A stretch of 64,000 bases of DNA from Pseudomonas sp. MN1F (GTDB taxonomy: Bacteria > Pseudomonadota > Gammaproteobacteria > Pseudomonadales > Pseudomonadaceae): positions 62,001 through 126,000 of the forward strand of contig NZ_VZII01000027.1 in assembly GCF_009391885.1 (NCBI RefSeq), written 5' to 3'. Shown here piece after piece: positions 1-64,000 of this stretch. Numbering within the stretch: position 1 is the first letter of the stretch; each line of letters begins with the position of its first letter. Below the pieces are notes generated by a model. The model was given only the letters and a program-made list of their open reading frames with translations. It ran no database searches and was not told the origin of the DNA. The translations under genes and the position numbers were made by a program.

Positions 1-584
1 GCCTCGAACACCCGCTTGCCTTCTTCGGCCATGCGCGGGGTAATCGCTTCATGCAACTGCACCGACCGCGCATACACCCGGTCGCTCAGTTCCATCGCCA
101 AGGCGAACACATCCACATCCGCCGGCATCACCGGCAGGTGGAAGTGCTGGTCGAACAACTTGTGCATCAGTTCGCCCAGCTCCATGTCGTGCTGCCGGTC
201 GGCCTGCACCACTTCGCTGAGCCCATGCTGGGCCAGGATCAACTGCCGCGCCGCCGCATCCCCGTTGTAGATATCGAGCATGCGTTGTTCGATCAGCCGC
301 GACAGCTCGTGCCAGGTGGCAAACGCGCTGCTGTCGATCGGCGCACTCAATGCCTCGCGAAACGCCCGGTGCACATCGGCGGTCAGCGCTTCCAGCAAGG
401 CCGGGACGCTGGCGAAGAAGTGATACACCGACGACGGTGGAATCTGCGCCCGCTCGGCCACGCTGTAGATCGACAGTGCTGCCACCCCTTGTTCAGCCAG
501 CAGCTCGCGTGCGGCCGCCAGGATCGCTTCGATCCTGGCCTGGCTGCTGGCGCGAGGCTTGCGCGGGGTGGCGGTGCGGCTCAT
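1..584 (-). CDS. TetR-family transcriptional regulator (C-terminus cut by window edge)
   Basis: The visible part encodes about 194 residues beginning [12 protein letters not shown] basic N-terminal arm is followed by a TetR-type helix-turn-helix at roughly residues 16-62 (EAILAAARELLAEQG, then VAERAQIPPSSVYHFF). The rest is the helical ligand-binding domain, which runs off the window start. The ATG shares its A with the gshA stop codon (TGATG), so translation is probably coupled to gshA. The ligand and target genes cannot be read from the sequence. The position behind gshA is one I associate with P. putida genomes; any role in thiol or redox control is inference. Confidence 0.85.
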   Translation of the reverse strand, partial: MSRTATPRKPRASSQARIEAILAAARELLAEQGVAALSIYSVAERAQIPPSSVYHFFASVPALLEALTADVHRAFREALSAPIDSSAFATWHELSRLIEQRMLDIYNGDAAARQLILAQHGLSEVVQADRQHDMELGELMHKLFDQHFHLPVMPADVDVFALAMELSDRVYARSVQLHEAITPRMAEEGKRVFE

Positions 585-2161
585 CAGTTGCTGATCGCCA
601 GGATGCTGGCCTGGTAGGCGCCGACGAACAAGTCGAAGTCGCCGACCTCCTCCTGCTCCAGCTCGGACTGCTTGGCGAGCGACTCGCGAGCCAACGTCTC
701 GAAGGCCTGTTGCTGCTCGGCCGACAGTGGCTGCTCGCGGAAGGTCTCGGCGTGCAGGCGGCTCTGGCGCAGGGAGAACTGGACGAAGGTTTCGTCATGC
801 TCGGTCATGCGTGCCAGCACCTGGGCCGAGGGGGTCAACGAGGCGTCATCGACCTTGGCCTGTTGGGTGGCCAGGGCCTTGGCGTGTTCGTTGCCACCCT
901 GGGCGAGGTCGAGCAACTCCGCCAACTGGCCGATGCGGCTGATCAGCTCGGTGGCCCATTCGCGCAGGGCGATGGGCTGGCCGTTGCGGTGCAGCTCCAG
1001 GCCTGGGCGGCGGCCTTCCTTGACCACGGTGAGGAAGTTGCTGGTGCACTGGCCGCACTCGCCGTTGTCCAGCTGCGGGCTCTCTTCAAGGGCGCAGAAC
1101 AGCAGGAAGGCGTCGAGGAAGCGCGCTTCGGTCAGGTCGATGCCCACCGGCAGGAACGGGTTGATGTCCAGGCAGCGCACTTCGACGTACTGCACGCCGC
1201 GCGAGGTCAGCGCCTGGATCGGCCGCTCGCCGGTGTAGGTGACGCGTTTCGGGCGGATGTTCGAGTAGTACTCGTTCTCGATCTGCAGGATGTTGGTGTT
1301 CAGCTGCACCCACTCGCCATCCACGTGGGTACCCACCTCGACATACGGCGGGTAGGGCGTGCCCACCGCCTTGCGCAGGCTGTCGGTGTAGCTGGCGAGG
1401 TTGTTGTAGCAGGGCGTGAGGCCGGCCTGGGCGTTGCTCTGGTAGCCCAGGTCGCTCATGCGCAGGCTGGTGGCATACGGCAGGTAGAGGGTTTCGGCGT
1501 CCAGCTCTTCCAGCTGGTGCGGGCGGCCGCGCAGGAAGCCTTTGTCCAGTGCTGGCGAGGCGCCGAACAGGTACATCAGCAACCAGCTGTAGCGGCGGAA
1601 GTTGCGGATCAGCGCAATGTACGCCGAGGACTGGAAGTCGCGGTCGCTTTCTTCGCTGCCTTCGCTATCGCGCAGCAACGGCCACAGCGCTTCGGGCAGC
1701 GAGAAGTTGTAATGAATGCCGGCGATGCACTGCATGGTGCGGCCGTAACGCAGGGCCAGGCCCTTGCGGTAGACGTGCTTGAGCTTGCCGATGTTCGAGG
1801 TGCCGTACTCGGCGATCGGGATGTCCTCCTCGGCCGGCAACGTGCAGGGCATCGACGGGCTCCACAGGTATTCGTCGCCAAGCTTGCTGTAGACAAAGCG
1901 GTGGGTCTGTTCGAGGCTTTCGAGCACCTTGGCCGGGTCGGCCAGGGCCGGGGTGATGAACTCCAGCAGCGACTCGGAATAGTCGGTGGTGATCTGCTCG
2001 TTGGTCAGCGCCGATCCCAATGCTTCGGGGTGCGGGGTCTGGGCCAGGCGACCTTCGTCGGTCACGCGCAGGCATTCGCGCTCAATACCGTGCAGGCACT
2101 GCTTGAGCAGGGGAAGATTGGCGCCGAGCAGGCTCAGGCGGCGGTTGAGGAGGTCGCTCAA
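584..2161 (-). CDS. gshA: Glutamate-cysteine ligase (glutathione synthesis, step 1)
   Basis: Cytoplasmic ATP-dependent enzyme joining glutamate and cysteine to gamma-glutamylcysteine, the first step of glutathione synthesis. The protein matches the proteobacterial type 1 GshA family along its length ([20 protein letters not shown] at the N-terminus, then [14 protein letters not shown] and [11 protein letters not shown]). I chose a TTG start at 2161 because AAGGA lies 7 nt upstream and the 525-residue product matches the family length. An in-frame GTG at 2176 would add five residues (MKEYI) but has no clear ribosome site. The downstream tetR gene overlaps the stop codon, so the two genes are probably one transcript. 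Confidence 0.95.
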
Positions 2162-2315
2162 GATGTATTCCTTCACGCGTCAGTCGCCCCAATATGGGGG
2201 TAGAGATGACGGTCTACAAGGGTAGGAAAAAAGGAACTGGCGTTGTCGCCTGGTTTACGCGGTTCCGGCAGTGCCAGCGCACTGCCGAAAAATACCGCAG
2301 ATACCCCTTGGTGAG

Positions 2316-2698
2316 CTAGAGAACCGCGAAGGTTCCTTGCGCTTTCGCCACCAGTTTGTCGCCTTGAACTACGTCGGCGTCGACCACCAGGGTACGGCGC
2401 CCGGCGTGCAGCACACGAGCGGTGCACAGCACTTCACCGTCGCTGATGGCGCGCATGTAGTTGATCTTGCATTCGATGGTCACGCTCTGTTGGTCGAAAC
2501 CGTGGCTGGCCGAGCAGGCCAGGCCCATGGCGATGTCCACCAGGCTGAAGATCGCCCCGCCGTGCAGCTTCTGGCCGCGGTTGCGCAGCTGCGGCTCAAG
2601 TGCCAGGGCCACCTCGGCAACGCCTGTATCCAGGCGTTGCACGCGGCAGCCAAGGAGCTGGCTGTAGGCGCTTTGGACCAAGTCCTTGGGAATATCCA

Positions 2699-2699
<1 letters not shown>
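2316..2699 (-). CDS. PaaI-type hot-dog thioesterase
   Basis: A 127-residue single-domain hot-dog protein. The family motif LHGGAIFSLVDIAMG at about residues 44-58 carries the substrate-binding HGG and the aspartate region expected of PaaI-like acyl-CoA thioesterases. These enzymes act as small homotetramers in the cytoplasm; the acyl-CoA substrate cannot be predicted. The ATG at 2699 shares its A with the tex stop (TGATG), so translation is coupled to tex. Order tex, thioesterase, gshA matches what I know of Pseudomonas chromosomes. Confidence 0.88.
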
Positions 2700-5023
<2,324 letters not shown>

Positions 5024-5099
5024 GTAAACCACCTGACATTTGTGAATACGGGGGTCGCCGGCGGGCCTTGGGCCCGGTGGCGCTGGATGAAAGGCGCGC

Positions 5100-5105
5100 A
5101 TTATA
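5100..5105 (-). promoter_or_regulatory. Probable sigma-70 -10 box for tex
   Basis: The minus strand reads TATAAT here, 77 nt upstream of the tex start. The -35 region at 17-18 bp spacing is poor, so the match rests on the perfect -10. The 217-bp gap to amgR must also hold the amgR promoter, for which I see no clear boxes. Confidence 0.45.
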
Positions 5106-5240
5106 CCCATCGCAAACGGCTTGCGGTGATGGCGCCCGGCCAGCCGGAACTGGCGCCCGGGGAAAAATCTGCTAACAATGCTCACGCAACGTGCAGCAAT
5201 GGCTACGCCATAATGCGCGGCGATATCAGAGGAGTTATTC

Positions 5241-5981
5241 ATGACCGGCACCGCAAACACCGCTGAAGGTGACAAGATTCTCATCGTCGACGACGATCCG
5301 GGGCTCAGCAGCCTGCTGGAACGTTTCTTCACCAGCAAGGGCTACCGCGCCCGTGCGGTGCCCAACACCGAACAGATGGACCGCCTGCTTGCACGCGAAG
5401 TGTTCAACCTGGTGGTGCTCGACCTGATGCTGCCAGGCGAAGACGGCCTGTCCGCCTGCAAGCGCCTGCGCCAGTCGAACAACCAGATCCCGATCATCAT
5501 GCTCACCGCCAAGGGTGATGAGCTCAGCCGCATCAAGGGCCTGGAACTGGGCGCTGACGACTACCTGGGCAAGCCGTTCAACCCGGACGAGCTGATGGCG
5601 CGGGTCAAGGCCGTGCTGCGCCGCCAATCGCCGAGTGTGCCGGGTGCCCCGGGCAGCGAGGACGAGTCGGTCACCTTTGGCGACTACGAGCTTTCGCTGG
5701 CTACTCGCGAACTCAAGCGTGGCGACGAAGTGCACATGCTCACCACTGGCGAGTTCGCCGTGCTCAAGGCGCTGGTGATGCACGCCCGTGAGCCGCTGAC
5801 CCGCGACAAGCTGATGAACCTGGCCCGTGGCCGCGAGTGGGACGCGCTTGAGCGCTCCATCGACGTGCAGATCTCGCGTCTGCGCCGCATGATCGAGCCG
5901 GACCCGTCCAAGCCACGCTACATCCAGACGGTCTGGGGCGTCGGCTACGTGTTCGTTCCAGACGGAAACGCCGGCAAATGA
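5241..5981 (+). CDS. amgR: OmpR-family response regulator AmgR
   Basis: A 246-residue OmpR-type regulator. The receiver domain contains the acidic pocket IVDDDPG, the phospho-acceptor aspartate in [13 protein letters not shown], the MLTAKG threonine and the KPF lysine. A winged-helix DNA-binding domain follows ([20 protein letters not shown], then [15 protein letters not shown]). AGAGGAG lies 8 nt before the ATG. The kinase gene follows after 13 bp. By position beside tex, thioesterase and gshA it corresponds to P. aeruginosa AmgR, which controls the membrane-stress and aminoglycoside-tolerance response; it is often annotated ompR. Confidence 0.93.
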
Positions 5982-5994
5982 TGCTTCGCCGTCA

Positions 5995-7308
5995 ATGAAA
6001 ACGCCGCTCTGGTTCCCGCAAAGCTTCTTTGCCCGCACCCTGTGGCTGGTGCTGATCGTAGTCCTGTTCTCCAAGGCACTGACGCTGGTCTACCTGCTGA
6101 TGAACGAGGACGTGCTGGTTGATCGGCAGTACAGCCACGGTGTGGCGTTGACCCTGCGCGCCTATTGGGCGGCGGATGAAGAAAACCGCGACAAGATCGC
6201 CGAAGCCGCCGGGCTGATCCGGGTCACCGGTTCCGGCGTGCCGGAGGGTGAGCAGCACTGGCCTTACAGCGAGATCTACCAGCGGCAGATGCAGGCCGAG
6301 CTGGGTGAAGATACCGAGGTACGCTTGCGCATCCATGCGCCGCCTGCGCTGTGGGTGAACGCACCGAGCCTGGGCCCGGGCTGGCTGAAGGTGCCGTTGT
6401 ACCCGCACCCGCTGCGTGGGCAGAAGATCTGGAACGTGCTGGGCTGGTTCCTGGCCATCGGCCTGTTGTCCACCGCCTCGGCTTGGATCTTCGTGCGTCA
6501 GCTCAACCAGCCGTTGAAGCGCCTGGTGTTCGCTGCCCGGCAGGTAGGCCAGGGGCGCAGCGTGCGCCTGCCAATCAGCGACACGCCCAGCGAGATGACC
6601 GAGGTTTACCGCGCCTTCAACCAAATGGCCGAAGATGTCGAGCAGGCCGGTCGTGAGCGGGAGCTGATGCTGGCGGGGGTATCCCATGACCTGCGTACGC
6701 CGCTCACGCGCCTGCGGTTGTCGCTGTCGCTACTGAACAGCGATAACGAACTCAGTGATGACATGGTCCGCGATATCGAGGACATGGACGCGATTCTCGA
6801 CCAGTTCCTCGCGTTCATTCGCGATGGGCGGGACGAGCCGGTCGAGGAGGTCGACCTGGCCGACCTGGTGCGCGAAGTGGTGGCGCCCTATAACCAGCCG
6901 GAAGAGCGTGTGCGCCTGTGCCTGGAGCCGATTCCGCCGTTCCCGCTGCGCCGGGTTTCGCTCAAGCGCATGCTTGGCAACCTGATCGGCAATGCCCTGC
7001 ATCACGCGGGCAAGGGCGTCGAGGTGGCGGCCTATGTGTCGGGGGACGAGAGCGCACCGTATGTGGTGCTCAGCGTGCTGGACCGGGGTACCGGGATCGA
7101 CGAATCGGAGCTGGAAACCATCTTCAACCCGTTCATTCGCGGCGACCGCGCCCGAGGCGGCAAGGGGACCGGGCTGGGCTTGGCGATCGTCAAACGGATC
7201 GCGGCGCAGCATGGCGGCAATGTCGAGTTGCGTAACCGCTCAGGTGGCGGGATCGAAGCGCGGGTAAAGCTGCCATTGGGGCTGTTGCTGCCGCGTAATG
7301 CTGTTTGA
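5995..7308 (+). CDS. amgS: Sensor histidine kinase AmgS (EnvZ-like)
   Basis: A 437-residue inner-membrane kinase. The first transmembrane helix is at about residues 12-35 (TLWLVLIVVLFSKALTLVYL). A periplasmic loop follows, then a second helix near 145-165 (VLGWFLAIGLLSTASAWIFV). HAMP, the HisKA box GVSHDLRTPLTR with its phospho-accepting His, and HATPase motifs (NLIGNALHH, DRGTGID, GTGLGLAIVKRI) come next. It should phosphorylate the upstream AmgR. No strong ribosome site precedes the ATG, but it is 13 bp from the amgR stop, so coupling is likely. Often annotated envZ. Confidence 0.93.
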   Translation: MKTPLWFPQSFFARTLWLVLIVVLFSKALTLVYLLMNEDVLVDRQYSHGVALTLRAYWAADEENRDKIAEAAGLIRVTGSGVPEGEQHWPYSEIYQRQMQAELGEDTEVRLRIHAPPALWVNAPSLGPGWLKVPLYPHPLRGQKIWNVLGWFLAIGLLSTASAWIFVRQLNQPLKRLVFAARQVGQGRSVRLPISDTPSEMTEVYRAFNQMAEDVEQAGRERELMLAGVSHDLRTPLTRLRLSLSLLNSDNELSDDMVRDIEDMDAILDQFLAFIRDGRDEPVEEVDLADLVREVVAPYNQPEERVRLCLEPIPPFPLRRVSLKRMLGNLIGNALHHAGKGVEVAAYVSGDESAPYVVLSVLDRGTGIDESELETIFNPFIRGDRARGGKGTGLGLAIVKRIAAQHGGNVELRNRSGGGIEARVKLPLGLLLPRNAV

Positions 7309-7316
7309 GGTTCTCT

Positions 7317-7348
7317 GGCCTCATCGCGGCTTTAGCCGCGATGAGGCC
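7317..7348. repeat. REP-like perfect hairpin between amgS and rimK
   Basis: Two perfect 15-nt arms (GGCCTCATCGCGGCT and its complement) around a TT loop, between convergent genes. There is no long T tract, so it looks like a REP element that may also act as a bidirectional transcription or mRNA-end barrier. Confidence 0.7.
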
Positions 7349-7361
7349 GGTGCAGGCTGAA

Positions 7362-8267
7362 TCAGCCCTTGCCCTTGGTCCGGGTCTGATTCGGCCCGCC
7401 ATTCTTCTCCAGGTGCTCGATGATCATCCCGGCCACGTTCTTGCCGGTGGTCACTTCGATCCCTTCCAGCCCAGGCGACGAGTTCACTTCCATCACCAGT
7501 GGCCCGTGGTTCGAGCGCAGGATATCCACACCCGCCACGCTCAACCCCATCACCTTGGCGGCACGAATGGCGGTCATGCGTTCTTCGGGGGTGATCTTGA
7601 TCAGGCTGGCCACCCCGCCGCGGTGCAGGTTGGAGCGGAACTCCCCCGGCTTGGCCTGGCGCTTCATCGAGGCGATCACCTTGTCGCCCACCACGAAGCA
7701 GCGGATATCCGCACCGCCGGCCTCCTTGATGTACTCCTGAACCATGATGTTCTGCTTCAGGCCCATGAACGCCTCGATCACCGACTCGGCAGCCTTGGTT
7801 GTCTCGCACAGCACCACGCCGATGCCTTGGGTACCTTCCAGCACCTTGATCACCAGCGGTGCGCCATTGACCATCTGGATCAGGTCGGGGATGTCATCCG
7901 GCGAGTGGGCGAAACCGGTGATTGGCAGGCCGATGCCGCGCCGCGACAGCAATTGCAGCGAGCGCAGCTTGTCGCGCGAGCGGGCGATGGCCACCGATTC
8001 GTTCAGCGGATAGACGCCCATCATCTCGAACTGGCGCAGTACTGCGCAGCCATAGAAGGTCACTGAAGCGCCGATGCGTGGGATCACCGCATCGAAGCCC
8101 TCCAGCGGCTTGCCGCGGTAGTGGATCTGCGGCTTGTGGCTGGCGATGTTCATGTAGGCCCGCAGGGTGTCGATCACCACCATTTCATGGCCCCGCTGGG
8201 TACCGGCTTCGACCAGACGGCGGGTGGAATACAGACGCGGATTGCGCGACAGCACAGCGATCTTCAT
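7362..8267 (-). CDS. rimK: RimK ribosomal protein S6 glutamate ligase
   Basis: A 301-residue ATP-grasp ligase that adds glutamate residues to the C-terminus of ribosomal protein S6. Visible family features: N-terminal [20 protein letters not shown], the ATP-grasp lysine segment [17 protein letters not shown], and the metal/ATP site [14 protein letters not shown] near the C-terminus. The start overlaps the stop of the upstream RimB-like gene by 4 nt (ATGA). In P. fluorescens rimA, rimB and rimK form an operon that tunes the ribosomal proteome; the same pairing is seen here without an obvious rimA. Confidence 0.95.
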
Positions 8268-8746
8268 GCAGCACCTGTGACAGGGGAGAGGGTGGCCGGA
8301 TAGGCCGGTTTGTCTTGTACGTATTTCAGGCCGGGGTTGACCACCAGCTGGCCATGTATGAGCGCCTTGGAGCCCAGCAGCAGGCGATAACGCATGTTCT
8401 TGCGACAGGCCAGGGTGAACTCTACTTCCCAGACCGCATCGCCCAGGGCCAGCGTGGTGCGGATCACGTAACGGGTCTGCGCCTGGCCGTTGGAGCTCTT
8501 GATGGTCTTCATGGTCACCAGCGGCGCTTCACAGCGGCGGTGGCGCAACTGCACCACCGAGCCAAGGTGGGCGGTGAAGCGTACCCAGGCCTGGCCGTCA
8601 CGCTCGAACGGCTCGACTTCGGTGGCATGCAGGCTGGAGGTGCTGGCGCCGGTGTCGATCTTGGCGCGCAGGCCCGCCACGCCGAGGTCGGGCAGGGCCA
8701 CCCACTCACGCAGGCCGATCACTGTCAGATGGTCAAATTTCTTCAC
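8264..8746 (-). CDS. rimB: RimB-like putative ATP-dependent zinc protease
   Basis: About 160 residues from a GTG start ([20 protein letters not shown]). The aspartyl-protease-like signature [14 protein letters not shown] is the hallmark of the family annotated as ATP-dependent zinc protease (Pfam Zn_protease). The C-terminus contains [12 protein letters not shown], also typical. An ATG at 8803 would add 19 residues, but the upstream segment looks less conserved, so I favour 8746; neither start has a strong ribosome site. It overlaps rimK by 4 nt, and RimB is known to modulate RimK activity in P. fluorescens. Confidence 0.8.
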
Positions 8747-8855
8747 GAAGCACACCCTGCGGATAAGGTGGTGAACTGTAAGCACGGCGGGGACTTTTTG
8801 CATCCGTCAGTTACGGTAGTACAGTTCGATGAAAGACAGAATTCGAGGAAACGAG

Positions 8856-9257
8856 ATGGCACAAAAAGCCGAGGACGACGACAAGGTCCGCCTGGACAAA
8901 TGGCTGTGGGCGGCGCGGTTCTACAAGACCCGTGCGCTGGCCAAGGCGGCGATCGAGAGCGGCAAGGTGCATTGCCGGGGCGAACGCTGCAAGCCGGGCA
9001 AGGAACCGCGGCTGGGCGATGAGTTCGTCTTGCGCACCGGGTTCGACGAGCGCACGGTCGTGGTCAAGGCGCTGTCGGTGGTGCGGCGCGGGGCGCCGGA
9101 GGCGCAGACGCTGTATGAAGAGACTGACGAGAGTGTGCGCCGCCGTGAGCAGGCGGCCGAGATGCGCAAGGCAGGGGCGATGGGGGTGACTACCGATGGC
9201 CGGCCGACCAAGAAGCAGCGGCGGCAGATTCACCAGTTGCATGGGAGCTTCGAATAG
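8856..9257 (+). CDS. hslR: Heat-shock protein 15, S4-domain ribosome-recycling factor HslR
   Basis: A 133-residue basic S4-domain protein (VRLDKWLWAARFYKTRALAK at the N-terminus). HslR binds 50S subunits carrying stalled nascent chains and helps recycle them after heat shock. The start MAQKAEDDDK is preceded by GAGGAA at 5 nt; an in-frame ATG at 8829 lacks such a site. The basic C-terminal tail (GRPTKKQRRQIHQLHGSF) is typical. The chaperone gene hslO lies nearby, as in other gamma-proteobacteria, although PAP2 intervenes. Confidence 0.93.
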   Translation: MAQKAEDDDKVRLDKWLWAARFYKTRALAKAAIESGKVHCRGERCKPGKEPRLGDEFVLRTGFDERTVVVKALSVVRRGAPEAQTLYEETDESVRRREQAAEMRKAGAMGVTTDGRPTKKQRRQIHQLHGSFE

Positions 9258-9367
9258 CTGGGGCCGCTGTGCGGCCCATCGCCGGCAAGCCAGCTCCCAC
9301 ATTGATCGACGTACGCATGACCTTGTGGGAGCTGGCTTGCCAGCGATGGGCTGCGCAGCAGCCCCAG
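9258..9367. repeat. Inverted pair of REP elements
   Basis: Two REP units face each other: GCCGGCAAGCCAGCTCCCAC on the left and its near-complement on the right, enclosed by outer arms CTGGGGC/GCCCCAG. They lie between the convergent ends of hslR and the PAP2 gene. Such paired REPs can fold as one long hairpin and stabilise or terminate transcripts. Confidence 0.8.
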
Positions 9368-9371
9368 GGAT

Positions 9372-10166
9372 CTAGCGGATCACTGCCAATCGTCCGACCA
9401 ACGGTAGCTTGGCCGCGATCGCAAACAACGGCGCCGTCCCGCGCAGCAGCAAGCCACTGCCCTTGGCCGCCAGCGGCGTATGGCAACTCCAGCCCAACGC
9501 CAGCACCGCCATCAGCAGGCCGCCAATGTAATCGTCTTGCCCCCAGTGCGCCCCGGCCACCAGCCGCGGCATCATGAACAGGAACGCCAGGCTCCAGACC
9601 ACCAGATGCTGTACCAGCCGGCGGCTGAACAGGCTCATGAACAAGGCCCAGATCAGCAGCACCGAAGCATGATCACCCGGGAAACTGTTGCTGGAGCGGT
9701 CCTTCAGTTCCCAGGCTTTTTCCAGGTTCGGGTAGTAGCTGCTGAGGTGTACCACGTGGTCGAACACCATCGACGGGCTGTCATGTTGCCAACCCATTGC
9801 ATCCACCCACTTGGAAAACAGCGCGCGAATCACCACTAATAGGAGCAGCGTGACCAGAAAGCCAAAGAAGGCTTCGCGAACCTGGCTGGCCTTGAACACC
9901 CAGTTGCCACGGATCAGCACGGCCAGAAGGATCAGGCCTACGACGATGTCGAAGGGGCGCAGGCTGCCGACGGTCCAGATGTAGCGCCACGCCGTGTGGT
10001 CGGCCAGTGGCGTATTGAGGCTATGGAATAGCCACTCGTCGAAAGTCAGGCACAGGATCTGGCCAATAGGCCATAACCAGAAACACAGTAGAGCGATGGG
10101 AAGCAGCGTACAGGCTGCCAATGGCCCCAAGGACCACCTTGCTTGGAACAGTGGTCGATTGTCCAT
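9372..10166 (-). CDS. PAP2-superfamily membrane phosphatase
   Basis: A 264-residue polytopic membrane protein with about six hydrophobic helices. PAP2 active-site elements are visible: SFPGDH at 161-166 (the C2 motif, with Gly164-Asp165 in place of the usual Ser-Gly) and R201-x5-H207-x3-D211 (C3, with nucleophilic His207). The C1 motif is not clear-cut; it probably lies near Arg114-Lys119. The substrate is likely a lipid pyrophosphate or lipid A phosphate, as for PgpB or LpxT relatives, but this cannot be decided from sequence. It is transcribed away from hslO. Confidence 0.8.
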   Translation of the reverse strand: MDNRPLFQARWSLGPLAACTLLPIALLCFWLWPIGQILCLTFDEWLFHSLNTPLADHTAWRYIWTVGSLRPFDIVVGLILLAVLIRGNWVFKASQVREAFFGFLVTLLLLVVIRALFSKWVDAMGWQHDSPSMVFDHVVHLSSYYPNLEKAWELKDRSSNSFPGDHASVLLIWALFMSLFSRRLVQHLVVWSLAFLFMMPRLVAGAHWGQDDYIGGLLMAVLALGWSCHTPLAAKGSGLLLRGTAPLFAIAAKLPLVGRLAVIR

Positions 10167-10285
10167 AGAATACCTCTATTGCAAACAGGAATCAGAGCGC
10201 CTTGTGAGCGCTCTACCACGGGATATCGCAGTAGTTCGACATCCGGTGTAACCATTTTGTCATCATTTTCAGATAGCCAAAACCT

Positions 10286-11185
10286 ATGAGCGATTTGCCT
10301 GATACCGATTTCACCCAACGTTTCATCTTCGACGAGCGCGATGTGCGCGGCGAGTGGGTGTCTCTCGATGACAGCTACGCCGCGGTGCTGGCTCGTCATG
10401 AGTACCCGCAGCCGGTGCAGGCACTGCTTGGCGAACTGATGGCCGCCACCGCCTTGCTGGTGGGCGCGTTGAAGTTCGACGGCCTGCTGATTCTGCAGGC
10501 GCGTTCCGAAGGGCCGATCCCGCTGCTGATGGTCGAATGTTCGGGCGAGCGCGACATCCGTGGCATGGCCCGCTACGAGGCGCAGCAGATCCCGGCCGAT
10601 GCCACCCTGGAGCAGTTGATGCCCGGCGGCCACCTGACCCTGACCATCGACCCGGTCAAAGGCCAGCGTTACCAAGGCACCGTCGAGCTGGACGGCGCCG
10701 ACCTGGCGGAGTGCTTCACCAACTACTTCGTGCAGTCGCAGCAGCTCAACACCCGCTTCTGGCTCAACGCCGATGGCGGCAAGGCCCGTGGCCTGCTGTT
10801 GCAGCAACTGCCGCGCGATCGCCAACCGGACGATGAGGAGCGCGAAGACAGCTGGCAGCACGTGATTGCCCTGGCCAAGACGCTCAAGCCCGAGGAGTGG
10901 TCGGAAGACAACGAAACCCTGCTGCACCGCCTCTACCACGAAGACGCCGTGCGCCTGTTCGACATCCAGCCGCTGCGCTTCAAGTGCAGCTGCTCGCGCG
11001 AACGTTCCGGCAATGCGCTGGTCAGTTTGGGCGAGCACGATGCCAACGCACTGGTCGAGGAGTGCGGTGGCACGGTGGAGATCGATTGCCAGTTCTGTAA
11101 CCAGCGCTATTTCTTCGATGCCAGCGATGTTGCGCAACTGTTTGCCGGTGGCGGCACGGAAGCGGCGTCAGAAACTCGCCACTGA
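10286..11185 (+). CDS. hslO: Hsp33 redox-regulated chaperonin
   Basis: A 299-residue holdase chaperone activated by oxidation. The N-terminal domain ([19 protein letters not shown]) leads to the C-terminal zinc-binding redox switch, with paired cysteines KCSCSRER and DCQFCNQ matching the family CxC...CxxC arrangement. Oxidation releases zinc and unfolds the linker to expose the chaperone site. The last residues ([13 protein letters not shown]) are a variable tail. It is followed at 180 bp by pckA on the same strand, the arrangement I know in pseudomonads. Confidence 0.95.
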
Positions 11186-11206
11186 AACGTTTAATTTCAG
11201 GGGAAT

Positions 11207-11245
11207 CTCCTGTCGAATTGCGCAAAAGAGCAGTTCTGACAGGAG
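11207..11245 (+). promoter_or_regulatory. Inverted repeat in hslO-pckA intergenic region
   Basis: Perfect 8-bp arms CTCCTGTC (11207-11214) and GACAGGAG (11238-11245) flank 23 nt. A T7 tract begins 9 nt further on, so it could be a weak terminator for hslO. It also sits just upstream of a -10-like CATAAT at 11273-11278, so it could be an operator for pckA. Confidence 0.4.
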
Positions 11246-11364
11246 GGGCCTACTTTTTTTGGGCGTTTCTGGCATAATCCGGCCACTTTTTTCGCTGTAG
11301 TAGTTTTTTCGAGACAACTACAAAACGTTTGGAGCACTCGGCCTCGGGCCGGATGGGGTATCTC

Positions 11365-12912
11365 ATGACGCAAGCCAACAACACCGTGTACACCGACCTG
11401 AGCGTCGATAAGCTGGTTGAAGAAGCGCTGCAACGCGGTGAAGGCGTGCTGGCCGATACCGGCGCACTGGTAGTCGAAACTGGCCACCGTACTGGCCGCT
11501 CGCCGGCTGACCGTTTCATCGTCGAAGAACCTTCCACCCAGGCCGCTATCGCCTGGGGCCCGATCAACCGCAAGTTCCCGGCTGACAAGTTCGATGCCCT
11601 GTGGGACCGCGTCGAGGCGTTCAACAACGCCCAGGATCACTTCGTTTCCTACGTTCACGTAGGGGCTGCTGCCGAGCACTACCTGCCGGTGAAGATGACT
11701 ACCCAGACTGCCTGGCAGAACCTGTTCGGTCGTTGCCTGTTCATCAACCCGGAGCCAGGCCAGTTCAACCCGGCCGGTCGCGACCAGTGGCAGATCCTCA
11801 ACGTTGCCAACTTCGTTTGCGAGCCTGAGCGTGACGGCACCAACTCCGACGGCTGCGTGATCATCAACTTCGCCCAGAAGAAAGTGCTGATCGCTGGCAT
11901 GCGCTACGCCGGCGAAATGAAGAAAGCCATGTTCTCGGTGCAGAACTTCCTGCTGCCGGCTGCCGACGTGCTGCCGATGCACTGCGCTGCCAACATCGGC
12001 GAAGAAGGCGATGTCACCCTGTTCTTCGGCCTGTCCGGCACCGGCAAGACCACCCTGTCGGCCGACGAAAGCCGTTACCTGATCGGTGACGACGAGCACG
12101 GTTGGGGCGAAGGCGTTGTCTTCAACATGGAAGGCGGCTGCTACGCCAAGTGCATCGACCTGTCCGAGAAGAACGAGCCGGTCATCTGGAAAGCCATCAA
12201 GCACGGCGCCGTGCTGGAAAACGTTGTTCTCGACGCCAACAAGCACGCCGACTACACCGATGTCAGCCTGACCCAGAACAGCCGTGCGGCCTACCCGCTG
12301 GAGCACGTTGCCAAGCGCTCCGAAGCGAACCTGGGCGGCGAGCCTAATGCCGTTATCTTCCTGACCTGCGACCTGACCGGTGTTCTGCCTCCGGTTTCGA
12401 TCCTGAACAACGAGCAGGCGGCCTACCACTTCCTGTCCGGTTACACCGCGCTGGTCGGTTCCACCGAAATGGGTTCGGGCGGCGGCATCAAGTCGACCTT
12501 CTCCACCTGCTTCGGCGCACCGTTCTTCCCGCGCCCGGCTGGCGAGTACGCCGAGCTGCTGATCAAGCGTATCAACGCCTTCGGCTCCAAGGTCTACCTG
12601 GTCAACACCGGCTGGACCGGCGGTGGCTACGGCGTTGGCAAGCGCTTCAGCATCCCGACCACCCGTGCGGTGATCGCTGCGATCCAGAGCGGCGCGCTGG
12701 TCGGTGCCGAAACCGAGCACCTGGACATCATCAACCTGGACGTGCCGAAGGCTGTTCCAGGCGTTGAAACCGAGCTGCTCAACCCGCGCACCAACTGGGC
12801 TGACAAAGCTGCCTACGACGAGGCCGCCCAAGGCCTGGCCAAGCTGTTCATCGAAAACTTCAAGAAGTTCGAAGTTTCCGACGCCATCAAGGCTGCTGGC
12901 CCACAGCTGTAA
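11365..12912 (+). CDS. pckA: Phosphoenolpyruvate carboxykinase (ATP)
   Basis: A 515-residue cytoplasmic enzyme converting oxaloacetate and ATP to phosphoenolpyruvate, CO2 and ADP, the entry to gluconeogenesis. The ATP-type P-loop [13 protein letters not shown] is intact. Other visible family segments are [11 protein letters not shown], the metal-site region [13 protein letters not shown], and [10 protein letters not shown]. The start [11 protein letters not shown] at 11365 follows GGGGTA and agrees with the P. putida orthologue as I remember it; an ATG 36 nt upstream lacks a site. A clear terminator follows. Essential for growth on TCA-cycle intermediates, a typical pseudomonad diet. Confidence 0.97.
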
Positions 12913-12933
12913 GCTGAGCCCAGCCGCAACGAG

Positions 12934-12960
12934 AAAGCCGCCCATTCGGGCGGCTTTTTT
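12934..12960 (+). terminator. Rho-independent terminator of pckA
   Basis: The stem AAAGCCGCCC/GGGCGGCTTT with an ATTC loop is followed by six Ts, 21 nt after the pckA stop. Confidence 0.9.
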
Positions 12961-12969
12961 GTATCTGGG

Positions 12970-13242
12970 TCACGGCCACTGCTGCCGTGCATGGAGGATG
13001 CGTATGATCTCAATGCGGTCATCCATGATTCGGTAAATCATCACATAATTCGACCTTACGACAATTTCTCTCGTGCCTGGGTATCTGCCGGCCTTATACA
13101 GCGTGGGTGCCAGAGTGGCGCGCCTCGCCTTGTCTCTGAACGTCTCGTCCAACACTACGGCAGCTGCAGGATTGTTCTCGGAAATGTGCTCCATGATGCG
13201 AATACGGTCTTTAAGCGCCATTTCTCGCCAAACCAGTCGCAT
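12970..13242 (-). CDS. RelE/ParE-family toxin
   Basis: A 90-residue compact protein with the ParE/RelE layout: two N-terminal helices (ALKDRIRIMEHISENNPAAA), a central basic strand region (GRYPGTREIVVRSNYVMIYR) and a final strand with histidine (IEIIRILHARQQWP). Members either poison gyrase (ParE-like) or cleave mRNA (RelE-like); the ISENNPAAA and GT.REIV features favour the ParE branch. Its ATG shares a base with the stop codon of the upstream antitoxin (TGATG), so it is translated with it. It sits between core genes pckA and a thioesterase, suggesting acquisition. Confidence 0.85.
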   Translation of the reverse strand: MRLVWREMALKDRIRIMEHISENNPAAAVVLDETFRDKARRATLAPTLYKAGRYPGTREIVVRSNYVMIYRIMDDRIEIIRILHARQQWP

Positions 13243-13706
13243 CAGCGAGTCTTGGCTTTGAGGTTGGCGCGCAAGACAGCGAGTTGCCGCTCCGCATCAT
13301 CGTCCTCGATCACAGGGGATACATCCTTGAGGCTTGCCTCGACCTGTTCGGAAAACCACCCTTCATAGGCTGCTGCCTCATGAGCTCGTTTGAGTGCCAG
13401 CGCACGGTCAGGACGTTGGTAGGTGCTCAGCTGGGCCGGGTCGAAGGTGGACGCATCGACCTGGAAATGCTCAATGCCGAGGTCGAGCAGGTAGGTCACC
13501 AAGGTTTCGAATTTCTTGAACAGCCTGACATTGCCACTGCGTTGAGCAATGAGCACATGTTCCTGATGGTTGACGTCAACCTGGACAGCCCAGCCTCCGG
13601 GCTGCCCTACAATATGTGTTGCATTGATTCGGCCTGATTCTGCCATTCGGCTAAGGTGTGCATGGTCCAGCTGATGAGTAGGCACTGGTGTGATTCTCGA
13701 TTTCAT
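13242..13706 (-). CDS. Composite antitoxin with unusual N-terminal domain
   Basis: 154 residues. The C-terminal third (about 102-154, ALKRAHEAAAYEGWFSEQVE onward) resembles PaaA2/ParD-like antitoxin tails: an amphipathic helix with a WF pair and an acidic linker that would wrap the toxin. The N-terminal about 95 residues (HIVGQPGGWAVQVDVN, FKKFETLVTYLLDLGIEHFQ) form a separate compact region not expected in such short antitoxins. It resembles what is sometimes annotated as ParC partition-associated protein, though I am unsure. It could be the DNA-binding or autoregulatory module. The toxin gene overlaps the stop codon. Confidence 0.7.
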   Translation of the reverse strand: MKSRITPVPTHQLDHAHLSRMAESGRINATHIVGQPGGWAVQVDVNHQEHVLIAQRSGNVRLFKKFETLVTYLLDLGIEHFQVDASTFDPAQLSTYQRPDRALALKRAHEAAAYEGWFSEQVEASLKDVSPVIEDDDAERQLAVLRANLKAKTR

Positions 13707-13809
13707 GGGGGATACACCATGCTATGCAATCTATAGTTGAGTGCGACTATAGGCCTTCCTGACTTGTTGTGGGAAGCTTCTCTCTGATGTAACCAATTGT
13801 GGATAACTC

Positions 13810-14250
13810 ATGACCGAATCCCCCAACCGCACGGCCTTCTCCCACTTCCACCCGATCCTCACCCGCCCCCAGGACAACGACGTCAACGGCCACATCGCTG
13901 GCGCCACCGTGCATGGTTTCTTCGAAACCGCCATCCAGGCCTTCCTTGTCGAACAGGCGGATGTCGATCTGCGCGATGGCGAGCTGGCGGCTTTCGTGGT
14001 GAGTTCGGCGGCAGACTTCTTCGCTTTGCCGGGTTTCCCGGATGTGCTGGAGGTGGGGCTGGGCGTGATGCGGCTGGCAGGCAGCACGGTGGAGTACCGC
14101 CTGGCACTCTACCGCCCAGGGGAAACCGATGCGTGCGCGGCAGGGACGGTGGTGCAGGTGTTCATCGAGCGTGCCAGTGGCAGGCCGGTGCCGCTGCCCG
14201 AGGCACTGCAGGTGATCCTGGCCGGCCTGCAACTCGATCCGCAGGCATGA
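13810..14250 (+). CDS. Acyl-CoA thioester hydrolase (4HBT-type hot-dog)
   Basis: 146 residues of the 4-hydroxybenzoyl-CoA thioesterase-like hot-dog family. It shows the partner-strand signature DNDVNGHIAGATVHGFFETA, equivalent to the catalytic DxxGHVNN segment but with variant residues. Single domain, cytoplasmic, substrate unknown. The ribosome site upstream of the ATG is weak (GGATAA). It reads away from the toxin-antitoxin pair and ends at its own terminator, so it is probably monocistronic. Confidence 0.8.
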   Translation: MTESPNRTAFSHFHPILTRPQDNDVNGHIAGATVHGFFETAIQAFLVEQADVDLRDGELAAFVVSSAADFFALPGFPDVLEVGLGVMRLAGSTVEYRLALYRPGETDACAAGTVVQVFIERASGRPVPLPEALQVILAGLQLDPQA

Positions 14251-14253
14251 AAA

Positions 14254-14284
14254 AGCCCTGCCGGTGAGGGCAGGGCTCTTTTTA
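14254..14284 (+). terminator. Rho-independent terminator of thioesterase gene
   Basis: Stem AGCCCTGCC/GGCAGGGCT followed by CTTTTT, immediately behind the stop codon. Confidence 0.88.
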
Positions 14285-14306
14285 CCTGTGGGCTGAGCCT
14301 CAGGTA

Positions 14307-14783
14307 TCAGTCACGCCAGTGACGGTGCTTGCGGTGGCCATAGTGGCGGCCACGGTCGTAGTGGCGACGGTCGTCGTAGTCACGACGGTAGCGACGGTCG
14401 TCATGGCGATCTTCTTCATCGGCTTCTTTGCCCATGTAGTTGCCCAGTGCACCACCAGCGCCGCCGCCAGCGGCTGCACCGATGTAGCTACCGGTGGTGC
14501 CGCCCATCGAGCGACCTACCGCGTTACCGCCTGCGGCGCCCAATGCGCCACCGATGGCAGCCTCACCACGCTGGTGCTTGTTGGCACCTACGGCACTACC
14601 GGCAGCGCCGCCCAGGCCAGCACCGATGGTGCCGCCAGTGCTACCGCCGATGGACTGGCCCACGACTGAGCCCAGTACCCCACCCAATGCGCCGCCAATG
14701 CCGGCCTCGGTGGTGCCGCCTGCCATGGCAACGCCGCTGAGCAAGCTGAAAGACAACAACAGAATCGAGGAGTACTTCTTCAT
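14307..14783 (-). CDS. Secreted glycine-zipper protein with basic/acidic tail
   Basis: 158 residues. A cleavable signal peptide (MKKYSSILLLSFSLLSGVAM, cleavage after AMA) precedes a long glycine-zipper region (about 22-115) with repeats such as GGALGGVLGSVVGQSIGG and GAAAGGGAGGALGNYMG. Such sequences form membrane-associating helices. The last 40 residues are extremely rich in Arg, Asp, His and Tyr (DDRRYRRDYDDRRHYDRGRH) and are likely disordered. It is probably exported to the periplasm or outer membrane. No specific function can be assigned; it resembles small envelope proteins induced by stress in pseudomonads. Confidence 0.8.
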   Translation of the reverse strand: MKKYSSILLLSFSLLSGVAMAGGTTEAGIGGALGGVLGSVVGQSIGGSTGGTIGAGLGGAAGSAVGANKHQRGEAAIGGALGAAGGNAVGRSMGGTTGSYIGAAAGGGAGGALGNYMGKEADEEDRHDDRRYRRDYDDRRHYDRGRHYGHRKHRHWRD

Positions 14784-14895
14784 CGAGAAAGCCTCATAGG
14801 GATGACGAGGGCGAATTTGAGGCTAAGGCGGGCGGCTGGCAACGAAAATCCGACGAGTAACACGAGTTGTACACAATTCTCTAACTTACTGTATT

Positions 14896-14974
14896 TGCTA
14901 TGAAACTTTGTCTATTTTCGCTTGTCTGAGTTTATTGTGACAAAGCCCTGGACCTCGCGGTTCAGGGCTTTTTT
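14896..14974 (+). ncRNA. Candidate small RNA ending in a terminator (hypothetical)
   Basis: A promoter-like pair, TTGTAC (14867-14872) and TGTATT (14890-14895) at 17 bp, precedes an AT-rich stretch with no open frame. It ends in a strong terminator at 14942-14974 (AAAGCCCTG/CAGGGCTTT plus T6) on the plus strand. No plus-strand gene lies upstream to explain that terminator. The hairpin could instead end the minus-strand molybdoenzyme transcript, but the T tract is on the plus side. Confidence is low for the RNA, good for the hairpin. Confidence 0.35.
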
Positions 14975-14997
14975 CGTTTTTGCCGGGGCACTTCTGC

Positions 14998-17343
<2,346 letters not shown>

Positions 17344-17348
17344 GACTG

Positions 17349-18179
17349 TTACGACTCCGCCGCTGGGCTGTAGACCCGCGGTGCACTGTGTTTGGGCAGA
17401 TGAATGAGGTTGAGGTTGTGCTTGCGCGCCCATTGCAGGGCCAGGCCGGTGGGCGCCGAGAGGCTGACCAGGGTCTGGATGCCGGCGCGCAGCACTTTCT
17501 GGATCAGCTCCAGGCTGCAGCGGCTGGTGACGATCGCCAGGCCGCCTTCGGTGCTGATGCCTTGGCGCAGCAGGGCGCCGATCAGCTTGTCGAGGGCGTT
17601 GTGCCGGCCGATGTCTTCGCGGCCCATCAGCAGTTCGCCCTGGGCGTTCATGAACAGCGCCGCGTGCACGGCACCGCAGTGCTGGCCCAGCGGCGTGAAC
17701 GCATCGATGCGCTCGCGCAGGCCTGCCAGCCATTGCGCCGGCGGCAACGGAGCGCCCGGCAGAGCAGTCAGTTCCGGTAGCGCCTGTTCCAGGGCTTCCA
17801 CCCCGCACAAGCCGCAGCCGCTGGTACCGGCCAACTGACGGCGCTGGTTCTTCAGGTTCCAGAACGCACGGCTGGAGATCTCCAGGTCGGCATACATCGC
17901 CGAGCCGCTGCCGGAAAGCTTCAGGTCATAGATCTCCGCAGTGCCTTCGACAATGCCGCTGCCGACGCTGAAACCGACCGCGAAGTCTTCCAGGTCGGTG
18001 GGGCTGACCAGCATCACCGCCTGGTTCAGGCCGTTGTAGGCAATGGCCAGGGCGACTTCTTCGGCCAGCGGCGTGCAGGCGCGTTGGCCGTCGCTGAGCT
18101 GGACGTAGTCGTAGGTGTTGCTGGCGGCGGGCAGGGCCAGAGGCATGGAGGCCGCGCAGACCGGAGGTTTGCTTTGCAT
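17349..18179 (-). CDS. fdhD: FdhD sulfurtransferase for molybdenum cofactor activation
   Basis: 276 residues. FdhD moves sulfur from IscS to the molybdenum cofactor of formate dehydrogenase-type enzymes. The conserved CxxC loop is present as GTSGCGLCG, and the family segment MGREDIGRHNALDKLIG follows. It is directly upstream of the YdeP-type molybdoenzyme with a 5-bp gap between stop and start, so the two are almost certainly co-transcribed and FdhD probably activates that enzyme. Confidence 0.94.
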   Translation of the reverse strand: MQSKPPVCAASMPLALPAASNTYDYVQLSDGQRACTPLAEEVALAIAYNGLNQAVMLVSPTDLEDFAVGFSVGSGIVEGTAEIYDLKLSGSGSAMYADLEISSRAFWNLKNQRRQLAGTSGCGLCGVEALEQALPELTALPGAPLPPAQWLAGLRERIDAFTPLGQHCGAVHAALFMNAQGELLMGREDIGRHNALDKLIGALLRQGISTEGGLAIVTSRCSLELIQKVLRAGIQTLVSLSAPTGLALQWARKHNLNLIHLPKHSAPRVYSPAAES

Positions 18180-18357
18180 CGGGAGGCTGACTACCGGCGG
18201 CTGTTTGATAGCATCAAGCCTAGGCTTGTGGGCCGGTCGCGTCTAATCGCTAGGGTCTATGCCTTGATAGACCGCGTCGATTGGTCGCAGTGGGGCGGGC
18301 GGGGCAATCATGGCCTAGACTCCTGGCTCCGAGGTTTACGTCAACAAGGAGCGCGTC

Positions 18358-18795
18358 ATGAGCCTGTTCAGTTTCGTGAAGGAAGCCGGCGAGAAGTTGA
18401 TCGACCTGCTGACTCCCGGCAATGCCAACGCCGAGGAGCAGTTGAAGAAACACGTGGAAAGTGTCGGCCTGGGCAACCCGAATATCTCGGCCACTGTAGA
18501 GGGTGACAAGGTCACTCTCAAGGGCGAGGTGGCCAGCCAGGAGGAGAAAGAGAAGATCATTCTTGCTGCGGGCAACATCGCCGGGGTGGCCAGCGTCGAT
18601 GACCAGATCACCGTGACCGGGCCGGTCGTGGCGGCGGCCAGGTTCGTCACCGTGAAAAAAGGCGACACGCTGTCAGCGATTGCGGTGGTCGCGTATGGTA
18701 AGGCCGATTACAACAAGATCTTCGAGGCCAACAAGCCGATGCTCAAGCACCCGGACAAGATCTATCCGGGGCAGGTGCTGCGCATTCCTGACTGA
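18358..18795 (+). CDS. kbp: BON-LysM potassium-binding protein Kbp
   Basis: 145 residues. A BON domain (about 23-90, NPNISATVEGDKVTLKGEVA) is followed by a C-terminal LysM domain (about 95-143, FVTVKKGDTLSAIAVVAYGK to YPGQVLRIPD). The order and length match E. coli Kbp (YgaU), a cytoplasmic potassium sensor protein. There is no signal peptide, consistent with that. AAGGAG lies close upstream of the ATG. Monocistronic, divergent from fdhD. Confidence 0.9.
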   Translation: MSLFSFVKEAGEKLIDLLTPGNANAEEQLKKHVESVGLGNPNISATVEGDKVTLKGEVASQEEKEKIILAAGNIAGVASVDDQITVTGPVVAAARFVTVKKGDTLSAIAVVAYGKADYNKIFEANKPMLKHPDKIYPGQVLRIPD

Positions 18796-18812
18796 TCTCT
18801 ATCTGCCGTCCC

Positions 18813-18845
18813 GGCCCTTTCGCGGGTTTACCCGCGAAGAGGCCC
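18813..18845. repeat. REP-like hairpin between kbp and yrfG
   Basis: TCGCGGGT/ACCCGCGA arms with TT loop inside GGCC...GGCC flanks. It lies between convergent genes and abuts the yrfG stop codon. Confidence 0.65.
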
Positions 18846-19508
18846 TTACAGGCCTACCAGCAAATCCCGGTAGTCCTCGACCGCCGCGAACTCCTCGGTA
18901 TCGCGCGGCTGCGCCTTGCTGTCCGGCTGGCGTATTGCCAACAGATGCCCCACGCCAAACCGCCGCGCACTGCGCAGGATGGCCAAGGTGTCATCGATGA
19001 ACAGGCTGCGCTGCGGATCAAAGCCGATATCCGCCTTCAAGGCATCCCAGAACTGCGGGTTCTCCTTTGGGAAACCGTAATCGTGCGAACTGATCAGCCG
19101 TTCGAAATACGGCGCCAGTTCCACCCGCTCCAGCTTCAGCGACAGTGAATCGCGGTGGGCATTGGTGATCATCACCACGCGCTTGCCGGCCTTGCGGATG
19201 GCCGCGAGGAAGGTGTCGGCATCGGGCCGCAGGGCGATCAGGTCGGCGATTTCGCGCTTGAGCTGGCGAATCGGCAGTTTCAGCTCGCGGCTCCAGAAGT
19301 CCAGGCAGTACCAGTTGAGTGTGCCGGCATTGCGCTCGAACAGTGGCTGCAGCTCCATTTCCGCCATGGCCCGGCTGACTCCATGCAGCTCGGCGTAGCG
19401 CTGGGGCAGGTGGTCGAGCCAGAAGCGGTTGTCGTAGTGCAGGTCGAGCAGGGTGCCGTCCATGTCCAGCAGGACGGTATCGATGGCAGACCAGGGAAGA
19501 ACAGGCAT
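18846..19508 (-). CDS. yrfG: YrfG HAD-family nucleotide phosphatase (GMP/IMP 5'-nucleotidase)
   Basis: 220 residues of the haloacid dehalogenase superfamily: motif I LLDMDGTLLD (nucleophile Asp), motif II VVMITNAH, motif III lysine in FPKENPQFW and motif IV SLFIDDTLAIL. E. coli YrfG dephosphorylates GMP and IMP. I chose MPVLPWSAIDT at 19508 (GAGAG upstream, family length) over an ATG 168 nt further up, which would overlap nudE. It reads divergently from nudE with a 64-bp shared promoter region; the yrfG/nudE/cysQ neighbourhood is conserved in pseudomonads. Confidence 0.92.
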   Translation of the reverse strand: MPVLPWSAIDTVLLDMDGTLLDLHYDNRFWLDHLPQRYAELHGVSRAMAEMELQPLFERNAGTLNWYCLDFWSRELKLPIRQLKREIADLIALRPDADTFLAAIRKAGKRVVMITNAHRDSLSLKLERVELAPYFERLISSHDYGFPKENPQFWDALKADIGFDPQRSLFIDDTLAILRSARRFGVGHLLAIRQPDSKAQPRDTEEFAAVEDYRDLLVGL

Positions 19509-19572
19509 GGGAAACTCTCGATCAGTCGGCAAGCCACGGTATAGTAACCCGTTCACGCCAAGGAGCCGCCCC

Positions 19573-20139
19573 ATGCGCCAGAAACCCACCGTCCTCAGTC
19601 GCGAAATCGTCGCCAGCAGCCGCCTGTTCAGGGTCGAGGCCGTGCAGCTGCGCTTCAGCAATGGCAACGAGCGCACCTATGAGCGCCTGGTTGGCCGTGG
19701 CAACGGCTACGGCGCGGTGATGATCGTGGCCATGCTCGACGCCGAGCACGCGGTGCTGGTGGAGGAATACTGCGGCGGCACCGACGAATACGAGCTGTCG
19801 CTGCCCAAGGGCCTGATCGAGCCAGGTGAGGACGTGCTGGCCGCCGCCGACCGTGAGCTCAAGGAAGAAGCCGGCTTTGGCGCTCGCCAGCTGGAGCACC
19901 TGACCGAGCTGTCGCTGTCACCGGGCTACATGAGCCAGAAGATCCAGGTGGTACTGGCCAGCGACCTGTACGAGGAGCGCCTGGAGGGCGACGAGCCGGA
20001 GCCGATGCGGGTCGACAAGGTCAACCTGCGCGAACTTTCGGCCCTGGCCATGCACCCGCAGTTCACCGAGGGGCGGGCGTTGGCGGCGCTGTACCTGGCT
20101 CGTGACCTGTTGATCCAGCGGGGGCTGCTCGACGCATGA
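19573..20139 (+). CDS. nudE: NudE ADP-compound (Nudix) hydrolase
   Basis: 188 residues. The Nudix box is complete from Gly80 to Phe102 (G-x5-E86-x7-REL-x-EE-x-GF), giving a metal-dependent pyrophosphohydrolase. NudE enzymes hydrolyse ADP-ribose, NADH and diadenosine polyphosphates. AGGAG lies 7 nt before the ATG. It overlaps cysQ by 4 nt (ATGA). The pairing fits a nucleotide housekeeping operon, since CysQ removes PAP, another adenine by-product. Confidence 0.94.
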   Translation: MRQKPTVLSREIVASSRLFRVEAVQLRFSNGNERTYERLVGRGNGYGAVMIVAMLDAEHAVLVEEYCGGTDEYELSLPKGLIEPGEDVLAAADRELKEEAGFGARQLEHLTELSLSPGYMSQKIQVVLASDLYEERLEGDEPEPMRVDKVNLRELSALAMHPQFTEGRALAALYLARDLLIQRGLLDA

Positions 20140-20963
20140 ACGACCTGCAACTGATGCACCAAGTGGTCAAGCTCGCCCAGCAGGCCGGCGAGGCCATCCT
20201 GCCGTTCTGGCGCGCCGACGTGGCGGTGACCAACAAGGCCGACGATTCGCCGGTGACGGCTGCCGACCTGGCGGCGCATCGGGTCATTGCCGATGGCTTG
20301 CTGGCGCTGGCGCCGCAGATTCCGGTGCTCTCCGAAGAGGACTGCAATATCCCGCTGGCCGAGCGCCAGGGCTGGAGCCGCTGGTGGCTGGTTGACCCGC
20401 TCGACGGCACCAAGGAGTTCATCGCCGGCAGTGAGGAATTCACCGTCAACATCGCGCTGGTCGAGAACGGCGAGGTGGTGTTTGGCGTGGTGTCGATGCC
20501 GACCAACGGGCGCTGCTATTTCGGTGGCCGTGGCCTGGGTGCCTGGCGTGCTGAGGCTGGCGCCGAGGCTTCGCCCATTCAGGTCCGCAATGCGCCGCCT
20601 GCCGGTAGCCATTTCACCGTGGTGGCCAGCCGTCGTCATTCCAGCCCGCAACAGGAGGCGCTGCTGGCGGATCTGAGTGCTGCCGTCGGTGAGCTGGAGT
20701 TGGCGAATATCGGCAGCTCGCTGAAATTCTGCCTGCTGGCCGAAGGCAGCGCCGACTGCTATCCACGCCTGGCGCCGACTTCGCAATGGGATACGGCGGC
20801 GGCGCAGGGCGTGCTGGAAGGTGCCGGGGGCGAGGTGATTGGTCTGGATGGCCAGCCGTTCCGCTACCCGGCCCGTGAGTCGTTGCTCAATCCCTTCTTC
20901 CTGGCCCTGCCCGGTGCCGCCAGCTGGCGCCAGGCGCTGATCCAGCTCGCCTCAGCGATGTAA
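20136..20963 (+). CDS. cysQ: CysQ 3'(2'),5'-bisphosphate nucleotidase
   Basis: 275 residues of the inositol-monophosphatase superfamily. Metal-binding motifs are visible: SEED at 66-69, DPLDGTKEF at 87-95 and the C-terminal WDTAAAQGVLEGAGG. CysQ hydrolyses PAP, formed when PAPS is used, to AMP and phosphate, relieving product inhibition in sulfate assimilation. Translationally coupled to nudE. Its 3' end overlaps the convergent thioesterase gene by 12 bp. Confidence 0.95.
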   Translation: MNDLQLMHQVVKLAQQAGEAILPFWRADVAVTNKADDSPVTAADLAAHRVIADGLLALAPQIPVLSEEDCNIPLAERQGWSRWWLVDPLDGTKEFIAGSEEFTVNIALVENGEVVFGVVSMPTNGRCYFGGRGLGAWRAEAGAEASPIQVRNAPPAGSHFTVVASRRHSSPQQEALLADLSAAVGELELANIGSSLKFCLLAEGSADCYPRLAPTSQWDTAAAQGVLEGAGGEVIGLDGQPFRYPARESLLNPFFLALPGAASWRQALIQLASAM

Positions 20964-21407
20964 CACATACTGCCCGCTGAAGGTGACGGCGGGCTCATCA
21001 CTGCCAGCGTTGCTGACCGTGGTGACCAGCGTCAGCCGGGCCCGGCCACGGCGCTGGTACATCGTCAGGAACCGCTCCCAGGCCTTTTCGTCCGGTGCTG
21101 CGCAACGCGCCACCGCCGCGCCGGTCACCGGCAGCGGATAGCTGATCTGGCCTTCCTGGATGACGATATGCCCGTCATCGATGCCCAGATCGCGCAGGCG
21201 CAGGTGCAGCCAGCCCCAGCCCACCAGCACCGCGGCACAGTACAGGCTGCCGCCGAACATCGTGCTCTTGTGGTTGACGTTGGCCGCCAGCGGCAGTTGC
21301 AGGCGCAGGGTCTGGGCTTGCCAATCGATGACTTCCAGGCCCATTTCACGGGTCAGCGGAATGTCGCCGTGCAGCACGGACTGCAGGTATTGGCTATCGG
21401 AACTCAT
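20952..21407 (-). CDS. YiiD_C-type putative thioesterase
   Basis: 151 residues with a hot-dog fold of the YiiD C-terminal type: VNHKSTMFGGSLYCAAVLVG corresponds to the substrate loop and central helix. No acetyltransferase domain is present, unlike E. coli YiiD, so it is a stand-alone thioesterase domain. The ATG overlaps the stop of the upstream dctD-like gene by 4 nt, placing it last in the rmlC-rmlD-dctB-dctD run. The substrate is unknown. Confidence 0.82.
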   Translation of the reverse strand: MSSDSQYLQSVLHGDIPLTREMGLEVIDWQAQTLRLQLPLAANVNHKSTMFGGSLYCAAVLVGWGWLHLRLRDLGIDDGHIVIQEGQISYPLPVTGAAVARCAAPDEKAWERFLTMYQRRGRARLTLVTTVSNAGSDEPAVTFSGQYVLHR

Positions 21408-22813
21408 GGGCGGTTTTCCTCGTGGTCGTCGCTGCCGCTGGCACCGCCTTCAAAATGCAGGCCGTGCTTGCGCAGCTTGTCGTGCAGGGTCTTGCGCGGG
21501 ATACCGAGGGCTTCGGCGAGGCTGCGCATGGAACTGTGGGGCTGGGCCAGTTCGGCGGCGATCAGCGAGCGTTCGAACCGCTCGACCTGCTCGCTGAGGT
21601 TGCCCAGCAGGATTGGCGCCGCAGTCGGTGCAGCAGCGGGTGCCTGCTCATCGAGGGCCAGCTCCAGGCCCAGGGCAAAACGTTCGGCAGCATTCTGCAG
21701 TTCGCGCACGTTGCCCGGCCAGTCATGGCGCAGCAGCATGGCCCGCTGGGCCGGTTGCAGGCTGTGGGGTGGCAGGCCATGGCGCTGGCTGGCGGCATCG
21801 GCGAAGTGCTGGAACAACACCAGGATGTCGTCCCCGCGTTCGCGCAAAGGGGGGATGCGCAGCGGTGCCACGTTCAGGCGGTAGTAGAGGTCGGCGCGAA
21901 AGCGCCCCTGGTCGGCAGAGGTGCGCAGGTCTTCCTTGGTGGCCGCGATGATGCGGATATCCAGCGGGATGAGCTGGTTGCCGCCGAGGCGCTCGACCAC
22001 CCGCTCCTGCAGCAGGCGCAGCAGCTTCACCTGCACGTCCAGGCTCATGCTCTCGATCTCGTCGAGGAACAGCGTGCCGCCATTGGCGAACTCGAACTTG
22101 CCGATGCGGCGCTTCTGCGCACCGGTGAAGGCGCCCGGCTCGTGGCCGAACAGCTCGCTTTCGACCACCGACTCGGCCAGTGCACCGGCATTGATTGCTA
22201 CGAACGGGCCCGCGCGACGGCTGGACAGGTCGTGCAGGGCGCGGGCGACCACCTCTTTGCCGGCGCCGGTTTCGCCGAGGATCAGCACATCGGCGCGGGT
22301 ACCCGCCAGGGCGCCGATCTGTTCACGCAGGCGATGCATCGACGGTGAGTGGCCGACCAGGCGGGTGGCCAGTTGCTGACGGTCGCTCAGGGCCAGGCGC
22401 AGGCTGCGGTTGTCCAGCACCAGGCGGCGCAAGGCCAGGGCGCGGCGCACGCTGTCGAGCAGGGCGTCGCTGGCGAAGGGCTTTTCCAGGAAGTCGTAGG
22501 CGCCCGCGCGCATCGCCTGCACCGCCAGTGGCACATCGCCGTGGCCGGTGATCAGCAGCACCGGTAGCTCGCTGTCGCGGCCGTGCAACTGCTCCAGCAG
22601 TTGCAGGCCGTCGATGCCTGGCATGCGGATATCGCTGACCACCACGCCCGGCCAATCAGGCTCGATGCGCTCGGCCAGGCCTTGGGCATCTGCCAGGGCG
22701 GCGACCTTGAGCCCGGCCAGGTCGAGGGTCTGGCTCAGGGCCTGGCGCAGGTGTGGGTCGTCATCGACCAGGATCACCTGGGCCTGGCTGTCGATGTAAG
22801 GCTCGGTCGTCAT
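21404..22813 (-). CDS. dctD: DctD-type sigma-54-dependent response regulator
   Basis: 469 residues. The receiver domain has Asp61 as phospho-acceptor (VVSDIRMPGIDG). The AAA+ domain carries Walker A GETGAGKE (180-187), the sigma-54 contact loop GAFTGA (227-232) and GGTLFLDEIESM. A Fis-type helix-turn-helix ends the protein (SLAEALGIPRKTLHDKLRKH). Its start overlaps the kinase stop by 4 nt. In rhizobia and P. aeruginosa DctBD senses C4-dicarboxylates and activates dctA or dctPQM; no such transporter gene lies next to it here, so its targets must be elsewhere. Confidence 0.9.
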   Translation of the reverse strand: MTTEPYIDSQAQVILVDDDPHLRQALSQTLDLAGLKVAALADAQGLAERIEPDWPGVVVSDIRMPGIDGLQLLEQLHGRDSELPVLLITGHGDVPLAVQAMRAGAYDFLEKPFASDALLDSVRRALALRRLVLDNRSLRLALSDRQQLATRLVGHSPSMHRLREQIGALAGTRADVLILGETGAGKEVVARALHDLSSRRAGPFVAINAGALAESVVESELFGHEPGAFTGAQKRRIGKFEFANGGTLFLDEIESMSLDVQVKLLRLLQERVVERLGGNQLIPLDIRIIAATKEDLRTSADQGRFRADLYYRLNVAPLRIPPLRERGDDILVLFQHFADAASQRHGLPPHSLQPAQRAMLLRHDWPGNVRELQNAAERFALGLELALDEQAPAAAPTAAPILLGNLSEQVERFERSLIAAELAQPHSSMRSLAEALGIPRKTLHDKLRKHGLHFEGGASGSDDHEENRP

Positions 22814-24633
22814 GCCGAGGGGTCCTCCGAAGTGGGCAAAGTAGCGCCGGGTGCGGCCACGCGCAGTTGCAGGGTGAGCAGGGCGCCACCTTCAGGGTGG
22901 TTGGCCAGCAGCAGTTCACCGCCCAGGGCGCGCATCAGGCTTTCGCAGATGGCCAGGCCCAGGCCCAGGCCCTGGGTGCGGGTCTTGGTGGTGAAGAACG
23001 GCTCCTTGGCGTGCTCCAGGGCCTGGCGGCTGAAGCCCGGGCCGTTGTCGCGAATGTACAGGTAGACGTAGCCATCGCGCTGTTCGGCACTCAGCCACAG
23101 GCGCCGCGGGTTGGCCTTTTCCGTCAGGGCGTCGAGGGCGTTGGCCAGCAGGTTGCCAAGCACCTGGCGCAAGCGGGTTTCGCCGGCCTGCACCCACAGG
23201 GTGGCTTCGGGCAGGTCGCGGATCAGCTCCACGGCCATTGCCCGGCGGCGCTTGGCCAACAGGGCCAGCGCATCATCCAGCGCTGGCTGCAGGGCTACGC
23301 TTTCCGGGGCGTGGCGGTCGCGACGGGCAAAGGCGCGCAGGTGGGCGATGATCGAAGCCATGCGCCCGGTCAGTTCGCCAATCAGCTTGAGGTTGCCGCG
23401 GGCGTCCTCGGTGCGCTGGTGGTCGAGCAGGATTTCGGCGTTCTCGGCGTAGCTGCGGATCGCCGCCAGGGGCTGGTTGAGCTCGTGGCTGATGCTCGCC
23501 GACATGGTGCCTAGCACCGACAGCTTGCCGGCCTGGACCAGTTCGTCCTGGGCGCGCACCAGCTCCTGCTGGGCGTTCTCGCGCTCCAGTACGGCGCTCT
23601 TGAGCCGGGCATTGAGGCCTTCGAGGGCGGCGGTACGCTCGGCCACGCGTGACTCCAGCTCCTGGCGGCCACGGGCCTCGAAGTCGATGCGGTCGATGTA
23701 GTGGCGGCGCCGCTGCATCACCAGGCCGGCGAACAGCATCAGCACCAGCAGTGCGCCAGCGCCGATGGCCATTACGGTCTGCACCGAGCGATCGACCAGC
23801 GAGCGTGGGGCAAGGATGCTCACCTGCCAGCCGGTTTCCTTGATGTCGCGGGTCTGGGTGAGCCAGGCGTCCTGGTTGAGCATCAGTGGCTGCGGGGCCT
23901 GGGTCGGGTAGGGCTGGATAGCGATGATCGCCTGGCGCTCGGCGTCGGTCAGTTCACGGGTGGCACGAAAACGCCATTCGGGGCGCGAGGTGAGGATCAC
24001 CACGCCGTTGTGGTCGGTCAGCAGCAATTGCTCGGGGGTACGGCCCCAGAGGGTTTCGGTGTGGTCCAGGTCGACCTTGACCACCAGCACACCGACGATG
24101 CGTTCGCGGTCGCGCACGGCGGCAGCGAAGAAGTAGCCGCGTTTGGCCGAGGTGGTGCCTTGGCCGAAGAAGCGACCCAGGTGGCCGGCCATGGCTTCGA
24201 TGAAGTACGGGCGGAACGAGAAGTTACGGCCGACGAAGCTGTCCTGCTTGTCCCAATTGGAGGCGGCCAGGGTATTGCCGCTGACGTCCATCAGGTACAT
24301 CACCTCGGCGCCGGTCTGTTGGACGATGTCCTTGAGCAGGCGGTTGGCATTGGTGACCGCTTCGAGGCGGAACGGGTCGGCCAGCACGCCGCGCAGTGCC
24401 GGCAGGTCGCCGAGGATCTGCGGCAGGGTTTCATAGCGGTGCAGGGTGCCGAGCAGGTTGGCGACGTACAGGTCGAGGGTCTGGCGGTTCTGCGAGGCCA
24501 GTTCGTCCTGGTAGTAGCGCTCGGCCAGATGGTGCAGTGGCCACAGCAGTGGTGCCAGGCACAGGGCCAGCAGGGCCAGGCTGCGCCAGCGGGGACGGCG
24601 AGGGGGCGTGGGTTTTGCAATCATCGCGTACAT
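22810..24633 (-). CDS. dctB: DctB-type C4-dicarboxylate sensor kinase
   Basis: About 607 residues: transmembrane helix near 17-35 (LALLALCLAPLLWPLHHLA), a large periplasmic double-PAS/Cache domain (about 40-290), a second helix near 295-315, a coiled-coil linker, the HisKA box SISHELNQPLAAIRSYAEN and HATPase motifs (NLLANALDAL, DNGPGFS, GLGLGLAICESL). The QPLAAI H-box and long extracytoplasmic domain are typical of DctB. Starts at 24633 (MYAM) or 24624 (MIAK) are both possible; the ribosome site is poor. The gene lies 29 bp downstream of rmlD. Confidence 0.88.
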   Translation of the reverse strand: MYAMIAKPTPPRRPRWRSLALLALCLAPLLWPLHHLAERYYQDELASQNRQTLDLYVANLLGTLHRYETLPQILGDLPALRGVLADPFRLEAVTNANRLLKDIVQQTGAEVMYLMDVSGNTLAASNWDKQDSFVGRNFSFRPYFIEAMAGHLGRFFGQGTTSAKRGYFFAAAVRDRERIVGVLVVKVDLDHTETLWGRTPEQLLLTDHNGVVILTSRPEWRFRATRELTDAERQAIIAIQPYPTQAPQPLMLNQDAWLTQTRDIKETGWQVSILAPRSLVDRSVQTVMAIGAGALLVLMLFAGLVMQRRRHYIDRIDFEARGRQELESRVAERTAALEGLNARLKSAVLERENAQQELVRAQDELVQAGKLSVLGTMSASISHELNQPLAAIRSYAENAEILLDHQRTEDARGNLKLIGELTGRMASIIAHLRAFARRDRHAPESVALQPALDDALALLAKRRRAMAVELIRDLPEATLWVQAGETRLRQVLGNLLANALDALTEKANPRRLWLSAEQRDGYVYLYIRDNGPGFSRQALEHAKEPFFTTKTRTQGLGLGLAICESLMRALGGELLLANHPEGGALLTLQLRVAAPGATLPTSEDPSA

Positions 24634-24662
24634 GCGCCAGAAGGGTCTGGCGCAATTATGCG

Positions 24663-25523
24663 CTACTTGAGGCAGTCGATCAGTGCCTGGTGCCAGTGCG
24701 GCAGGTGTACGTCCCACTCACGGGCCAGGCGCGAGCAGTCCAGGCGTGAGTTGGCCGGGCGGCGCGCTGGGGTCGGGTACTCGCTGGACGGGATCGGCAG
24801 CAGCTCGGCGCAGGGCAGGCCGCGCGCCTTGAGCTGCTCGCCGATGGCCTGGGCGAAGCCGAACCAGGAAGTTTCGCCTTGGGCGGTGAGGTGATAGGTG
24901 CCCCAGGCGCCGCGCCGCCCGGCTTGCCAGCGCTCGATCAGTTCCCGGGTGGCGACGGCGATGGTCGTGGCCCAGGTGGGGGCGCCGACCTGGTCGCTGA
25001 CCACGCGCAGCTGCGGTTTTTCCTGCAGCAGGCGTTGCATGGTCAGCAGGAAGTTGCGCCCGTACAGCGAGTAGACCCAGCTGGTGCGCAAAATCAGGTG
25101 TTCACCATCCACTGCGGTGATGGCTTGCTCCCCGGCCAGTTTACTGCGGCCGTAGACCCCCAGCGGGTTGGGGTGGTCGAGCTCGGTGTAGGGCAAGGCC
25201 TTTTCGCCATCGAAGACATAGTCGGTGGAGTAGTGGATCAGCGGCGCACCCAGGCGCACCGCCTCTTCGGCCAGAACCCGTGGGCTTTCTGCATTGATCG
25301 CGAAGGCCAGGTCGGCTTCGCTTTCGGCCTGGTCCACCGCGGTATGGGCGGCGGCGTTGATGATCAGCTGCGGGGCAAGGCGTCGCAGTGGTTCGCGCAG
25401 CGCCTCGGGCCGTGCCATGTTCAGTTGATCGCGGCCAAGCAGATGCACTTCGCCAAGCCCGTTCAATTGCGCCTGCAGCGCCTGAGCGACCTGGCCATGG
25501 TGGCCACAGACGAGGATTTTCAT
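24663..25523 (-). CDS. rmlD: dTDP-4-dehydrorhamnose reductase
   Basis: 286 residues of the SDR superfamily. It performs the last step of dTDP-L-rhamnose synthesis, reducing dTDP-4-keto-L-rhamnose with NAD(P)H. The nucleotide-binding loop is KILVCGHHGQVAQAL (GxxGQ type). The catalytic YxxxK is in YGRSKLAGE, and STDYVFDGEKALPY is the substrate loop characteristic of RmlD. Overlaps rmlC by 4 nt. The other two pathway genes, rmlA and rmlB, are not in this window. Confidence 0.94.
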   Translation of the reverse strand: MKILVCGHHGQVAQALQAQLNGLGEVHLLGRDQLNMARPEALREPLRRLAPQLIINAAAHTAVDQAESEADLAFAINAESPRVLAEEAVRLGAPLIHYSTDYVFDGEKALPYTELDHPNPLGVYGRSKLAGEQAITAVDGEHLILRTSWVYSLYGRNFLLTMQRLLQEKPQLRVVSDQVGAPTWATTIAVATRELIERWQAGRRGAWGTYHLTAQGETSWFGFAQAIGEQLKARGLPCAELLPIPSSEYPTPARRPANSRLDCSRLAREWDVHLPHWHQALIDCLK

Positions 25524-26062
25524 GGGAACAGGTCCGCGTCTTTCAACCGCACGGCCGCCTGGTCCTTGGCCGACAGGGTCGGGTTCTCCACCCCCCAGTC
25601 GATGGCCAGGTCAGGGTCGTCCCAACGGATCGAGCGCTCGGCGGCAGGGTTGTAATAATCGGTGGTCTTGTACAGGAAGTCGGCTGTTTCGCTCAGCACC
25701 AGGAAGCCATGGGCGAACCCCGGTGGAATCCAGAACTGCAGGTGGTCGGTGGCGGTCAGGCGCCGGGCTACCCAGCGGCCGAAGTACGGCGAACTGCGGC
25801 GGATGTCCACGGCCACGTCCAGCACTTCGCCCTGCACCACGCGCACCAGTTTGCCCTGAGGGTTGTCGATCTGGTAATGCAGGCCGCGCAGCACGCCGCG
25901 CTGGGAGCGCGAATGGTTGTCCTGGACAAAATGGCCGTCAAACCCGGTCTGCTTCTTGAATTCGCGGGCATTGAAGCTTTCGAAGAAGAAGCCACGGCTG
26001 TCGCCGAAGACCTTTGGTTCGATGATGACTACGTCGGGTATCTCGGTCGCTATGATGTTCAT
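25520..26062 (-). CDS. rmlC: dTDP-4-dehydrorhamnose 3,5-epimerase
   Basis: 180-residue cupin-fold epimerase. Signature segments: GFFFESFNAREF, the catalytic His region VLRGLHYQ, and WIPPGFAHGFLVLS. It epimerises dTDP-4-keto-6-deoxyglucose at C3 and C5 to feed RmlD. The start MNIIATEIPD has GAAGAA upstream. First gene of the minus-strand run rmlC-rmlD-dctB-dctD-thioesterase. Upstream is an AT-rich divergent control region shared with aguA. Confidence 0.94.
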   Translation of the reverse strand: MNIIATEIPDVVIIEPKVFGDSRGFFFESFNAREFKKQTGFDGHFVQDNHSRSQRGVLRGLHYQIDNPQGKLVRVVQGEVLDVAVDIRRSSPYFGRWVARRLTATDHLQFWIPPGFAHGFLVLSETADFLYKTTDYYNPAAERSIRWDDPDLAIDWGVENPTLSAKDQAAVRLKDADLFP

Positions 26063-26181
26063 GGAAATTCTTCGGTCAGTGTGCTGAAGGTCCGACCTTG
26101 AAAGGTCCGCTCTAAGTCCGCCGCCTTGGCAAACTGAGCCTAGATCGGCTGGCGGTGAGCCAGCACGAGCCCACCTGTCGA

Positions 26182-26253
26182 TTTCATCTTTGCACCGGGT
26201 TATCGGCCACAAGCTCGGCTTTTCAAGCAGAAAGATGAAACAGGTTTCATCTT
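26182..26253. promoter_or_regulatory. TTTCATCTT repeats and palindrome between rmlC and aguA
   Basis: A perfect inverted repeat, AAGATGAAAC-AG-GTTTCATCTT, lies at 26232-26253. A third half-site, TTTCATCTT, lies at 26182-26190, exactly 63 bp (six helical turns) from its counterpart. This is the look of a dimeric regulator's operator; which gene it serves is not known. Confidence 0.5.
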
Positions 26254-26303
26254 GAGGCTTTTTGGCATGCTGGTGCAGCCTGCGCCAAACAATTATATCG
26301 AAC

Positions 26304-26420
26304 GTCGATACCCGATTGATCTTGGCTGACCACTTGTCGATTGATATCGGTCAAAAGTAGAAATTTATCAATCATTAATCGTATTTTAGGCTTCTAAAGT
26401 CGATATGTATCGGTTATAAA
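26304..26420 (+). promoter_or_regulatory. GTCGAT-type direct repeats over putative aguA promoter
   Basis: GTCGATTGATATCGGTCA (26336-26353) and GTCGATATGTATCGGTTA (26399-26416) match at 14 of 18 positions and start 63 bp apart. A partial third copy starts at 26304. The last copy overlaps a promoter-like TTCTAA (26392-26397) and TATAAA (26415-26420) at 17-bp spacing. The local AT content is far above that of neighbouring genes. The rest of the 26063-26515 gap contains no gene that I can support. Confidence 0.45.
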
Positions 26421-26515
26421 TTAGCCAAATGCCGCCGGCATCCTGCACCGTCGGAAATGTCACATTCACTTGCTATCCATCGACCATCGGCCTAGTGCCT
26501 TTGCAGAGGTTACCC

Positions 26516-27622
26516 ATGAAAACCCTCAATTCCACCCCCCGCGCCGACGGTTTCCACATGCCCGCCGAATGGGCGCCGCAAAGCCAGGTCTGGATGGTCT
26601 GGCCAGAGCGCTCGGACAACTGGCGCCTGGGCGGCAAACCAGCTCAGGCGGCCCATGTCACCCTGGCCAAGGCAATTGCCCGCTTCGAGCCGGTAACGGT
26701 AGCCGTTTCCGCCGGTCAGTACGAAAACGCCCGTCGTCAGCTCGACCTGCCGAACATTCGTGTGGTGGAAATCAGCAACGATGACGCCTGGGTGCGTGAC
26801 ACCGGCCCGACCTTCGTGATCAACGACCACGGTGAAGTGCGCGGTGTGGACTGGGGCTTCAACGCCTGGGGCGGCTTCGACGGTGGCCTGTATGCGCCGT
26901 GGAACCGCGATGAGGAACTGGCGGCCAAGGTGCTGGAAATGGAGCGCTGCCAGCGCTACCACACCGAAGGCTTCGTGCTGGAAGGCGGTTCGATCCATGT
27001 CGATGGTGAAGGCACCCTGATCACCACCGAAGAGTGCCTGCTCAACCGCAACCGCAACCCACACCTGAACCGCGAGCAGATCGAAGAGACCCTGCGCGAG
27101 CACTTGGCGGTGGAAACCATCGTCTGGTTGCCCGATGGCCTGTACAACGACGAAACCGACGGCCACGTCGACAACTTCTGCTGTTACGTAAGCCCGGGCG
27201 AAGTGTTACTGGCCTGGACGGATGATTCCAACGACCCCAACTACGCCCGTTGCCACGCCGCCTACGAGGTGCTGAAAAACACCCGTGATGCCAAAGGCCG
27301 CGAGTTTGTGGTGCACAAGATGCCGATCCCTGGTCCGCTGTTTGCCACAGAAGAAGAATGCGCCGGTGTCGATCAGGTGGCCGGCAGCCAGGAGCGCGAC
27401 CCGTCGGTGCGCCTGGCCGGTTCGTACGTGAACTTCCTGATCGTCAACGGCGGCATCATTGCACCGAGCTTCAATGACCCGGCAGATGCGCAGGCCAGAG
27501 CGATTCTTGCCAAGGTCTTCCCGGACCACGAAGTGGTGATGATCCCGGGCCGTGAGCTGCTGCTTGGCGGTGGCAACATACATTGCCTGACCCAGCAGCA
27601 GCCGGCACCGTTCAAGCGCTGA
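26516..27622 (+). CDS. aguA: Agmatine deiminase
   Basis: 368-residue guanidine-deiminase-fold enzyme hydrolysing agmatine to N-carbamoylputrescine and ammonia, in the arginine decarboxylase route to putrescine. Visible active-site elements: [12 protein letters not shown], the His/Asp segment ETDGHVDNF, and the nucleophilic Cys in [11 protein letters not shown]. The start [12 protein letters not shown] follows AGAGG and gives exactly the family length; an ATG 87 nt upstream is unlikely. The partner gene aguB is not adjacent. Downstream is a strong terminator, so it is probably transcribed alone. Confidence 0.95.
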
Positions 27623-27635
27623 TAGCTGCCACACG

Positions 27636-27665
27636 AAAAAGCCCGTCAGATGACGGGTTTTTTTT
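27636..27665 (+). terminator. Rho-independent terminator of aguA
   Basis: Stem CCCGTCA/TGACGGG with GA loop, then eight or nine Ts. Confidence 0.9.
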
Positions 27666-27799
27666 GCTCCGACGATATCCGGAAGGCTGCGTGGCATACG
27701 TTTTGTATTGTTTTTCAGGGAGTTACCCAGGCAGGCCGGGCACACCGTCCTGTAACAATCAAGACGTAAATTAGCCGCTCACGGGCCCAGGGAGTACGT

Positions 27800-28003
27800 G
27801 TGGACATGAACGCAGCAAGTGAGACGGCTTTGCGCCCATCGGCAGTCAATCACCACTCGCTCAGGGTTGTGGCGCAGTGGTTGAAACACCATGGAGGCAA
27901 ACGGGTCAGGACGACCGACCCACGACGTCTGCTTGACGGCCGCTATCCTCAAGGGCTGATCAGCGACGCTGAGCTGGATGCGCTGCTGGGGGTCTGGCAC
28001 TGA
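27800..28003 (+). CDS. Small conserved-looking protein of unknown function
   Basis: 67 residues starting MDMNAASETALRP from a GTG that has GGAG at 5 nt; an ATG two codons later is an alternative. The mixed charged helix and the C-terminal segment LISDAELDALLGVWH suggest a soluble folded protein. No family recognised. Support for it being real: a good ribosome site and a terminator 28 nt after the stop. Confidence 0.6.
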   Translation: MDMNAASETALRPSAVNHHSLRVVAQWLKHHGGKRVRTTDPRRLLDGRYPQGLISDAELDALLGVWH

Positions 28004-28030
28004 CCAGGGCAGGAGCCCGCCCCAAAAAAA

Positions 28031-28056
28031 ACGCCACCGCTATTGCGGTGGCGTTT
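28031..28056 (+). terminator. Rho-independent terminator of small gene
   Basis: Stem ACGCCACCGC/GCGGTGGCGT with TATT loop and a short T run. Confidence 0.85.
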
Positions 28057-28224
28057 TCGTTTGTGGCCTGGCAAGCCGTTGCAAGGGTTCGCCGGGATTT
28101 GTCTGATAGGTCAAGAGGGCCAATCCTACAAAAGAGAAATTGCCTTTCGTATTGGCAAACCTGCATGGAAATGCACCAAGTCATTCCTCGAATTTGGTCA
28201 TATCAACCTGCAATTCACGACTTT

Positions 28225-28254
28225 TTGACATTTGTAATCGCACACGGATAGGAT
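28225..28254 (+). promoter_or_regulatory. Sigma-70-like promoter of the oprQ porin gene
   Basis: TTGACA (28225-28230, perfect -35) and TAGGAT (28249-28254) are 18 bp apart, predicting a transcript start near 28261 and a leader of about 160 nt. The surrounding 28060-28423 gap holds no open frame that I can support. Confidence 0.55.
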
Positions 28255-28299
28255 TCGGCCAACGCTTGCTGGCCACCCATGGCCATGCTGCTGCGAAAA

Positions 28300-28324
28300 G
28301 CCCGCCATCCCATGATCGGCGGGC
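28300..28324 (+). terminator. Terminator-like hairpin inside the oprQ leader
   Basis: GCCCGCC/GGCGGGC arms around an 11-nt loop, followed by CTTTC. It lies about 40 nt after the predicted transcript start and 100 nt before the porin gene. The T run is weak, so it may be an attenuator, a stabilising 5' hairpin or a REP remnant. Confidence 0.45.
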
Positions 28325-28423
28325 CTTTCAGTTCGGATCCGCATAGCGTCGAACCTACGAAGGGGCGTTGGTTCCTGGCGTAATAGTGCAAAGCGTTTTT
28401 GATTTGGAAATAAGGAAAACAAC

Positions 28424-29713
28424 ATGTTGAAAACCAGGATCAGCCTGGTCGCCCTGGCGATGATCGCCGCGACCCAGGCACAGGCCAACGATCAGGCCGA
28501 CAGCAAGGGCTTCCTCGAGGACAGCCACGCCAACGTTCTGCTGCGCAATGCCTACATCAACCGTGACAAGAAGCACGGCAAGAACGATCAGAGCGAATGG
28601 GGCCAGGCGTTCATCGGCAAATTCTCCTCCGGCTTCACCCAAGGCACCGTAGGTGTGGGCGTTGACGCCTTTGGCCTGTATGCACTGCGCCTGGATGGTG
28701 GCAAAGGCCGTAATGGCGGGGCCGGCATCGACTTCTTCAAGCCAAGCGACACCGCGCCGACCAATTCGCCGCACAACCTGGCCCGCGGTGGCGCTGCCAT
28801 CAAGTTCCGCGTCTCCAACACCGTGCTCAAGTACGGTGACATGATGCCTGAGCTGCCGGTTCTGCAGTACGACGACAGCCGCCTGCTGCCCGAGAGCTAC
28901 ACCGGTACCTTCATCACCTCCAAGGAGATCGAAGGCCTGGAGCTGAACGCCGGTCACTTCACCGAGCAAGCGCGCAAGAGCGCCGAAGGTCGTGACAGCG
29001 GCCACCTGAAGTCGATCGACGTATTCGGTGGCAGCTACAAGTTCACCGACAACTTCACCGCTTCCGCCTACACGTCGAACATCGAAGACGTGATGAAGAA
29101 GCACTACCTGGGCATGAACTACGTCTTCCCGATCGCGGCAGACCAGTCCCTGACCCTGGACTTCAACGGCTACAAGTCGGACATCAACAGCAAGTACGTC
29201 CAGAAAGCCGAACTGACCGGTGACGAAAACACCATCTGGAGCCTGGCGGCCACCTACGCCTTCGGCCCGCACTCGGTGACCCTGGCGCACCAGCGCAGCA
29301 CCGGCAGCACCGGCTACAACTACGGCTGGTACCAGGACCGCGGTGGCGTGGGTGACGGTGGTTCGACCATCTACCTGGCCAACTCCTACTGGTCCGACTT
29401 CAACGCCGAAGACGAGCGCTCCTGGCAGCTCGCCTACGGCCTGGACTTCGGCGCCTTCGGCATGCCGGGCCTGACCTACAAGATCGCCTACGTGGCGGGT
29501 GACAACATCAACACCCACGGCTTCGGCGAAGGTAAAGAGCGCGAAATCTTCAACCAGCTGCGCTACGTCGTTCAGGACGGCCCGGCCAAGGACCTGTCGG
29601 TCAAGCTGCGTGGTTCCTGGCTGCGTACCAACAACGCGGTACAGCAGAACGGCTACAACGACGACGGCAACGAAGTCCGCGTATTCGTCGAGTACCCGAT
29701 CAGCATCTTCTGA
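28424..29713 (+). CDS. oprQ: OprD-family outer-membrane porin (OprQ/OprE-like)
   Basis: 429 residues. Signal peptide MLKTRISLVALAMIAATQAQ with cleavage after AQA. The mature protein is a typical 18-strand OprD-family barrel: alternating aromatic strands, the N-terminal FLEDSHANVLLRNAYINRD and a C-terminal phenylalanine (EYPISIF) for BAM recognition. OprQ/OprE-type members pass small nutrients and are linked to low-oxygen or low-iron growth in P. aeruginosa. The choice of OprQ over other OprD paralogues is from overall look and position and is moderately sure. Confidence 0.85.
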   Translation: MLKTRISLVALAMIAATQAQANDQADSKGFLEDSHANVLLRNAYINRDKKHGKNDQSEWGQAFIGKFSSGFTQGTVGVGVDAFGLYALRLDGGKGRNGGAGIDFFKPSDTAPTNSPHNLARGGAAIKFRVSNTVLKYGDMMPELPVLQYDDSRLLPESYTGTFITSKEIEGLELNAGHFTEQARKSAEGRDSGHLKSIDVFGGSYKFTDNFTASAYTSNIEDVMKKHYLGMNYVFPIAADQSLTLDFNGYKSDINSKYVQKAELTGDENTIWSLAATYAFGPHSVTLAHQRSTGSTGYNYGWYQDRGGVGDGGSTIYLANSYWSDFNAEDERSWQLAYGLDFGAFGMPGLTYKIAYVAGDNINTHGFGEGKEREIFNQLRYVVQDGPAKDLSVKLRGSWLRTNNAVQQNGYNDDGNEVRVFVEYPISIF

Positions 29714-29733
29714 TCCTGACCGAGCGTCCCGAA

Positions 29734-29766
29734 CAGCCCCGGCTTATGCCGGGGCTGCTTCTTTGC
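29734..29766 (+). terminator. Bidirectional-type terminator after oprQ
   Basis: Stem CAGCCCCGGC/GCCGGGGCTG with a TTAT loop, then CTTCTTT. The hairpin overlaps the last codons of the convergent glutamate-synthase-like gene. Confidence 0.8.
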
Positions 29767-31414
29767 GGTGCACCCTGGCCGATACCGGTGCGCCCGCTAC
29801 CTCGCCTGTCTCCGGCGCAAAGCTGTCACTGCGCGCCATCCGCCACATCCGCGCATAGAACTCGCTTTCGATCGAGCCGCTGAGCAATTCGCCAGGCTTG
29901 AGGAATTGGTGCAGGTCGGAAAACAGGCTGATCTGGCTGGTGCTGATACGCCGCGCCAGGTGCTTGGGCTTGAGCTCCGACGGGTGCTCCAGCCCTGCGG
30001 CCGCGAGCATTTCGGCCAGGGCATGCAGCGTGTTGCGATGGAAGCTGGCCACCCGCTCGGCCTTGTCGGGTACGACCAGTGCACGCTGGCGCAGGGCGTC
30101 CTGCGTGGCGACGCCGGTCGGGCATTTGTTGGTGTGGCAGCTTTGCGACTGGATGCAGCCGATGGCGAACATGAAGCCACGGGCCGAGTTGACCCAGTCG
30201 GCGCCGATGGCCAGCACGCTGGCGATATCGAAGGCGCTGACGATCTTGCCCGCGGCGCCGATGCGGATGCTTGAGCGCAGGTTCAGGCCGACCAGGGTGT
30301 TGTGCACGAACATCAGGCCTTCGCGCATCGGCACGCCCATGTTGTCGCTGAACTCCCGAGGCGCCGCGCCGGTGCCGCCTTCCTTGCCGTCGACGACGAT
30401 GAAGTCTGGGGTGATGCCGGTGACCAGCATGGCCTTGGCGATGCCCATGAACTCCCACGGGTGGCCCAGGCAGAACTTGAAGCCCACCGGCTTGCCGCCC
30501 GACAGCTCGCGCAGGCTGGCGACGAAGTGCAGCAGCTCCACCGGGGTGCGGAACGCACTGTGCGCGGCCGGCGAGATGCAGTCTTCGCCCACGCGCACAC
30601 CGCGGGTGGCAGCGATTTCCGGGCTGACCTTGTGTGCCGGCAGAATCCCGCCATGGCCGGGCTTGGCGCCCTGGCTGAGCTTGATTTCGATCATCTTCAC
30701 CTGCGGGCTGCGTGCCTGCTCGGCGAAGCGTTGCGCGTCGAAACCGCCGTCTTCGGTGCGGCAACCGAAGTAGCCGCTGCCGATTTCCCAGATCAGGTCG
30801 CCGCCATGCTCGCGGTGGTAAGGGCTGATGCTGCCCTCGCCGGTGTCATGGGCAAAGCGGCCAAGGCGTGCGCCCTGGTTGAGTGCGGCAATCGCGTTGG
30901 CACTGAGCGCGCCAAAACTCATGGCCGAGATGTTGAAGATCGACGCGGAGTAGGGCTGGCGGCATTGCGGCCCGCCGATGGCAATGCGCAATGATGCCGG
31001 GTCGGGTGTGGCGACCGGCAGCATCGAGTGGCTGATGAATTCGAAGCCAGGCTTGTAGGCATCGTTGAGCGTGCCGAAGGCTTTCTCGGCGCTCTCGTTC
31101 TTGGCCCGGGCATATACCAGCGAACGCTGCGAGCGGGAGAACGGCAGCTTGTCGTCGTCACCTTCGATCAGGTACTGGCGGATTTCGGGGCGGATGGTCT
31201 CGATCAGGTAGCGGATATTGCCCAGGATCGGGTAGTTGCGCCGCACCGCGTGGTGGCTTTGGCGCAGGTCGTTGAGGCCGACCAGGCTGAGCAGGGCGGT
31301 AACCACCGTCAGCGGCCAGAGCCAACTGTGCTGGGCAAGGAACGGGATACTGGCGAAGGTGAACAGCAGGCACAGGGCCAGGCAGGCATAACGGCTGGGG
31401 AGCGAGTCTTTCAT
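29744..31414 (-). CDS. Membrane-anchored FMN-binding glutamate-synthase-like protein
   Basis: 556 residues. Two N-terminal hydrophobic helices (about 8-48) precede a GltS central-type FMN domain: FNISAMSFGALSANAIAALN, IEIKLSQGAKPGHGGILPA, FIVVDGKEGGTGAAP and the cysteine cluster GCIQSQSCHTNKCPTGVA, which may bind an Fe-S centre. It lacks the amidotransferase domain of true glutamate synthase, so it is a stand-alone FMN oxidoreductase with unknown electron partner and substrate. Annotated in genomes as FMN-binding glutamate synthase family protein. The conserved GGTGAAP and cysteine segments argue it is active. Confidence 0.85.
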   Translation of the reverse strand: MKDSLPSRYACLALCLLFTFASIPFLAQHSWLWPLTVVTALLSLVGLNDLRQSHHAVRRNYPILGNIRYLIETIRPEIRQYLIEGDDDKLPFSRSQRSLVYARAKNESAEKAFGTLNDAYKPGFEFISHSMLPVATPDPASLRIAIGGPQCRQPYSASIFNISAMSFGALSANAIAALNQGARLGRFAHDTGEGSISPYHREHGGDLIWEIGSGYFGCRTEDGGFDAQRFAEQARSPQVKMIEIKLSQGAKPGHGGILPAHKVSPEIAATRGVRVGEDCISPAAHSAFRTPVELLHFVASLRELSGGKPVGFKFCLGHPWEFMGIAKAMLVTGITPDFIVVDGKEGGTGAAPREFSDNMGVPMREGLMFVHNTLVGLNLRSSIRIGAAGKIVSAFDIASVLAIGADWVNSARGFMFAIGCIQSQSCHTNKCPTGVATQDALRQRALVVPDKAERVASFHRNTLHALAEMLAAAGLEHPSELKPKHLARRISTSQISLFSDLHQFLKPGELLSGSIESEFYARMWRMARSDSFAPETGEVAGAPVSARVHRKEAAPA

Positions 31415-31516
31415 GGGTCCATCGCAGGCTGGATGACGCGGCCTAGGATAGGCAAACCGCAGGTTCGGAAAACCTGGGGTTTTGGTAAAAGACTATTACC
31501 TGAACGCGGGGCTGGA

Positions 31517-32884
31517 TCACCGAGGCAGCAGTACACTGACGCGCAAACCGCCGCCTTCACGATTGCGCAGCAGCAGTTCGCCGCCATGGCTGCTGGCGAT
31601 GCGCTGGGCGATGCTCAGCCCCAGCCCATAGCCCCCGGACGCCTGGTTGCGCGAACCTTCGCCACGCACGAACGGATCGCTGATGGTGGCCAGCAGGCCC
31701 GGCGCGATGCCGGGGCCGCGGTCGTCGATATGGATGTACACGCCGGTGATGGCGGTTTCCAGGGTCACCGAAACCTCCCTGGCATAACGCAGGGCATTGA
31801 CCACCAGGTTCTGCAGGCAGCGTTGCAGCAACAGGGCATCGACCCGCAGGCTGCCGCCCTTGCCGTGCACAGGCAAGGGCTCGGCACTGCTGGCAAGGTC
31901 GACGCACAGCCGCGCCACCAGCCGGTCGAGGTCGACCAGCTGGAGGTTCTGCTGTTCGCCAGCACGCAGGTAGTCGAGCACCTGGCCGATCATGTTGTCC
32001 ATCTGGGTGATGTTCTGCCGCAGGCGTTCGCGCTGCTCGTCGTCTGGCAGCCGCTCCAGGCGCAGGCGCATGCGTGTCAGCGGGGTGCGCAGGTCGTGGG
32101 ACACGGCAGCCAGGAAGTAGGCCTTGTCGTTGACCATGGCGATCAGGCGCTGTTGCATGGCGTTGAAGGCCAGCGCGGCCTGGCGCACTTCCTCGGGGCC
32201 GTCCAGGGCCAGTGCCGGCTGCTCGAGGTTGCTGCCCAGCCCGCGCGCCGCGTCGGCCAGGCGCCGCAACGGGCGCAGGCACAGGCGCACCGCGATCAGG
32301 CAGACCAGCAGCACGGCGACGATGCGCAGCGCATAGACCCGCAGCAGGTAGTCACTGATCAGCACCCACGCCGACTCGCCGCTCCAGCCTTGCAGTTCCT
32401 GGCCGTCGATGCTCAGCCAATGGCCGTCGGGCAACGGTACGGCGAACTGGATATGCGCCTGGGCCGTGCGCAGGCCGAACAGGCTGCGCCAGACGATCGG
32501 CTGGCCCTGTTCATCGGTCAGTTGCACCATCAGCAGGCGCACCTCCTGGGCATGGCCCAGTTCGTACTTGAGCGCCTGCTGCAGCAGCAGTTCGACGCGC
32601 CGGTGCCCGCGCCGCTGATCCTGCTGTTGCGTGGGTTCGCTTTCGGCGCAGCGCAGCTGATAGTGCACCGGCACCTGCAACTGTTCCGTGTGGCAGTCGG
32701 CCTGCGCAATCAGCGGGGCGCTGCGCGCGGCCATGAGCCGGATCGGTGCCTCGAGCACCTGGGCGAAACGCACATCGAACCAGATGCTGCTCGACATCAA
32801 CTGGATCACCAGCGTGCCGCTGACCATGATCAGCAGCAGCTGGCCAAACAGCGTGCGCGGCCACAGGCGGCGGAGCCAACGCAT
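31517..32884 (-). CDS. Two-component sensor histidine kinase
   Basis: About 455 residues from MRWLRRLWPRTLFGQ at 32884, one base after the regulator stop codon (TGAAATG). Transmembrane helix near 12-32, a periplasmic sensor loop (about 33-180), second helix near 185-205, HAMP, the HisKA box AVSHDLRTPLTRMRLRLER and HATPase motifs (NLVVNALRYA, DRGPGIA, GYGLGLSIAQRI). The signal is unknown. The pair lies divergent to a TonB-dependent receptor, so iron or siderophore-related signalling, as in PfeRS, is a reasonable but unproven guess. Confidence 0.88.
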   Translation of the reverse strand: MRWLRRLWPRTLFGQLLLIMVSGTLVIQLMSSSIWFDVRFAQVLEAPIRLMAARSAPLIAQADCHTEQLQVPVHYQLRCAESEPTQQQDQRRGHRRVELLLQQALKYELGHAQEVRLLMVQLTDEQGQPIVWRSLFGLRTAQAHIQFAVPLPDGHWLSIDGQELQGWSGESAWVLISDYLLRVYALRIVAVLLVCLIAVRLCLRPLRRLADAARGLGSNLEQPALALDGPEEVRQAALAFNAMQQRLIAMVNDKAYFLAAVSHDLRTPLTRMRLRLERLPDDEQRERLRQNITQMDNMIGQVLDYLRAGEQQNLQLVDLDRLVARLCVDLASSAEPLPVHGKGGSLRVDALLLQRCLQNLVVNALRYAREVSVTLETAITGVYIHIDDRGPGIAPGLLATISDPFVRGEGSRNQASGGYGLGLSIAQRIASSHGGELLLRNREGGGLRVSVLLPR

Positions 32885-32885
32885 T

Positions 32886-33605
32886 TCAGCCGCCTGCCTC
32901 GGCACGGGCGATGCTCAGCAGATAGCCTTCGTTGCGGATGGTCAGGATCTGGATGTCGCTGGCCGGCGCACGGCGCAGTTGCTGGCGCAGGCGGCTGATG
33001 CACATGTCCACCGAGCGGTCATCGGGGTGGTGATCGCGGCCAAACGCGCTGCGTGTCAGCTGATCGCGCGAGACCACACGGTTGTTGGCTTCCAGCAGTT
33101 CACGCAGCACCCGGTAATCGGAGCGGGGCAGGGTGAGGGTTGTGCCGTCGGGGCGGGTCAGCAGGCGCTTGACGTGATCGAGGCTGAACCCGGCGAAACG
33201 CTCGGCTGGGGCAGCGGCTGCTTCGGCCGGGGTATCCAGGCGTTGCGGGCGGCGCAGCACCGCCTTGATGCGGGCGATCAGTTCGCGCGGTTCGAATGGC
33301 TTGGCCAGGTAGTCGTCGGCGCCCACTTCCAGGCCGATGATGCGGTCCAGCGTACTGCCCTTGGCCGACAGCATGATCACCGCCAGGCCCGGCGTCGCTT
33401 GCAACTGGCGACAAAGGCTCAAGCCGTCCTCGCCAGGCAGCATCACGTCGAGCACCACCAGGTCGACCTTGCTCGCAGCCAGTTGCTCGCGCATGCCTTC
33501 ACCGTCTGCTGCCGCCAGTACGGTGTAGCCGGCATCGGTAAGGTAATCACAAAGAAGTTCGCGGATCTCGTCGTCATCGTCGACAACCAGCAAGGTCGTG
33601 CTCAT
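32886..33605 (-). CDS. OmpR-family response regulator
   Basis: 239 residues from MSTTLLVVDDDDEIREL. Receiver with phospho-Asp in LVVLDVMLPGEDG, the MLSAKG switch residue and KPF lysine. A winged-helix domain follows after an Ala/Pro-rich linker (DTPAEAAAAPAERF) and ends SVDMCISRLRQQLRRAP. The frame extends further to 33686 but MST is preceded by AGGTG and is the normal family start. Co-transcribed with the kinase; the 138-bp gap to the divergent TonB receptor is a likely target. Confidence 0.9.
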   Translation of the reverse strand: MSTTLLVVDDDDEIRELLCDYLTDAGYTVLAAADGEGMREQLAASKVDLVVLDVMLPGEDGLSLCRQLQATPGLAVIMLSAKGSTLDRIIGLEVGADDYLAKPFEPRELIARIKAVLRRPQRLDTPAEAAAAPAERFAGFSLDHVKRLLTRPDGTTLTLPRSDYRVLRELLEANNRVVSRDQLTRSAFGRDHHPDDRSVDMCISRLRQQLRRAPASDIQILTIRNEGYLLSIARAEAGG

Positions 33606-33743
33606 CGGGAAAACACCTGTTCGGGAGGGCCGGCAGCGCTCGTTACGTTCTATTACATCCCCGTACAAGCCGGGTATGGAGCCCAAAGGGCGGATCCCTA
33701 GAATCGTAACAAAAAATCATCTGCAAATACGAAGACTTCCCAA

Positions 33744-36041
33744 ATGAATCCCAAGATCGCCATGAACGACTTCACTGCTGTTGTCCGGGGTAGTAGCCGC
33801 CAGCACCCGCTTGCCTTCTTCGTTGCCGTCGCCATCAGTGGCAGCGCCTTGGCTGCCGAAAGCCAGCCCCTGGAGCTGGAAGCCACACAGATCGAGGACA
33901 GTGCGCTGGTGTCCGCAGATGACACCGGCCAGCTCGGCTACACGGTAGAAAGCACCCGCAGCTCCACCGGCCTGAAGCTTACGCCCCGGCAGACGCCGCA
34001 GTCGGTCACCACCATCACCCGGCAGCAGATGGACGACCGCGATGTGCACTCCATCGAACAGGCGCTGGACACCACGCCAGGCGTGAGTGCCACCAAGTCC
34101 GAAGTGGGTGGGCGCACCGACTTCCGTGCCCGTGGCTACTCGATCAGCAACTGGAAGGTTGACGGCCTGCAATTTCAGGGCGGTTCCGACTTCAGCGGTG
34201 GCGGCAACGCGCTGAACATGGACCTGTACGAGCGCATCGACATCGTCCGCGGCGCCAACGGCCTGCTCGGCGGCACTGGCGACCCGTCGGCCACCGTCAA
34301 CCTGATCCGCAAGGCACCGACCCGGACCTTTGGCGGCAGCGCCTACGCTACCTACGGCAGCTGGGACAAACGCCGCCTGGGCGCCGACCTCAACCTGCCG
34401 CTGTCCGAAGACGGCCGCCTGCGTTCGCGCTTGGTGATGACCCAGGGCGATTCCAACTCGTTCCGCGACAACCAGTCCGAACGCTCGCGTGCGGCCCTGG
34501 CCAACTTCGCGTTCGACATCGACGATGCCACCACGATTGGCGCCGGTTACCAGTACGAATACAACAAGGTGGTTGGCGGCGGCTGGGGCGCCAATATCCC
34601 CATCTGGTACAAGGACGGCAGCAAGACCGACCTGCCGCGCAGCACCAACGTGGTGCCGAGCTGGAGCTTTGGCGAGTACACCACCCGCACCGCCTTCGGT
34701 TCGTTGGAGCACCGCTTCGACAACGACTGGACCCTGGACCTGAAGGCCGCCCAGAGCACTGCCGAAGTGCTCAACCACCGTGGCCTGGCCAAGGTCAACT
34801 CGGCTGGCCGTGGCAGCTACGGCGGTTACTGGGACCAGGATGGCAGCGGCGCCGTGCTCAACGGCCTGCACAGCTCCAGCGACACCACCCAACAGTCGGC
34901 GCAGATCGACCTGTCCGGCCCGTTCCAGCTGTTCGGCCGTACCCACCAGGCGATGGTCGGCTACAACGACAGCCGCACCGTGGCCTGGTCGCCGCAGTAC
35001 ACCTGCACCATTGTCGGCAATGACCGCATCAGTGCGCCTTCGGCAGGCTGCCAGTTCCGCGCCAACAACGGTTTCCCGGTCACGGACTGGCACGACGGGG
35101 TGGACAGCGACTACGACATGATCGCCTCGCGCACCGGCTTGCACACCAAGACCACCACGCGCCTGCAGGGCATGTACGCGGCCACCCGCCTGAGCATCAC
35201 CGACCCGTTGTCGGTCATCGTCGGCGTGCGCACCACCGATTATTCGGCAACCACCAACAGTGTCGCCGGCGTGCGCAGCAACCAGCAGAACAACGGCATC
35301 GTCACCCCGTACCTGGGCGCGGTGTACGACCTTAACGACACCTACTCGCTGTACGCCAGCTACACCGACATCTTCAACCCGCAGACGGCCGAGACTGAAA
35401 GCGGTACCAAGGTCGAGCCGATTCGCGGCCAGAGCTACGAGACCGGCATCAAGGGCGAATGGCTGGACGGTCGCCTGAACGCCTCGGCGGCGTATTTCCG
35501 CACCAAGCAGCAAAACAAGGCGGTGCTCGACGACGGCCTGACCACGCCGACCGGTGGTGATGCTTACAAGGCCGGCACGGGCCAGGAAACTGACGGTATC
35601 GACCTGGAAATTGCAGGTGCGCTGACGCCGAACTGGAACGTCTATGCCGGCTACACCTACCTGCACTTGCGCCGCGTCGACAGCGACGGGCGCAGTGACC
35701 CGTCGCACCTGTTCAAGGCCTCGACCACCTATCGGCTGTCTGGCCCGCTGGACCGCCTGACCCTGGGTGCGGGAGTAAAGGCGCAGACCAACATCCGCGC
35801 GATTTCCAGCCCGGCTGGGCAGCCGGTGAATGGCGTGAGTGCGGGCGCGACTGATGTGAACTGGTCCGGTTATGCGATCTGGAATGCCATGGCCAAGTAC
35901 CAGCTCACGGATGACACCACGGTGAGCCTCAATGTCGACAACCTGTTCGACAAGCACTACTACACCCAGTACGGGTTCTATGCCGGGGCGATCTACGGTG
36001 ACCCGCGCAACATGTCGCTGAGCGTCAGCACTGCGTTCTGA
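33744..36041 (+). CDS. TonB-dependent siderophore receptor
   Basis: 765 residues. A Tat/Sec-like leader ending ALA precedes the mature protein. The TonB box region is followed by a plug domain (RQTPQSVTTITRQQMDDRDV, GVSATKSEVGGRTDFRARGY, IVRGANGLLGGTGDPSATVN). The 22-strand barrel contains YASYTDIFNPQ, LNVDNLFDKHYYTQYGFYAG and a C-terminal Phe. The features resemble FpvA/FoxA-type ferric-siderophore receptors, but no N-terminal signalling domain is present, so it is not a sigma-regulator-coupled transducer. The siderophore is unknown. Start at 33744 is used; an ATG at 33762 is possible. Confidence 0.9.
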   Translation: MNPKIAMNDFTAVVRGSSRQHPLAFFVAVAISGSALAAESQPLELEATQIEDSALVSADDTGQLGYTVESTRSSTGLKLTPRQTPQSVTTITRQQMDDRDVHSIEQALDTTPGVSATKSEVGGRTDFRARGYSISNWKVDGLQFQGGSDFSGGGNALNMDLYERIDIVRGANGLLGGTGDPSATVNLIRKAPTRTFGGSAYATYGSWDKRRLGADLNLPLSEDGRLRSRLVMTQGDSNSFRDNQSERSRAALANFAFDIDDATTIGAGYQYEYNKVVGGGWGANIPIWYKDGSKTDLPRSTNVVPSWSFGEYTTRTAFGSLEHRFDNDWTLDLKAAQSTAEVLNHRGLAKVNSAGRGSYGGYWDQDGSGAVLNGLHSSSDTTQQSAQIDLSGPFQLFGRTHQAMVGYNDSRTVAWSPQYTCTIVGNDRISAPSAGCQFRANNGFPVTDWHDGVDSDYDMIASRTGLHTKTTTRLQGMYAATRLSITDPLSVIVGVRTTDYSATTNSVAGVRSNQQNNGIVTPYLGAVYDLNDTYSLYASYTDIFNPQTAETESGTKVEPIRGQSYETGIKGEWLDGRLNASAAYFRTKQQNKAVLDDGLTTPTGGDAYKAGTGQETDGIDLEIAGALTPNWNVYAGYTYLHLRRVDSDGRSDPSHLFKASTTYRLSGPLDRLTLGAGVKAQTNIRAISSPAGQPVNGVSAGATDVNWSGYAIWNAMAKYQLTDDTTVSLNVDNLFDKHYYTQYGFYAGAIYGDPRNMSLSVSTAF

Positions 36042-36047
36042 TCAATG

Positions 36048-36070
36048 GGGGCCGCAAAGCGGCCCCTTTT
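36048..36070 (+). terminator. Rho-independent terminator of TonB receptor gene
   Basis: Stem GGGGCCGC/GCGGCCCC with AAA loop and TTTT. Confidence 0.85.
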
Positions 36071-36115
36071 GCCAGGGCAGGGGATACCCAGCAGGCTATG
36101 AACAAGCAGCGGGGG

Positions 36116-36376
36116 CTATAGCACAGCCTCGTCATCTGGCATGTCATCGGTAACCATTACTCGCACATGCGCGCCGCATGGGTCTTCCATGCGTAAGCCG
36201 AAGTAACGGGAGTCGTTGGCATCCCAGAATGCCTCGACCTGCGCCATGGAGGCATTGGCAAGCAGCACTTCAGCGTTGTGCTCCAGGATGATCGAGTAAC
36301 GGATTTCGGCATTCATTACAGAGGCGCTCGCAATGGCGGATTGAATAAGCGGATAGGGGGTAGGTCGCGATGCCAT
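36116..36376 (-). CDS. Small protein of unknown function
   Basis: 86 residues if started at MASRPTPYPLIQS, where AGGTGG lies 5 nt upstream; 66 residues if started at the internal MNAEIRYSIILEHN at 36316. The frame is open further up to 36577, but that part looks non-coding. The core (SIILEHNAEVLLANASMAQV ... EDPCGAHVRVMVTDD) looks like a small alpha/beta fold with an acidic tail. No family recognised. Codon use and position between the porin-receptor block and a toxin-antitoxin-like pair suggest accessory DNA. Confidence 0.45.
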   Translation of the reverse strand: MASRPTPYPLIQSAIASASVMNAEIRYSIILEHNAEVLLANASMAQVEAFWDANDSRYFGLRMEDPCGAHVRVMVTDDMPDDEAVL

Positions 36377-36629
36377 TATGCCCACCTGCGGATTATCGAT
36401 CTTCGCCGCTCGTCGCACGGCGCAGTCCATCATCGGCAAGCCCGCTGCGCTCTCAAGGCTTGCGCATCCCTTGTGGGAACCGCGCTGGTCGTGGCGACGA
36501 ACCAAAGCGATGGGTCGCAAAGCGGCCCCCAAGCTCAAATCAAAGTGTGTGCCGCCGGGTGGACACAGAGTATTCAAGGCTACCTAGCCGTTTCTTGATG
36601 TATCGCCAAATTGGCGATACGGTCGAGCC

Positions 36630-36848
36630 ATGTCTACCAAATACCGATTTCGCGAAAAGTATCGTATTGAGCTAAGGGAAAGGGATCATCTGCCCCCTCA
36701 TGTGCACCTCACGGGAGGTGGGGTCGATGTGGTGATCAGTCTGGAAACTGTGACTGTTACGCAGGGCAGAGCGCCTGCCAAAGTGATGCAAGAGGCCGCG
36801 GCCAATCAGGCCGATCTTCTGAAGGAGTGGATGAAATGGCATCGATGA
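36630..36848 (+). CDS. DUF4160-like small protein
   Basis: 72 residues. The segment EKYRIELRERDHLPPHVHLT fits the DUF4160 pattern (HxPPHxHV-like), followed by VDVVISLETVTVTQGRAP and a C-terminal helix. The histidine-rich loop suggests a metal or nucleic-acid contact, but no activity is established that I know of. Its 3' end overlaps the next gene by 13 nt, the intimate pairing common in toxin-antitoxin operons. Taken with its DUF2442 partner it may be the effector half. Confidence 0.75.
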   Translation: MSTKYRFREKYRIELRERDHLPPHVHLTGGGVDVVISLETVTVTQGRAPAKVMQEAAANQADLLKEWMKWHR

Positions 36849-37288
36849 AACGTCCCCGCTTGCGAGCGGTTCAGCCTCGCTCGGGCGCCTGCCTCGAACT
36901 GACCTTTACCAATGGTCAACAGTTCATCCTGGATATGAGCGACGCTTTGAGGGCTTATCCGGGATTGGCACCACTGGTTGAGCGTAAAGCGTTTGACGGT
37001 GTCACGTTGGGCGATGGGGGGTGGTCTGTGGAGTGGCCGGAGCTGGATATTCAGATTGGTGCCGACACGCTATTACTGGACGCGCTCGCCCAGACTGCCC
37101 CTGATGAGAACACCCGAATCTTCATTCGCTGGCGTCTACGACACAGGATGACGCTCGACCAGGCAGCCGAAGCGCTTGGGGTGAGTGCTCGCAGCATCAG
37201 CCGCTATAGCAGTGGACGTGAAGCGGTGCCGCGTACGTTAGCGCTGGCTTGTTTAGGGTGGGAGATGTTGGAGCAGAAAGCTGCCTGA
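36836..37288 (+). CDS. DUF2442 protein with C-terminal helix-turn-helix
   Basis: 150 residues from MASMKRPRLRAVQPR; the start is chosen because GAAGGAG lies 8 nt before this ATG (a GTG at 36827 falls within that site). The first half (LELTFTNGQQFILDMSDALR to the WPELDIQIGADTL strand) is DUF2442-like. The second half contains a clear helix-turn-helix (MTLDQAAEALGVSARSISRY), so it probably binds DNA and represses its own operon. The overlap with the DUF4160 gene implies coupled translation. Possible antitoxin/repressor; inference only. Confidence 0.75.
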   Translation: MASMKRPRLRAVQPRSGACLELTFTNGQQFILDMSDALRAYPGLAPLVERKAFDGVTLGDGGWSVEWPELDIQIGADTLLLDALAQTAPDENTRIFIRWRLRHRMTLDQAAEALGVSARSISRYSSGREAVPRTLALACLGWEMLEQKAA

Positions 37289-37314
37289 TAGGAAGTCGTT
37301 TCAAGCTGAAAACA

Positions 37315-37346
37315 AAAAAGGCCCACCTTTCGGTGAGCCTTTTTTG
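37315..37346. terminator. Bidirectional terminator between DUF2442 gene and tRNA-Thr
   Basis: An A6 tract, a GGC-CACC/GGTG-GCC stem with one mismatch and a TTTC loop, and a T6 tract. It serves the plus-strand pair and the minus-strand tRNA. Confidence 0.8.
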
Positions 37347-37356
37347 ATACTGCGTA

Positions 37357-37432
<76 letters not shown>

Positions 37433-37529
37433 AATGGGGCGTCATTATAACGATCGGTTGGCGCCTGTAAACCACTTCCTTGCGAAAGCGTGAAAATAGG
37501 CTAAGTCACCGGCCCAAAAGGATATTTTC

Positions 37530-37778
37530 TTACCAGCCGCGATGGATGGTGTTGACGCTCGGCTCGTTCTTTCCAGGGTTGAAGAACAGCTTGTCGTTGT
37601 CGCAGCCACGCTTGCGGCAGGGGCTGTCGACGCGCAGGGGGAGGCCGTTGTCGCCGCCCAGCTGCATGCCGGGGGTGTTCCAGTCCAGGTTGCTCGCAGG
37701 GTGTGGGGCAGGGCTGTTGGCGCAGGCGCCCAGGGTCAGGGTGAAAGCCAGCAGGGCAAGGGATTTGGCTTGGGTCAC
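37530..37778 (-). CDS. Small putative lipoprotein
   Basis: 82 residues. Signal peptide with lipobox (LTLGAC, acylated Cys about 19), then a short mature part with two further cysteines (SPCRKRGCDNDKLFFNPGKN) that could form a disulfide. Expected to be lipidated and held in the outer or inner membrane facing the periplasm. Function unknown; no family recognised. A ribosome site is not obvious, but the lipobox is convincing. Confidence 0.7.
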   Translation of the reverse strand: MTQAKSLALLAFTLTLGACANSPAPHPASNLDWNTPGMQLGGDNGLPLRVDSPCRKRGCDNDKLFFNPGKNEPSVNTIHRGW

Positions 37779-37939
37779 GATGGTTTAGTCCGTTAGTCCA
37801 TTGTCGATTCTGGCGCAACGCCAGACGGTCGCAGGGCTGGCGGGCAGCGTGCGACGTTGCTTTTTAATGATTTGGGGGGCGGATGATACACCGTCGGGCC
37901 TCTTCGCGGGTGAACCCGTTTCTACAGGGACCGTGGTGA

Positions 37940-38126
37940 TTTTGTGAGGGAATTCTGAACTTGAGATCCAATGCTTCAGGATTGGGGGGTTGGGAATTAT
38001 CCTACGCGGCTAGTCGACCCTTCTCTGTTGGCGGGGAAGTGGCCCAGGGATAACGTTCCTGGGTTGCCAATTCCTGGTGACCGGGTGTGAGAAACCCGAC
38101 AAGGAGCTATTTCGGCTAGTCAGTTA
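37940..38126 (+). other. Structured non-coding leader, upstream part
   Basis: This stretch has no credible open frame but several short inverted repeats: CCCAGG/CCTGGG (38043-38048 and 38058-38063), CGGGT/ACCCG (38082-38086 and 38094-38098) and complementary GGAATT/AATTCC segments (37993-37998 and 38069-38074). The 9-mer CGGCTAGTC occurs twice, at 38007-38015 and 38113-38121. Together with the following cloverleaf this looks like one RNA leader, or the remnant of a mobile or retron-like RNA; that is inference. Confidence 0.4.
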
Positions 38127-38206
38127 TGGCGGTCGTACGCGGGCAGACTTCGGTCTGGCCGAGCTTTGTAGCTCCCTCGGTTTTCTCACCCCGTGTACGA
38201 CTGCCA
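38127..38206 (+). ncRNA. Cloverleaf-like structured RNA upstream of DUF3077-like gene
   Basis: An outer helix pairs 38127-38143 (TGGCGGTCGTACGCGGG) with 38189-38206, with two G-U or mismatch positions. Inside are a perfect CAGAC-TTCG-GTCTG hairpin with a UUCG tetraloop (38144-38157) and a second hairpin, either GAGCT/AGCTC (38161-38174) or CCGAG/CTCGG (38159-38180). Three helices around a small junction make a stable RNA element. From memory, similar leaders precede related small genes in P. putida; their function is not known to me. Confidence 0.55.
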
Positions 38207-38259
38207 CCTGAACCCGTGAGAAAGGTCCATGTGGTGGTTCTATTCAAGGAGCTGCTGTC

Positions 38260-38651
38260 ATGAAAAAATCGTACTTGATCCACCCTATGTATTAATCCAA
38301 CCCCCTTTGCGGCCGACTCGGCATTGACCCTGTTCCAGCATGCGGTAGCGAGCGTGCGCGATGAAGAGGGGCAGGCGCATGAGTGATGCCGCTAATACCA
38401 TCGTCACGGCAGGTGTAGAGACCTTCCTGGAAGCAGGAAACCCGACTGTGGACCTGCTACGCGTGCAACCGGGTATCCCGATCGACCATGCCTAGGAGCA
38501 TGTGTCGGTGTTGCTCGGCTATATCAAGCACCTTGTGCGCGAGGGGGATATGGAAGATGACCATAAGCTGTTGGGCGCTGCCGACTATCTGCTGGCCCTG
38601 GCCAAGGCGCTGATGAACGATATCGAGATTGCCAAGAACAAGGTGCATTGA
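38260..38651 (+). pseudogene. Decayed DUF3077-like small gene
   Basis: A good ribosome site (AAGGAG at 38246-38251) leads to an ATG, but the frame breaks at once. Restoring one A in the A6 run at 38263, one C in the C5 run near 38302 and removing one G at 38368-38371 gives a continuous protein: MKKIVLDPPYVL, PFAADSALTLFQHAVASV, MSDAANTIVTAGVETFLEAG, LLRVQPGIPIDHA. That is followed by an in-frame TAG at 38493-38495, then EHVSVLLGYIKHLVREGDME and AADYLLALAKALMNDIEI. The C-terminal half resembles DUF3077-type proteins. Four separate lesions indicate a pseudogene, although the homopolymer changes alone could be sequencing errors. Confidence 0.7.
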
Positions 38652-38909
38652 TTCGGCGGCCCTTTCGCGTGCAAGCCCGCCTCCACAAAGGGGGCCATTT
38701 GCCTAATCGAAAATTTGTTTATGCACAAGAGGCATTGCCGCCTTGCGCGAAAGGCATGCCGCTTCTCGATACCGCCGGTCTTTGCGCAAATACCTGTTTT
38801 TACTGGGCTTGAGGCCCATGCTGGAATAAGCCAATCGCTTGAAATAGCGCTTGGCTCCATCCACTCATCAAAAGCTTGTTCACAGAGTTATCCACAGGTT
38901 GTGCTGCGG
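38652..38909. other. Intergenic stretch without a supported gene
   Basis: A degenerate REP-like segment (about 38655-38700) and a single DnaA-box-like TTATCCACA (38888-38896) are visible; no coding sequence can be supported. Confidence 0.5.
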
Positions 38910-40115
38910 CTAACGGTCACGTTCGGCGATCAGCAACAGGTTGCGTGGCGTGAGCGGGTAATCGCAGAAAGTGCCCACGCGAACGAGGTAGCCCTGTTCT
39001 TCGAGGAACAGGGCGCGGTCGAGCACCAGCCATAGCTCCAGTGGGCGGCGGAACAGGTTGCGCAGGCGTTCGAGGTTGCGTACCTCGGCCAGGCGCTGCC
39101 AGCCGGCGGCCTCCAGCGCAGCCCAGTCCGGGTTGCCGCTCAGCTCGACCTGGCGCAGGTCGGCCAACTCACGGCAGTACTGCTCGAAAGGCTTGTCCAG
39201 CCAGGCGACAGGCAGGGAAGGGGTGGACAGGTATTCGTCGCATTGGCGCTGTTCACGCTGCAGCAGGTCGAAGCCCAGGCGGCGGGCCATGGAGCAATCG
39301 CGCTGATGGCGCACACGGGCGCTGGCGGTGACGGCTTCGTTCAGCGGCAAGCCCAGGTCGATCAAGCTCAACTGCAGTGGCGAGTTCTGCGCGGCTGTGG
39401 ATAACGGCTGATAGTGCTCGCCCGGGATGCGGTTGTAGCAGCAAGGGGCCACGGCCAGGTGGCGGCAGCCTTGCTGGCTGGCCTGGCGCAGCAGGTGCAT
39501 GTGCAGTTCGCCGCAGGCATGCAGGGCGACCACGCTTTTCTCGTGGTTCAGGTGCTGGGTGCTGCCGGCAGCCATCACGTCCTGCTGGACGTGGGTCGCG
39601 GGCAGGTGATGGTGATCGCTCAGGGCCTGGCCGGCGGCGACCAGCTCAGGGTTGTACTCCAGGCAGGTCAGCTGCTGGCCGGGTTGCAGCAGGCGGCGGC
39701 CGAGGTGGCCTTTGCCGGAGCACCAGTCGAGCCAGTGGCGAGTGTGTTCGCGAAAGCCCAGGCGGCGGCTGAAGGCTTCGATCTGCTGCCATTTGCGGCC
39801 GGGCACGGCGACATCAAGGCGGTGGCCAGCGGCGGGCAGGCCGGTATCGGGGAGCTCGCCCAGGGCTGACAGTTGCCCGGCTTGTGCGGCCAGTTGCGGG
39901 AACGGGGCCGGCAGGCCGTGCGGGTTGATGTCGGCGTCGGCGTCGGCCAGTGAGCATTGGCGCAGGTGGGCGGCGAGTTCGGGGTATTTGCCTTCCCAGT
40001 CCAGGTGTAGGGCAGTGAAGGGGCGGGGTTTCCACAGCGGTTGGTGCTCGGTCAGGAACTGGTCGAGGGCCAGGAAGCGGTTGCTCAGGTGGTGGCTGTA
40101 GAGGTAGGTGGACAT
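38910..40115 (-). CDS. SAM-dependent methyltransferase, METTL25/TRM13-like
   Basis: 401 residues. The SAM-binding motif I appears as WLDWCSGKGHLGRRLLQPG; later VVALHACGELHMHLLRQA and LAVAPCCYNRIPGEHYQPL match the HACGD...APCCY pattern of a family that includes tRNA methyltransferase TRM13-like and METTL25-like proteins. The N-terminus (ALDQFLTEHQPLWKPRPFTA) is helical and specific to the family. Substrate unknown, possibly RNA. The ATG at 40115 is the only sensible start. Monocistronic, with a REP pair downstream of the next operon's end. Confidence 0.8.
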   Translation of the reverse strand: MSTYLYSHHLSNRFLALDQFLTEHQPLWKPRPFTALHLDWEGKYPELAAHLRQCSLADADADINPHGLPAPFPQLAAQAGQLSALGELPDTGLPAAGHRLDVAVPGRKWQQIEAFSRRLGFREHTRHWLDWCSGKGHLGRRLLQPGQQLTCLEYNPELVAAGQALSDHHHLPATHVQQDVMAAGSTQHLNHEKSVVALHACGELHMHLLRQASQQGCRHLAVAPCCYNRIPGEHYQPLSTAAQNSPLQLSLIDLGLPLNEAVTASARVRHQRDCSMARRLGFDLLQREQRQCDEYLSTPSLPVAWLDKPFEQYCRELADLRQVELSGNPDWAALEAAGWQRLAEVRNLERLRNLFRRPLELWLVLDRALFLEEQGYLVRVGTFCDYPLTPRNLLLIAERDR

Positions 40116-40148
40116 GGGTAGGGTTTGAGATGTGTGGTGTTTTTCAAA

Positions 40149-40218
40149 GCCCTATCGCGGGTAAACCCGCTCCTACAGGGGTACGTATCCTGTAGGGGCG
40201 GGTTTACCGGCGAAGACG
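40149..40218. repeat. Inverted pair of REP elements
   Basis: CGCGGGTAAACCCGCTCCTA and its partner CCTGTAGGGGCGGGTTTACC face each other, between the methyltransferase promoter side and the end of the ABC operon. Confidence 0.75.
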
Positions 40219-40229
40219 GCAGTGAAGGT

Positions 40230-40919
40230 TTAACGGCCCTGGCAGGCGTCCACGCGCAACCAGCGCTCCAGCAGCTTGAAGCCTTGCACCAGCACGAACG
40301 AGATTACCAGGTAGAACACCCCGGCAGCGAAGAAGATCTCCACCGGCAGGTAGGTCCGGGCAATGATGGTACGGGCCATGCCGGTCAGTTCCAGCAGGGT
40401 CACGGTACTGGCCAGGGCGCTGGCCTTGAGCATCAGGATCACTTCGTTGCTGTACGCCGGCAGGCCGATGCGCGAGGCGCGCGGCAGCATGATGTAGAAC
40501 AGCGTCTTGCCCCGCGACATGCCCAGCGCCCGTGCCGCCTCGATCTCACCCTTGGGGATCGACTGCAGCGCACCGCGCAGGATCTCGGCAATGTAGGCGG
40601 CGGTGTGCAGGGTCATGGTCAGCACCGTGCACCAGAACGGATCGCGCAGGTACGGCCACAGCGAGCTGGAACGCACTGCGTCGAACTGCGCCAGGCCGTA
40701 GTAGACCAGGAACAGCTGCACCAGCAGTGGCGTGCCACGGAAGAAGAAGATGTAGCTGAACGGCACGGCGCGCACGTACCAGTGGCGCGAGGAGCGGGCG
40801 ATGCCCAGCGGGATGGCCAGGATCAACCCGGCAACCACGGCGATGGCCACCAGCTCCAGGGTCAGGGTCGCGCCCTGGGCCAGGCGCGGCAGCCACTTGA
40901 TGATGACTTCCCAATTCAT
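40230..40919 (-). CDS. Polar amino-acid ABC transporter permease (HisM/AotM-like)
   Basis: 229 residues, about five transmembrane helices. The binding-protein-dependent permease signature is present in the EAA loop (EIEAARALGMSRGKTLFYIM). It begins MNWEVIIKWLPRLAQGATLT, and its ATG shares a base with the stop of the preceding permease gene (TAATG). It forms the membrane pore with that second permease. The transporter family takes up histidine, arginine, ornithine or lysine; which one here is not decided by sequence. Confidence 0.9.
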   Translation of the reverse strand: MNWEVIIKWLPRLAQGATLTLELVAIAVVAGLILAIPLGIARSSRHWYVRAVPFSYIFFFRGTPLLVQLFLVYYGLAQFDAVRSSSLWPYLRDPFWCTVLTMTLHTAAYIAEILRGALQSIPKGEIEAARALGMSRGKTLFYIMLPRASRIGLPAYSNEVILMLKASALASTVTLLELTGMARTIIARTYLPVEIFFAAGVFYLVISFVLVQGFKLLERWLRVDACQGR

Positions 40920-41611
40920 TATTCAGCCCTCGCAAAGCCGCGAGCGGCGCGTTTTTCCATGAAGTGCATGCCGGTCATGGCGACGATGGTCAGGCTCAGG
41001 TAGATGCAGGCGGCAACCATGTAGAAGGTGAACGGCTCTTTGGTCACGGTCACGCCGATCTGCGCGTGACGCATGATTTCTTCCAGGCCGATCACCGACA
41101 CCAGCGCGGTGTCCTTCATCAGGATCATGAACAAGTTGCCCAGGCCCGGCAGGGCAATGCGCCACATCTGCGGCAGGATGATCCGCGACAGGATGCGGCC
41201 CTTGGACAAGCCCAGTGCCAGGCCGGCCTCACGGTGGCCCTTGGGGATTGCCAGGATCGCGCCGCGGAACACTTCAGTGGCGTAGGCGCCGAAGCACAGG
41301 CCCAAGGCGATGACACCCGCGGCAAAGGCGCTGAGCTCAAGGCCGGGCATGTTCAGGGCTTCGCCGAGGCTGCTCATCAGGCCGACGGTGCCGAAGTAGA
41401 TAAGCAGGACCCAGAGCAGCTCGGGCACGCCGCGTACCAGGGTCGAGTAGAAACCGCCAAGCCACTGCAGTGGCTTGACCGAAGAAGTCTTGGCCAGGGC
41501 GCCGAGCAGGCCCAGCACCAGGCCTAGCAGCAGGGCGCAGAGCGCCAGTTTTACGGTCATCAGGGTGCCGGCCATCATGGCCGGACCGAATCCGTGCAGG
41601 TCGATATTCAT
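40919..41611 (-). CDS. Polar amino-acid ABC transporter permease (HisQ/AotQ-like)
   Basis: 230 residues with five predicted helices and the EAA loop HREAGLALGLSKGRILSRII. Starts MNIDLHGFGPAMMAGTLMTV. Pairs with the downstream HisM-like permease, with coupled translation. It follows the binding-protein gene after 54 bp that contain a strong hairpin. Confidence 0.9.
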   Translation of the reverse strand: MNIDLHGFGPAMMAGTLMTVKLALCALLLGLVLGLLGALAKTSSVKPLQWLGGFYSTLVRGVPELLWVLLIYFGTVGLMSSLGEALNMPGLELSAFAAGVIALGLCFGAYATEVFRGAILAIPKGHREAGLALGLSKGRILSRIILPQMWRIALPGLGNLFMILMKDTALVSVIGLEEIMRHAQIGVTVTKEPFTFYMVAACIYLSLTIVAMTGMHFMEKRAARGFARAE

Positions 41612-41628
41612 GGGCAGGTCATTTTAGG

Positions 41629-41657
41629 GACTTGCGCGCCCCGTGGGCGCGCAGGTC
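41629..41657 (-). promoter_or_regulatory. Intercistronic hairpin after the binding-protein gene
   Basis: GACTTGCGCGCCC pairs with GGGCGCGCAGGTC (12 of 13) around CGT, between the binding-protein stop and the first permease start. Such hairpins commonly stabilise the 3' end of the binding-protein message so that it is made in excess of the permeases. Confidence 0.6.
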
Positions 41658-41665
41658 GGGGCGGA

Positions 41666-42418
41666 TCATTCGATGCTGAATGGGAAGTACTTGTCGTTGA
41701 TCTTCTTGTACGTACCGTCAGCCTTGATTTCTGCCAGGGCGGCGTTCAGCTTTTCGCGCAGCGGGTCGCCCTTGCGCACGGCGATGCCGATCTTGTCGCT
41801 GTCGACCACAGGCTCGCCCTTGAACTCGAAGTTCATGCCGTCCTTGCTCTTGAGCCACTCGTACTGCACGTACTTGTCGGCCAGGATGCCGTCGATGCGG
41901 CCGGAGACCAGGTCCAGGTAGGCGTTCTCCTGGGTGTCGTACAGTTTGATCTCTACGTCGTTGCCGTAGTTGTCTTCCAGCCAGGTGCCGGCCAGGGTGG
42001 CGCGCTGGGTGCCGATCACCTTGCCCTTGAGCGAAGCCTTGTCGGTCTTGAAGTCGACATTTTTCGGCGCGATGAACTGCAGCTTGTTGGAGTAGTACGG
42101 GTCGGTGAAGTCGACGGCCTGCTTGCGCTCGTCGGTGATCGACAGCGACGACACCAGGAAGTCGAACTTCTTGGCGTTCAGGGCCGGTATGATGCCGTCC
42201 CAGTCGGAGGTGACCACCGAGCACTCGACCTTCATCTTGGCGCACAGGGCGTCGCCGATGTCCTTGTCGAAGCCGACGACGTTACCGCTGGCATCCTTGT
42301 TGTTGAACGGTGGGTAGGCGGCTTCGATACCCATGCGCAGTTTTTCCGCGGCCATGGCGTTTGCCGACATCACCAGCGTGGCAGCAGCTGCCAGGAGGAA
42401 CTTCTTGTAAGTGTGCAT
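41666..42418 (-). CDS. Periplasmic basic/polar amino-acid binding protein (HisJ/ArgT/AotJ-like)
   Basis: 250 residues. Signal peptide MHTYKKFLLAAAATLVMSAN cleaved after AMA. The mature protein is the SBP_bac_3 fold: MGIEAAYPPFNNKDASGNVV, SDWDGIIPALNAKKFD, TDPYYSNKLQFIAPKN and a cysteine pair (LCAKMKVEC) typical of the LAO/His branch. It captures the amino acid in the periplasm. GGAG lies 6 nt upstream of the chosen ATG. Likely ligands are arginine, ornithine, lysine or histidine. Confidence 0.92.
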   Translation of the reverse strand: MHTYKKFLLAAAATLVMSANAMAAEKLRMGIEAAYPPFNNKDASGNVVGFDKDIGDALCAKMKVECSVVTSDWDGIIPALNAKKFDFLVSSLSITDERKQAVDFTDPYYSNKLQFIAPKNVDFKTDKASLKGKVIGTQRATLAGTWLEDNYGNDVEIKLYDTQENAYLDLVSGRIDGILADKYVQYEWLKSKDGMNFEFKGEPVVDSDKIGIAVRKGDPLREKLNAALAEIKADGTYKKINDKYFPFSIE

Positions 42419-42429
42419 GTATTGCTCCG

Positions 42430-43203
42430 TTAGCGGTGGCTGGACATGAATTGCTTGCAACGCGCCGAGGTCGGGTTCTCGAAGACCTGCTGCGGCGATC
42501 CTTGCTCTTCAACCAGGCCCTGGTGCAGGAAGACGACTTCACTGGACACCTGGCGGGCAAAGTTCATCTCGTGCGTCACCAGCAGCATGGTACGGCCTTC
42601 TTCGGCCAGTGCGCGGATAACGTTAAGCACTTCCTGGACCATTTCCGGATCGAGCGCCGAGGTCGGCTCGTCGAACAGGATGACCTTGGGCTTCATGGCC
42701 AGGGTGCGGGCGATGGCAGCACGTTGCTGCTGGCCACCGGAAAGCTGGGCGGGGTAGCTGTGGCGCTTGTCGTAGATGCCGACCTTATTCAGCAGCGCTT
42801 CGGCGGCTTCGATGGCCTCGGCCTTGCTCTGGCCGAGCACGCGGCGTGGTGCCTCGATGATGTTGTCGAGGATCGACATGTGTGGCCACAGGTTGAAGTT
42901 CTGGAAGACGAAGCCGATCTCGCTGCGCAGGCGGTTGATCTGGCGGTTGTCGGCGGCGATCAGGTCGCCGTTCTTGGCGGCCTTGAGCTTTAGGCTCTCG
43001 CCAGCAACGAGGATTTCGCCCTGGTGGGGGTTTTCCAGCAGGTTGATGCAGCGCAGCAAAGTGGACTTGCCGGAGCCGGACGACCCCAGGATGGAGATCA
43101 CGTCACCGTCGCGCGCGGTCAGCGAAATGCCCTTGAGAATTTCCTGCTCGCCGTAGCGTTTGTGCAGATTGCGGATTTCCAGCGCGGGCGTGGCCTGGGC
43201 CAT
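42430..43203 (-). CDS. Amino-acid ABC transporter ATPase (HisP/AotP-like)
   Basis: 257 residues. Walker [18 protein letters not shown]-loop [12 protein letters not shown], signature [16 protein letters not shown], Walker [17 protein letters not shown] and switch His in [11 protein letters not shown] are all intact. First gene of the minus-strand transporter operon (ATPase, binding protein, two permeases), an order found in P. aeruginosa PA5152-PA5155 by memory. Confidence 0.93.
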
Positions 43204-43836
43204 GTGCGGTCCTCATGTGATCGGGTGCGTTCCCAGCTGTTGGCGGCCTTCCTGGCGAGCGCCACGCTAGCATAGCGGCAATATGACGGCCAACAGGGTC
43301 GCAGGGGGCTCAAGGCGTTGCCGGGGCAGTTTGTCGCATCGTTGCAGTGCAACGTCGCGCCGATGTCCGCAAAGGGTCTCGCCCAGCTCCATAGCCTTGA
43401 TGAAAAAAGGCGCGATGGTGCCAGTTTTGGCCGGCACTGGGAAGCTGTTTTAGACCATTCGCGGGTCTGGCCCGCGGCTGTGGGTGCGACTTCGGCCTGT
43501 TGATCCGGGGGTGGAGGGTTGTACCCTTGGGTTGCACTTTTGTGGCTTGCGCTGGTGCAAAGGTGTTACCGGGGAGCACCTTTGGTGCGTTTGTAAGTGG
43601 GTATTTCAGTAATCCGGAAGTGGCAGGGGGATTTGGCGACCTTTCGGTCAAGGGTTGGCCGAATGGCCTGCAACCCGCGCCGTTTGAAGGTTGGGCTATC
43701 CATCTGACGAATGTACTTGGCACATGGCGCGCTTATTGCCAGTAGGAATCCGCCGATTGCAGCGACGCCTAGGTCAACCCCAGGTGCGCTCTGTTCCCGC
43801 AGTCGGAGTGGTCCACTCCTTACAAAGGTAGTTTTA
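43204..43836. other. Long intergenic region upstream of gabP-like gene
   Basis: No open frame looks real. Visible elements are a hairpin AAAGGTG/CACCTTT near 43560-43583, a REP-like CGCGGGTCTGGCCCGCG near 43461, and a perfect palindrome described separately. It is the divergent control region of the ABC operon and the permease. Confidence 0.5.
43805..43819 (+). promoter_or_regulatory. Perfect palindrome just upstream of gabP-like start
   Basis: GGAGTGG-T-CCACTCC ends 17 nt before the ATG, immediately upstream of the AAAGGTAG ribosome site. It could be an operator or an mRNA hairpin controlling translation. Confidence 0.45.
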
Positions 43837-45222
43837 ATGAGCGGTAACAATTCCAATGACCTCGCTCAGGGGCTCAAACAACGGCATGTCACCATGCTGT
43901 CCATTGCTGGCGTCATCGGCGCCGGTCTGTTCGTGGGTTCCGGCCATGCCATCGCAGCTGCCGGCCCGGCCGTGCTGCTGGCCTACGCCGCCGCTGGTAC
44001 CTTGGTCGTACTGGTGATGCGCATGCTTGGCGAAATGGCGATCGCCTCGCCGGATACGGGCTCGTTCTCTACTTATGCCGACCGCGCCATTGGCCGCTGG
44101 GCCGGTTTCACCATTGGCTGGTTGTACTGGTGGTTCTGGGTGCTGGTGATTCCGCTGGAAGCCAACGCCGCTGCGGCCATTCTCCACGCCTGGTTCCCGT
44201 CCGTGGACCTGTGGGCCTTCTCCCTCCTTATTACCCTGGCGCTGACCCTGACCAACCTGTGCAGCGTCAAGAACTACGGTGAGTTCGAGTTCTGGTTCGC
44301 CCTGCTCAAGGTGCTGGCGATCATCGGCTTCATCGTTGTCGGTTGCATCGCCATGTTCGGCTTTGTGCCTAGCAGCCAGGTGAGCGGCGCTGCGCACCTG
44401 TTCGATACCCAGGGCTTCATGCCTAACGGCTTGGGTGCGGTGCTGGCGGCCATGCTGACCACCATGTTCTCGTTCATGGGTACCGAAATCGTCACCATTG
44501 CGGCTGCCGAATCGAAAGACCCGGGCAAGCAGATCAGCCGTGCTACCAACTCGGTGATCTGGCGGATCTGCCTGTTCTACCTGGTGTCGATCTTCCTGGT
44601 CGTGGCCCTGGTGCCGTGGAACGACCCGGCCCTGGCCGAAGTCGGTTCCTACCAGACCGTGCTGAGCCGCATCGGCGTGCCGAACGCCAAGCTGATCGTC
44701 GACATCGTGGTACTGGTTGCCGTGACCAGCTGCCTGAACTCGGCGCTGTACACCTCGTCGCGCATGCTGTTCTCGCTGAGCAAGCGTGGCGACGCCCCGG
44801 CCATCGCCCAGCGCACCACCAAGGCGGCTACCCCGCATGTGGCTGTGCTGCTGTCGACCGCTGCCGCGTTCCTCTGCGTGTTCGCCAACTACGTGGCTCC
44901 GGCCCAGGTGTTCGAGTTCCTGCTGGCCAGCTCCGGCGCCATCGCGCTGCTGGTGTACCTGGTGATTGCCGTGTCGCAGCTGCGCATGCGCAGCCAGCGT
45001 GAAGCGCGTGGCGAGAAAATCGACTTCAAGATGTGGCTGTTCCCGGGCCTGACCTGGGCGACCATCGCCTTCATCGTCGCCGTGCTGGCAGTGATGGCGC
45101 TGCGTGAGGATCACCGTGCCGAGATCATCGCGACTGCGCTGCTGAGCATTGGTGTGGTGGCGGCGGGCTTGCTGGTGCACCGCAAGCGTGAAGCTGCCGG
45201 GCGGGTGGCGCTGGACAACTGA
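43837..45222 (+). CDS. gabP: GabP-type amino-acid permease (APC superfamily)
   Basis: 461 residues with twelve predicted transmembrane helices. The AAT-family N-terminal signature is present (LKQRHVTMLSIAGVIGAGLF, GSGHAIAAAGPAVLLAYAAA). The sequence resembles the gamma-aminobutyrate permease GabP in overall pattern (LYWWFWVLVIPLEANAAAAI, ESKDPGKQISRATNSVIWR). It is a proton symporter in the inner membrane. The frame is open 126 nt further upstream, but MSGNNSNDLAQ with AAAGGTAG is the natural start. Which amino acid it carries is an inference. Confidence 0.82.
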   Translation: MSGNNSNDLAQGLKQRHVTMLSIAGVIGAGLFVGSGHAIAAAGPAVLLAYAAAGTLVVLVMRMLGEMAIASPDTGSFSTYADRAIGRWAGFTIGWLYWWFWVLVIPLEANAAAAILHAWFPSVDLWAFSLLITLALTLTNLCSVKNYGEFEFWFALLKVLAIIGFIVVGCIAMFGFVPSSQVSGAAHLFDTQGFMPNGLGAVLAAMLTTMFSFMGTEIVTIAAAESKDPGKQISRATNSVIWRICLFYLVSIFLVVALVPWNDPALAEVGSYQTVLSRIGVPNAKLIVDIVVLVAVTSCLNSALYTSSRMLFSLSKRGDAPAIAQRTTKAATPHVAVLLSTAAAFLCVFANYVAPAQVFEFLLASSGAIALLVYLVIAVSQLRMRSQREARGEKIDFKMWLFPGLTWATIAFIVAVLAVMALREDHRAEIIATALLSIGVVAAGLLVHRKREAAGRVALDN

Positions 45223-45240
45223 TCCGCGCTGCTTGAAATG

Positions 45241-45276
45241 AAAAGGCCGCGTCCTGCACAGGACGCGGCCTTTTTT
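45241..45276 (+). terminator. Rho-independent terminator of gabP-like gene
   Basis: A 12-bp stem GGCCGCGTCCTG/CAGGACGCGGCC with CA loop, A4 before and T6 after; it can work in both directions. Confidence 0.92.
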
Positions 45277-45294
45277 GTTGCCTGTGCGGGCCTG

Positions 45295-45738
45295 TCAGCC
45301 AAACTGCTTCTGCTGTTGCTGCTGCTTGGCCACCAGCTCGGAAGCGGCGATATAGGCTTCCTGGAATTCATCGCTCTCCAGCCAGGCCATGGTGGTGTCT
45401 TCATCGGCGCCGTCGAGCCAGGTACGGTAGGCGTTGAACACCAGCACGATGTAGTCGGTGGCGTGTTCTTCCTTGTGGCCCTTGAGTACCAGGGCCAGCA
45501 GCGGGTCGACCAGGAACACCGAGATCATCGCCACCAGGCCGGTTTCCTGGGCGGCCTTCATCTTGTCGAACAGCTCTTTGTAGCTGTCGGTCTCCATGGC
45601 CTTGTTGAACACCTGCTCGATGCTCGCGCTGTCACCGGCGCTGGCCTTGACCGCCTGGCCGCTGCGCACCATGCGGTTCTGCTTGGCTTTGCTGGCGGCG
45701 CGTTTGGCGCGTTTCTGTTGCTTGGTTGGGGTGGCCAT
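45295..45738 (-). CDS. Conserved-type hypothetical protein with basic N-terminus
   Basis: 147 residues. The first 35 are very basic (TKQQKRAKRAASKAKQNRMV), suggesting RNA or nucleoid contact. The rest is helical with an amphipathic middle (VAMISVFLVDPLLALVLKGH) and a glutamine-rich end (KQQQQQKQF). No transmembrane segment. AGGA precedes the ATG at a suitable distance. No family recognised with certainty; the gene lies between the gabP terminator and ppk2. Confidence 0.75.
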   Translation of the reverse strand: MATPTKQQKRAKRAASKAKQNRMVRSGQAVKASAGDSASIEQVFNKAMETDSYKELFDKMKAAQETGLVAMISVFLVDPLLALVLKGHKEEHATDYIVLVFNAYRTWLDGADEDTTMAWLESDEFQEAYIAASELVAKQQQQQKQFG

Positions 45739-45798
45739 GGGGTGAATCCTTGGGGTGTTCGGAAATTGCGCGTATTGAAGCGCAGCAGCCCGGGCGAT

Positions 45799-46788
45799 TC
45801 AACTGGCGAGCGGTGTCGGCTCGTCCTCCTCGAACCCGCGCGATGCACGGCCGACCAGTAGTTCATCCGGCGCATGCGCCACGCGGTGGTCCTTGCCCGG
45901 GTAATCCAGCGAATGCAGGAAATGCCGGATGCAGTTGATCCGCGCGCGCTTCTTGTCATCCGACTTGATCACCGTCCATGGCGCATCGGCAGTATCGGTA
46001 TGGAAGAACATCGCCTCCTTGGCTGCTGTGTAGTCCTCCCACTTGTCCAGCGACTTGATGTCGATGGGCGACAGCTTCCAGTGCTTGAGCGGGTCGTCCC
46101 GGCGCGAGATGAAGCGGCGCAGTTGCTCTTCACGGTTCACCGAGAACCAGTACTTGAACAGCAGGATGCCGCTGTTGCACAGCATCCGCTCCAGGTCCGG
46201 TGCCTGGCGCATGAATTCCAGGTACTGCAGCGGCGAGCAGAACTCCATCACCTTCTCGACCCCGGCGCGGTTGTACCAGGAGCGGTCGAAGAAGACCATT
46301 TCACCCGCCGTGGGCAGGTGCTGGATGTAACGCTGGAAATACCACTGCCCCAGCTCCTGCTGGGAAGGCTTCTCCAGCGCGACGATCCGTGCGCCGCGTG
46401 GGTTCAGGTGCTCCATGAAGCGCTTGATCGTGCCACCTTTGCCCGCCGCGTCACGCCCCTCGAACAGGATCACCACGCGCTGGCCGGTTTCCTTGACCCA
46501 GCTTTGTACCTTCAGCAGCTCGATCTGCAGCGCATGCTTGGCCTTTTCGTAATCCTGGCGGCGCAGGCGGGTGCGGTACGGGTAGCTGGCTGGCAGGCGC
46601 GCCGAGGTGCTGTCTTCATTACTGCCTTTCGGAGCACTGGCCACTTCAAGCGCGGCCGGGGCCTGGCTGACCTGGGTGATGGTGGGCTCGGGTTTGCGTT
46701 GGCGAGGGCGGCGCGTGCGAGGTGCGGCAGGGGCGGGGGAAGAGGATTCGCCGGGGGCGGGGAGCAGGAGGGTGGCTTCTTCGCTCAT
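45799..46788 (-). CDS. ppk2: Polyphosphate kinase 2
   Basis: 329 residues. PPK2-family nucleotide kinase: Walker A FEGRDAAGKGGTIKRFMEHL, lid arginines NPRGARIVALEKPSQQE, Walker B-like VFFDRSWYNRAGVE and a C-terminal KSDDKKRARINCIRHFL. Such enzymes use polyphosphate to make GTP or ATP from GDP or ADP, or the reverse. An N-terminal extension of about 60 residues is Pro/Arg-rich (APAAPRTRRPRQRKP) and probably disordered. The ATG at 46788 has AAGGA upstream; an in-frame ATG at 46899 would extend into non-conserved sequence. Confidence 0.92.
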   Translation of the reverse strand: MSEEATLLLPAPGESSSPAPAAPRTRRPRQRKPEPTITQVSQAPAALEVASAPKGSNEDSTSARLPASYPYRTRLRRQDYEKAKHALQIELLKVQSWVKETGQRVVILFEGRDAAGKGGTIKRFMEHLNPRGARIVALEKPSQQELGQWYFQRYIQHLPTAGEMVFFDRSWYNRAGVEKVMEFCSPLQYLEFMRQAPDLERMLCNSGILLFKYWFSVNREEQLRRFISRRDDPLKHWKLSPIDIKSLDKWEDYTAAKEAMFFHTDTADAPWTVIKSDDKKRARINCIRHFLHSLDYPGKDHRVAHAPDELLVGRASRGFEEDEPTPLAS

Positions 46789-46904
46789 GGAGGTCCTTGC
46801 GAGGTTGGGTCGAATGTCCACCTGCAATTTTGAGACTGGGCGATAGAGGGCTTGTTGATACCGGTCAACGGCAGAGAGGGGGCAGGGCAGTAAATCCAAG
46901 ACAA

Positions 46905-46932
46905 CAAAAAACCCGCACTAGGCGGGTTTCTT
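46905..46932 (-). terminator. Rho-independent terminator of tRNA-Phe
   Basis: On the minus strand the stem ACCCGC/GCGGGT is followed by a T6 tract, 44 nt after the tRNA-Phe end. Confidence 0.8.
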
Positions 46933-46975
46933 GCTGTCGCTTCGGGTAACTTTGCAACCACCAGAAGCTTGAAGG

Positions 46976-47051
46976 TGGTGCCCAGAGACGGAGTCGAACC
47001 GCCGACACGAGGATTTTCAATCCTCTGCTCTACCGACTGAGCTATCTGGGC
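46976..47051 (-). tRNA. tRNA-Phe (anticodon GAA)
   Basis: A 76-nt cloverleaf on the minus strand: acceptor GCCCAGA, anticodon stem-loop GAGGATTGAAAATCCTC with GAA, T-arm GGTTCGACTCC and encoded CCA. It lies about 90 nt downstream of yggX on the same strand and may be co-transcribed with it. Confidence 0.96.
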
Positions 47052-47141
47052 GACGAGGTGAATTAAATAGATTTTCTGACGGCCCGTCAACGACTTTTTG
47101 AAAAAATTTTAAATTAATTCCGTCGCTTACGATTCGTGGGG

Positions 47142-47414
47142 TCATTCAGAGGGTGGAACGTAGCCTTCCGCCTGGGCGTATTCCTCGCCAGCGAAAAACT
47201 TGTCCATCTCGCCCTGGAGGAACTTGCGGTCCTCGCCGTTCATCATGTTCAGGCGCTTTTCGTTGATCAGCATGGTCTGGTGTTTTTTCCAGTCTTCCCA
47301 GGCTTTCTCCGAGATGTGGTCGAAGATGTCCTGGCCCTTGGCGCCAGGGTAGGGCGGACGAGCCAGGCCTGGGAGTTCTTCTTTGTACTTGCGGCACATC
47401 ACGGTGCGGGTCAT
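47142..47414 (-). CDS. yggX: YggX Fe(II)-trafficking / oxidative-protection protein
   Basis: 90 residues beginning [17 protein letters not shown]; Cys7 is the conserved cysteine of the family. The rest matches Ygg[21 protein letters not shown] and a C-terminal [11 protein letters not shown]. It protects Fe-S clusters, including that of MutY, from oxidative damage. The start overlaps the mutY stop by 4 nt (ATGA), as in E. coli and Pseudomonas. Confidence 0.96.
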
Positions 47415-48478
47415 CGGGCTTCTCCTGCAATCAGTTCGTCGGCCGCGCGTTTGAGCAGCTTCTTGACCGGGGCGGCGAGGCCCAGGCGCGGCGGGGTGGC
47501 GAGGTTATACCAGAGCCAGTCGGCATCGGCCACGTGCTGGCCGACCGGGTCGACACGTACCAGCCAGGGCTCGATCGCCAGCTGGAAGTGGCTGAAGGTA
47601 TGGGTCAGGCCGTCCAGTGCGCGGCTTTCGGCCAGGCGCAGGCCATGCTGGTAGGCGAGGTCGTCGAGCTGGGCGATGTCGTCCAGCTCCGGCAGGCTCC
47701 ACAAGCCGCCCCACAGGCCGCTGGATGGGCGCCGGTAAAGCAGGATGGCGCCTTCGTGGTTGGCCAGCAGCGGCATCAGCGTGCGCCGTTGTGGCAGTGC
47801 CTTACGTGGCTTGGGCTCGGGGTAGCGGGTTTCTTCGCCGTGCAAGTGCGCTTCGCAGCCGCGCTGCAACGGGCAGATCAGGCAGCTGGGCTTGCTGCGC
47901 GTACACAGCGTCGCGCCCATGTCCATCATCGCCTGGGTGTAGTGGTTGGCGCGCTGCTGCGGAGTAAAGCGCTCGGCCGTGGCCCACAGCTGGTTGGCCA
48001 CCTTCGGCTCGCCGGGGTAGCCGGCCTGGGCGGTGTAGCGGGCCAGCACGCGCTTGACGTTGCCATCGAGAATCGGTGCACGGATGCCCATGCTGATGCT
48101 GGCGATGGCACCAGCCGTGGAGCGGCCGATGCCGGGCAGCTCGGTGAGCTGCTCGACGCTGCGCGGGAATTCGCCACCATGCTGCTCGACGACGATCTTC
48201 GCCGCCTTCTGCAGGTTGCGTGCGCGGGTGTAGTAGCCAAGGCCAGTCCACAGGTGCAGCACTTCGTCCTCCGGCGCTGCAGCCAGGGCCTGCACGGTTG
48301 GCAGGGCCTGCATGAAGCGGTCGAAGTAGTTGAGCACGGTGCTGACCTGGGTCTGCTGCAGCATGATTTCCGACACCCACACGCGGTATGGGTTGATGCC
48401 CTGTTGCCAGGGCAGGTCGTGGCGACCGTGCTGGTCGTACCAGTCCAGCACGGCGCTGGAGAACTGCGTGGGGGTCAT
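47411..48478 (-). CDS. mutY: A/G-specific adenine DNA glycosylase MutY
   Basis: 355 residues. It removes adenine mispaired with 8-oxoguanine. HhH-GPD core: [20 protein letters not shown] with the catalytic-Asp region [11 protein letters not shown]. The [4Fe-4S] motif C-x6-C-x2-C-x5-C is complete ([17 protein letters not shown]). A C-terminal Nudix-like 8-oxoG recognition domain follows. The start overlaps the asmA stop by 4 nt. Downstream yggX is coupled, giving the order asmA-mutY-yggX. Confidence 0.96.
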
Positions 48479-50712
48479 CGCTTGAACAGCCCCTTGAGCG
48501 CGTCTTTCAGTTCTGGGTTCACTTTGTCTCCGAGCTTTTCATCGATCTTGTCTTGCAGGCGGTTGCCAGCCAGTTTGGCCGCGACCTTGCCCAGGCCGTC
48601 CTGGTCCAGGCGGCAGGCCTTGGCACCGAGCTCCAGCGGGCCACGGCAGCGCAGCGGCACTTCAACGCCCACGAAGCGTTCGTTGACCTGGCAGGCCGGG
48701 TCGGGCATGGCGCGCTGGTCACCTTCGACGATCACGCCGATGTTGTAGTCCATGCCCAGCACACGCAGGTCGAGGTCGCCATGGCCGTTGACGGTCAGGC
48801 CCGGGATTCGTGCCTTGAGGTCCGGGTTGCTGGCCACGCCGTTACGAATCACCAGGCTGCCGCGCAGTTCTTCGAACGGGGTGTCCTTACCGCGTGGCTC
48901 GCCGCTCAGTGCCTTGCGGTTGAGGGTGGCGATGGCCTGGCAGAGTTGCTGTTCGAGGTTGGCGTTGACCAGCACGCCATCGTTGATGGTGAAGTTTGCG
49001 CTGCCATTGAGGGTATCGACCAGTGCCTTCTGGCTGTTGCCGGTGGCGGTCAGATCACTGGTCAGGGTCAGCAGGCCTTTGACAGGAGGCGTCTGCTCCT
49101 TGCCTTCAGCCTTGATGAAGTGCTCGACCGGCACCCGATTGATTTTGCTGTTGATACCGAGCTGTGGCACGGCCGGGCGCACGTCGACATTGCCTTTGGC
49201 TTCGAAGGTGCCGTTGTAGAGGCCGCCACGCAGGGTCTGCAAGGTCAGCAGCCCACCCTGGCCGGTGGCCTGCAGCTGAGCGTCGCTGATCGGCAGCTTG
49301 TCCAGGGTCAGCGAGCCAAAGGCCAGGTCAGCCTGCAGGTCGAGTGCGCGCAGGCGGTCCACCGGCAGCAGCTTGTCGTCGCTCCAGGCCACCTGGGTCG
49401 GGGCGTTTGGCAGCGGTGAGCTGCCGGCACCGGCCACCGCAGTGGCTTCCTGCTGCTGGACCTCGGCCTGGCGTGCGACAGTGGCACCCTTGGCCTCTTC
49501 GCTTTTGGCCGCCATGTAGCGATCGGCGTCGAACTTGTCGCCTTTGAGCTGCAGGCGCAGGGCCTGCTTGGCGAAGTCCTCGATGGCTACGCGGCCAGTG
49601 AAGGTGGTGTCGTCCAGCTTCACGGCCAGGTCGGCCAGGCTCAGGCTGGTCGGCGTGCCTTGCAGGCGCGTGACCAGCTCCAGCTTGCCGAAGGCTGCCG
49701 GGTCGTTGGTGGCCGGCAGCGGGTGGCCGATGCCGTCAAGGAAGGTGCGCAGGTTGAACTGGGCAATAGACAGGCCGCCGCTCAGTTGCGGTGCCTTGTC
49801 CAGGTCACGCAGGTTCAGCTCACCGAGGGCGCGCAGCTGGTTGGCCGAAACTTTCAGGCCGCTCCACGAGGCCACGTTGGCGCCCATGTCGACCAGCAAC
49901 TGGCCTTGGGCGCCGAAGGTGACGGTCTTGCCAGCGGTAGGTTCGCCCGAGGTTTCGCCGGTCAGGCGCAGGTCTTCGAAGTTGTAGCGCTTGAGCTTGC
50001 GATCGAAGCGCAGCTCGCCGGCAAGCTCGGTGCGGGCCTTGATCGCCGGCTGGCTGGCGCTGAGGAAGGCGCTGGCCTTGAGGGCGATATTGCTGCCCTC
50101 GTGGACCGGGCCGGTGCTCAGCTGGATGCTTTCGGCGCTGTAGCTCTGGCCGCTCTTGGCATCGTTGTAGTAAACCCGGGCGTTGTTCACGGTCAGGCTG
50201 TCGATGTCGAGCTTCACCGCGCGCTCACTGCTGCTTTCAGCAGGTTTCGCGGGTTGTTCGGCAGCTGGCTGGGCTGGCGCATTGGCAGTGCCGTCGGTTG
50301 CCGCCGGCAGCGGCTTGCCGATGTCTTCCCAGTTGCCGTGGCCGTTTTCGTCACGCGCCAGGGTCAGGTTGAGGCCCTCGACGCGCACATCGCTCATTTG
50401 CACTTCGCGGCGCAGCAATGGCAGCACGCGCACGGAGAGGCCGAGCATCTGCAGGTCAGCGAATGGTTCCTTGGGTTGGGTCAGGGTGGCGATGCTGGCT
50501 TCGTGCAACTCCAGGCCCAGCCAGGGGAACAGGCTCCAGCCGATGTCGCCATTGAGGGTCAGCTCGACATGGGCCTTGTCGCGCGCCAACTGGCGGATCT
50601 CGTCTTTGTAGTCGTTGGGATCGAAGAGGTGGGTCAGGGCGAAGCCCAGCGCCACGATGATCAGCAGCAACCCGAGAAGCCCCAGTCCCAGGATTTTGCC
50701 GAACGCTTTCAT
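48475..50712 (-). CDS. asmA: AsmA-family inner-membrane protein
   Basis: 745 residues. An N-terminal transmembrane anchor (about 5-27, ILGLGLLGLLLIIVALGFAL) is followed by a large periplasmic domain with AsmA motifs at both ends (DPNDYKDEIRQLARDKAHVE, and the C-terminal NYNIGVIVEGDQ...CQVNERFVGVEVPLRCRG). A Pro/Ala-rich stretch near residues 150-165 interrupts the N-terminal part. AsmA relatives form long bridges for phospholipid movement to the outer membrane. AAGGA precedes the ATG. First gene of the asmA-mutY-yggX run. Confidence 0.9.
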   Translation of the reverse strand: MKAFGKILGLGLLGLLLIIVALGFALTHLFDPNDYKDEIRQLARDKAHVELTLNGDIGWSLFPWLGLELHEASIATLTQPKEPFADLQMLGLSVRVLPLLRREVQMSDVRVEGLNLTLARDENGHGNWEDIGKPLPAATDGTANAPAQPAAEQPAKPAESSSERAVKLDIDSLTVNNARVYYNDAKSGQSYSAESIQLSTGPVHEGSNIALKASAFLSASQPAIKARTELAGELRFDRKLKRYNFEDLRLTGETSGEPTAGKTVTFGAQGQLLVDMGANVASWSGLKVSANQLRALGELNLRDLDKAPQLSGGLSIAQFNLRTFLDGIGHPLPATNDPAAFGKLELVTRLQGTPTSLSLADLAVKLDDTTFTGRVAIEDFAKQALRLQLKGDKFDADRYMAAKSEEAKGATVARQAEVQQQEATAVAGAGSSPLPNAPTQVAWSDDKLLPVDRLRALDLQADLAFGSLTLDKLPISDAQLQATGQGGLLTLQTLRGGLYNGTFEAKGNVDVRPAVPQLGINSKINRVPVEHFIKAEGKEQTPPVKGLLTLTSDLTATGNSQKALVDTLNGSANFTINDGVLVNANLEQQLCQAIATLNRKALSGEPRGKDTPFEELRGSLVIRNGVASNPDLKARIPGLTVNGHGDLDLRVLGMDYNIGVIVEGDQRAMPDPACQVNERFVGVEVPLRCRGPLELGAKACRLDQDGLGKVAAKLAGNRLQDKIDEKLGDKVNPELKDALKGLFKR

Positions 50713-51078
50713 GGGCGAGTCCTTGTAGTCCGTAGTGTGAATTCCGAACGGCTGAGTATAGCGCCGCAGGGGTGGGCCCTGCGTATTCGACTAGCGATGC
50801 AGGGTATTTCCGATGTTTGCGGGATTCGACAGCGGTGGGTTTGTCAGTTCCTTCGCCGCTGGATTCTTTGAAATACCGATTCAGCCACGCAGAAAATAAC
50901 GATATCAGATTGCTTTCATGTCATCTGCGAACTGGTACCCTTGTGCCGCTTTGCGGAGCGGCCGCGACCCATTGTCGCGGGCCGTTACCTACGGAAAAGG
51001 CCAGTTCGCCCTGCGTGCGAGAACAAGAGCCCGGGATGCCATCCGCCAGCACCGTCTACCTACAAAAGGATTGAATCC
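50713..51078. other. Divergent intergenic region between asmA and the MFS gene
   Basis: No gene is supported. A CGCGAC-CCATT-GTCGCG hairpin at about 50964-50980, inside GC-rich sequence, lies roughly 100 nt before the MFS start and may belong to its leader. Confidence 0.4.
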
Positions 51079-52740
51079 ATGAGCAGTACCATCACGGCAG
51101 GGGGGCTGGCCAGCGCGCCGAGCTTCCTGTCGAAGGAGCGCATCATCGCCCGCCCGGGCTTCAACCGCTGGCTGGTCCCGCCAGCCGCCCTGGCCATCCA
51201 CCTGTGTATCGGCATGGCCTACGGCTTTTCGGTGTTCTGGCTGCCACTGTCGCAAGCCATCGGCATCACCGCGCCTGTTGCCTGTTCGGCAGACATGGGC
51301 TTCATCGCCCGTATGTTCAGCGCCGAATGCGACTGGCCGATCTCGATGCTGAGCTGGATCTACACCCTGTTCTTCGTCTTCCTCGGCTGCTCGGCAGCGG
51401 TGCTGGGCGGCTGGCTAGAACATGCCGGCCCGCGCAAGGCCGGCCTGGTATCGGCATTGTGCTGGTGCGGCGGCATGCTGATCTCGGCGATCGGCGTGAA
51501 GACCCACCAGCTGTGGCTGATGTGGCTGGGGTCCGGAGTGATTGGCGGTATCGGCCTGGGCCTGGGCTACATCTCGCCAGTCTCGACGCTGATCAAGTGG
51601 TTCCCGGACAAACGCGGCATGGCCACCGGCATGGCGATCATGGGCTTCGGTGGTGGCGCGATGGTTGGCGCACCGCTGGCCACCGCGCTGATGGGCCATT
51701 TTGGCAACGAGCATGAAGTGGGCGTATGGCAGAGCTTCGTCGCCATGGCCGCAATCTACTTCGTGTTCATGACGGCCGGCGCCCTGGCTTACCGCGTGCC
51801 GCCGACCGGCTGGAAGCCTGAAGGCTGGACCGCACCGGCGAAAAAAGCCGGCAATGGCATGGTCACCGACCGCCATGTGCACGTCAGCGTCGCCTGGAAA
51901 ACCCCGCAGTTCGCCCTGGTGTGGCTGGTGCTGTGCCTGAACGTTTCCGCCGGTATCGGCATCCTCGGCATGGCCTCGCCACTGCTGCAGGAAGTGTTCG
52001 CCGGCAAGTTGCTGGGCAACGAGCTGAGCTTCAGCGAGCTGAACGCCGCGCAACTGGCGCAGATTGCCGCCATCGCCGCCGGCTTCACCGGCCTGCTGAG
52101 CCTGTTCAACATCGGTGGCCGCTTCTTCTGGGCGTCGTTCTCCGACTACATCGGCCGCAAGAACACCTACTTCGCCTTCTTCGCCCTGGGCGTCGGCCTC
52201 TACAGCCTGGTGCCGAACATGGGCCACCTGGGCAACGTGGCGCTGTTCGTGGCGGCGTTCTGCATCATCCTGTCGATGTACGGCGGTGGCTTCTCCACCG
52301 TGCCGGCCTACCTGGCCGACCTGTTCGGTACGCAGATGGTCGGTGCCATTCATGGCCGGCTGCTGACCGCCTGGGCTGCAGCGGGCGTGCTGGGCCCGGT
52401 GCTGATCACCTACCTGCGCGAGTACCAACTGGCGGCGGGGGTAGAGCGTGCAGCCGCCTACGACATGACCCTGTACATCCTCGCCGGCCTGCTGGTGCTG
52501 GGCTTTATCTGCAACATGCTGATCCGCCCGGTGGCCGACAAGCACTTCATGACCGATGCCGAACTGGCTGCCGAGCGTGCGCTGAGCCACGACAAAGGCG
52601 CTGACGGTGCGCGTTCGCTTGAATGGCACGCCGCGCCGGGCAGCCTGCCGCTGGTGCTGCTGGCCTGGGCTGTGGTGGTCGTGCCGCTGGCCTGGGGGGT
52701 GTGGATCACCCTGCAGAAGACCGCTGTCCTGTTCCAGTGA
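51079..52740 (+). CDS. OFA-family major facilitator transporter
   Basis: 553 residues with twelve transmembrane helices and the oxalate/formate antiporter family pattern: IHLCIGMAYGFSVFWLPLSQ in helix 1, FVFLGCSAAVLGGWLEHAGP with the DRxGxR-like loop, GIGLGLGYISPVSTLIKWFP, and FWASFSDYIGRKNTYFAFF. Two extra cysteine-containing segments lie between helices 1 and 2 (PVACSADMGF, FSAECDW). Substrate may be an organic anion; not determinable. The ATG at 51079 has AAAAGGA upstream; the frame extends upstream without support. Confidence 0.86.
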   Translation: MSSTITAGGLASAPSFLSKERIIARPGFNRWLVPPAALAIHLCIGMAYGFSVFWLPLSQAIGITAPVACSADMGFIARMFSAECDWPISMLSWIYTLFFVFLGCSAAVLGGWLEHAGPRKAGLVSALCWCGGMLISAIGVKTHQLWLMWLGSGVIGGIGLGLGYISPVSTLIKWFPDKRGMATGMAIMGFGGGAMVGAPLATALMGHFGNEHEVGVWQSFVAMAAIYFVFMTAGALAYRVPPTGWKPEGWTAPAKKAGNGMVTDRHVHVSVAWKTPQFALVWLVLCLNVSAGIGILGMASPLLQEVFAGKLLGNELSFSELNAAQLAQIAAIAAGFTGLLSLFNIGGRFFWASFSDYIGRKNTYFAFFALGVGLYSLVPNMGHLGNVALFVAAFCIILSMYGGGFSTVPAYLADLFGTQMVGAIHGRLLTAWAAAGVLGPVLITYLREYQLAAGVERAAAYDMTLYILAGLLVLGFICNMLIRPVADKHFMTDAELAAERALSHDKGADGARSLEWHAAPGSLPLVLLAWAVVVVPLAWGVWITLQKTAVLFQ

Positions 52741-52867
52741 TGTAGCCGTCTGGGGGTTGCCTGGCAGCCCCCATGATGCGGTTGTATAGACCTGTAGGGC
52801 TGTCCGGCCCCGCAATTCCTTGCTTTGCCATATGTCATCCGCGTTTCAAGCGGGCGCGTTCTGGGCC

Positions 52868-52873
52868 TATAAT
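52868..52873 (+). promoter_or_regulatory. -10 box of the his operon promoter
   Basis: A perfect TATAAT lies 37 nt before hisB; the -35 at 17-bp spacing (TTCAAG) is weak. No leader-peptide attenuator rich in His codons is seen, so histidine attenuation of the enterobacterial type is unlikely. Confidence 0.5.
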
Positions 52874-52910
52874 GAAACCCTTTTCGCCCAATGATTTTGC
52901 GGAGCTGGTG

Positions 52911-53504
52911 ATGGTCGAACGTAAGGCTTCCGTCGAGCGCAATACCCTGGAAACCCAGGTCAAGTGCTCGATCAACCTCGATGGCAGTGGCAAGGCCCGA
53001 TTCGATATCGGTGTGCCTTTCCTTGAACACATGCTGGACCAGATTGCCCGTCATGGGCTGATCGATCTGGATATCGAGTGCAAGGGTGACCTGCATATCG
53101 ACGATCACCATACCGTCGAAGACGTCGGTATCACCCTGGGCATGGCATTCGCCCAGGCCATCGGCGACAAGAAAGGCATCTTCCGCTACGGCCATGCCTA
53201 CGTGCCGCTGGACGAAGCGCTGTCGCGCGTGGTCATCGACTTCTCTGGCCGCCCAGGCCTGCAGATGCATGTGCCCTACACCCGCGCCACTGTGGGGGGC
53301 TTCGATGTCGACCTGTTCCAGGAGTTCTTCCAGGGCTTCGTCAACCACGCCCTGGTGACCCTGCACATCGACAACCTGCGTGGCCACAACACCCACCACC
53401 AGATCGAAACCGTGTTCAAGGCATTCGGCCGCGCCCTGCGCATGGCCGTTACCCTCGACGAGCGCATGGCTGGGCAGATGCCGTCCACCAAAGGGTGCCT
53501 GTAA
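52911..53504 (+). CDS. hisB: Imidazoleglycerol-phosphate dehydratase
   Basis: 197 residues, the monofunctional enzyme without the phosphatase domain found in enterobacterial HisB. It dehydrates imidazoleglycerol phosphate to imidazoleacetol phosphate. Manganese-binding histidine motifs are visible: [12 protein letters not shown] and [14 protein letters not shown]. The start [11 protein letters not shown] has GGAG 7 nt upstream. First gene of the hisB-hisH-DUF2164-hisA-hisF operon. Confidence 0.96.
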
Positions 53505-54143
53505 ATGCAGACGGTAGCCGTAATCGACTATGGCATGGGCAACCTGCACTCGGTGGCCAAGGCGCTTGAGCACGTCGGCGCCGGCAAGGTGCTGGTCACC
53601 AGCGACGCCGCGGTAATCCGCGAGGCTGACCGCGTGGTGTTCCCCGGCGTGGGTGCGATTCGTGACTGCATGGCTGAAATCCGCCGCCTGGGCTTCGACA
53701 GCCTGGTGCGTGAAGTGAGCCAGGACCGCCCATTCCTCGGTATCTGCGTCGGCATGCAGGCGCTGCTCGACCATAGCGAAGAGAACGACGGTGTCGACTG
53801 CATCGGCCTGTTCCCTGGCCAGGTACGCTTCTTCGGCAAAGACCTGAAAGAAGACGGCGAGCACCTGAAGGTGCCGCACATGGGCTGGAACGAAGTCAGC
53901 CAGACCATCGACCACCCGCTGTGGCACGACATTTCCGACCGTGCGCGGTTCTACTTCGTGCACAGCTACTACATCAATGCCGGCAAGCCGGGCCAGGTGG
54001 TCGGCCGTGGCCACTATGGCGTCGACTTCGCCGCCGCGCTGGCCGATGGCTCGCGCTTTGCCGTGCAGTTCCACCCGGAGAAGAGCCATACCCATGGCCT
54101 GCAGTTGCTGCAGAACTTCGTCGCCTGGGACGGGCGCTGGTAA
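53505..54143 (+). CDS. hisH: Imidazole glycerol phosphate synthase, glutaminase subunit
   Basis: 212-residue class I glutamine amidotransferase. The nucleophile Cys lies in [13 protein letters not shown] and the catalytic His/Glu in VQFHPEKS. It supplies ammonia through the HisF tunnel. Its ATG follows the hisB stop directly with no gap. Confidence 0.96.
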
Positions 54144-54404
54144 ATGAGCCGTTCGAAGACCAAGGCCCCGGTCATCACCCTGGCCCCCGAAGAGGAACGC
54201 GAAGCGCTCGACACGCTCAAGCGCTTTCTCGAAGACCGCTTCGAGTTGCAGCTCGGGTCGTTCGAGGTGGCCGAGGTCCTCGAGCTGTTCAGCAAAGAAA
54301 TTGCACCCCATTACTACAACAGGGCGATTGCCGATGTTCAGCTGCACCTCAAGGAGCGGTTCGAGAGCATCGAAAGCGATCTGTGGGCACTCGAAAAGCC
54401 CTGA
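54144..54404 (+). CDS. DUF2164 family protein
   Basis: 86 residues starting with no gap after the hisH stop. The sequence is highly charged and helical (EEEREALDTLKRFLEDRFEL, HYYNRAIADVQLHLKERFES), matching DUF2164. Function unknown. Its position inside the his operon, between hisH and hisA, means it is translated with them; whether it affects histidine synthesis is not known. Confidence 0.85.
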   Translation: MSRSKTKAPVITLAPEEEREALDTLKRFLEDRFELQLGSFEVAEVLELFSKEIAPHYYNRAIADVQLHLKERFESIESDLWALEKP

Positions 54405-54431
54405 ACCCCCAAGAACAGACAGGTTCCCAAG

Positions 54432-55169
54432 ATGCTGATTATCCCCGCTATCGATCTGAAGGACGGTGCCTGCGTGCGCCTGCGCCAGGGCCGCATGGAA
54501 GACTCCACGGTATTTTCCGACGACCCGGTGAGCATGGCTGCCAAGTGGGTCGAAGGTGGCTGCCGCCGCCTGCACCTGGTCGACCTCAACGGCGCCTTCG
54601 AAGGCCAGCCGGTCAACGGTGAAGTGGTCACCGCCATCGCCAAGCGCTACCCGAACCTGCCGATCCAGATCGGCGGCGGCATCCGCTCGCTGGAAACCAT
54701 CGAGCACTACGTCAAGGCTGGCGTCAGCTACGTGATCATCGGCACCAAGGCGGTCAAGCAGCCTGAGTTCGTGGCCGAAGCGTGCAAGGCCTTCCCGGGC
54801 AAGGTCATCGTTGGCCTGGACGCAAAAGACGGCTTCGTCGCCACCGACGGCTGGGCGGAAGTGAGCTCGGTGCAGGTCATCGACCTGGCCAAGCGTTTCG
54901 AGGCCGATGGCGTCTCGGCGATCGTCTACACCGACATCGCCAAGGACGGCATGATGCAGGGCTGCAACGTGCCGTTCACCAAGGCCCTGGCCGAAGCGAC
55001 GCGCATCCCGGTGATCGCCTCGGGCGGCATCCACAACCTGGGTGACATCAAGGCCCTGCTGGACGCCAAGGCTCCGGGCATCATCGGCGCCATCACCGGC
55101 CGTGCCATCTACGAAGGCACCCTCGATGTCGCCGAGGCCCAGGCCTTCTGCGACAACTACCAAGGCTGA
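54432..55169 (+). CDS. hisA: Phosphoribosylformimino-AICAR-P isomerase
   Basis: 245-residue TIM barrel. Phosphate-binding half-barrel repeats are visible ([42 protein letters not shown]). It isomerises ProFAR to PRFAR. It follows the DUF2164 gene after 27 bp. Confidence 0.97.
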
Positions 55170-55179
55170 GGACTGAACC

Positions 55180-55950
55180 ATGGCACTGGCCAAGCGCATC
55201 ATCCCTTGCCTGGACGTGGACAACGGCCGGGTGGTCAAGGGCGTCAAGTTCGAGAACATCCGTGATGCCGGCGACCCGGTGGAAATCGCCCGTCGCTACA
55301 ACGAGCAGGGTGCCGACGAAATCACCTTCCTCGACATCACTGCCAGCGTCGATGGCCGCGACACCACCCTGCATACCGTCGAGCGCATGGCCAGCCAGGT
55401 GTTCATCCCGCTGACCGTGGGCGGTGGCGTGCGTACCGTGCAGGACATCCGCAACCTGCTCAACGCCGGTGCCGACAAGGTTTCGATCAACACTGCCGCG
55501 GTGTTCAACCCGGAGTTCGTCGGTGAGGCGGCGGACCGTTTCGGTTCGCAGTGCATCGTCGTCGCCATCGACGCCAAGAAGGTGTCCGGGCCGGGCGAAG
55601 CGCCGCGTTGGGAGATCTTCACCCACGGCGGGCGCAAGCCGACCGGGCTGGATGCCGTTGAATGGGCGAAGAAGATGGAAGGTCTGGGGGCTGGCGAGAT
55701 CCTGCTGACCAGCATGGACCAGGACGGCATGAAAAATGGTTTCGACCTGGGGGTAACCCGTGCCATCAGCGATGCGCTGGGGATTCCGGTGATCGCTTCG
55801 GGTGGTGTGGGTAACCTGCAACACCTGGCCGACGGGATTCTGGAAGGGCATGCCAGCGCGGTGCTGGCGGCCAGTATCTTCCACTTTGGCGAGTACACCG
55901 TGCCGGAGGCCAAGGCCTACATGGCTTCGCGCGGGATCGTCGTTCGCTGA
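55180..55950 (+). CDS. hisF: Imidazole glycerol phosphate synthase, cyclase subunit
   Basis: 256-residue TIM barrel ([20 protein letters not shown], catalytic Asp11 region; [33 protein letters not shown] with the second catalytic Asp). Cyclises PRFAR with ammonia from HisH. Last gene of the operon, 10 bp behind hisA and followed by a terminator. Confidence 0.97.
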
Positions 55951-55958
55951 GAGCGTGA

Positions 55959-55983
55959 TTGGGGCCGCAAGGCGGCCCCAATT
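55959..55983. terminator. Bidirectional terminator between hisF and cbcV
   Basis: Stem TTGGGGCCGC/GCGGCCCCAA with AAG loop, short T tract on the plus strand, between convergent operons. Confidence 0.78.
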
Positions 55984-55987
55984 TGCA

Positions 55988-57166
55988 TCACCCGTGAGTC
56001 TTGCCAAGCAAGGCGTGGTAAAGCTCGGTATCCCCAAGAATCCCCACCACCTTGTCATTCTCCTGCAGCACCAGCTTGTTGCCGGTCTGATAACGAATCT
56101 GCAGCGCCTCACGCATCCCGATATCGGCATGCACCAAGGTCGGCTTGCGCCCCAGCCCTTCCACGGCCTGCCCCGGCGCCCAATTCTGCATGTCCAGCCC
56201 GTTCTGCCCCTGGCGTGCACGCTTGATCGAATTGCCTTCGCCCAGGTCCAGCCACGAATCGCCACCCGGGTCCAGGCACACCGAGCCGTTGACCCGCTTG
56301 CAGTTGTCCAGGCTGCGCATCAGGCTGCGGCCGCACAAGACGTTCAACGGGTTGGTGTGGGCGACGAAGGTACGCACGTACTCGTCGGCCGGGTTCAGCA
56401 CGATTTCTTCCGGCTTGCTGTACTGGATGATCCGCCCGTCTTTCATGATGGCGATGCGGCTGCCCAGCTTCAGTGCCTCGTCGAGGTCGTGGCTGACGAA
56501 CACGATGGTCTTGCTCAGCTTGGCCTGCAGGCCCAGCAATTCGTCTTGCAGGCCCTGGCGGATCAGCGGGTCGAGGGCCGAGAACGGTTCGTCCATCAGC
56601 AGGATGTCGGCATCCATCGCCAGCGCCCGGGCCAGGCCCACACGCTGTTGCATGCCGCCGGAGAGTTCGTCCGGCTTTTTATTGCGCCACTGGGTCAGGC
56701 CGACCAGTTCGAGCTTGTCGTCGACCAGCTTGCGCCGTTCCTTTTCCGGGCGGCCCTGCATTTCCAGGCCGAAGCTGATGTTCTCGCGCACCGTCAGCCA
56801 CGGCATCAGGGCGAACTTCTGGAACACCATGGCGATGCGCTTGGTGCGCATCATCTTCAGCTCTGCCGGGGTGCAATGGGCGATGTCGATGTTTTTGCCT
56901 TCATGCTCGACGAACAGCTTGCCGCGGCTGACGGTGTTGAGGCCGTTGATGCAGCGCAGCAGGCTCGACTTGCCCGACCCGGACAGGCCCATCAGCACGC
57001 AGATCTCGCCTTTCTTGATATCGAGGTTGGCCTTTTCCACACCGACCACCAGGCCAGTCTGCTTGAGGATCTGCTCGCGGGTCTGGCCCTTGTCCAGCAA
57101 CGCCAGCGCTTCGCGCGGCTTGTTGGAGAAAATGACGTCGACGTCTTCGAATCGAATGATGCTCAT
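55988..57166 (-). CDS. cbcV: Choline/betaine/carnitine ABC transporter ATPase
   Basis: 392 residues of the glycine-betaine/proline (ProV-like) ATPase family: Walker A MGLSGSGKSSLLRCIN, Q-loop MVFQKFALMPWL, signature LSGGMQQRVGLARALA, Walker B ILLMDEPFSALDPLI. A C-terminal CBS-like region (about 300-390) may sense ionic strength or ligand. Overlaps cbcW by 4 nt. With cbcW and cbcX it forms the quaternary-amine importer found at this position in P. aeruginosa. Confidence 0.92.
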   Translation of the reverse strand: MSIIRFEDVDVIFSNKPREALALLDKGQTREQILKQTGLVVGVEKANLDIKKGEICVLMGLSGSGKSSLLRCINGLNTVSRGKLFVEHEGKNIDIAHCTPAELKMMRTKRIAMVFQKFALMPWLTVRENISFGLEMQGRPEKERRKLVDDKLELVGLTQWRNKKPDELSGGMQQRVGLARALAMDADILLMDEPFSALDPLIRQGLQDELLGLQAKLSKTIVFVSHDLDEALKLGSRIAIMKDGRIIQYSKPEEIVLNPADEYVRTFVAHTNPLNVLCGRSLMRSLDNCKRVNGSVCLDPGGDSWLDLGEGNSIKRARQGQNGLDMQNWAPGQAVEGLGRKPTLVHADIGMREALQIRYQTGNKLVLQENDKVVGILGDTELYHALLGKTHG

Positions 57167-58008
57167 GCCTCACCCCTTACCGGCAGTTCCGGTTGCTTGC
57201 AGATACGGTCGAGCATGATCGCCAGCAGCACGATCGCCAGGCCCGCTTCGAAGCCCAGGGAGATATCGGCGGTGTTCAGTGCGTTGACCACAGGTTTGCC
57301 CAGGCCATCTGCGCCCACCAGGGCGGCAATCACCACCATCGACAGCGACAGCATGATGCACTGGGTGACGCCGGCGGCGATGCTCGGCATCGCGTGCGGC
57401 AGTTCGATACGGGTAAGTAGCTGGCGGCGCGAACAGCCAAAGGCCTTGCCGGCGTCCATCAGTTCCTGTGGCACGTCGCAGATGCCAAGGTAGGTCAGGC
57501 GGATCGGCGCGGCGATGGCGAACACCACGGTCGAGATCAGCCCCGGCACCACGCCCAGGCCGAACAGGGTCAGGGTCGGGATCAGGTAGACGAAGGTTGG
57601 CACGGTCTGCATCAGGTCGAGCACCGGGCGCATGGCGGTGTAGAACATCGGCTTGTGCGCGGCGACGATGCCCAGCGGCACGCCGATGGCCACGCAGACC
57701 ACGGTGGCGAAGGTCACCTGGGCCAGTGTTTCCATGGTTTCCTGCCAGTACCCCAGGTTGAGGATCAGCAGGAAGGACAGGGCGACGAATGCGGTAAGCG
57801 CCCACTTGCGCTGGATGAAATGCGCCAGGGCGGCGAACAGAGCAATGAGTACGAACGGGTTGAAGAAGGTAAGGGTACTGGTGACGCCATGGATCATGAA
57901 CTCCAGGCCTCGGGCAATGGCGTCGAAATAGTCCGCGCCATTCTGGGTCAGCCATTCGACGAACGACGCGATGTACTGACCCAAGGGTATTTTCTGATCG
58001 ATAAGCAT
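57163..58008 (-). CDS. cbcW: Choline/betaine/carnitine ABC transporter permease
   Basis: 281 residues, about six transmembrane helices. ProW-type permease with conserved EAA-like loop MDAGKAFGCSRRQLLTRIEL. Starts MLIDQKIPLGQYIASFVEW. It is separated from the binding-protein gene by 84 bp with a strong hairpin. Confidence 0.92.
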   Translation of the reverse strand: MLIDQKIPLGQYIASFVEWLTQNGADYFDAIARGLEFMIHGVTSTLTFFNPFVLIALFAALAHFIQRKWALTAFVALSFLLILNLGYWQETMETLAQVTFATVVCVAIGVPLGIVAAHKPMFYTAMRPVLDLMQTVPTFVYLIPTLTLFGLGVVPGLISTVVFAIAAPIRLTYLGICDVPQELMDAGKAFGCSRRQLLTRIELPHAMPSIAAGVTQCIMLSLSMVVIAALVGADGLGKPVVNALNTADISLGFEAGLAIVLLAIMLDRICKQPELPVRGEA

Positions 58009-58045
58009 GATAGCGAGCTTCCACCTGCGAAGATTGAAATCAGTC

Positions 58046-58069
58046 CGGGGCGGGCACGGTCCCGCCCCG
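58046..58069 (-). promoter_or_regulatory. Intercistronic hairpin between cbcX and cbcW
   Basis: Perfect 9-bp arms CGGGGCGGG/CCCGCCCCG with a 6-nt loop. It probably protects the cbcX message so that the binding protein is made in excess of the permease, as with the amino-acid transporter hairpin in this window. Confidence 0.6.
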
Positions 58070-58092
58070 AGGTAGCGCTACGACGTATTGCG

Positions 58093-59040
58093 TTATTGAG
58101 CGAGCTTCGCCTTGGCCGCCTCAAGGCCGGGTTTGCCGTCCACGGTGGTGACACCCGCCAGCCAGGTGTCCAGCTTGCCGGGGTTGTCTTTCAGCCACTT
58201 CTTGGCGGCCGCCTCGGGCTTCATCTTGTCGTCCAGGACGTAGCCCATCATGGTGCTTTCATCCTTGAGTTCGAACTGCAGATTCTTCAGCAGCTGGCCG
58301 ACGTTGCTGCATTCCTGCACATAGCCCTTGCGGGTGTTGGTCAGCACGGTGGCCTTGCCGAACTCGGGGCCGAAGTACTCATCCCCGCCGGTCAGGTACT
58401 GCATCTTGAAGCGGGTGTTCATCGGGTGCGGTTCCCAGCCCAGGAACACCACCGCCTCGCCACGCTTCTGCGCGCGGTCGACCTGCGACAGCATGCCGGC
58501 CTCGCTCGACTGCACGATCTTGAAGCCGGCGTCCTTCAGGCCGAAGGCGTTCTTGTCGATCATGCTCTGGATGGTGCGGTTGCCGTCGTTACCGGGCTCG
58601 ATGCCGTAGATCTTGCCGTCCAGTTCCTTCTTGAACTTGGGAATGTCGCTGAAATCCTTCAGCCCCTTGTCATACAGCGCCTGGGGTACGGCCAAGGTGT
58701 ACTTGGCGTTTTCCAGGTTGGCGCGCACGGTCTCGACAGTGCCGGCATCGCGGTACTGCTTGATGTCGTTCTCCATGGTCGGCATCCAGTTGCCGAGAAA
58801 CACGTCCAGGTCCTTGCCGGTGGCCAGCGACTTGTAGGTCACCGGTACCGAGATCATGGTGGTGTGGGTCTTGTAACCCAGTGCTTCGAGCACAACGCTG
58901 GTGGTCGCCGTGGTGACAGTGATGTCGGTCCAGCCGACATCGGAGAAGCGTACCGTCTGGCACTGTTCGGGCTCGGCGGCCTGGGCCAGCAGAGGTGCGG
59001 ACAGCATCGCAACCAGCAACAGCGAGGGTGAACCTTTCAT
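58093..59040 (-). CDS. cbcX: Choline-family substrate-binding protein
   Basis: 315 residues. Signal peptide MKGSPSLLLVAMLSAPLLAQ cleaved after QA. OpuAC-type binding fold with the tryptophan box SDVGWTDI and FLGNWMPTMENDI typical of quaternary-amine cages, and VVFLGWEPHPMN. Ligand choline, betaine or carnitine by family. AGGAG lies 7 nt before the chosen ATG; the ATG 36 nt upstream is not supported. First gene of cbcXWV. Confidence 0.92.
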   Translation of the reverse strand: MKGSPSLLLVAMLSAPLLAQAAEPEQCQTVRFSDVGWTDITVTTATTSVVLEALGYKTHTTMISVPVTYKSLATGKDLDVFLGNWMPTMENDIKQYRDAGTVETVRANLENAKYTLAVPQALYDKGLKDFSDIPKFKKELDGKIYGIEPGNDGNRTIQSMIDKNAFGLKDAGFKIVQSSEAGMLSQVDRAQKRGEAVVFLGWEPHPMNTRFKMQYLTGGDEYFGPEFGKATVLTNTRKGYVQECSNVGQLLKNLQFELKDESTMMGYVLDDKMKPEAAAKKWLKDNPGKLDTWLAGVTTVDGKPGLEAAKAKLAQ

Positions 59041-59482
59041 GGATGGACTCCTGTGATTTTGTCTTCGGGTTCGCATGGGTCGCCGGGCGTTCTCAGGGCT
59101 CGGTCGACCAGGCCTGCAGAGGGCAGGTTGCGTGGCCGTGCTTTACGAGTCGCTTTCGATAATCCTCCAGCGCCGGGCAATCGCCTACTGGTGGGGTCGT
59201 AACCAGTACGGAACGGGTCGCATCCAGTACGGGCGATGTCGTTTATGAGTTTTTCCACCCCTGCCGCCGCATTTTTGCGTCACAAGGCCGCTCGAAAGCG
59301 GCGCGCAGTTGGCCGAAAAGGCTGCGGCGCTGCTGGACAAAAGTACGTCGGTTGCAGACGGCGAGGGGGTAGGCAAAAGCCCGATGATGCGTGCATTCGT
59401 GGCGGCTCGCAGCTTCAGCCTAGCAGTTGCCCCGCCCTGCGCATGGCGCGCAGAGACAAGCCCAGCAAGAGGTGATTCGACA
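59041..59482. other. Divergent control region between cbcX and sdaB
   Basis: No open frame is supported. The region must hold the promoters of cbcX (minus) and sdaB (plus); its notable element is the direct repeat described in the next entry. Confidence 0.5.
59194..59232. promoter_or_regulatory. Pair of 18-bp direct repeats, 21 bp apart
   Basis: GGGTCGTAACCAGTACGG (59194-59211) and GGGTCGCATCCAGTACGG (59215-59232) differ at two positions and repeat every 21 bp, two helical turns. That layout suits an AraC-family activator binding as a dimer on one face of DNA. GbdR, an AraC-family protein encoded nearby and known to control this locus in P. aeruginosa, is the obvious candidate, but this is inference. 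Confidence 0.5.
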
Positions 59483-60859
59483 ATGGCCATCAGCGTGTTC
59501 GACCTGTTCAAGATCGGTGTCGGGCCCTCCAGCTCCCACACCGTCGGCCCCATGCGTGCTGGCGCCCTGTTCGTCCAGGGTCTGCGTGAGCGCGGCGAGC
59601 TGGAACGGGTGCAAAGGATCGAAGTGCGGCTGTACGGCTCGCTGTCGGCCACCGGCATCGGCCATGGCACCGACAACGCCACCATCATGGGCCTGATGGG
59701 CGAATGGCCGGACGCCATCGACCCGACCCAGATCGTCCCGCGCATCGCCGACCTGCGTGAAACCAACACGCTGAAGCTGGATAACCGCCTGCCCATCGAA
59801 TTCGTCTGGGCCCGCGACATGCTGCTGCTGGACGAGAACCTGCCGTACCACCCCAACGCCATGACCCTGATCGCCGAAGGCGCCCAGGGCGAGCTGCACC
59901 GCGACACCTACTACTCGGTCGGGGGCGGCTTCGTGGTCGACGCTGCCCAGGCTGCGAGCGGCGTGCTGGACGCCGACCAGACGGTGCTGCCGTACGATTT
60001 CAACAGCGCCGCCGAACTGCTGCGCCTGTGCAAGCAAAACGACCTCAGCGTGTCGCAATTGATGATGGCCAACGAGAAGGTCTGGCGCAGCGAGGAAGAA
60101 ATCCGCGCCGGCCTGCACAAGCTCTGGGAAGCCATGCAGGAGTGCGTCAACAACGGCCTGAAATACGAAGGCACGTTACCCGGCGGGCTCAATGTGCGGC
60201 GTCGCGCCGCCAAGCTGCACCGCAGCCTGCAGGAAATCGGCAAGCCCAATGTGATCGGCTCGACCATGAGCGCCATGGAATGGGTCAACCTGTTCGCCCT
60301 GGCGGTCAACGAAGAGAACGCGGCCGGCGGGCGCATGGTCACTGCACCCACCAACGGCGCGGCCGGCATCATCCCGGCGGTGCTGCACTACTACATGCGC
60401 TTCAGCGATGCGGTGACCGACTCCAGCGTGGTCGACTACTTCCTCGCGGCGGCGGCGGTGGGCATCCTGTGCAAGAAGAACGCGTCGATTTCCGGTGCCG
60501 AGGTCGGCTGCCAGGGTGAGGTCGGCTCGGCCTGCGCCATGGCGGCTGCGGGCCTTGCCGAAGTGCTGGGGGCGACTCCGCCGCAGGTGGAGAACGCTGC
60601 CGAGATCGCCCTGGAACACAACCTTGGCCTGACCTGCGACCCGGTCGGCGGCCTGGTGCAGGTGCCGTGCATCGAACGCAACGCGATTGCCGCAGTGAAG
60701 GCGATCAATGCTGTGCAGATGTCGCTGCGCGGTGATGGCGAGCACTTTATCTCCCTCGACCAGGTGATTCGCACCATGCGCGACACCGGTGCCGACATGC
60801 ACGACAAATATAAAGAGACCTCGCGCGGCGGCCTGGCGGTCAGCGCCATTGAATGCTGA
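59483..60859 (+). CDS. sdaB: L-serine dehydratase (iron-sulfur type)
   Basis: 458 residues, single-chain Fe-S serine dehydratase converting L-serine to pyruvate and ammonia. N-terminal [20 protein letters not shown] and the catalytic domain segments [18 protein letters not shown] and [20 protein letters not shown] (cluster cysteines) are intact. AGAGGTG precedes the ATG; the frame extends 174 nt upstream into unsupported sequence. In betaine catabolism glycine is turned to serine by GlyA and then to pyruvate here, so it completes the pathway whose uptake genes are adjacent. Confidence 0.94.
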
Positions 60860-60875
60860 GTGTTTGAGCCAGCCT

Positions 60876-60958
60876 CAAGGGCCTTATCGCGGATGAATCC
60901 GCTCTTGCAGGGGATGCATGCCCCCGTAGGAGCGGATTCATCCGCGATGGGGCCCTTG
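60876..60958. repeat. Inverted pair of REP elements
   Basis: CAAGGGCCTTATCGCGGATG on the left is mirrored by GATGGGGCCCTTG on the right, with GGATGAATCC/GGATTCATCC inner arms. Located downstream of sdaB. Confidence 0.8.
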
Positions 60959-61339
60959 AATGTTTAAGGTGCGCCACGCCCTGTTTCAGTGCGTGGCCTG
61001 AGCTCACCGATCGTCGGATGTCGCTATCAGCGCGAGCATTGTCGGTGACACTTAAGAGTGTCGTTTCTGGGCAACCTGCGCTGCGCGTGTCACCAAATTG
61101 CTCAGTCGTTATACGCAAGGCGCTAGCACGGCGGTTTGCGAAGACTTGCCAACTTGATCGAAGTGCCTGATTTGCCGAATGAAGGCGTCGTTTTCAGGTT
61201 TTTTCGGATGGCCGTTCAATTTCAGGCACGGCCTTTGCGTTGAGTTTGGCACCAAGCCCCTGCACACAAAACCGGGGCCATAACAAGAAATCAGTGCCCG
61301 CCTGAGGCACCCCCCGCATTTGTGTGAGGAGAAATCGCG
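60959..61339. other. gbdR upstream region
   Basis: No gene supported. A short hairpin GACACT-TAAG-AGTGTC lies at 61047-61062. The remainder is moderately AT-rich promoter-type sequence; no clear -35/-10 pair. Confidence 0.45.
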
Positions 61340-62446
61340 ATGACGTCGTACACCTCCGGGAACCCAACCCAGAACCGCACAGCACCCCAGTCCATCGGGT
61401 TTCTCCTTTTGGACAATTTCACCCTGATTTCCCTGGCATCGGCCGTGGAGCCGCTGCGCATGGCCAACCAGCTGTCCGGCCGCGAGTTGTACCGCTGGCA
61501 CACGCTGACTGTCGATGGTGGGCAGGTGTGGGCCAGCGATGGCTTGCAGATCACCCCGGACGCGGCCATGCACAATGCACCGCCGATCGACACCGTGATC
61601 GTCTGCGGTGGCGTGGGTATCCAGCGCACCGTCACCCGTGAGCACGTCACTTGGCTGCAGGCCCAGGCCCGCCAGTCGCGCCGCCTTGGCGCGGTGTGCA
61701 CCGGCAGCTGGGCGCTGGCTTGTGCCGGCTTGCTCGATGGCTTCGACTGTAGCGTGCATTGGGAGTGCCTGGCAGCGATGCAGGAGGCCTTCCCACGGGT
61801 CAACATGAGCACCCGCCTGTTCACCCTCGACCGCAACCGCTTCACCAGCTCCGGCGGCACCGCGCCGTTGGACATGATGCTGCACCTGATCAGCCGCGAT
61901 CACGGTCGTGAGCTGTCGGCGGCGATCTCCGAGATGTTCGTCTACGAGCGTATCCGCAACGAGCAGGACCACCAGCGCGTGCCGCTCAAGCACATGCTCG
62001 GCACCAACCAGCCGAAGCTGCAGGAGATCGTCGCGCTGATGGAGGCCAACCTCGAAGAGCCGATCGACCTCGATGAACTGGCGGTGTATGTGTCGGTATC
62101 GCGTCGTCAGCTCGAACGGTTGTTCCAGAAGTACCTGCATTGTTCGCCGTCGCGCTACTACCTGAAGCTGCGCCTGATCCGTGCGCGGCAGCTGCTGAAG
62201 CAGACGCCGATGTCGATCATCGAAGTGGCCTCGGTGTGCGGGTTCGTATCGACGCCGCACTTCTCCAAGTGCTACCGCGAGTACTTCGGCATTCCGCCGC
62301 GTGACGAGCGCGTCGGTTCCAACACCGCGCAACAGGTGGCGATGATGCCGATCCCGCAGGCCATGACCCTGTCGCCGCACAGCGGGCCGATGGCGGCCCT
62401 GAGCCAGGCGCGCAACGAGTCGACCTTTGCCAGCGTAAGGCTCTGA
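61340..62446 (+). CDS. gbdR: AraC-family regulator GbdR (betaine catabolism activator)
   Basis: 368 residues. The N-terminal DJ-1/PfpI-like (GATase1-like) domain (SIGFLLLDNFTLISLASAVE, VCGGVGIQRTVTR, LGAVCTGSWALACAGLLDGF) binds a small ligand. The C-terminal AraC double helix-turn-helix follows (LDELAVYVSVSRRQLERLFQ, IIEVASVCGFVSTPHFSKCY, then the HTH-capping YFGIPPRDER). In P. aeruginosa GbdR responds to betaine or dimethylglycine and activates cbcXWV and catabolic genes. GAGGAG precedes the ATG. Confidence 0.93.
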   Translation: MTSYTSGNPTQNRTAPQSIGFLLLDNFTLISLASAVEPLRMANQLSGRELYRWHTLTVDGGQVWASDGLQITPDAAMHNAPPIDTVIVCGGVGIQRTVTREHVTWLQAQARQSRRLGAVCTGSWALACAGLLDGFDCSVHWECLAAMQEAFPRVNMSTRLFTLDRNRFTSSGGTAPLDMMLHLISRDHGRELSAAISEMFVYERIRNEQDHQRVPLKHMLGTNQPKLQEIVALMEANLEEPIDLDELAVYVSVSRRQLERLFQKYLHCSPSRYYLKLRLIRARQLLKQTPMSIIEVASVCGFVSTPHFSKCYREYFGIPPRDERVGSNTAQQVAMMPIPQAMTLSPHSGPMAALSQARNESTFASVRL

Positions 62447-62452
62447 AACGGA

Positions 62453-62490
62453 GCCGGCCTCTTCGCGGGTAAACCCGCGAAGAGGCCGGC
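62453..62490. repeat. Perfect 18-bp-arm REP hairpin after gbdR
   Basis: GCCGGCCTCTTCGCGGGT and its exact complement flank an AA loop, between convergent genes. It is the most perfect REP-type hairpin in the window. Confidence 0.8.
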
Positions 62491-62504
62491 GCAGGAAAAT
62501 TCGG

Positions 62505-62762
62505 TCAGGCGCGCTTGTTGAACTGCGCCAATGCCGGCAACAGTTGCTTGTCGATCGCCTGGCGCACGGCCGGTAAAATGGTCGCGCTTCCGGTATACAT
62601 CTGCTCCACCATCCCCTTCAGCGCCCGCGCATTAGGCTCGGTCAGCCCCCGCACCACCGCCTCGCAGGCTTGCTCGGCACTGGCCCCGGCCGGAATGTCG
62701 AACCCGCGCGCGCGCAGGTGGCCTGCCAGGTCGTCCTGGTCTATCAAATCCGCATGCATCAT
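62505..62762 (-). CDS. Small hypothetical protein
   Basis: 85 residues from MMHADLIDQDDLAGHLRARG (AAGGGA upstream; second ATG three bases later). Mostly helical and acidic at the start; the C-terminus (VRQAIDKQLLPALAQFNKRA) is amphipathic. No family recognised. It reads away from the cdhB direction and convergent to gbdR. Confidence 0.65.
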   Translation of the reverse strand: MMHADLIDQDDLAGHLRARGFDIPAGASAEQACEAVVRGLTEPNARALKGMVEQMYTGSATILPAVRQAIDKQLLPALAQFNKRA

Positions 62763-62904
62763 GGCTGTTGTCCCTTTTATCGCGAAGAGAGTGCTGCTGT
62801 GATTTACGACCGATTCTGTGTCTGCAGCGACAGGCCCGCAAGGGCAGAATGTCGCAATGGCCGGTTTGGCTAAGAACAGGTCGTTCCCGGCTAATTACGG
62901 GGGG

Positions 62905-63027
62905 CGGGAAGCCAGCAGACTGCAGCCATTCACGGTCCACGAGGGTTTGGTCACCCTCACTCATGCACAGTGGATATTGCTCGCTCTTGGCCCCGGATGC
63001 TCACGGCTTTCCGGGGTTATTTTTTGT
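62905..63027 (+). ncRNA. Candidate small RNA with terminator
   Basis: A terminator (CCCCGGA/TCCGGGG at 62991-63016 followed by TTATTTTTT) lies on the plus strand where no plus gene exists between gbdR and it; gbdR has its own REP hairpin 500 bp earlier. A weak promoter (TTGGCT to GCTAAT, 18 bp) could start transcription near 62905. A GAGGGT/ACCCTC hairpin (about 62940-62957) lies within. The proposed RNA is about 120 nt. Confidence 0.35.
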
Positions 63028-63039
63028 CTGAATACATAA

Positions 63040-63116
63040 CCTGTAGGAGCGGGCGTGCCCGCGAATGCGGCGGTGGATCCACCATCGCATTCGCGGGCAC
63101 GCCCGCTCCCACAGGT
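63040..63116. repeat. Inverted pair of REP elements
   Basis: ACCTGTAGGAGCGGGCGTGC is mirrored by the complement ending CCCACAGGT, with GCGAATGC/GCATTCGC inner arms. Upstream side of the cdhB stop. Confidence 0.8.
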
Positions 63117-63129
63117 AATGTATTGTTGC

Positions 63130-63606
63130 TCAGTTTGGCGCAGGCAGGGCTATCACTCGGCCGAGGTATTCAGCCGGCAGCAGGTCTTGTTGCTGATCCA
63201 CCAACCCCTGCAGCAATCCAGCACTTTGCTCACTGAACTGTGCTGACTTCGGCCCCGCCAGGTCCACGTGCAGCAGCATCTGCTCACTCGCAGCCAGCGC
63301 CTCGTCGAACCCTGCCCGGTGCAGGCTGTGGTAGACATGCAGGCGCTTGCGGTCGAAGCCGATGATCTGCGTCTGCACCCACACCTCGGTCCCCAGCTTC
63401 ACCTCATGCAGGTAGTTGATGTGCGCCTCCAGGGTGAACAGCGAGTTGCCAGTCTGCCCGCGGCTGTCGGCGTCCAGGCCGATGCGCTCCATCAGCGCAT
63501 CGGTGGCGTAGCTGAAAATCAGCAGGTAAAAGGCATCGCGCAGGTGCCCGTTGTAGTCGACCCAGTCCTCCTGGACTGGGGTGCGGTAAGTGATCAATGC
63601 GGGCAT
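63130..63606 (-). CDS. cdhB: Betainyl-CoA thioesterase (carnitine degradation)
   Basis: 158 residues, 4HBT-type hot-dog with EDWVDYNGHLRDAFYLLIFS (the DxNGHL catalytic region) and NYLHEVKLGTEVWVQTQIIG. In P. aeruginosa the thioesterase next to carnitine dehydrogenase hydrolyses betainyl-CoA to betaine. Its position downstream of a carnitine dehydrogenase gene, 10 bp apart, supports this assignment over a general acyl-CoA thioesterase. Confidence 0.85.
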   Translation of the reverse strand: MPALITYRTPVQEDWVDYNGHLRDAFYLLIFSYATDALMERIGLDADSRGQTGNSLFTLEAHINYLHEVKLGTEVWVQTQIIGFDRKRLHVYHSLHRAGFDEALAASEQMLLHVDLAGPKSAQFSEQSAGLLQGLVDQQQDLLPAEYLGRVIALPAPN

Positions 63607-63616
63607 CGTCTGCTCC

Positions 63617-64000
63617 TCAGTCGCCGAAAGCCATGCCGTGGTTGGCCTTGCTGGTCTTCACCGCTTCCAGCACGGCCAGCAGGGTGTCATCACGATAGCG
63701 CTCAAGCGCCGCAATGCTGCGGTCACCCAACTGTTCCGACGTGCCTTCGACCACATCATCAATCAGCTTGTCGGTCAGCTCCGGTGCCGGCAGGTAGGTC
63801 CAGGGCAGCTTCAGCGCCGGGCCGAACTGGGCCATGAAGTGGCGCATGCCGGCGTCGCCACCAGCCAGGGTGTAGGTCAGGAAGGTGCCCATGAACGACC
63901 AGCGCAGGCCGGCGCCGAAGCGGATCGCATCGTCAATTTCGCCGGTGCTGGCGACGCCATCGTTGACCAGGTGCAGGGCCTCGCGCCACAGCGCCTCGAG
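63617..64000 (-). CDS. cdhA: L-carnitine dehydrogenase, C-terminal part (cut by window edge)
   Basis: The last 127 residues of a 3-hydroxyacyl-CoA-dehydrogenase-like protein: [40 protein letters not shown] and a C-terminal helical tail ending NHGMAFGD. This matches the C-terminal dimerisation domain of NAD-dependent L-carnitine dehydrogenases, which oxidise L-carnitine to 3-dehydrocarnitine. The N-terminal NAD-binding domain lies beyond the window. Co-transcribed with cdhB. Confidence 0.85.

Follow-up and report, generated by a model that had tools for sequence, protein, structure and literature searches.

A C4 antisense RNA at a decayed Pseudomonas operon and its paralogues before DUF6124/DUF3077-type genes

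What is the compact, cloverleaf-like element at 38127-38206 of the window (the 64,000-nt stretch of Pseudomonas sp. MN1F DNA analyzed here), and how is it related to the small genes that follow it? The first-pass annotation had read it as a closing helix of 17 bp that encloses a pair of small hairpins, of which one carries a UUCG loop, lying about 50 nt before a ribosome site and a small DUF3077-like gene, and had proposed that it could belong to an undescribed class of cis-acting leader RNA linked to that gene family.

The window element and the genes behind it

The proposed fold is borne out. The 80 nt have a minimum free energy of −45.7 kcal/mol, compared with a mean of −26.4 kcal/mol for 200 dinucleotide shuffles (z −6.65), none of which was as stable, and the opposite strand is less stable (z −4.28). 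When the whole window was scanned with the Rfam 15 covariance models, the element matched the C4 antisense RNA family, RF01695, at 69.3 bits (cut-off 45, E 2.1e-11), and it aligned full length to the model (1-87) with the three-stem architecture P1/P2/P3 in place (Table 1). The window RNA is a copy of this known family. Since it matches RF01695, and since the C4 and c4-a1b1 motifs were both published in 2010 (available text of PMC2864571), it is not a new class, and that part of the annotation is rejected. The scan of the window also returned the Pseudomonas sRNA P34 (RF02405) at 14680-15103, with 87.1 bits.

As a check on its proposal, the annotation had suggested looking for compensatory changes in the outer helix, and these are present. 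All 90 C4s of seven genomes (MN1F and six relatives) were aligned, and the pairs of P1 and P2 were counted; P3 was excluded, as the poor alignment of its variable loop leaves it ragged. In P1 and P2 together, 98.0% of the cells are paired, compared with 85.3% after shuffling; 18 of the 22 pairs have changes on both sides, and the covariation score is 0.515, against 0.250 for the shuffled and at most 0.125 for the slid versions.

The ribosome site also lies where it had been placed, with AAGGAG at 38246-38251 and an ATG at 38260, that is, 40-54 nt beyond the element. Both antisense segments of the C4 find complementary stretches in the same leader, downstream as well as upstream of the RNA. The model for the upstream motif, c4-a1b1 (RF03163), gave a weak match at 38050-38102 in a smaller search (18.7 bits, cut-off 46.7) and was unlisted in the wider search. 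When the window leader is folded by itself, the minimum-energy structure already includes the ribosome site in base pairs formed inside the leader. A simple scan of 37880-38300 for a sigma-70-like promoter found none. Further upstream, at 37995-38006, lies a AATTATCCTACG-like stretch that is common to several C4 leaders of this genome; that it forms part of a promoter or operator would be a guess.

Table 1. Features of the C4 locus in the window (positions are those of the window)
Feature	Position	Strand	Basis or remark
Putative upstream copy of targets, c4-a1b1-like	38084-38110	+	by complementarity; b1 38084-38094, a1 38103-38110
C4 antisense RNA (RF01695), family boundaries	38122-38211	+	Rfam match and fold
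Outer helix P1, 5′ strand	38127-38143	+	17 bp, G-U pairs included; covariation over 90 C4s
P2 hairpin, UUCG loop	38144-38157	+	fold; 5 of 5 pairs changed on both sides in the 90-sequence alignment
P3 hairpin	38158-38181	+	second small hairpin inside P1
First antisense segment (P3 loop)	38168-38175	+	complementary to 38248-38255, 7 standard pairs and one G-U
Second antisense segment, between P3 and P1	38181-38189	+	complementary to 38216-38224, partly to 38084-38094
Outer helix P1, 3′ strand	38190-38206	+	pairs with 38127-38143; covariation over 90 C4s
Downstream target of second antisense segment	38216-38224	+	perfect 8-nt run at this locus
Ribosome-binding site and downstream target of P3 loop	38246-38255	+	6-nt perfect run at this locus
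Gene 1 relic	38260-38295	+	11 codons, then stop; intact gene at this distance in 15 paralogous C4s
Broken gene 2, DUF3077 (PF11275)	38379-38651	+	51.6 bits; one in-frame TAG at 38493-38495

The small gene itself did not hold up as annotated: its ATG is present, but it is followed by so short a frame that what stands there is a relic, not an intact gene, and its sequence reads as frameshifted. A DUF3077 match does exist, but in a second reading frame that is interrupted by a stop codon, past which the frame continues to match DUF3077 at 23.7 bits (cut-off 21). Since the operon has decayed while the C4 and its target sites survive, the window C4 is a leftover. In genome G024, a C4-like stretch 77% identical to the window over 112 columns is followed by an intact 91-codon gene beginning M-K-K-Q-V-P-D-P-P, and a further stretch is 82% identical to part of the window gene 2. 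In genome G045, the flanks of the same site are 95% and 89% identical to the window, and the counterparts of 37946-38317, which spans the entire C4 and the beginning of gene 1, and of 38392-38545, which covers over half of gene 2, are absent, while short pieces of the genes remain. These two comparisons suggest that the window copy represents an intermediate step in cassette loss.

C4s and small genes in this genome and in other genomes

The MN1F genome holds 16 C4s over the Rfam cut-off, of which 15 precede an intact small ORF, the window copy being the broken sixteenth. The 15 intact first genes have 79-93 codons, begin M-(K/L)-K-x-V-P-D-P-P, and start at position 43-56 past the C4; five of their proteins matched no Pfam or NCBIfam family at E 1. 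The second gene is often DUF3077 (PF11275): 14 of the 17 DUF3077 matches in the genome lie within about 900 nt downstream of a same-strand C4, with the exceptions on contigs C10, C16, and C49, and the sole DUF6124 match is on C13, a contig without a listed C4. The c4-a1b1 model reached E ≤ 0.5 at 13 of the 16 C4 loci and exceeded its cut-off at five. On contigs C48, C53, and C54, C4/DUF3077 cassettes lie close to contig ends, so the copy number may be understated in this draft assembly.

The link to these genes was also found when the search started from a protein. With a gene-1 protein of this genome as the query and the RNA unused, 53 genome loci were obtained, 52 in records titled Pseudomonas and one in a record titled Pantoea, and Rfam placed a C4 over the cut-off just upstream at every one of them; two of two viral contigs found by a related protein also carry a C4 over the cut-off. 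In six single-contig relatives, picked for carrying 9 to 20 C4s, a same-strand C4 lies at most 900 nt upstream of 23 of the 28 DUF3077 matches (E 0.001; 0.03 expected) and of 31 of the 41 DUF6124 matches (E 0.01; 0.05 expected). After overlapping DUF3077 and DUF6124 matches were merged, 49 of 62 genes in these six genomes had a C4 within 900 nt and 13 had none. The tie to DUF3077/DUF6124-type genes that the annotation had suggested is confirmed, but it is not exclusive: among the 90 C4s of the seven genomes, the next gene is an ORF of the P-x-P-P type in 61 cases, another ORF in 16 (some of them DUF3077/DUF6124), and none in 13, where "none" means that no ORF of 45 or more codons has its ATG 40-60 nt downstream and where the window is included. 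The start codon stands 42-60 nt past the C4 (median 50) among loci selected by this 40-60 rule.

DUF6124 and DUF3077 genes are abundant in Pseudomonas. C4s occur in 109 of 119 genomes of the genus (MN1F included), in 1 to at least 33 copies, the numbers being lower bounds in 16 genomes because the best 33 candidates were scored per genome; in the class, they occur in 24 of 369 genomes (MN1F included) when the best 11 candidates are scored per genome. One record titled Pantoea sp. Ap-967 has two C4s and a relative of gene 1, either through transfer or because the record is misnamed.

With regard to mobility, spread by plasmids is rejected: 72,556 plasmid records gave no DNA match to 38030-38660 and no tblastn match to one gene-1 protein. 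Spread by known phages is rejected on 50,697 phage records, which gave no tblastn match to two gene-1 proteins or to one DUF3077 protein, yet one DUF3077 protein matches the PHROGs family phrog_36471 and two viral contigs carry a C4 cassette, one of them beside tail and lysis genes. On viral contig L239 (749-1241), the C4 and gene 1 adjoin tail completion, tail terminator, and Rz-like genes on the opposite strand (three of the four neighboring frames were matched), an order that we take to be reminiscent of P2-like phages.

Insertion beside tRNA genes was considered and set aside; a tRNA or tmRNA gene is near the C4 at 5 of the 90 loci. In three of the seven genomes, a C4 lies at most 1.5 kb from a tmRNA gene (L009, L078, and L115), and a tRNA-Thr(tgt) is found near the window C4 and near L110. 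At four loci (L006, L204, L205, and L206), the small SRP RNA gene is found no more than about 0.9 kb from the cassette, which hints at an old insertion site common to them. In genome G103, three tandem C4s (L126, L114, and L071) occupy less than 500 nt at 1541708-1542194, the first two without an ATG by the 45-codon/40-60 nt rule.

Several kinds of protein are encoded behind C4s. In the genus, C4s also precede DUF6124, DUF3077, a 52-codon family, an MxxYMPLTGHD family, and a BRO-N protein, where one or a few members of each family were tested and the rest were grouped by eye. An N-terminal K-x-(V/T)-P-(D/N)-P-P is common to first-gene proteins with otherwise unrelated-looking remainders. The BRO-N protein (PF02498; anti-repressor families in PHROGs) was found at the Pseudomonas locus L028, 49 nt past the C4, and matches 449 phage records, all at less than 60% identity and none over 80% of the length. 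Six further C4s (L026, L029, L030, L032, L033, and L036) are followed by a BRO-N-like protein, judged by sequence similarity. Such cases inside Pseudomonas possibly link the phage and chromosomal versions of C4, and some ORFs after C4s in other genera look, by eye, like phage antirepressors. Among the paralogues of the MN1F genome, no antirepressor match was found in Pfam (five gene-1 and two gene-2 proteins) or in PHROGs (two gene-1 proteins and one gene-2 protein). Known anti-phage defense proteins were considered and rejected, as none of six proteins matched the PADLOC models at E 0.1. For a DUF6124/DUF3077-like relative from genome G015, a strand pair and two long helices are predicted (pLDDT 89); at E 0.001, neither the PDB nor the viral libraries contained a fold similar to this confident model, and its sequence had no convincing match in the PDB.

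Predicted pairing of C4s with adjacent targets

The two segments of each C4 that were scored are the P3-loop portion and the linker that follows it, with limits set by eye on the copies of the MN1F genome. Ungapped complementarity, with accessibility ignored, was computed against about 30 nt up to the start codon and against 19 nt around the 3′ end of the C4. The set comprised 118 loci (16 from MN1F, 74 from the six relatives, and 28 other best-scoring loci of the genus); 14 were excluded because no ORF reaching 45 codons starts with an ATG 40-60 nt downstream, so that 104 were used, and the start at the window was placed by hand.

In these 104 loci, the loop scored 21.8 with its own ribosome site and 13.4 with swapped ones, and the linker scored 17.7 with the stretch just past its own C4 and 10.9 with swapped ones. 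In the upstream region, own pairs also exceeded swapped pairs (18.1 versus 15.5 and 15.9 versus 12.8), and 0 of 10,000 permutations reached the own value in any of the four comparisons. As controls, the segments were crossed, the loop being scored against the near stretch and the linker against the ribosome site; neither combination showed an excess over swapped pairs in the genus loci. Outside the genus, all 28 of the 28 C4 loci fetched were scored with a similar outcome: not one of 10,000 permutations reached either true pairing, and the controls gave no excess. When the 104 loci were pooled, the own target ranked first at 53 loci for the loop and at 65 for the linker, but at 9 and 12, respectively, in the upstream region, a weaker result than that of the within-genome test, as expected if species share loop types.

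The within-genome test covered 78 of the 90 C4s in the seven genomes, 12 having been dropped by the start-codon rule. With the pairings summed, the own target was uniquely best for 75 of the 78 C4s, and from the side of the target the own C4 was the unique best for 74. A perfect run of at least 6 occurs in the linker pairing at 77 loci, compared with 11.4% of swapped pairs, and in the loop pairing at 68 loci, compared with 8.8%; the 78 loci have 72 distinct loop runs. The exceptions are L006, which pairs slightly better with the L016 target, and one C4 each in G107 and G098 for which the own target is not uniquely best; L009 has no perfect loop run longer than 4 nt. The margin in favor of the own target is often small, and at the window it is 39 versus 35 for the next-best target, that of L014. 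Duplex energies for the 16 C4s of the MN1F genome gave a less clear picture than the ungapped scoring: the own target came first for 11 of the 16 in the upstream region and for 6 of the 16 in the downstream region, where the window C4 ranks its own target fourth.

Proposed mechanism and comparison with known systems

In phage P1, according to the available text of PMC5320573 and PMC8201110, C4 is excised from a longer transcript and base-pairs with its target mRNA close to the ribosome site. By analogy, we propose, at a probability of about 0.8, that the element is a C4 in the leader of a two-gene operon and that each C4 represses translation of its own operon. Gene 1 of the operon would encode the small protein with the M-(K/L)-K-x-V-P-D-P-P start and gene 2 the DUF3077 protein. 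The leader would be transcribed and the C4 inside it cut out, as P1 suggests, with RNase P as the enzyme expected for a C4 RNA; the C4 would then pair with the same mRNA, hide the ribosome site, and shut off the gene, so that translation of gene 1, and perhaps of gene 2 too, would be held down by the C4 of the same leader. On the same model, the upstream copy of the targets would be a second pairing site. Given that paralogues have different loop segments, each C4 would be expected to act chiefly on the operon it belongs to. The term cis-acting leader in the annotation is imprecise; the evidence favors an antisense RNA whose pairing partners are the leader and the ribosome site of the very transcript that carries it.

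For the window copy, the odds are even that it is a dead relic in which the C4 and the genes are both inactive, a reading that concerns this locus only and is compatible with the mechanism proposed for the paralogues. The apparent frameshift in gene 1, the TAG in gene 2, and the absence of the matching stretches from the same site in G045 all point that way, while the score of the C4, its intact 17-bp helix, and the retention of both target pairings argue against it. A broader alternative, which we consider unlikely, is that the C4s are directed in trans at other genes or at invading phages instead of at their own operons, in line with the proposal made for Acinetobacter Group 1 sRNAs. The available text of PMC5320573 interprets multi-copy C4s with variable loops in this way, the L014 target is not far behind as a partner of the window C4, and tandem C4s without a start codon by the rule exist; however, almost all C4s in the within-genome test pair uniquely best with their own adjacent target, and cognate pairing is seen outside the genus as well.

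Much less probable than action in trans is an undescribed cis-acting switch that senses a ligand or condition by refolding. The family is a known one, and its variable loop tracks the target sequence from locus to locus, although the leader position, the stable fold, and the pairing of the ribosome site in the minimum-energy leader fold would all suit it. The compensatory changes with G-U pairs, the steady same-strand distance to the start codon, and the target complementarity likewise make it highly improbable, slightly more so than the refolding switch, that the element works at the level of DNA, as a repeat or a small mobile element with a hairpin used for transposition, and not as an RNA. 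What speaks for a DNA element is the number of copies, the location of those on C48, C53, and C54 near contig ends, and a possible counterpart in P. fluorescens, the reported 101-bp repeat family R178 with internal inverted repeats (available text of PMC2718517).

Repression of each operon by its own C4 would provide a regulator and a testable mechanism for DUF6124 and DUF3077, function-unknown families that are common in Pseudomonas, and the about ten to thirty largely insulated antisense pairs per cell would make a useful natural set for the evolution of RNA specificity. In the open-access literature searched, we found no paper on DUF6124 and no link between C4 and DUF3077/DUF6124; for DUF3077, the available text of PMC9630843 describes furfural-evolved P. 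putida strains in which a DUF3077 pseudogene has gained a single inserted base. Within that literature, we found no description of DUF6124/DUF3077 genes as C4-linked units, present many times per Pseudomonas genome with diversified and largely non-overlapping pairing.

Compared with the immI operon of phages P1 and P7 (C4, icd, ant; RF01695; available text of PMC8201110 and PMC5320573), the Pseudomonas C4s share the covariance model, the three-stem fold, and the two antisense segments, as well as a target at the ribosome site of the next gene and a putative upstream target copy. They differ in that they precede DUF6124/DUF3077-type genes instead of icd and ant, and in that they are chromosomal, at 1 to at least 33 copies in the genomes of the genus that have them, with loops that differ between paralogues; at the window, the C4 is followed by the gene 1 relic and DUF3077 rather than by icd and ant. 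Judged by position only, the DUF6124/DUF3077 proteins may be analogous to Icd/Ant. More speculatively, and at less than even odds, the C4s of Pseudomonas chromosomes, in sets that can reach thirty-odd or more switches insulated from one another, could be a domesticated and diversified phage immunity module in which DUF6124/DUF3077 replace Icd/Ant. If so, the diverged loops would insulate the paralogues from each other, and perhaps also from incoming phages with the same module, and loss or dilution of one C4 would turn on only its own small protein.

The c4-a1b1 motif (RF03163), which sits before C4 and contains complementary target copies, has matches at most of the MN1F C4 loci, as given above, and a match below the cut-off at the window. 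The likeness to phage antirepressor operons is seen at L028, the one Pseudomonas C4 of this kind that was tested, where the C4 precedes the BRO-N protein, whereas the gene-1 and DUF3077 proteins that were tested have no such domain. The Group 1 sRNAs of Acinetobacter baumannii resemble the Pseudomonas set in being many C4-like RNAs per genome with a variable loop, and their processing pattern is reported to be like that of P1 C4; the available text of PMC5320573 identifies no targets for them and names no link to DUF3077/DUF6124. The Pseudomonas results raise the possibility that C4s present in many copies, those of Acinetobacter among them, switch adjacent targets locally.
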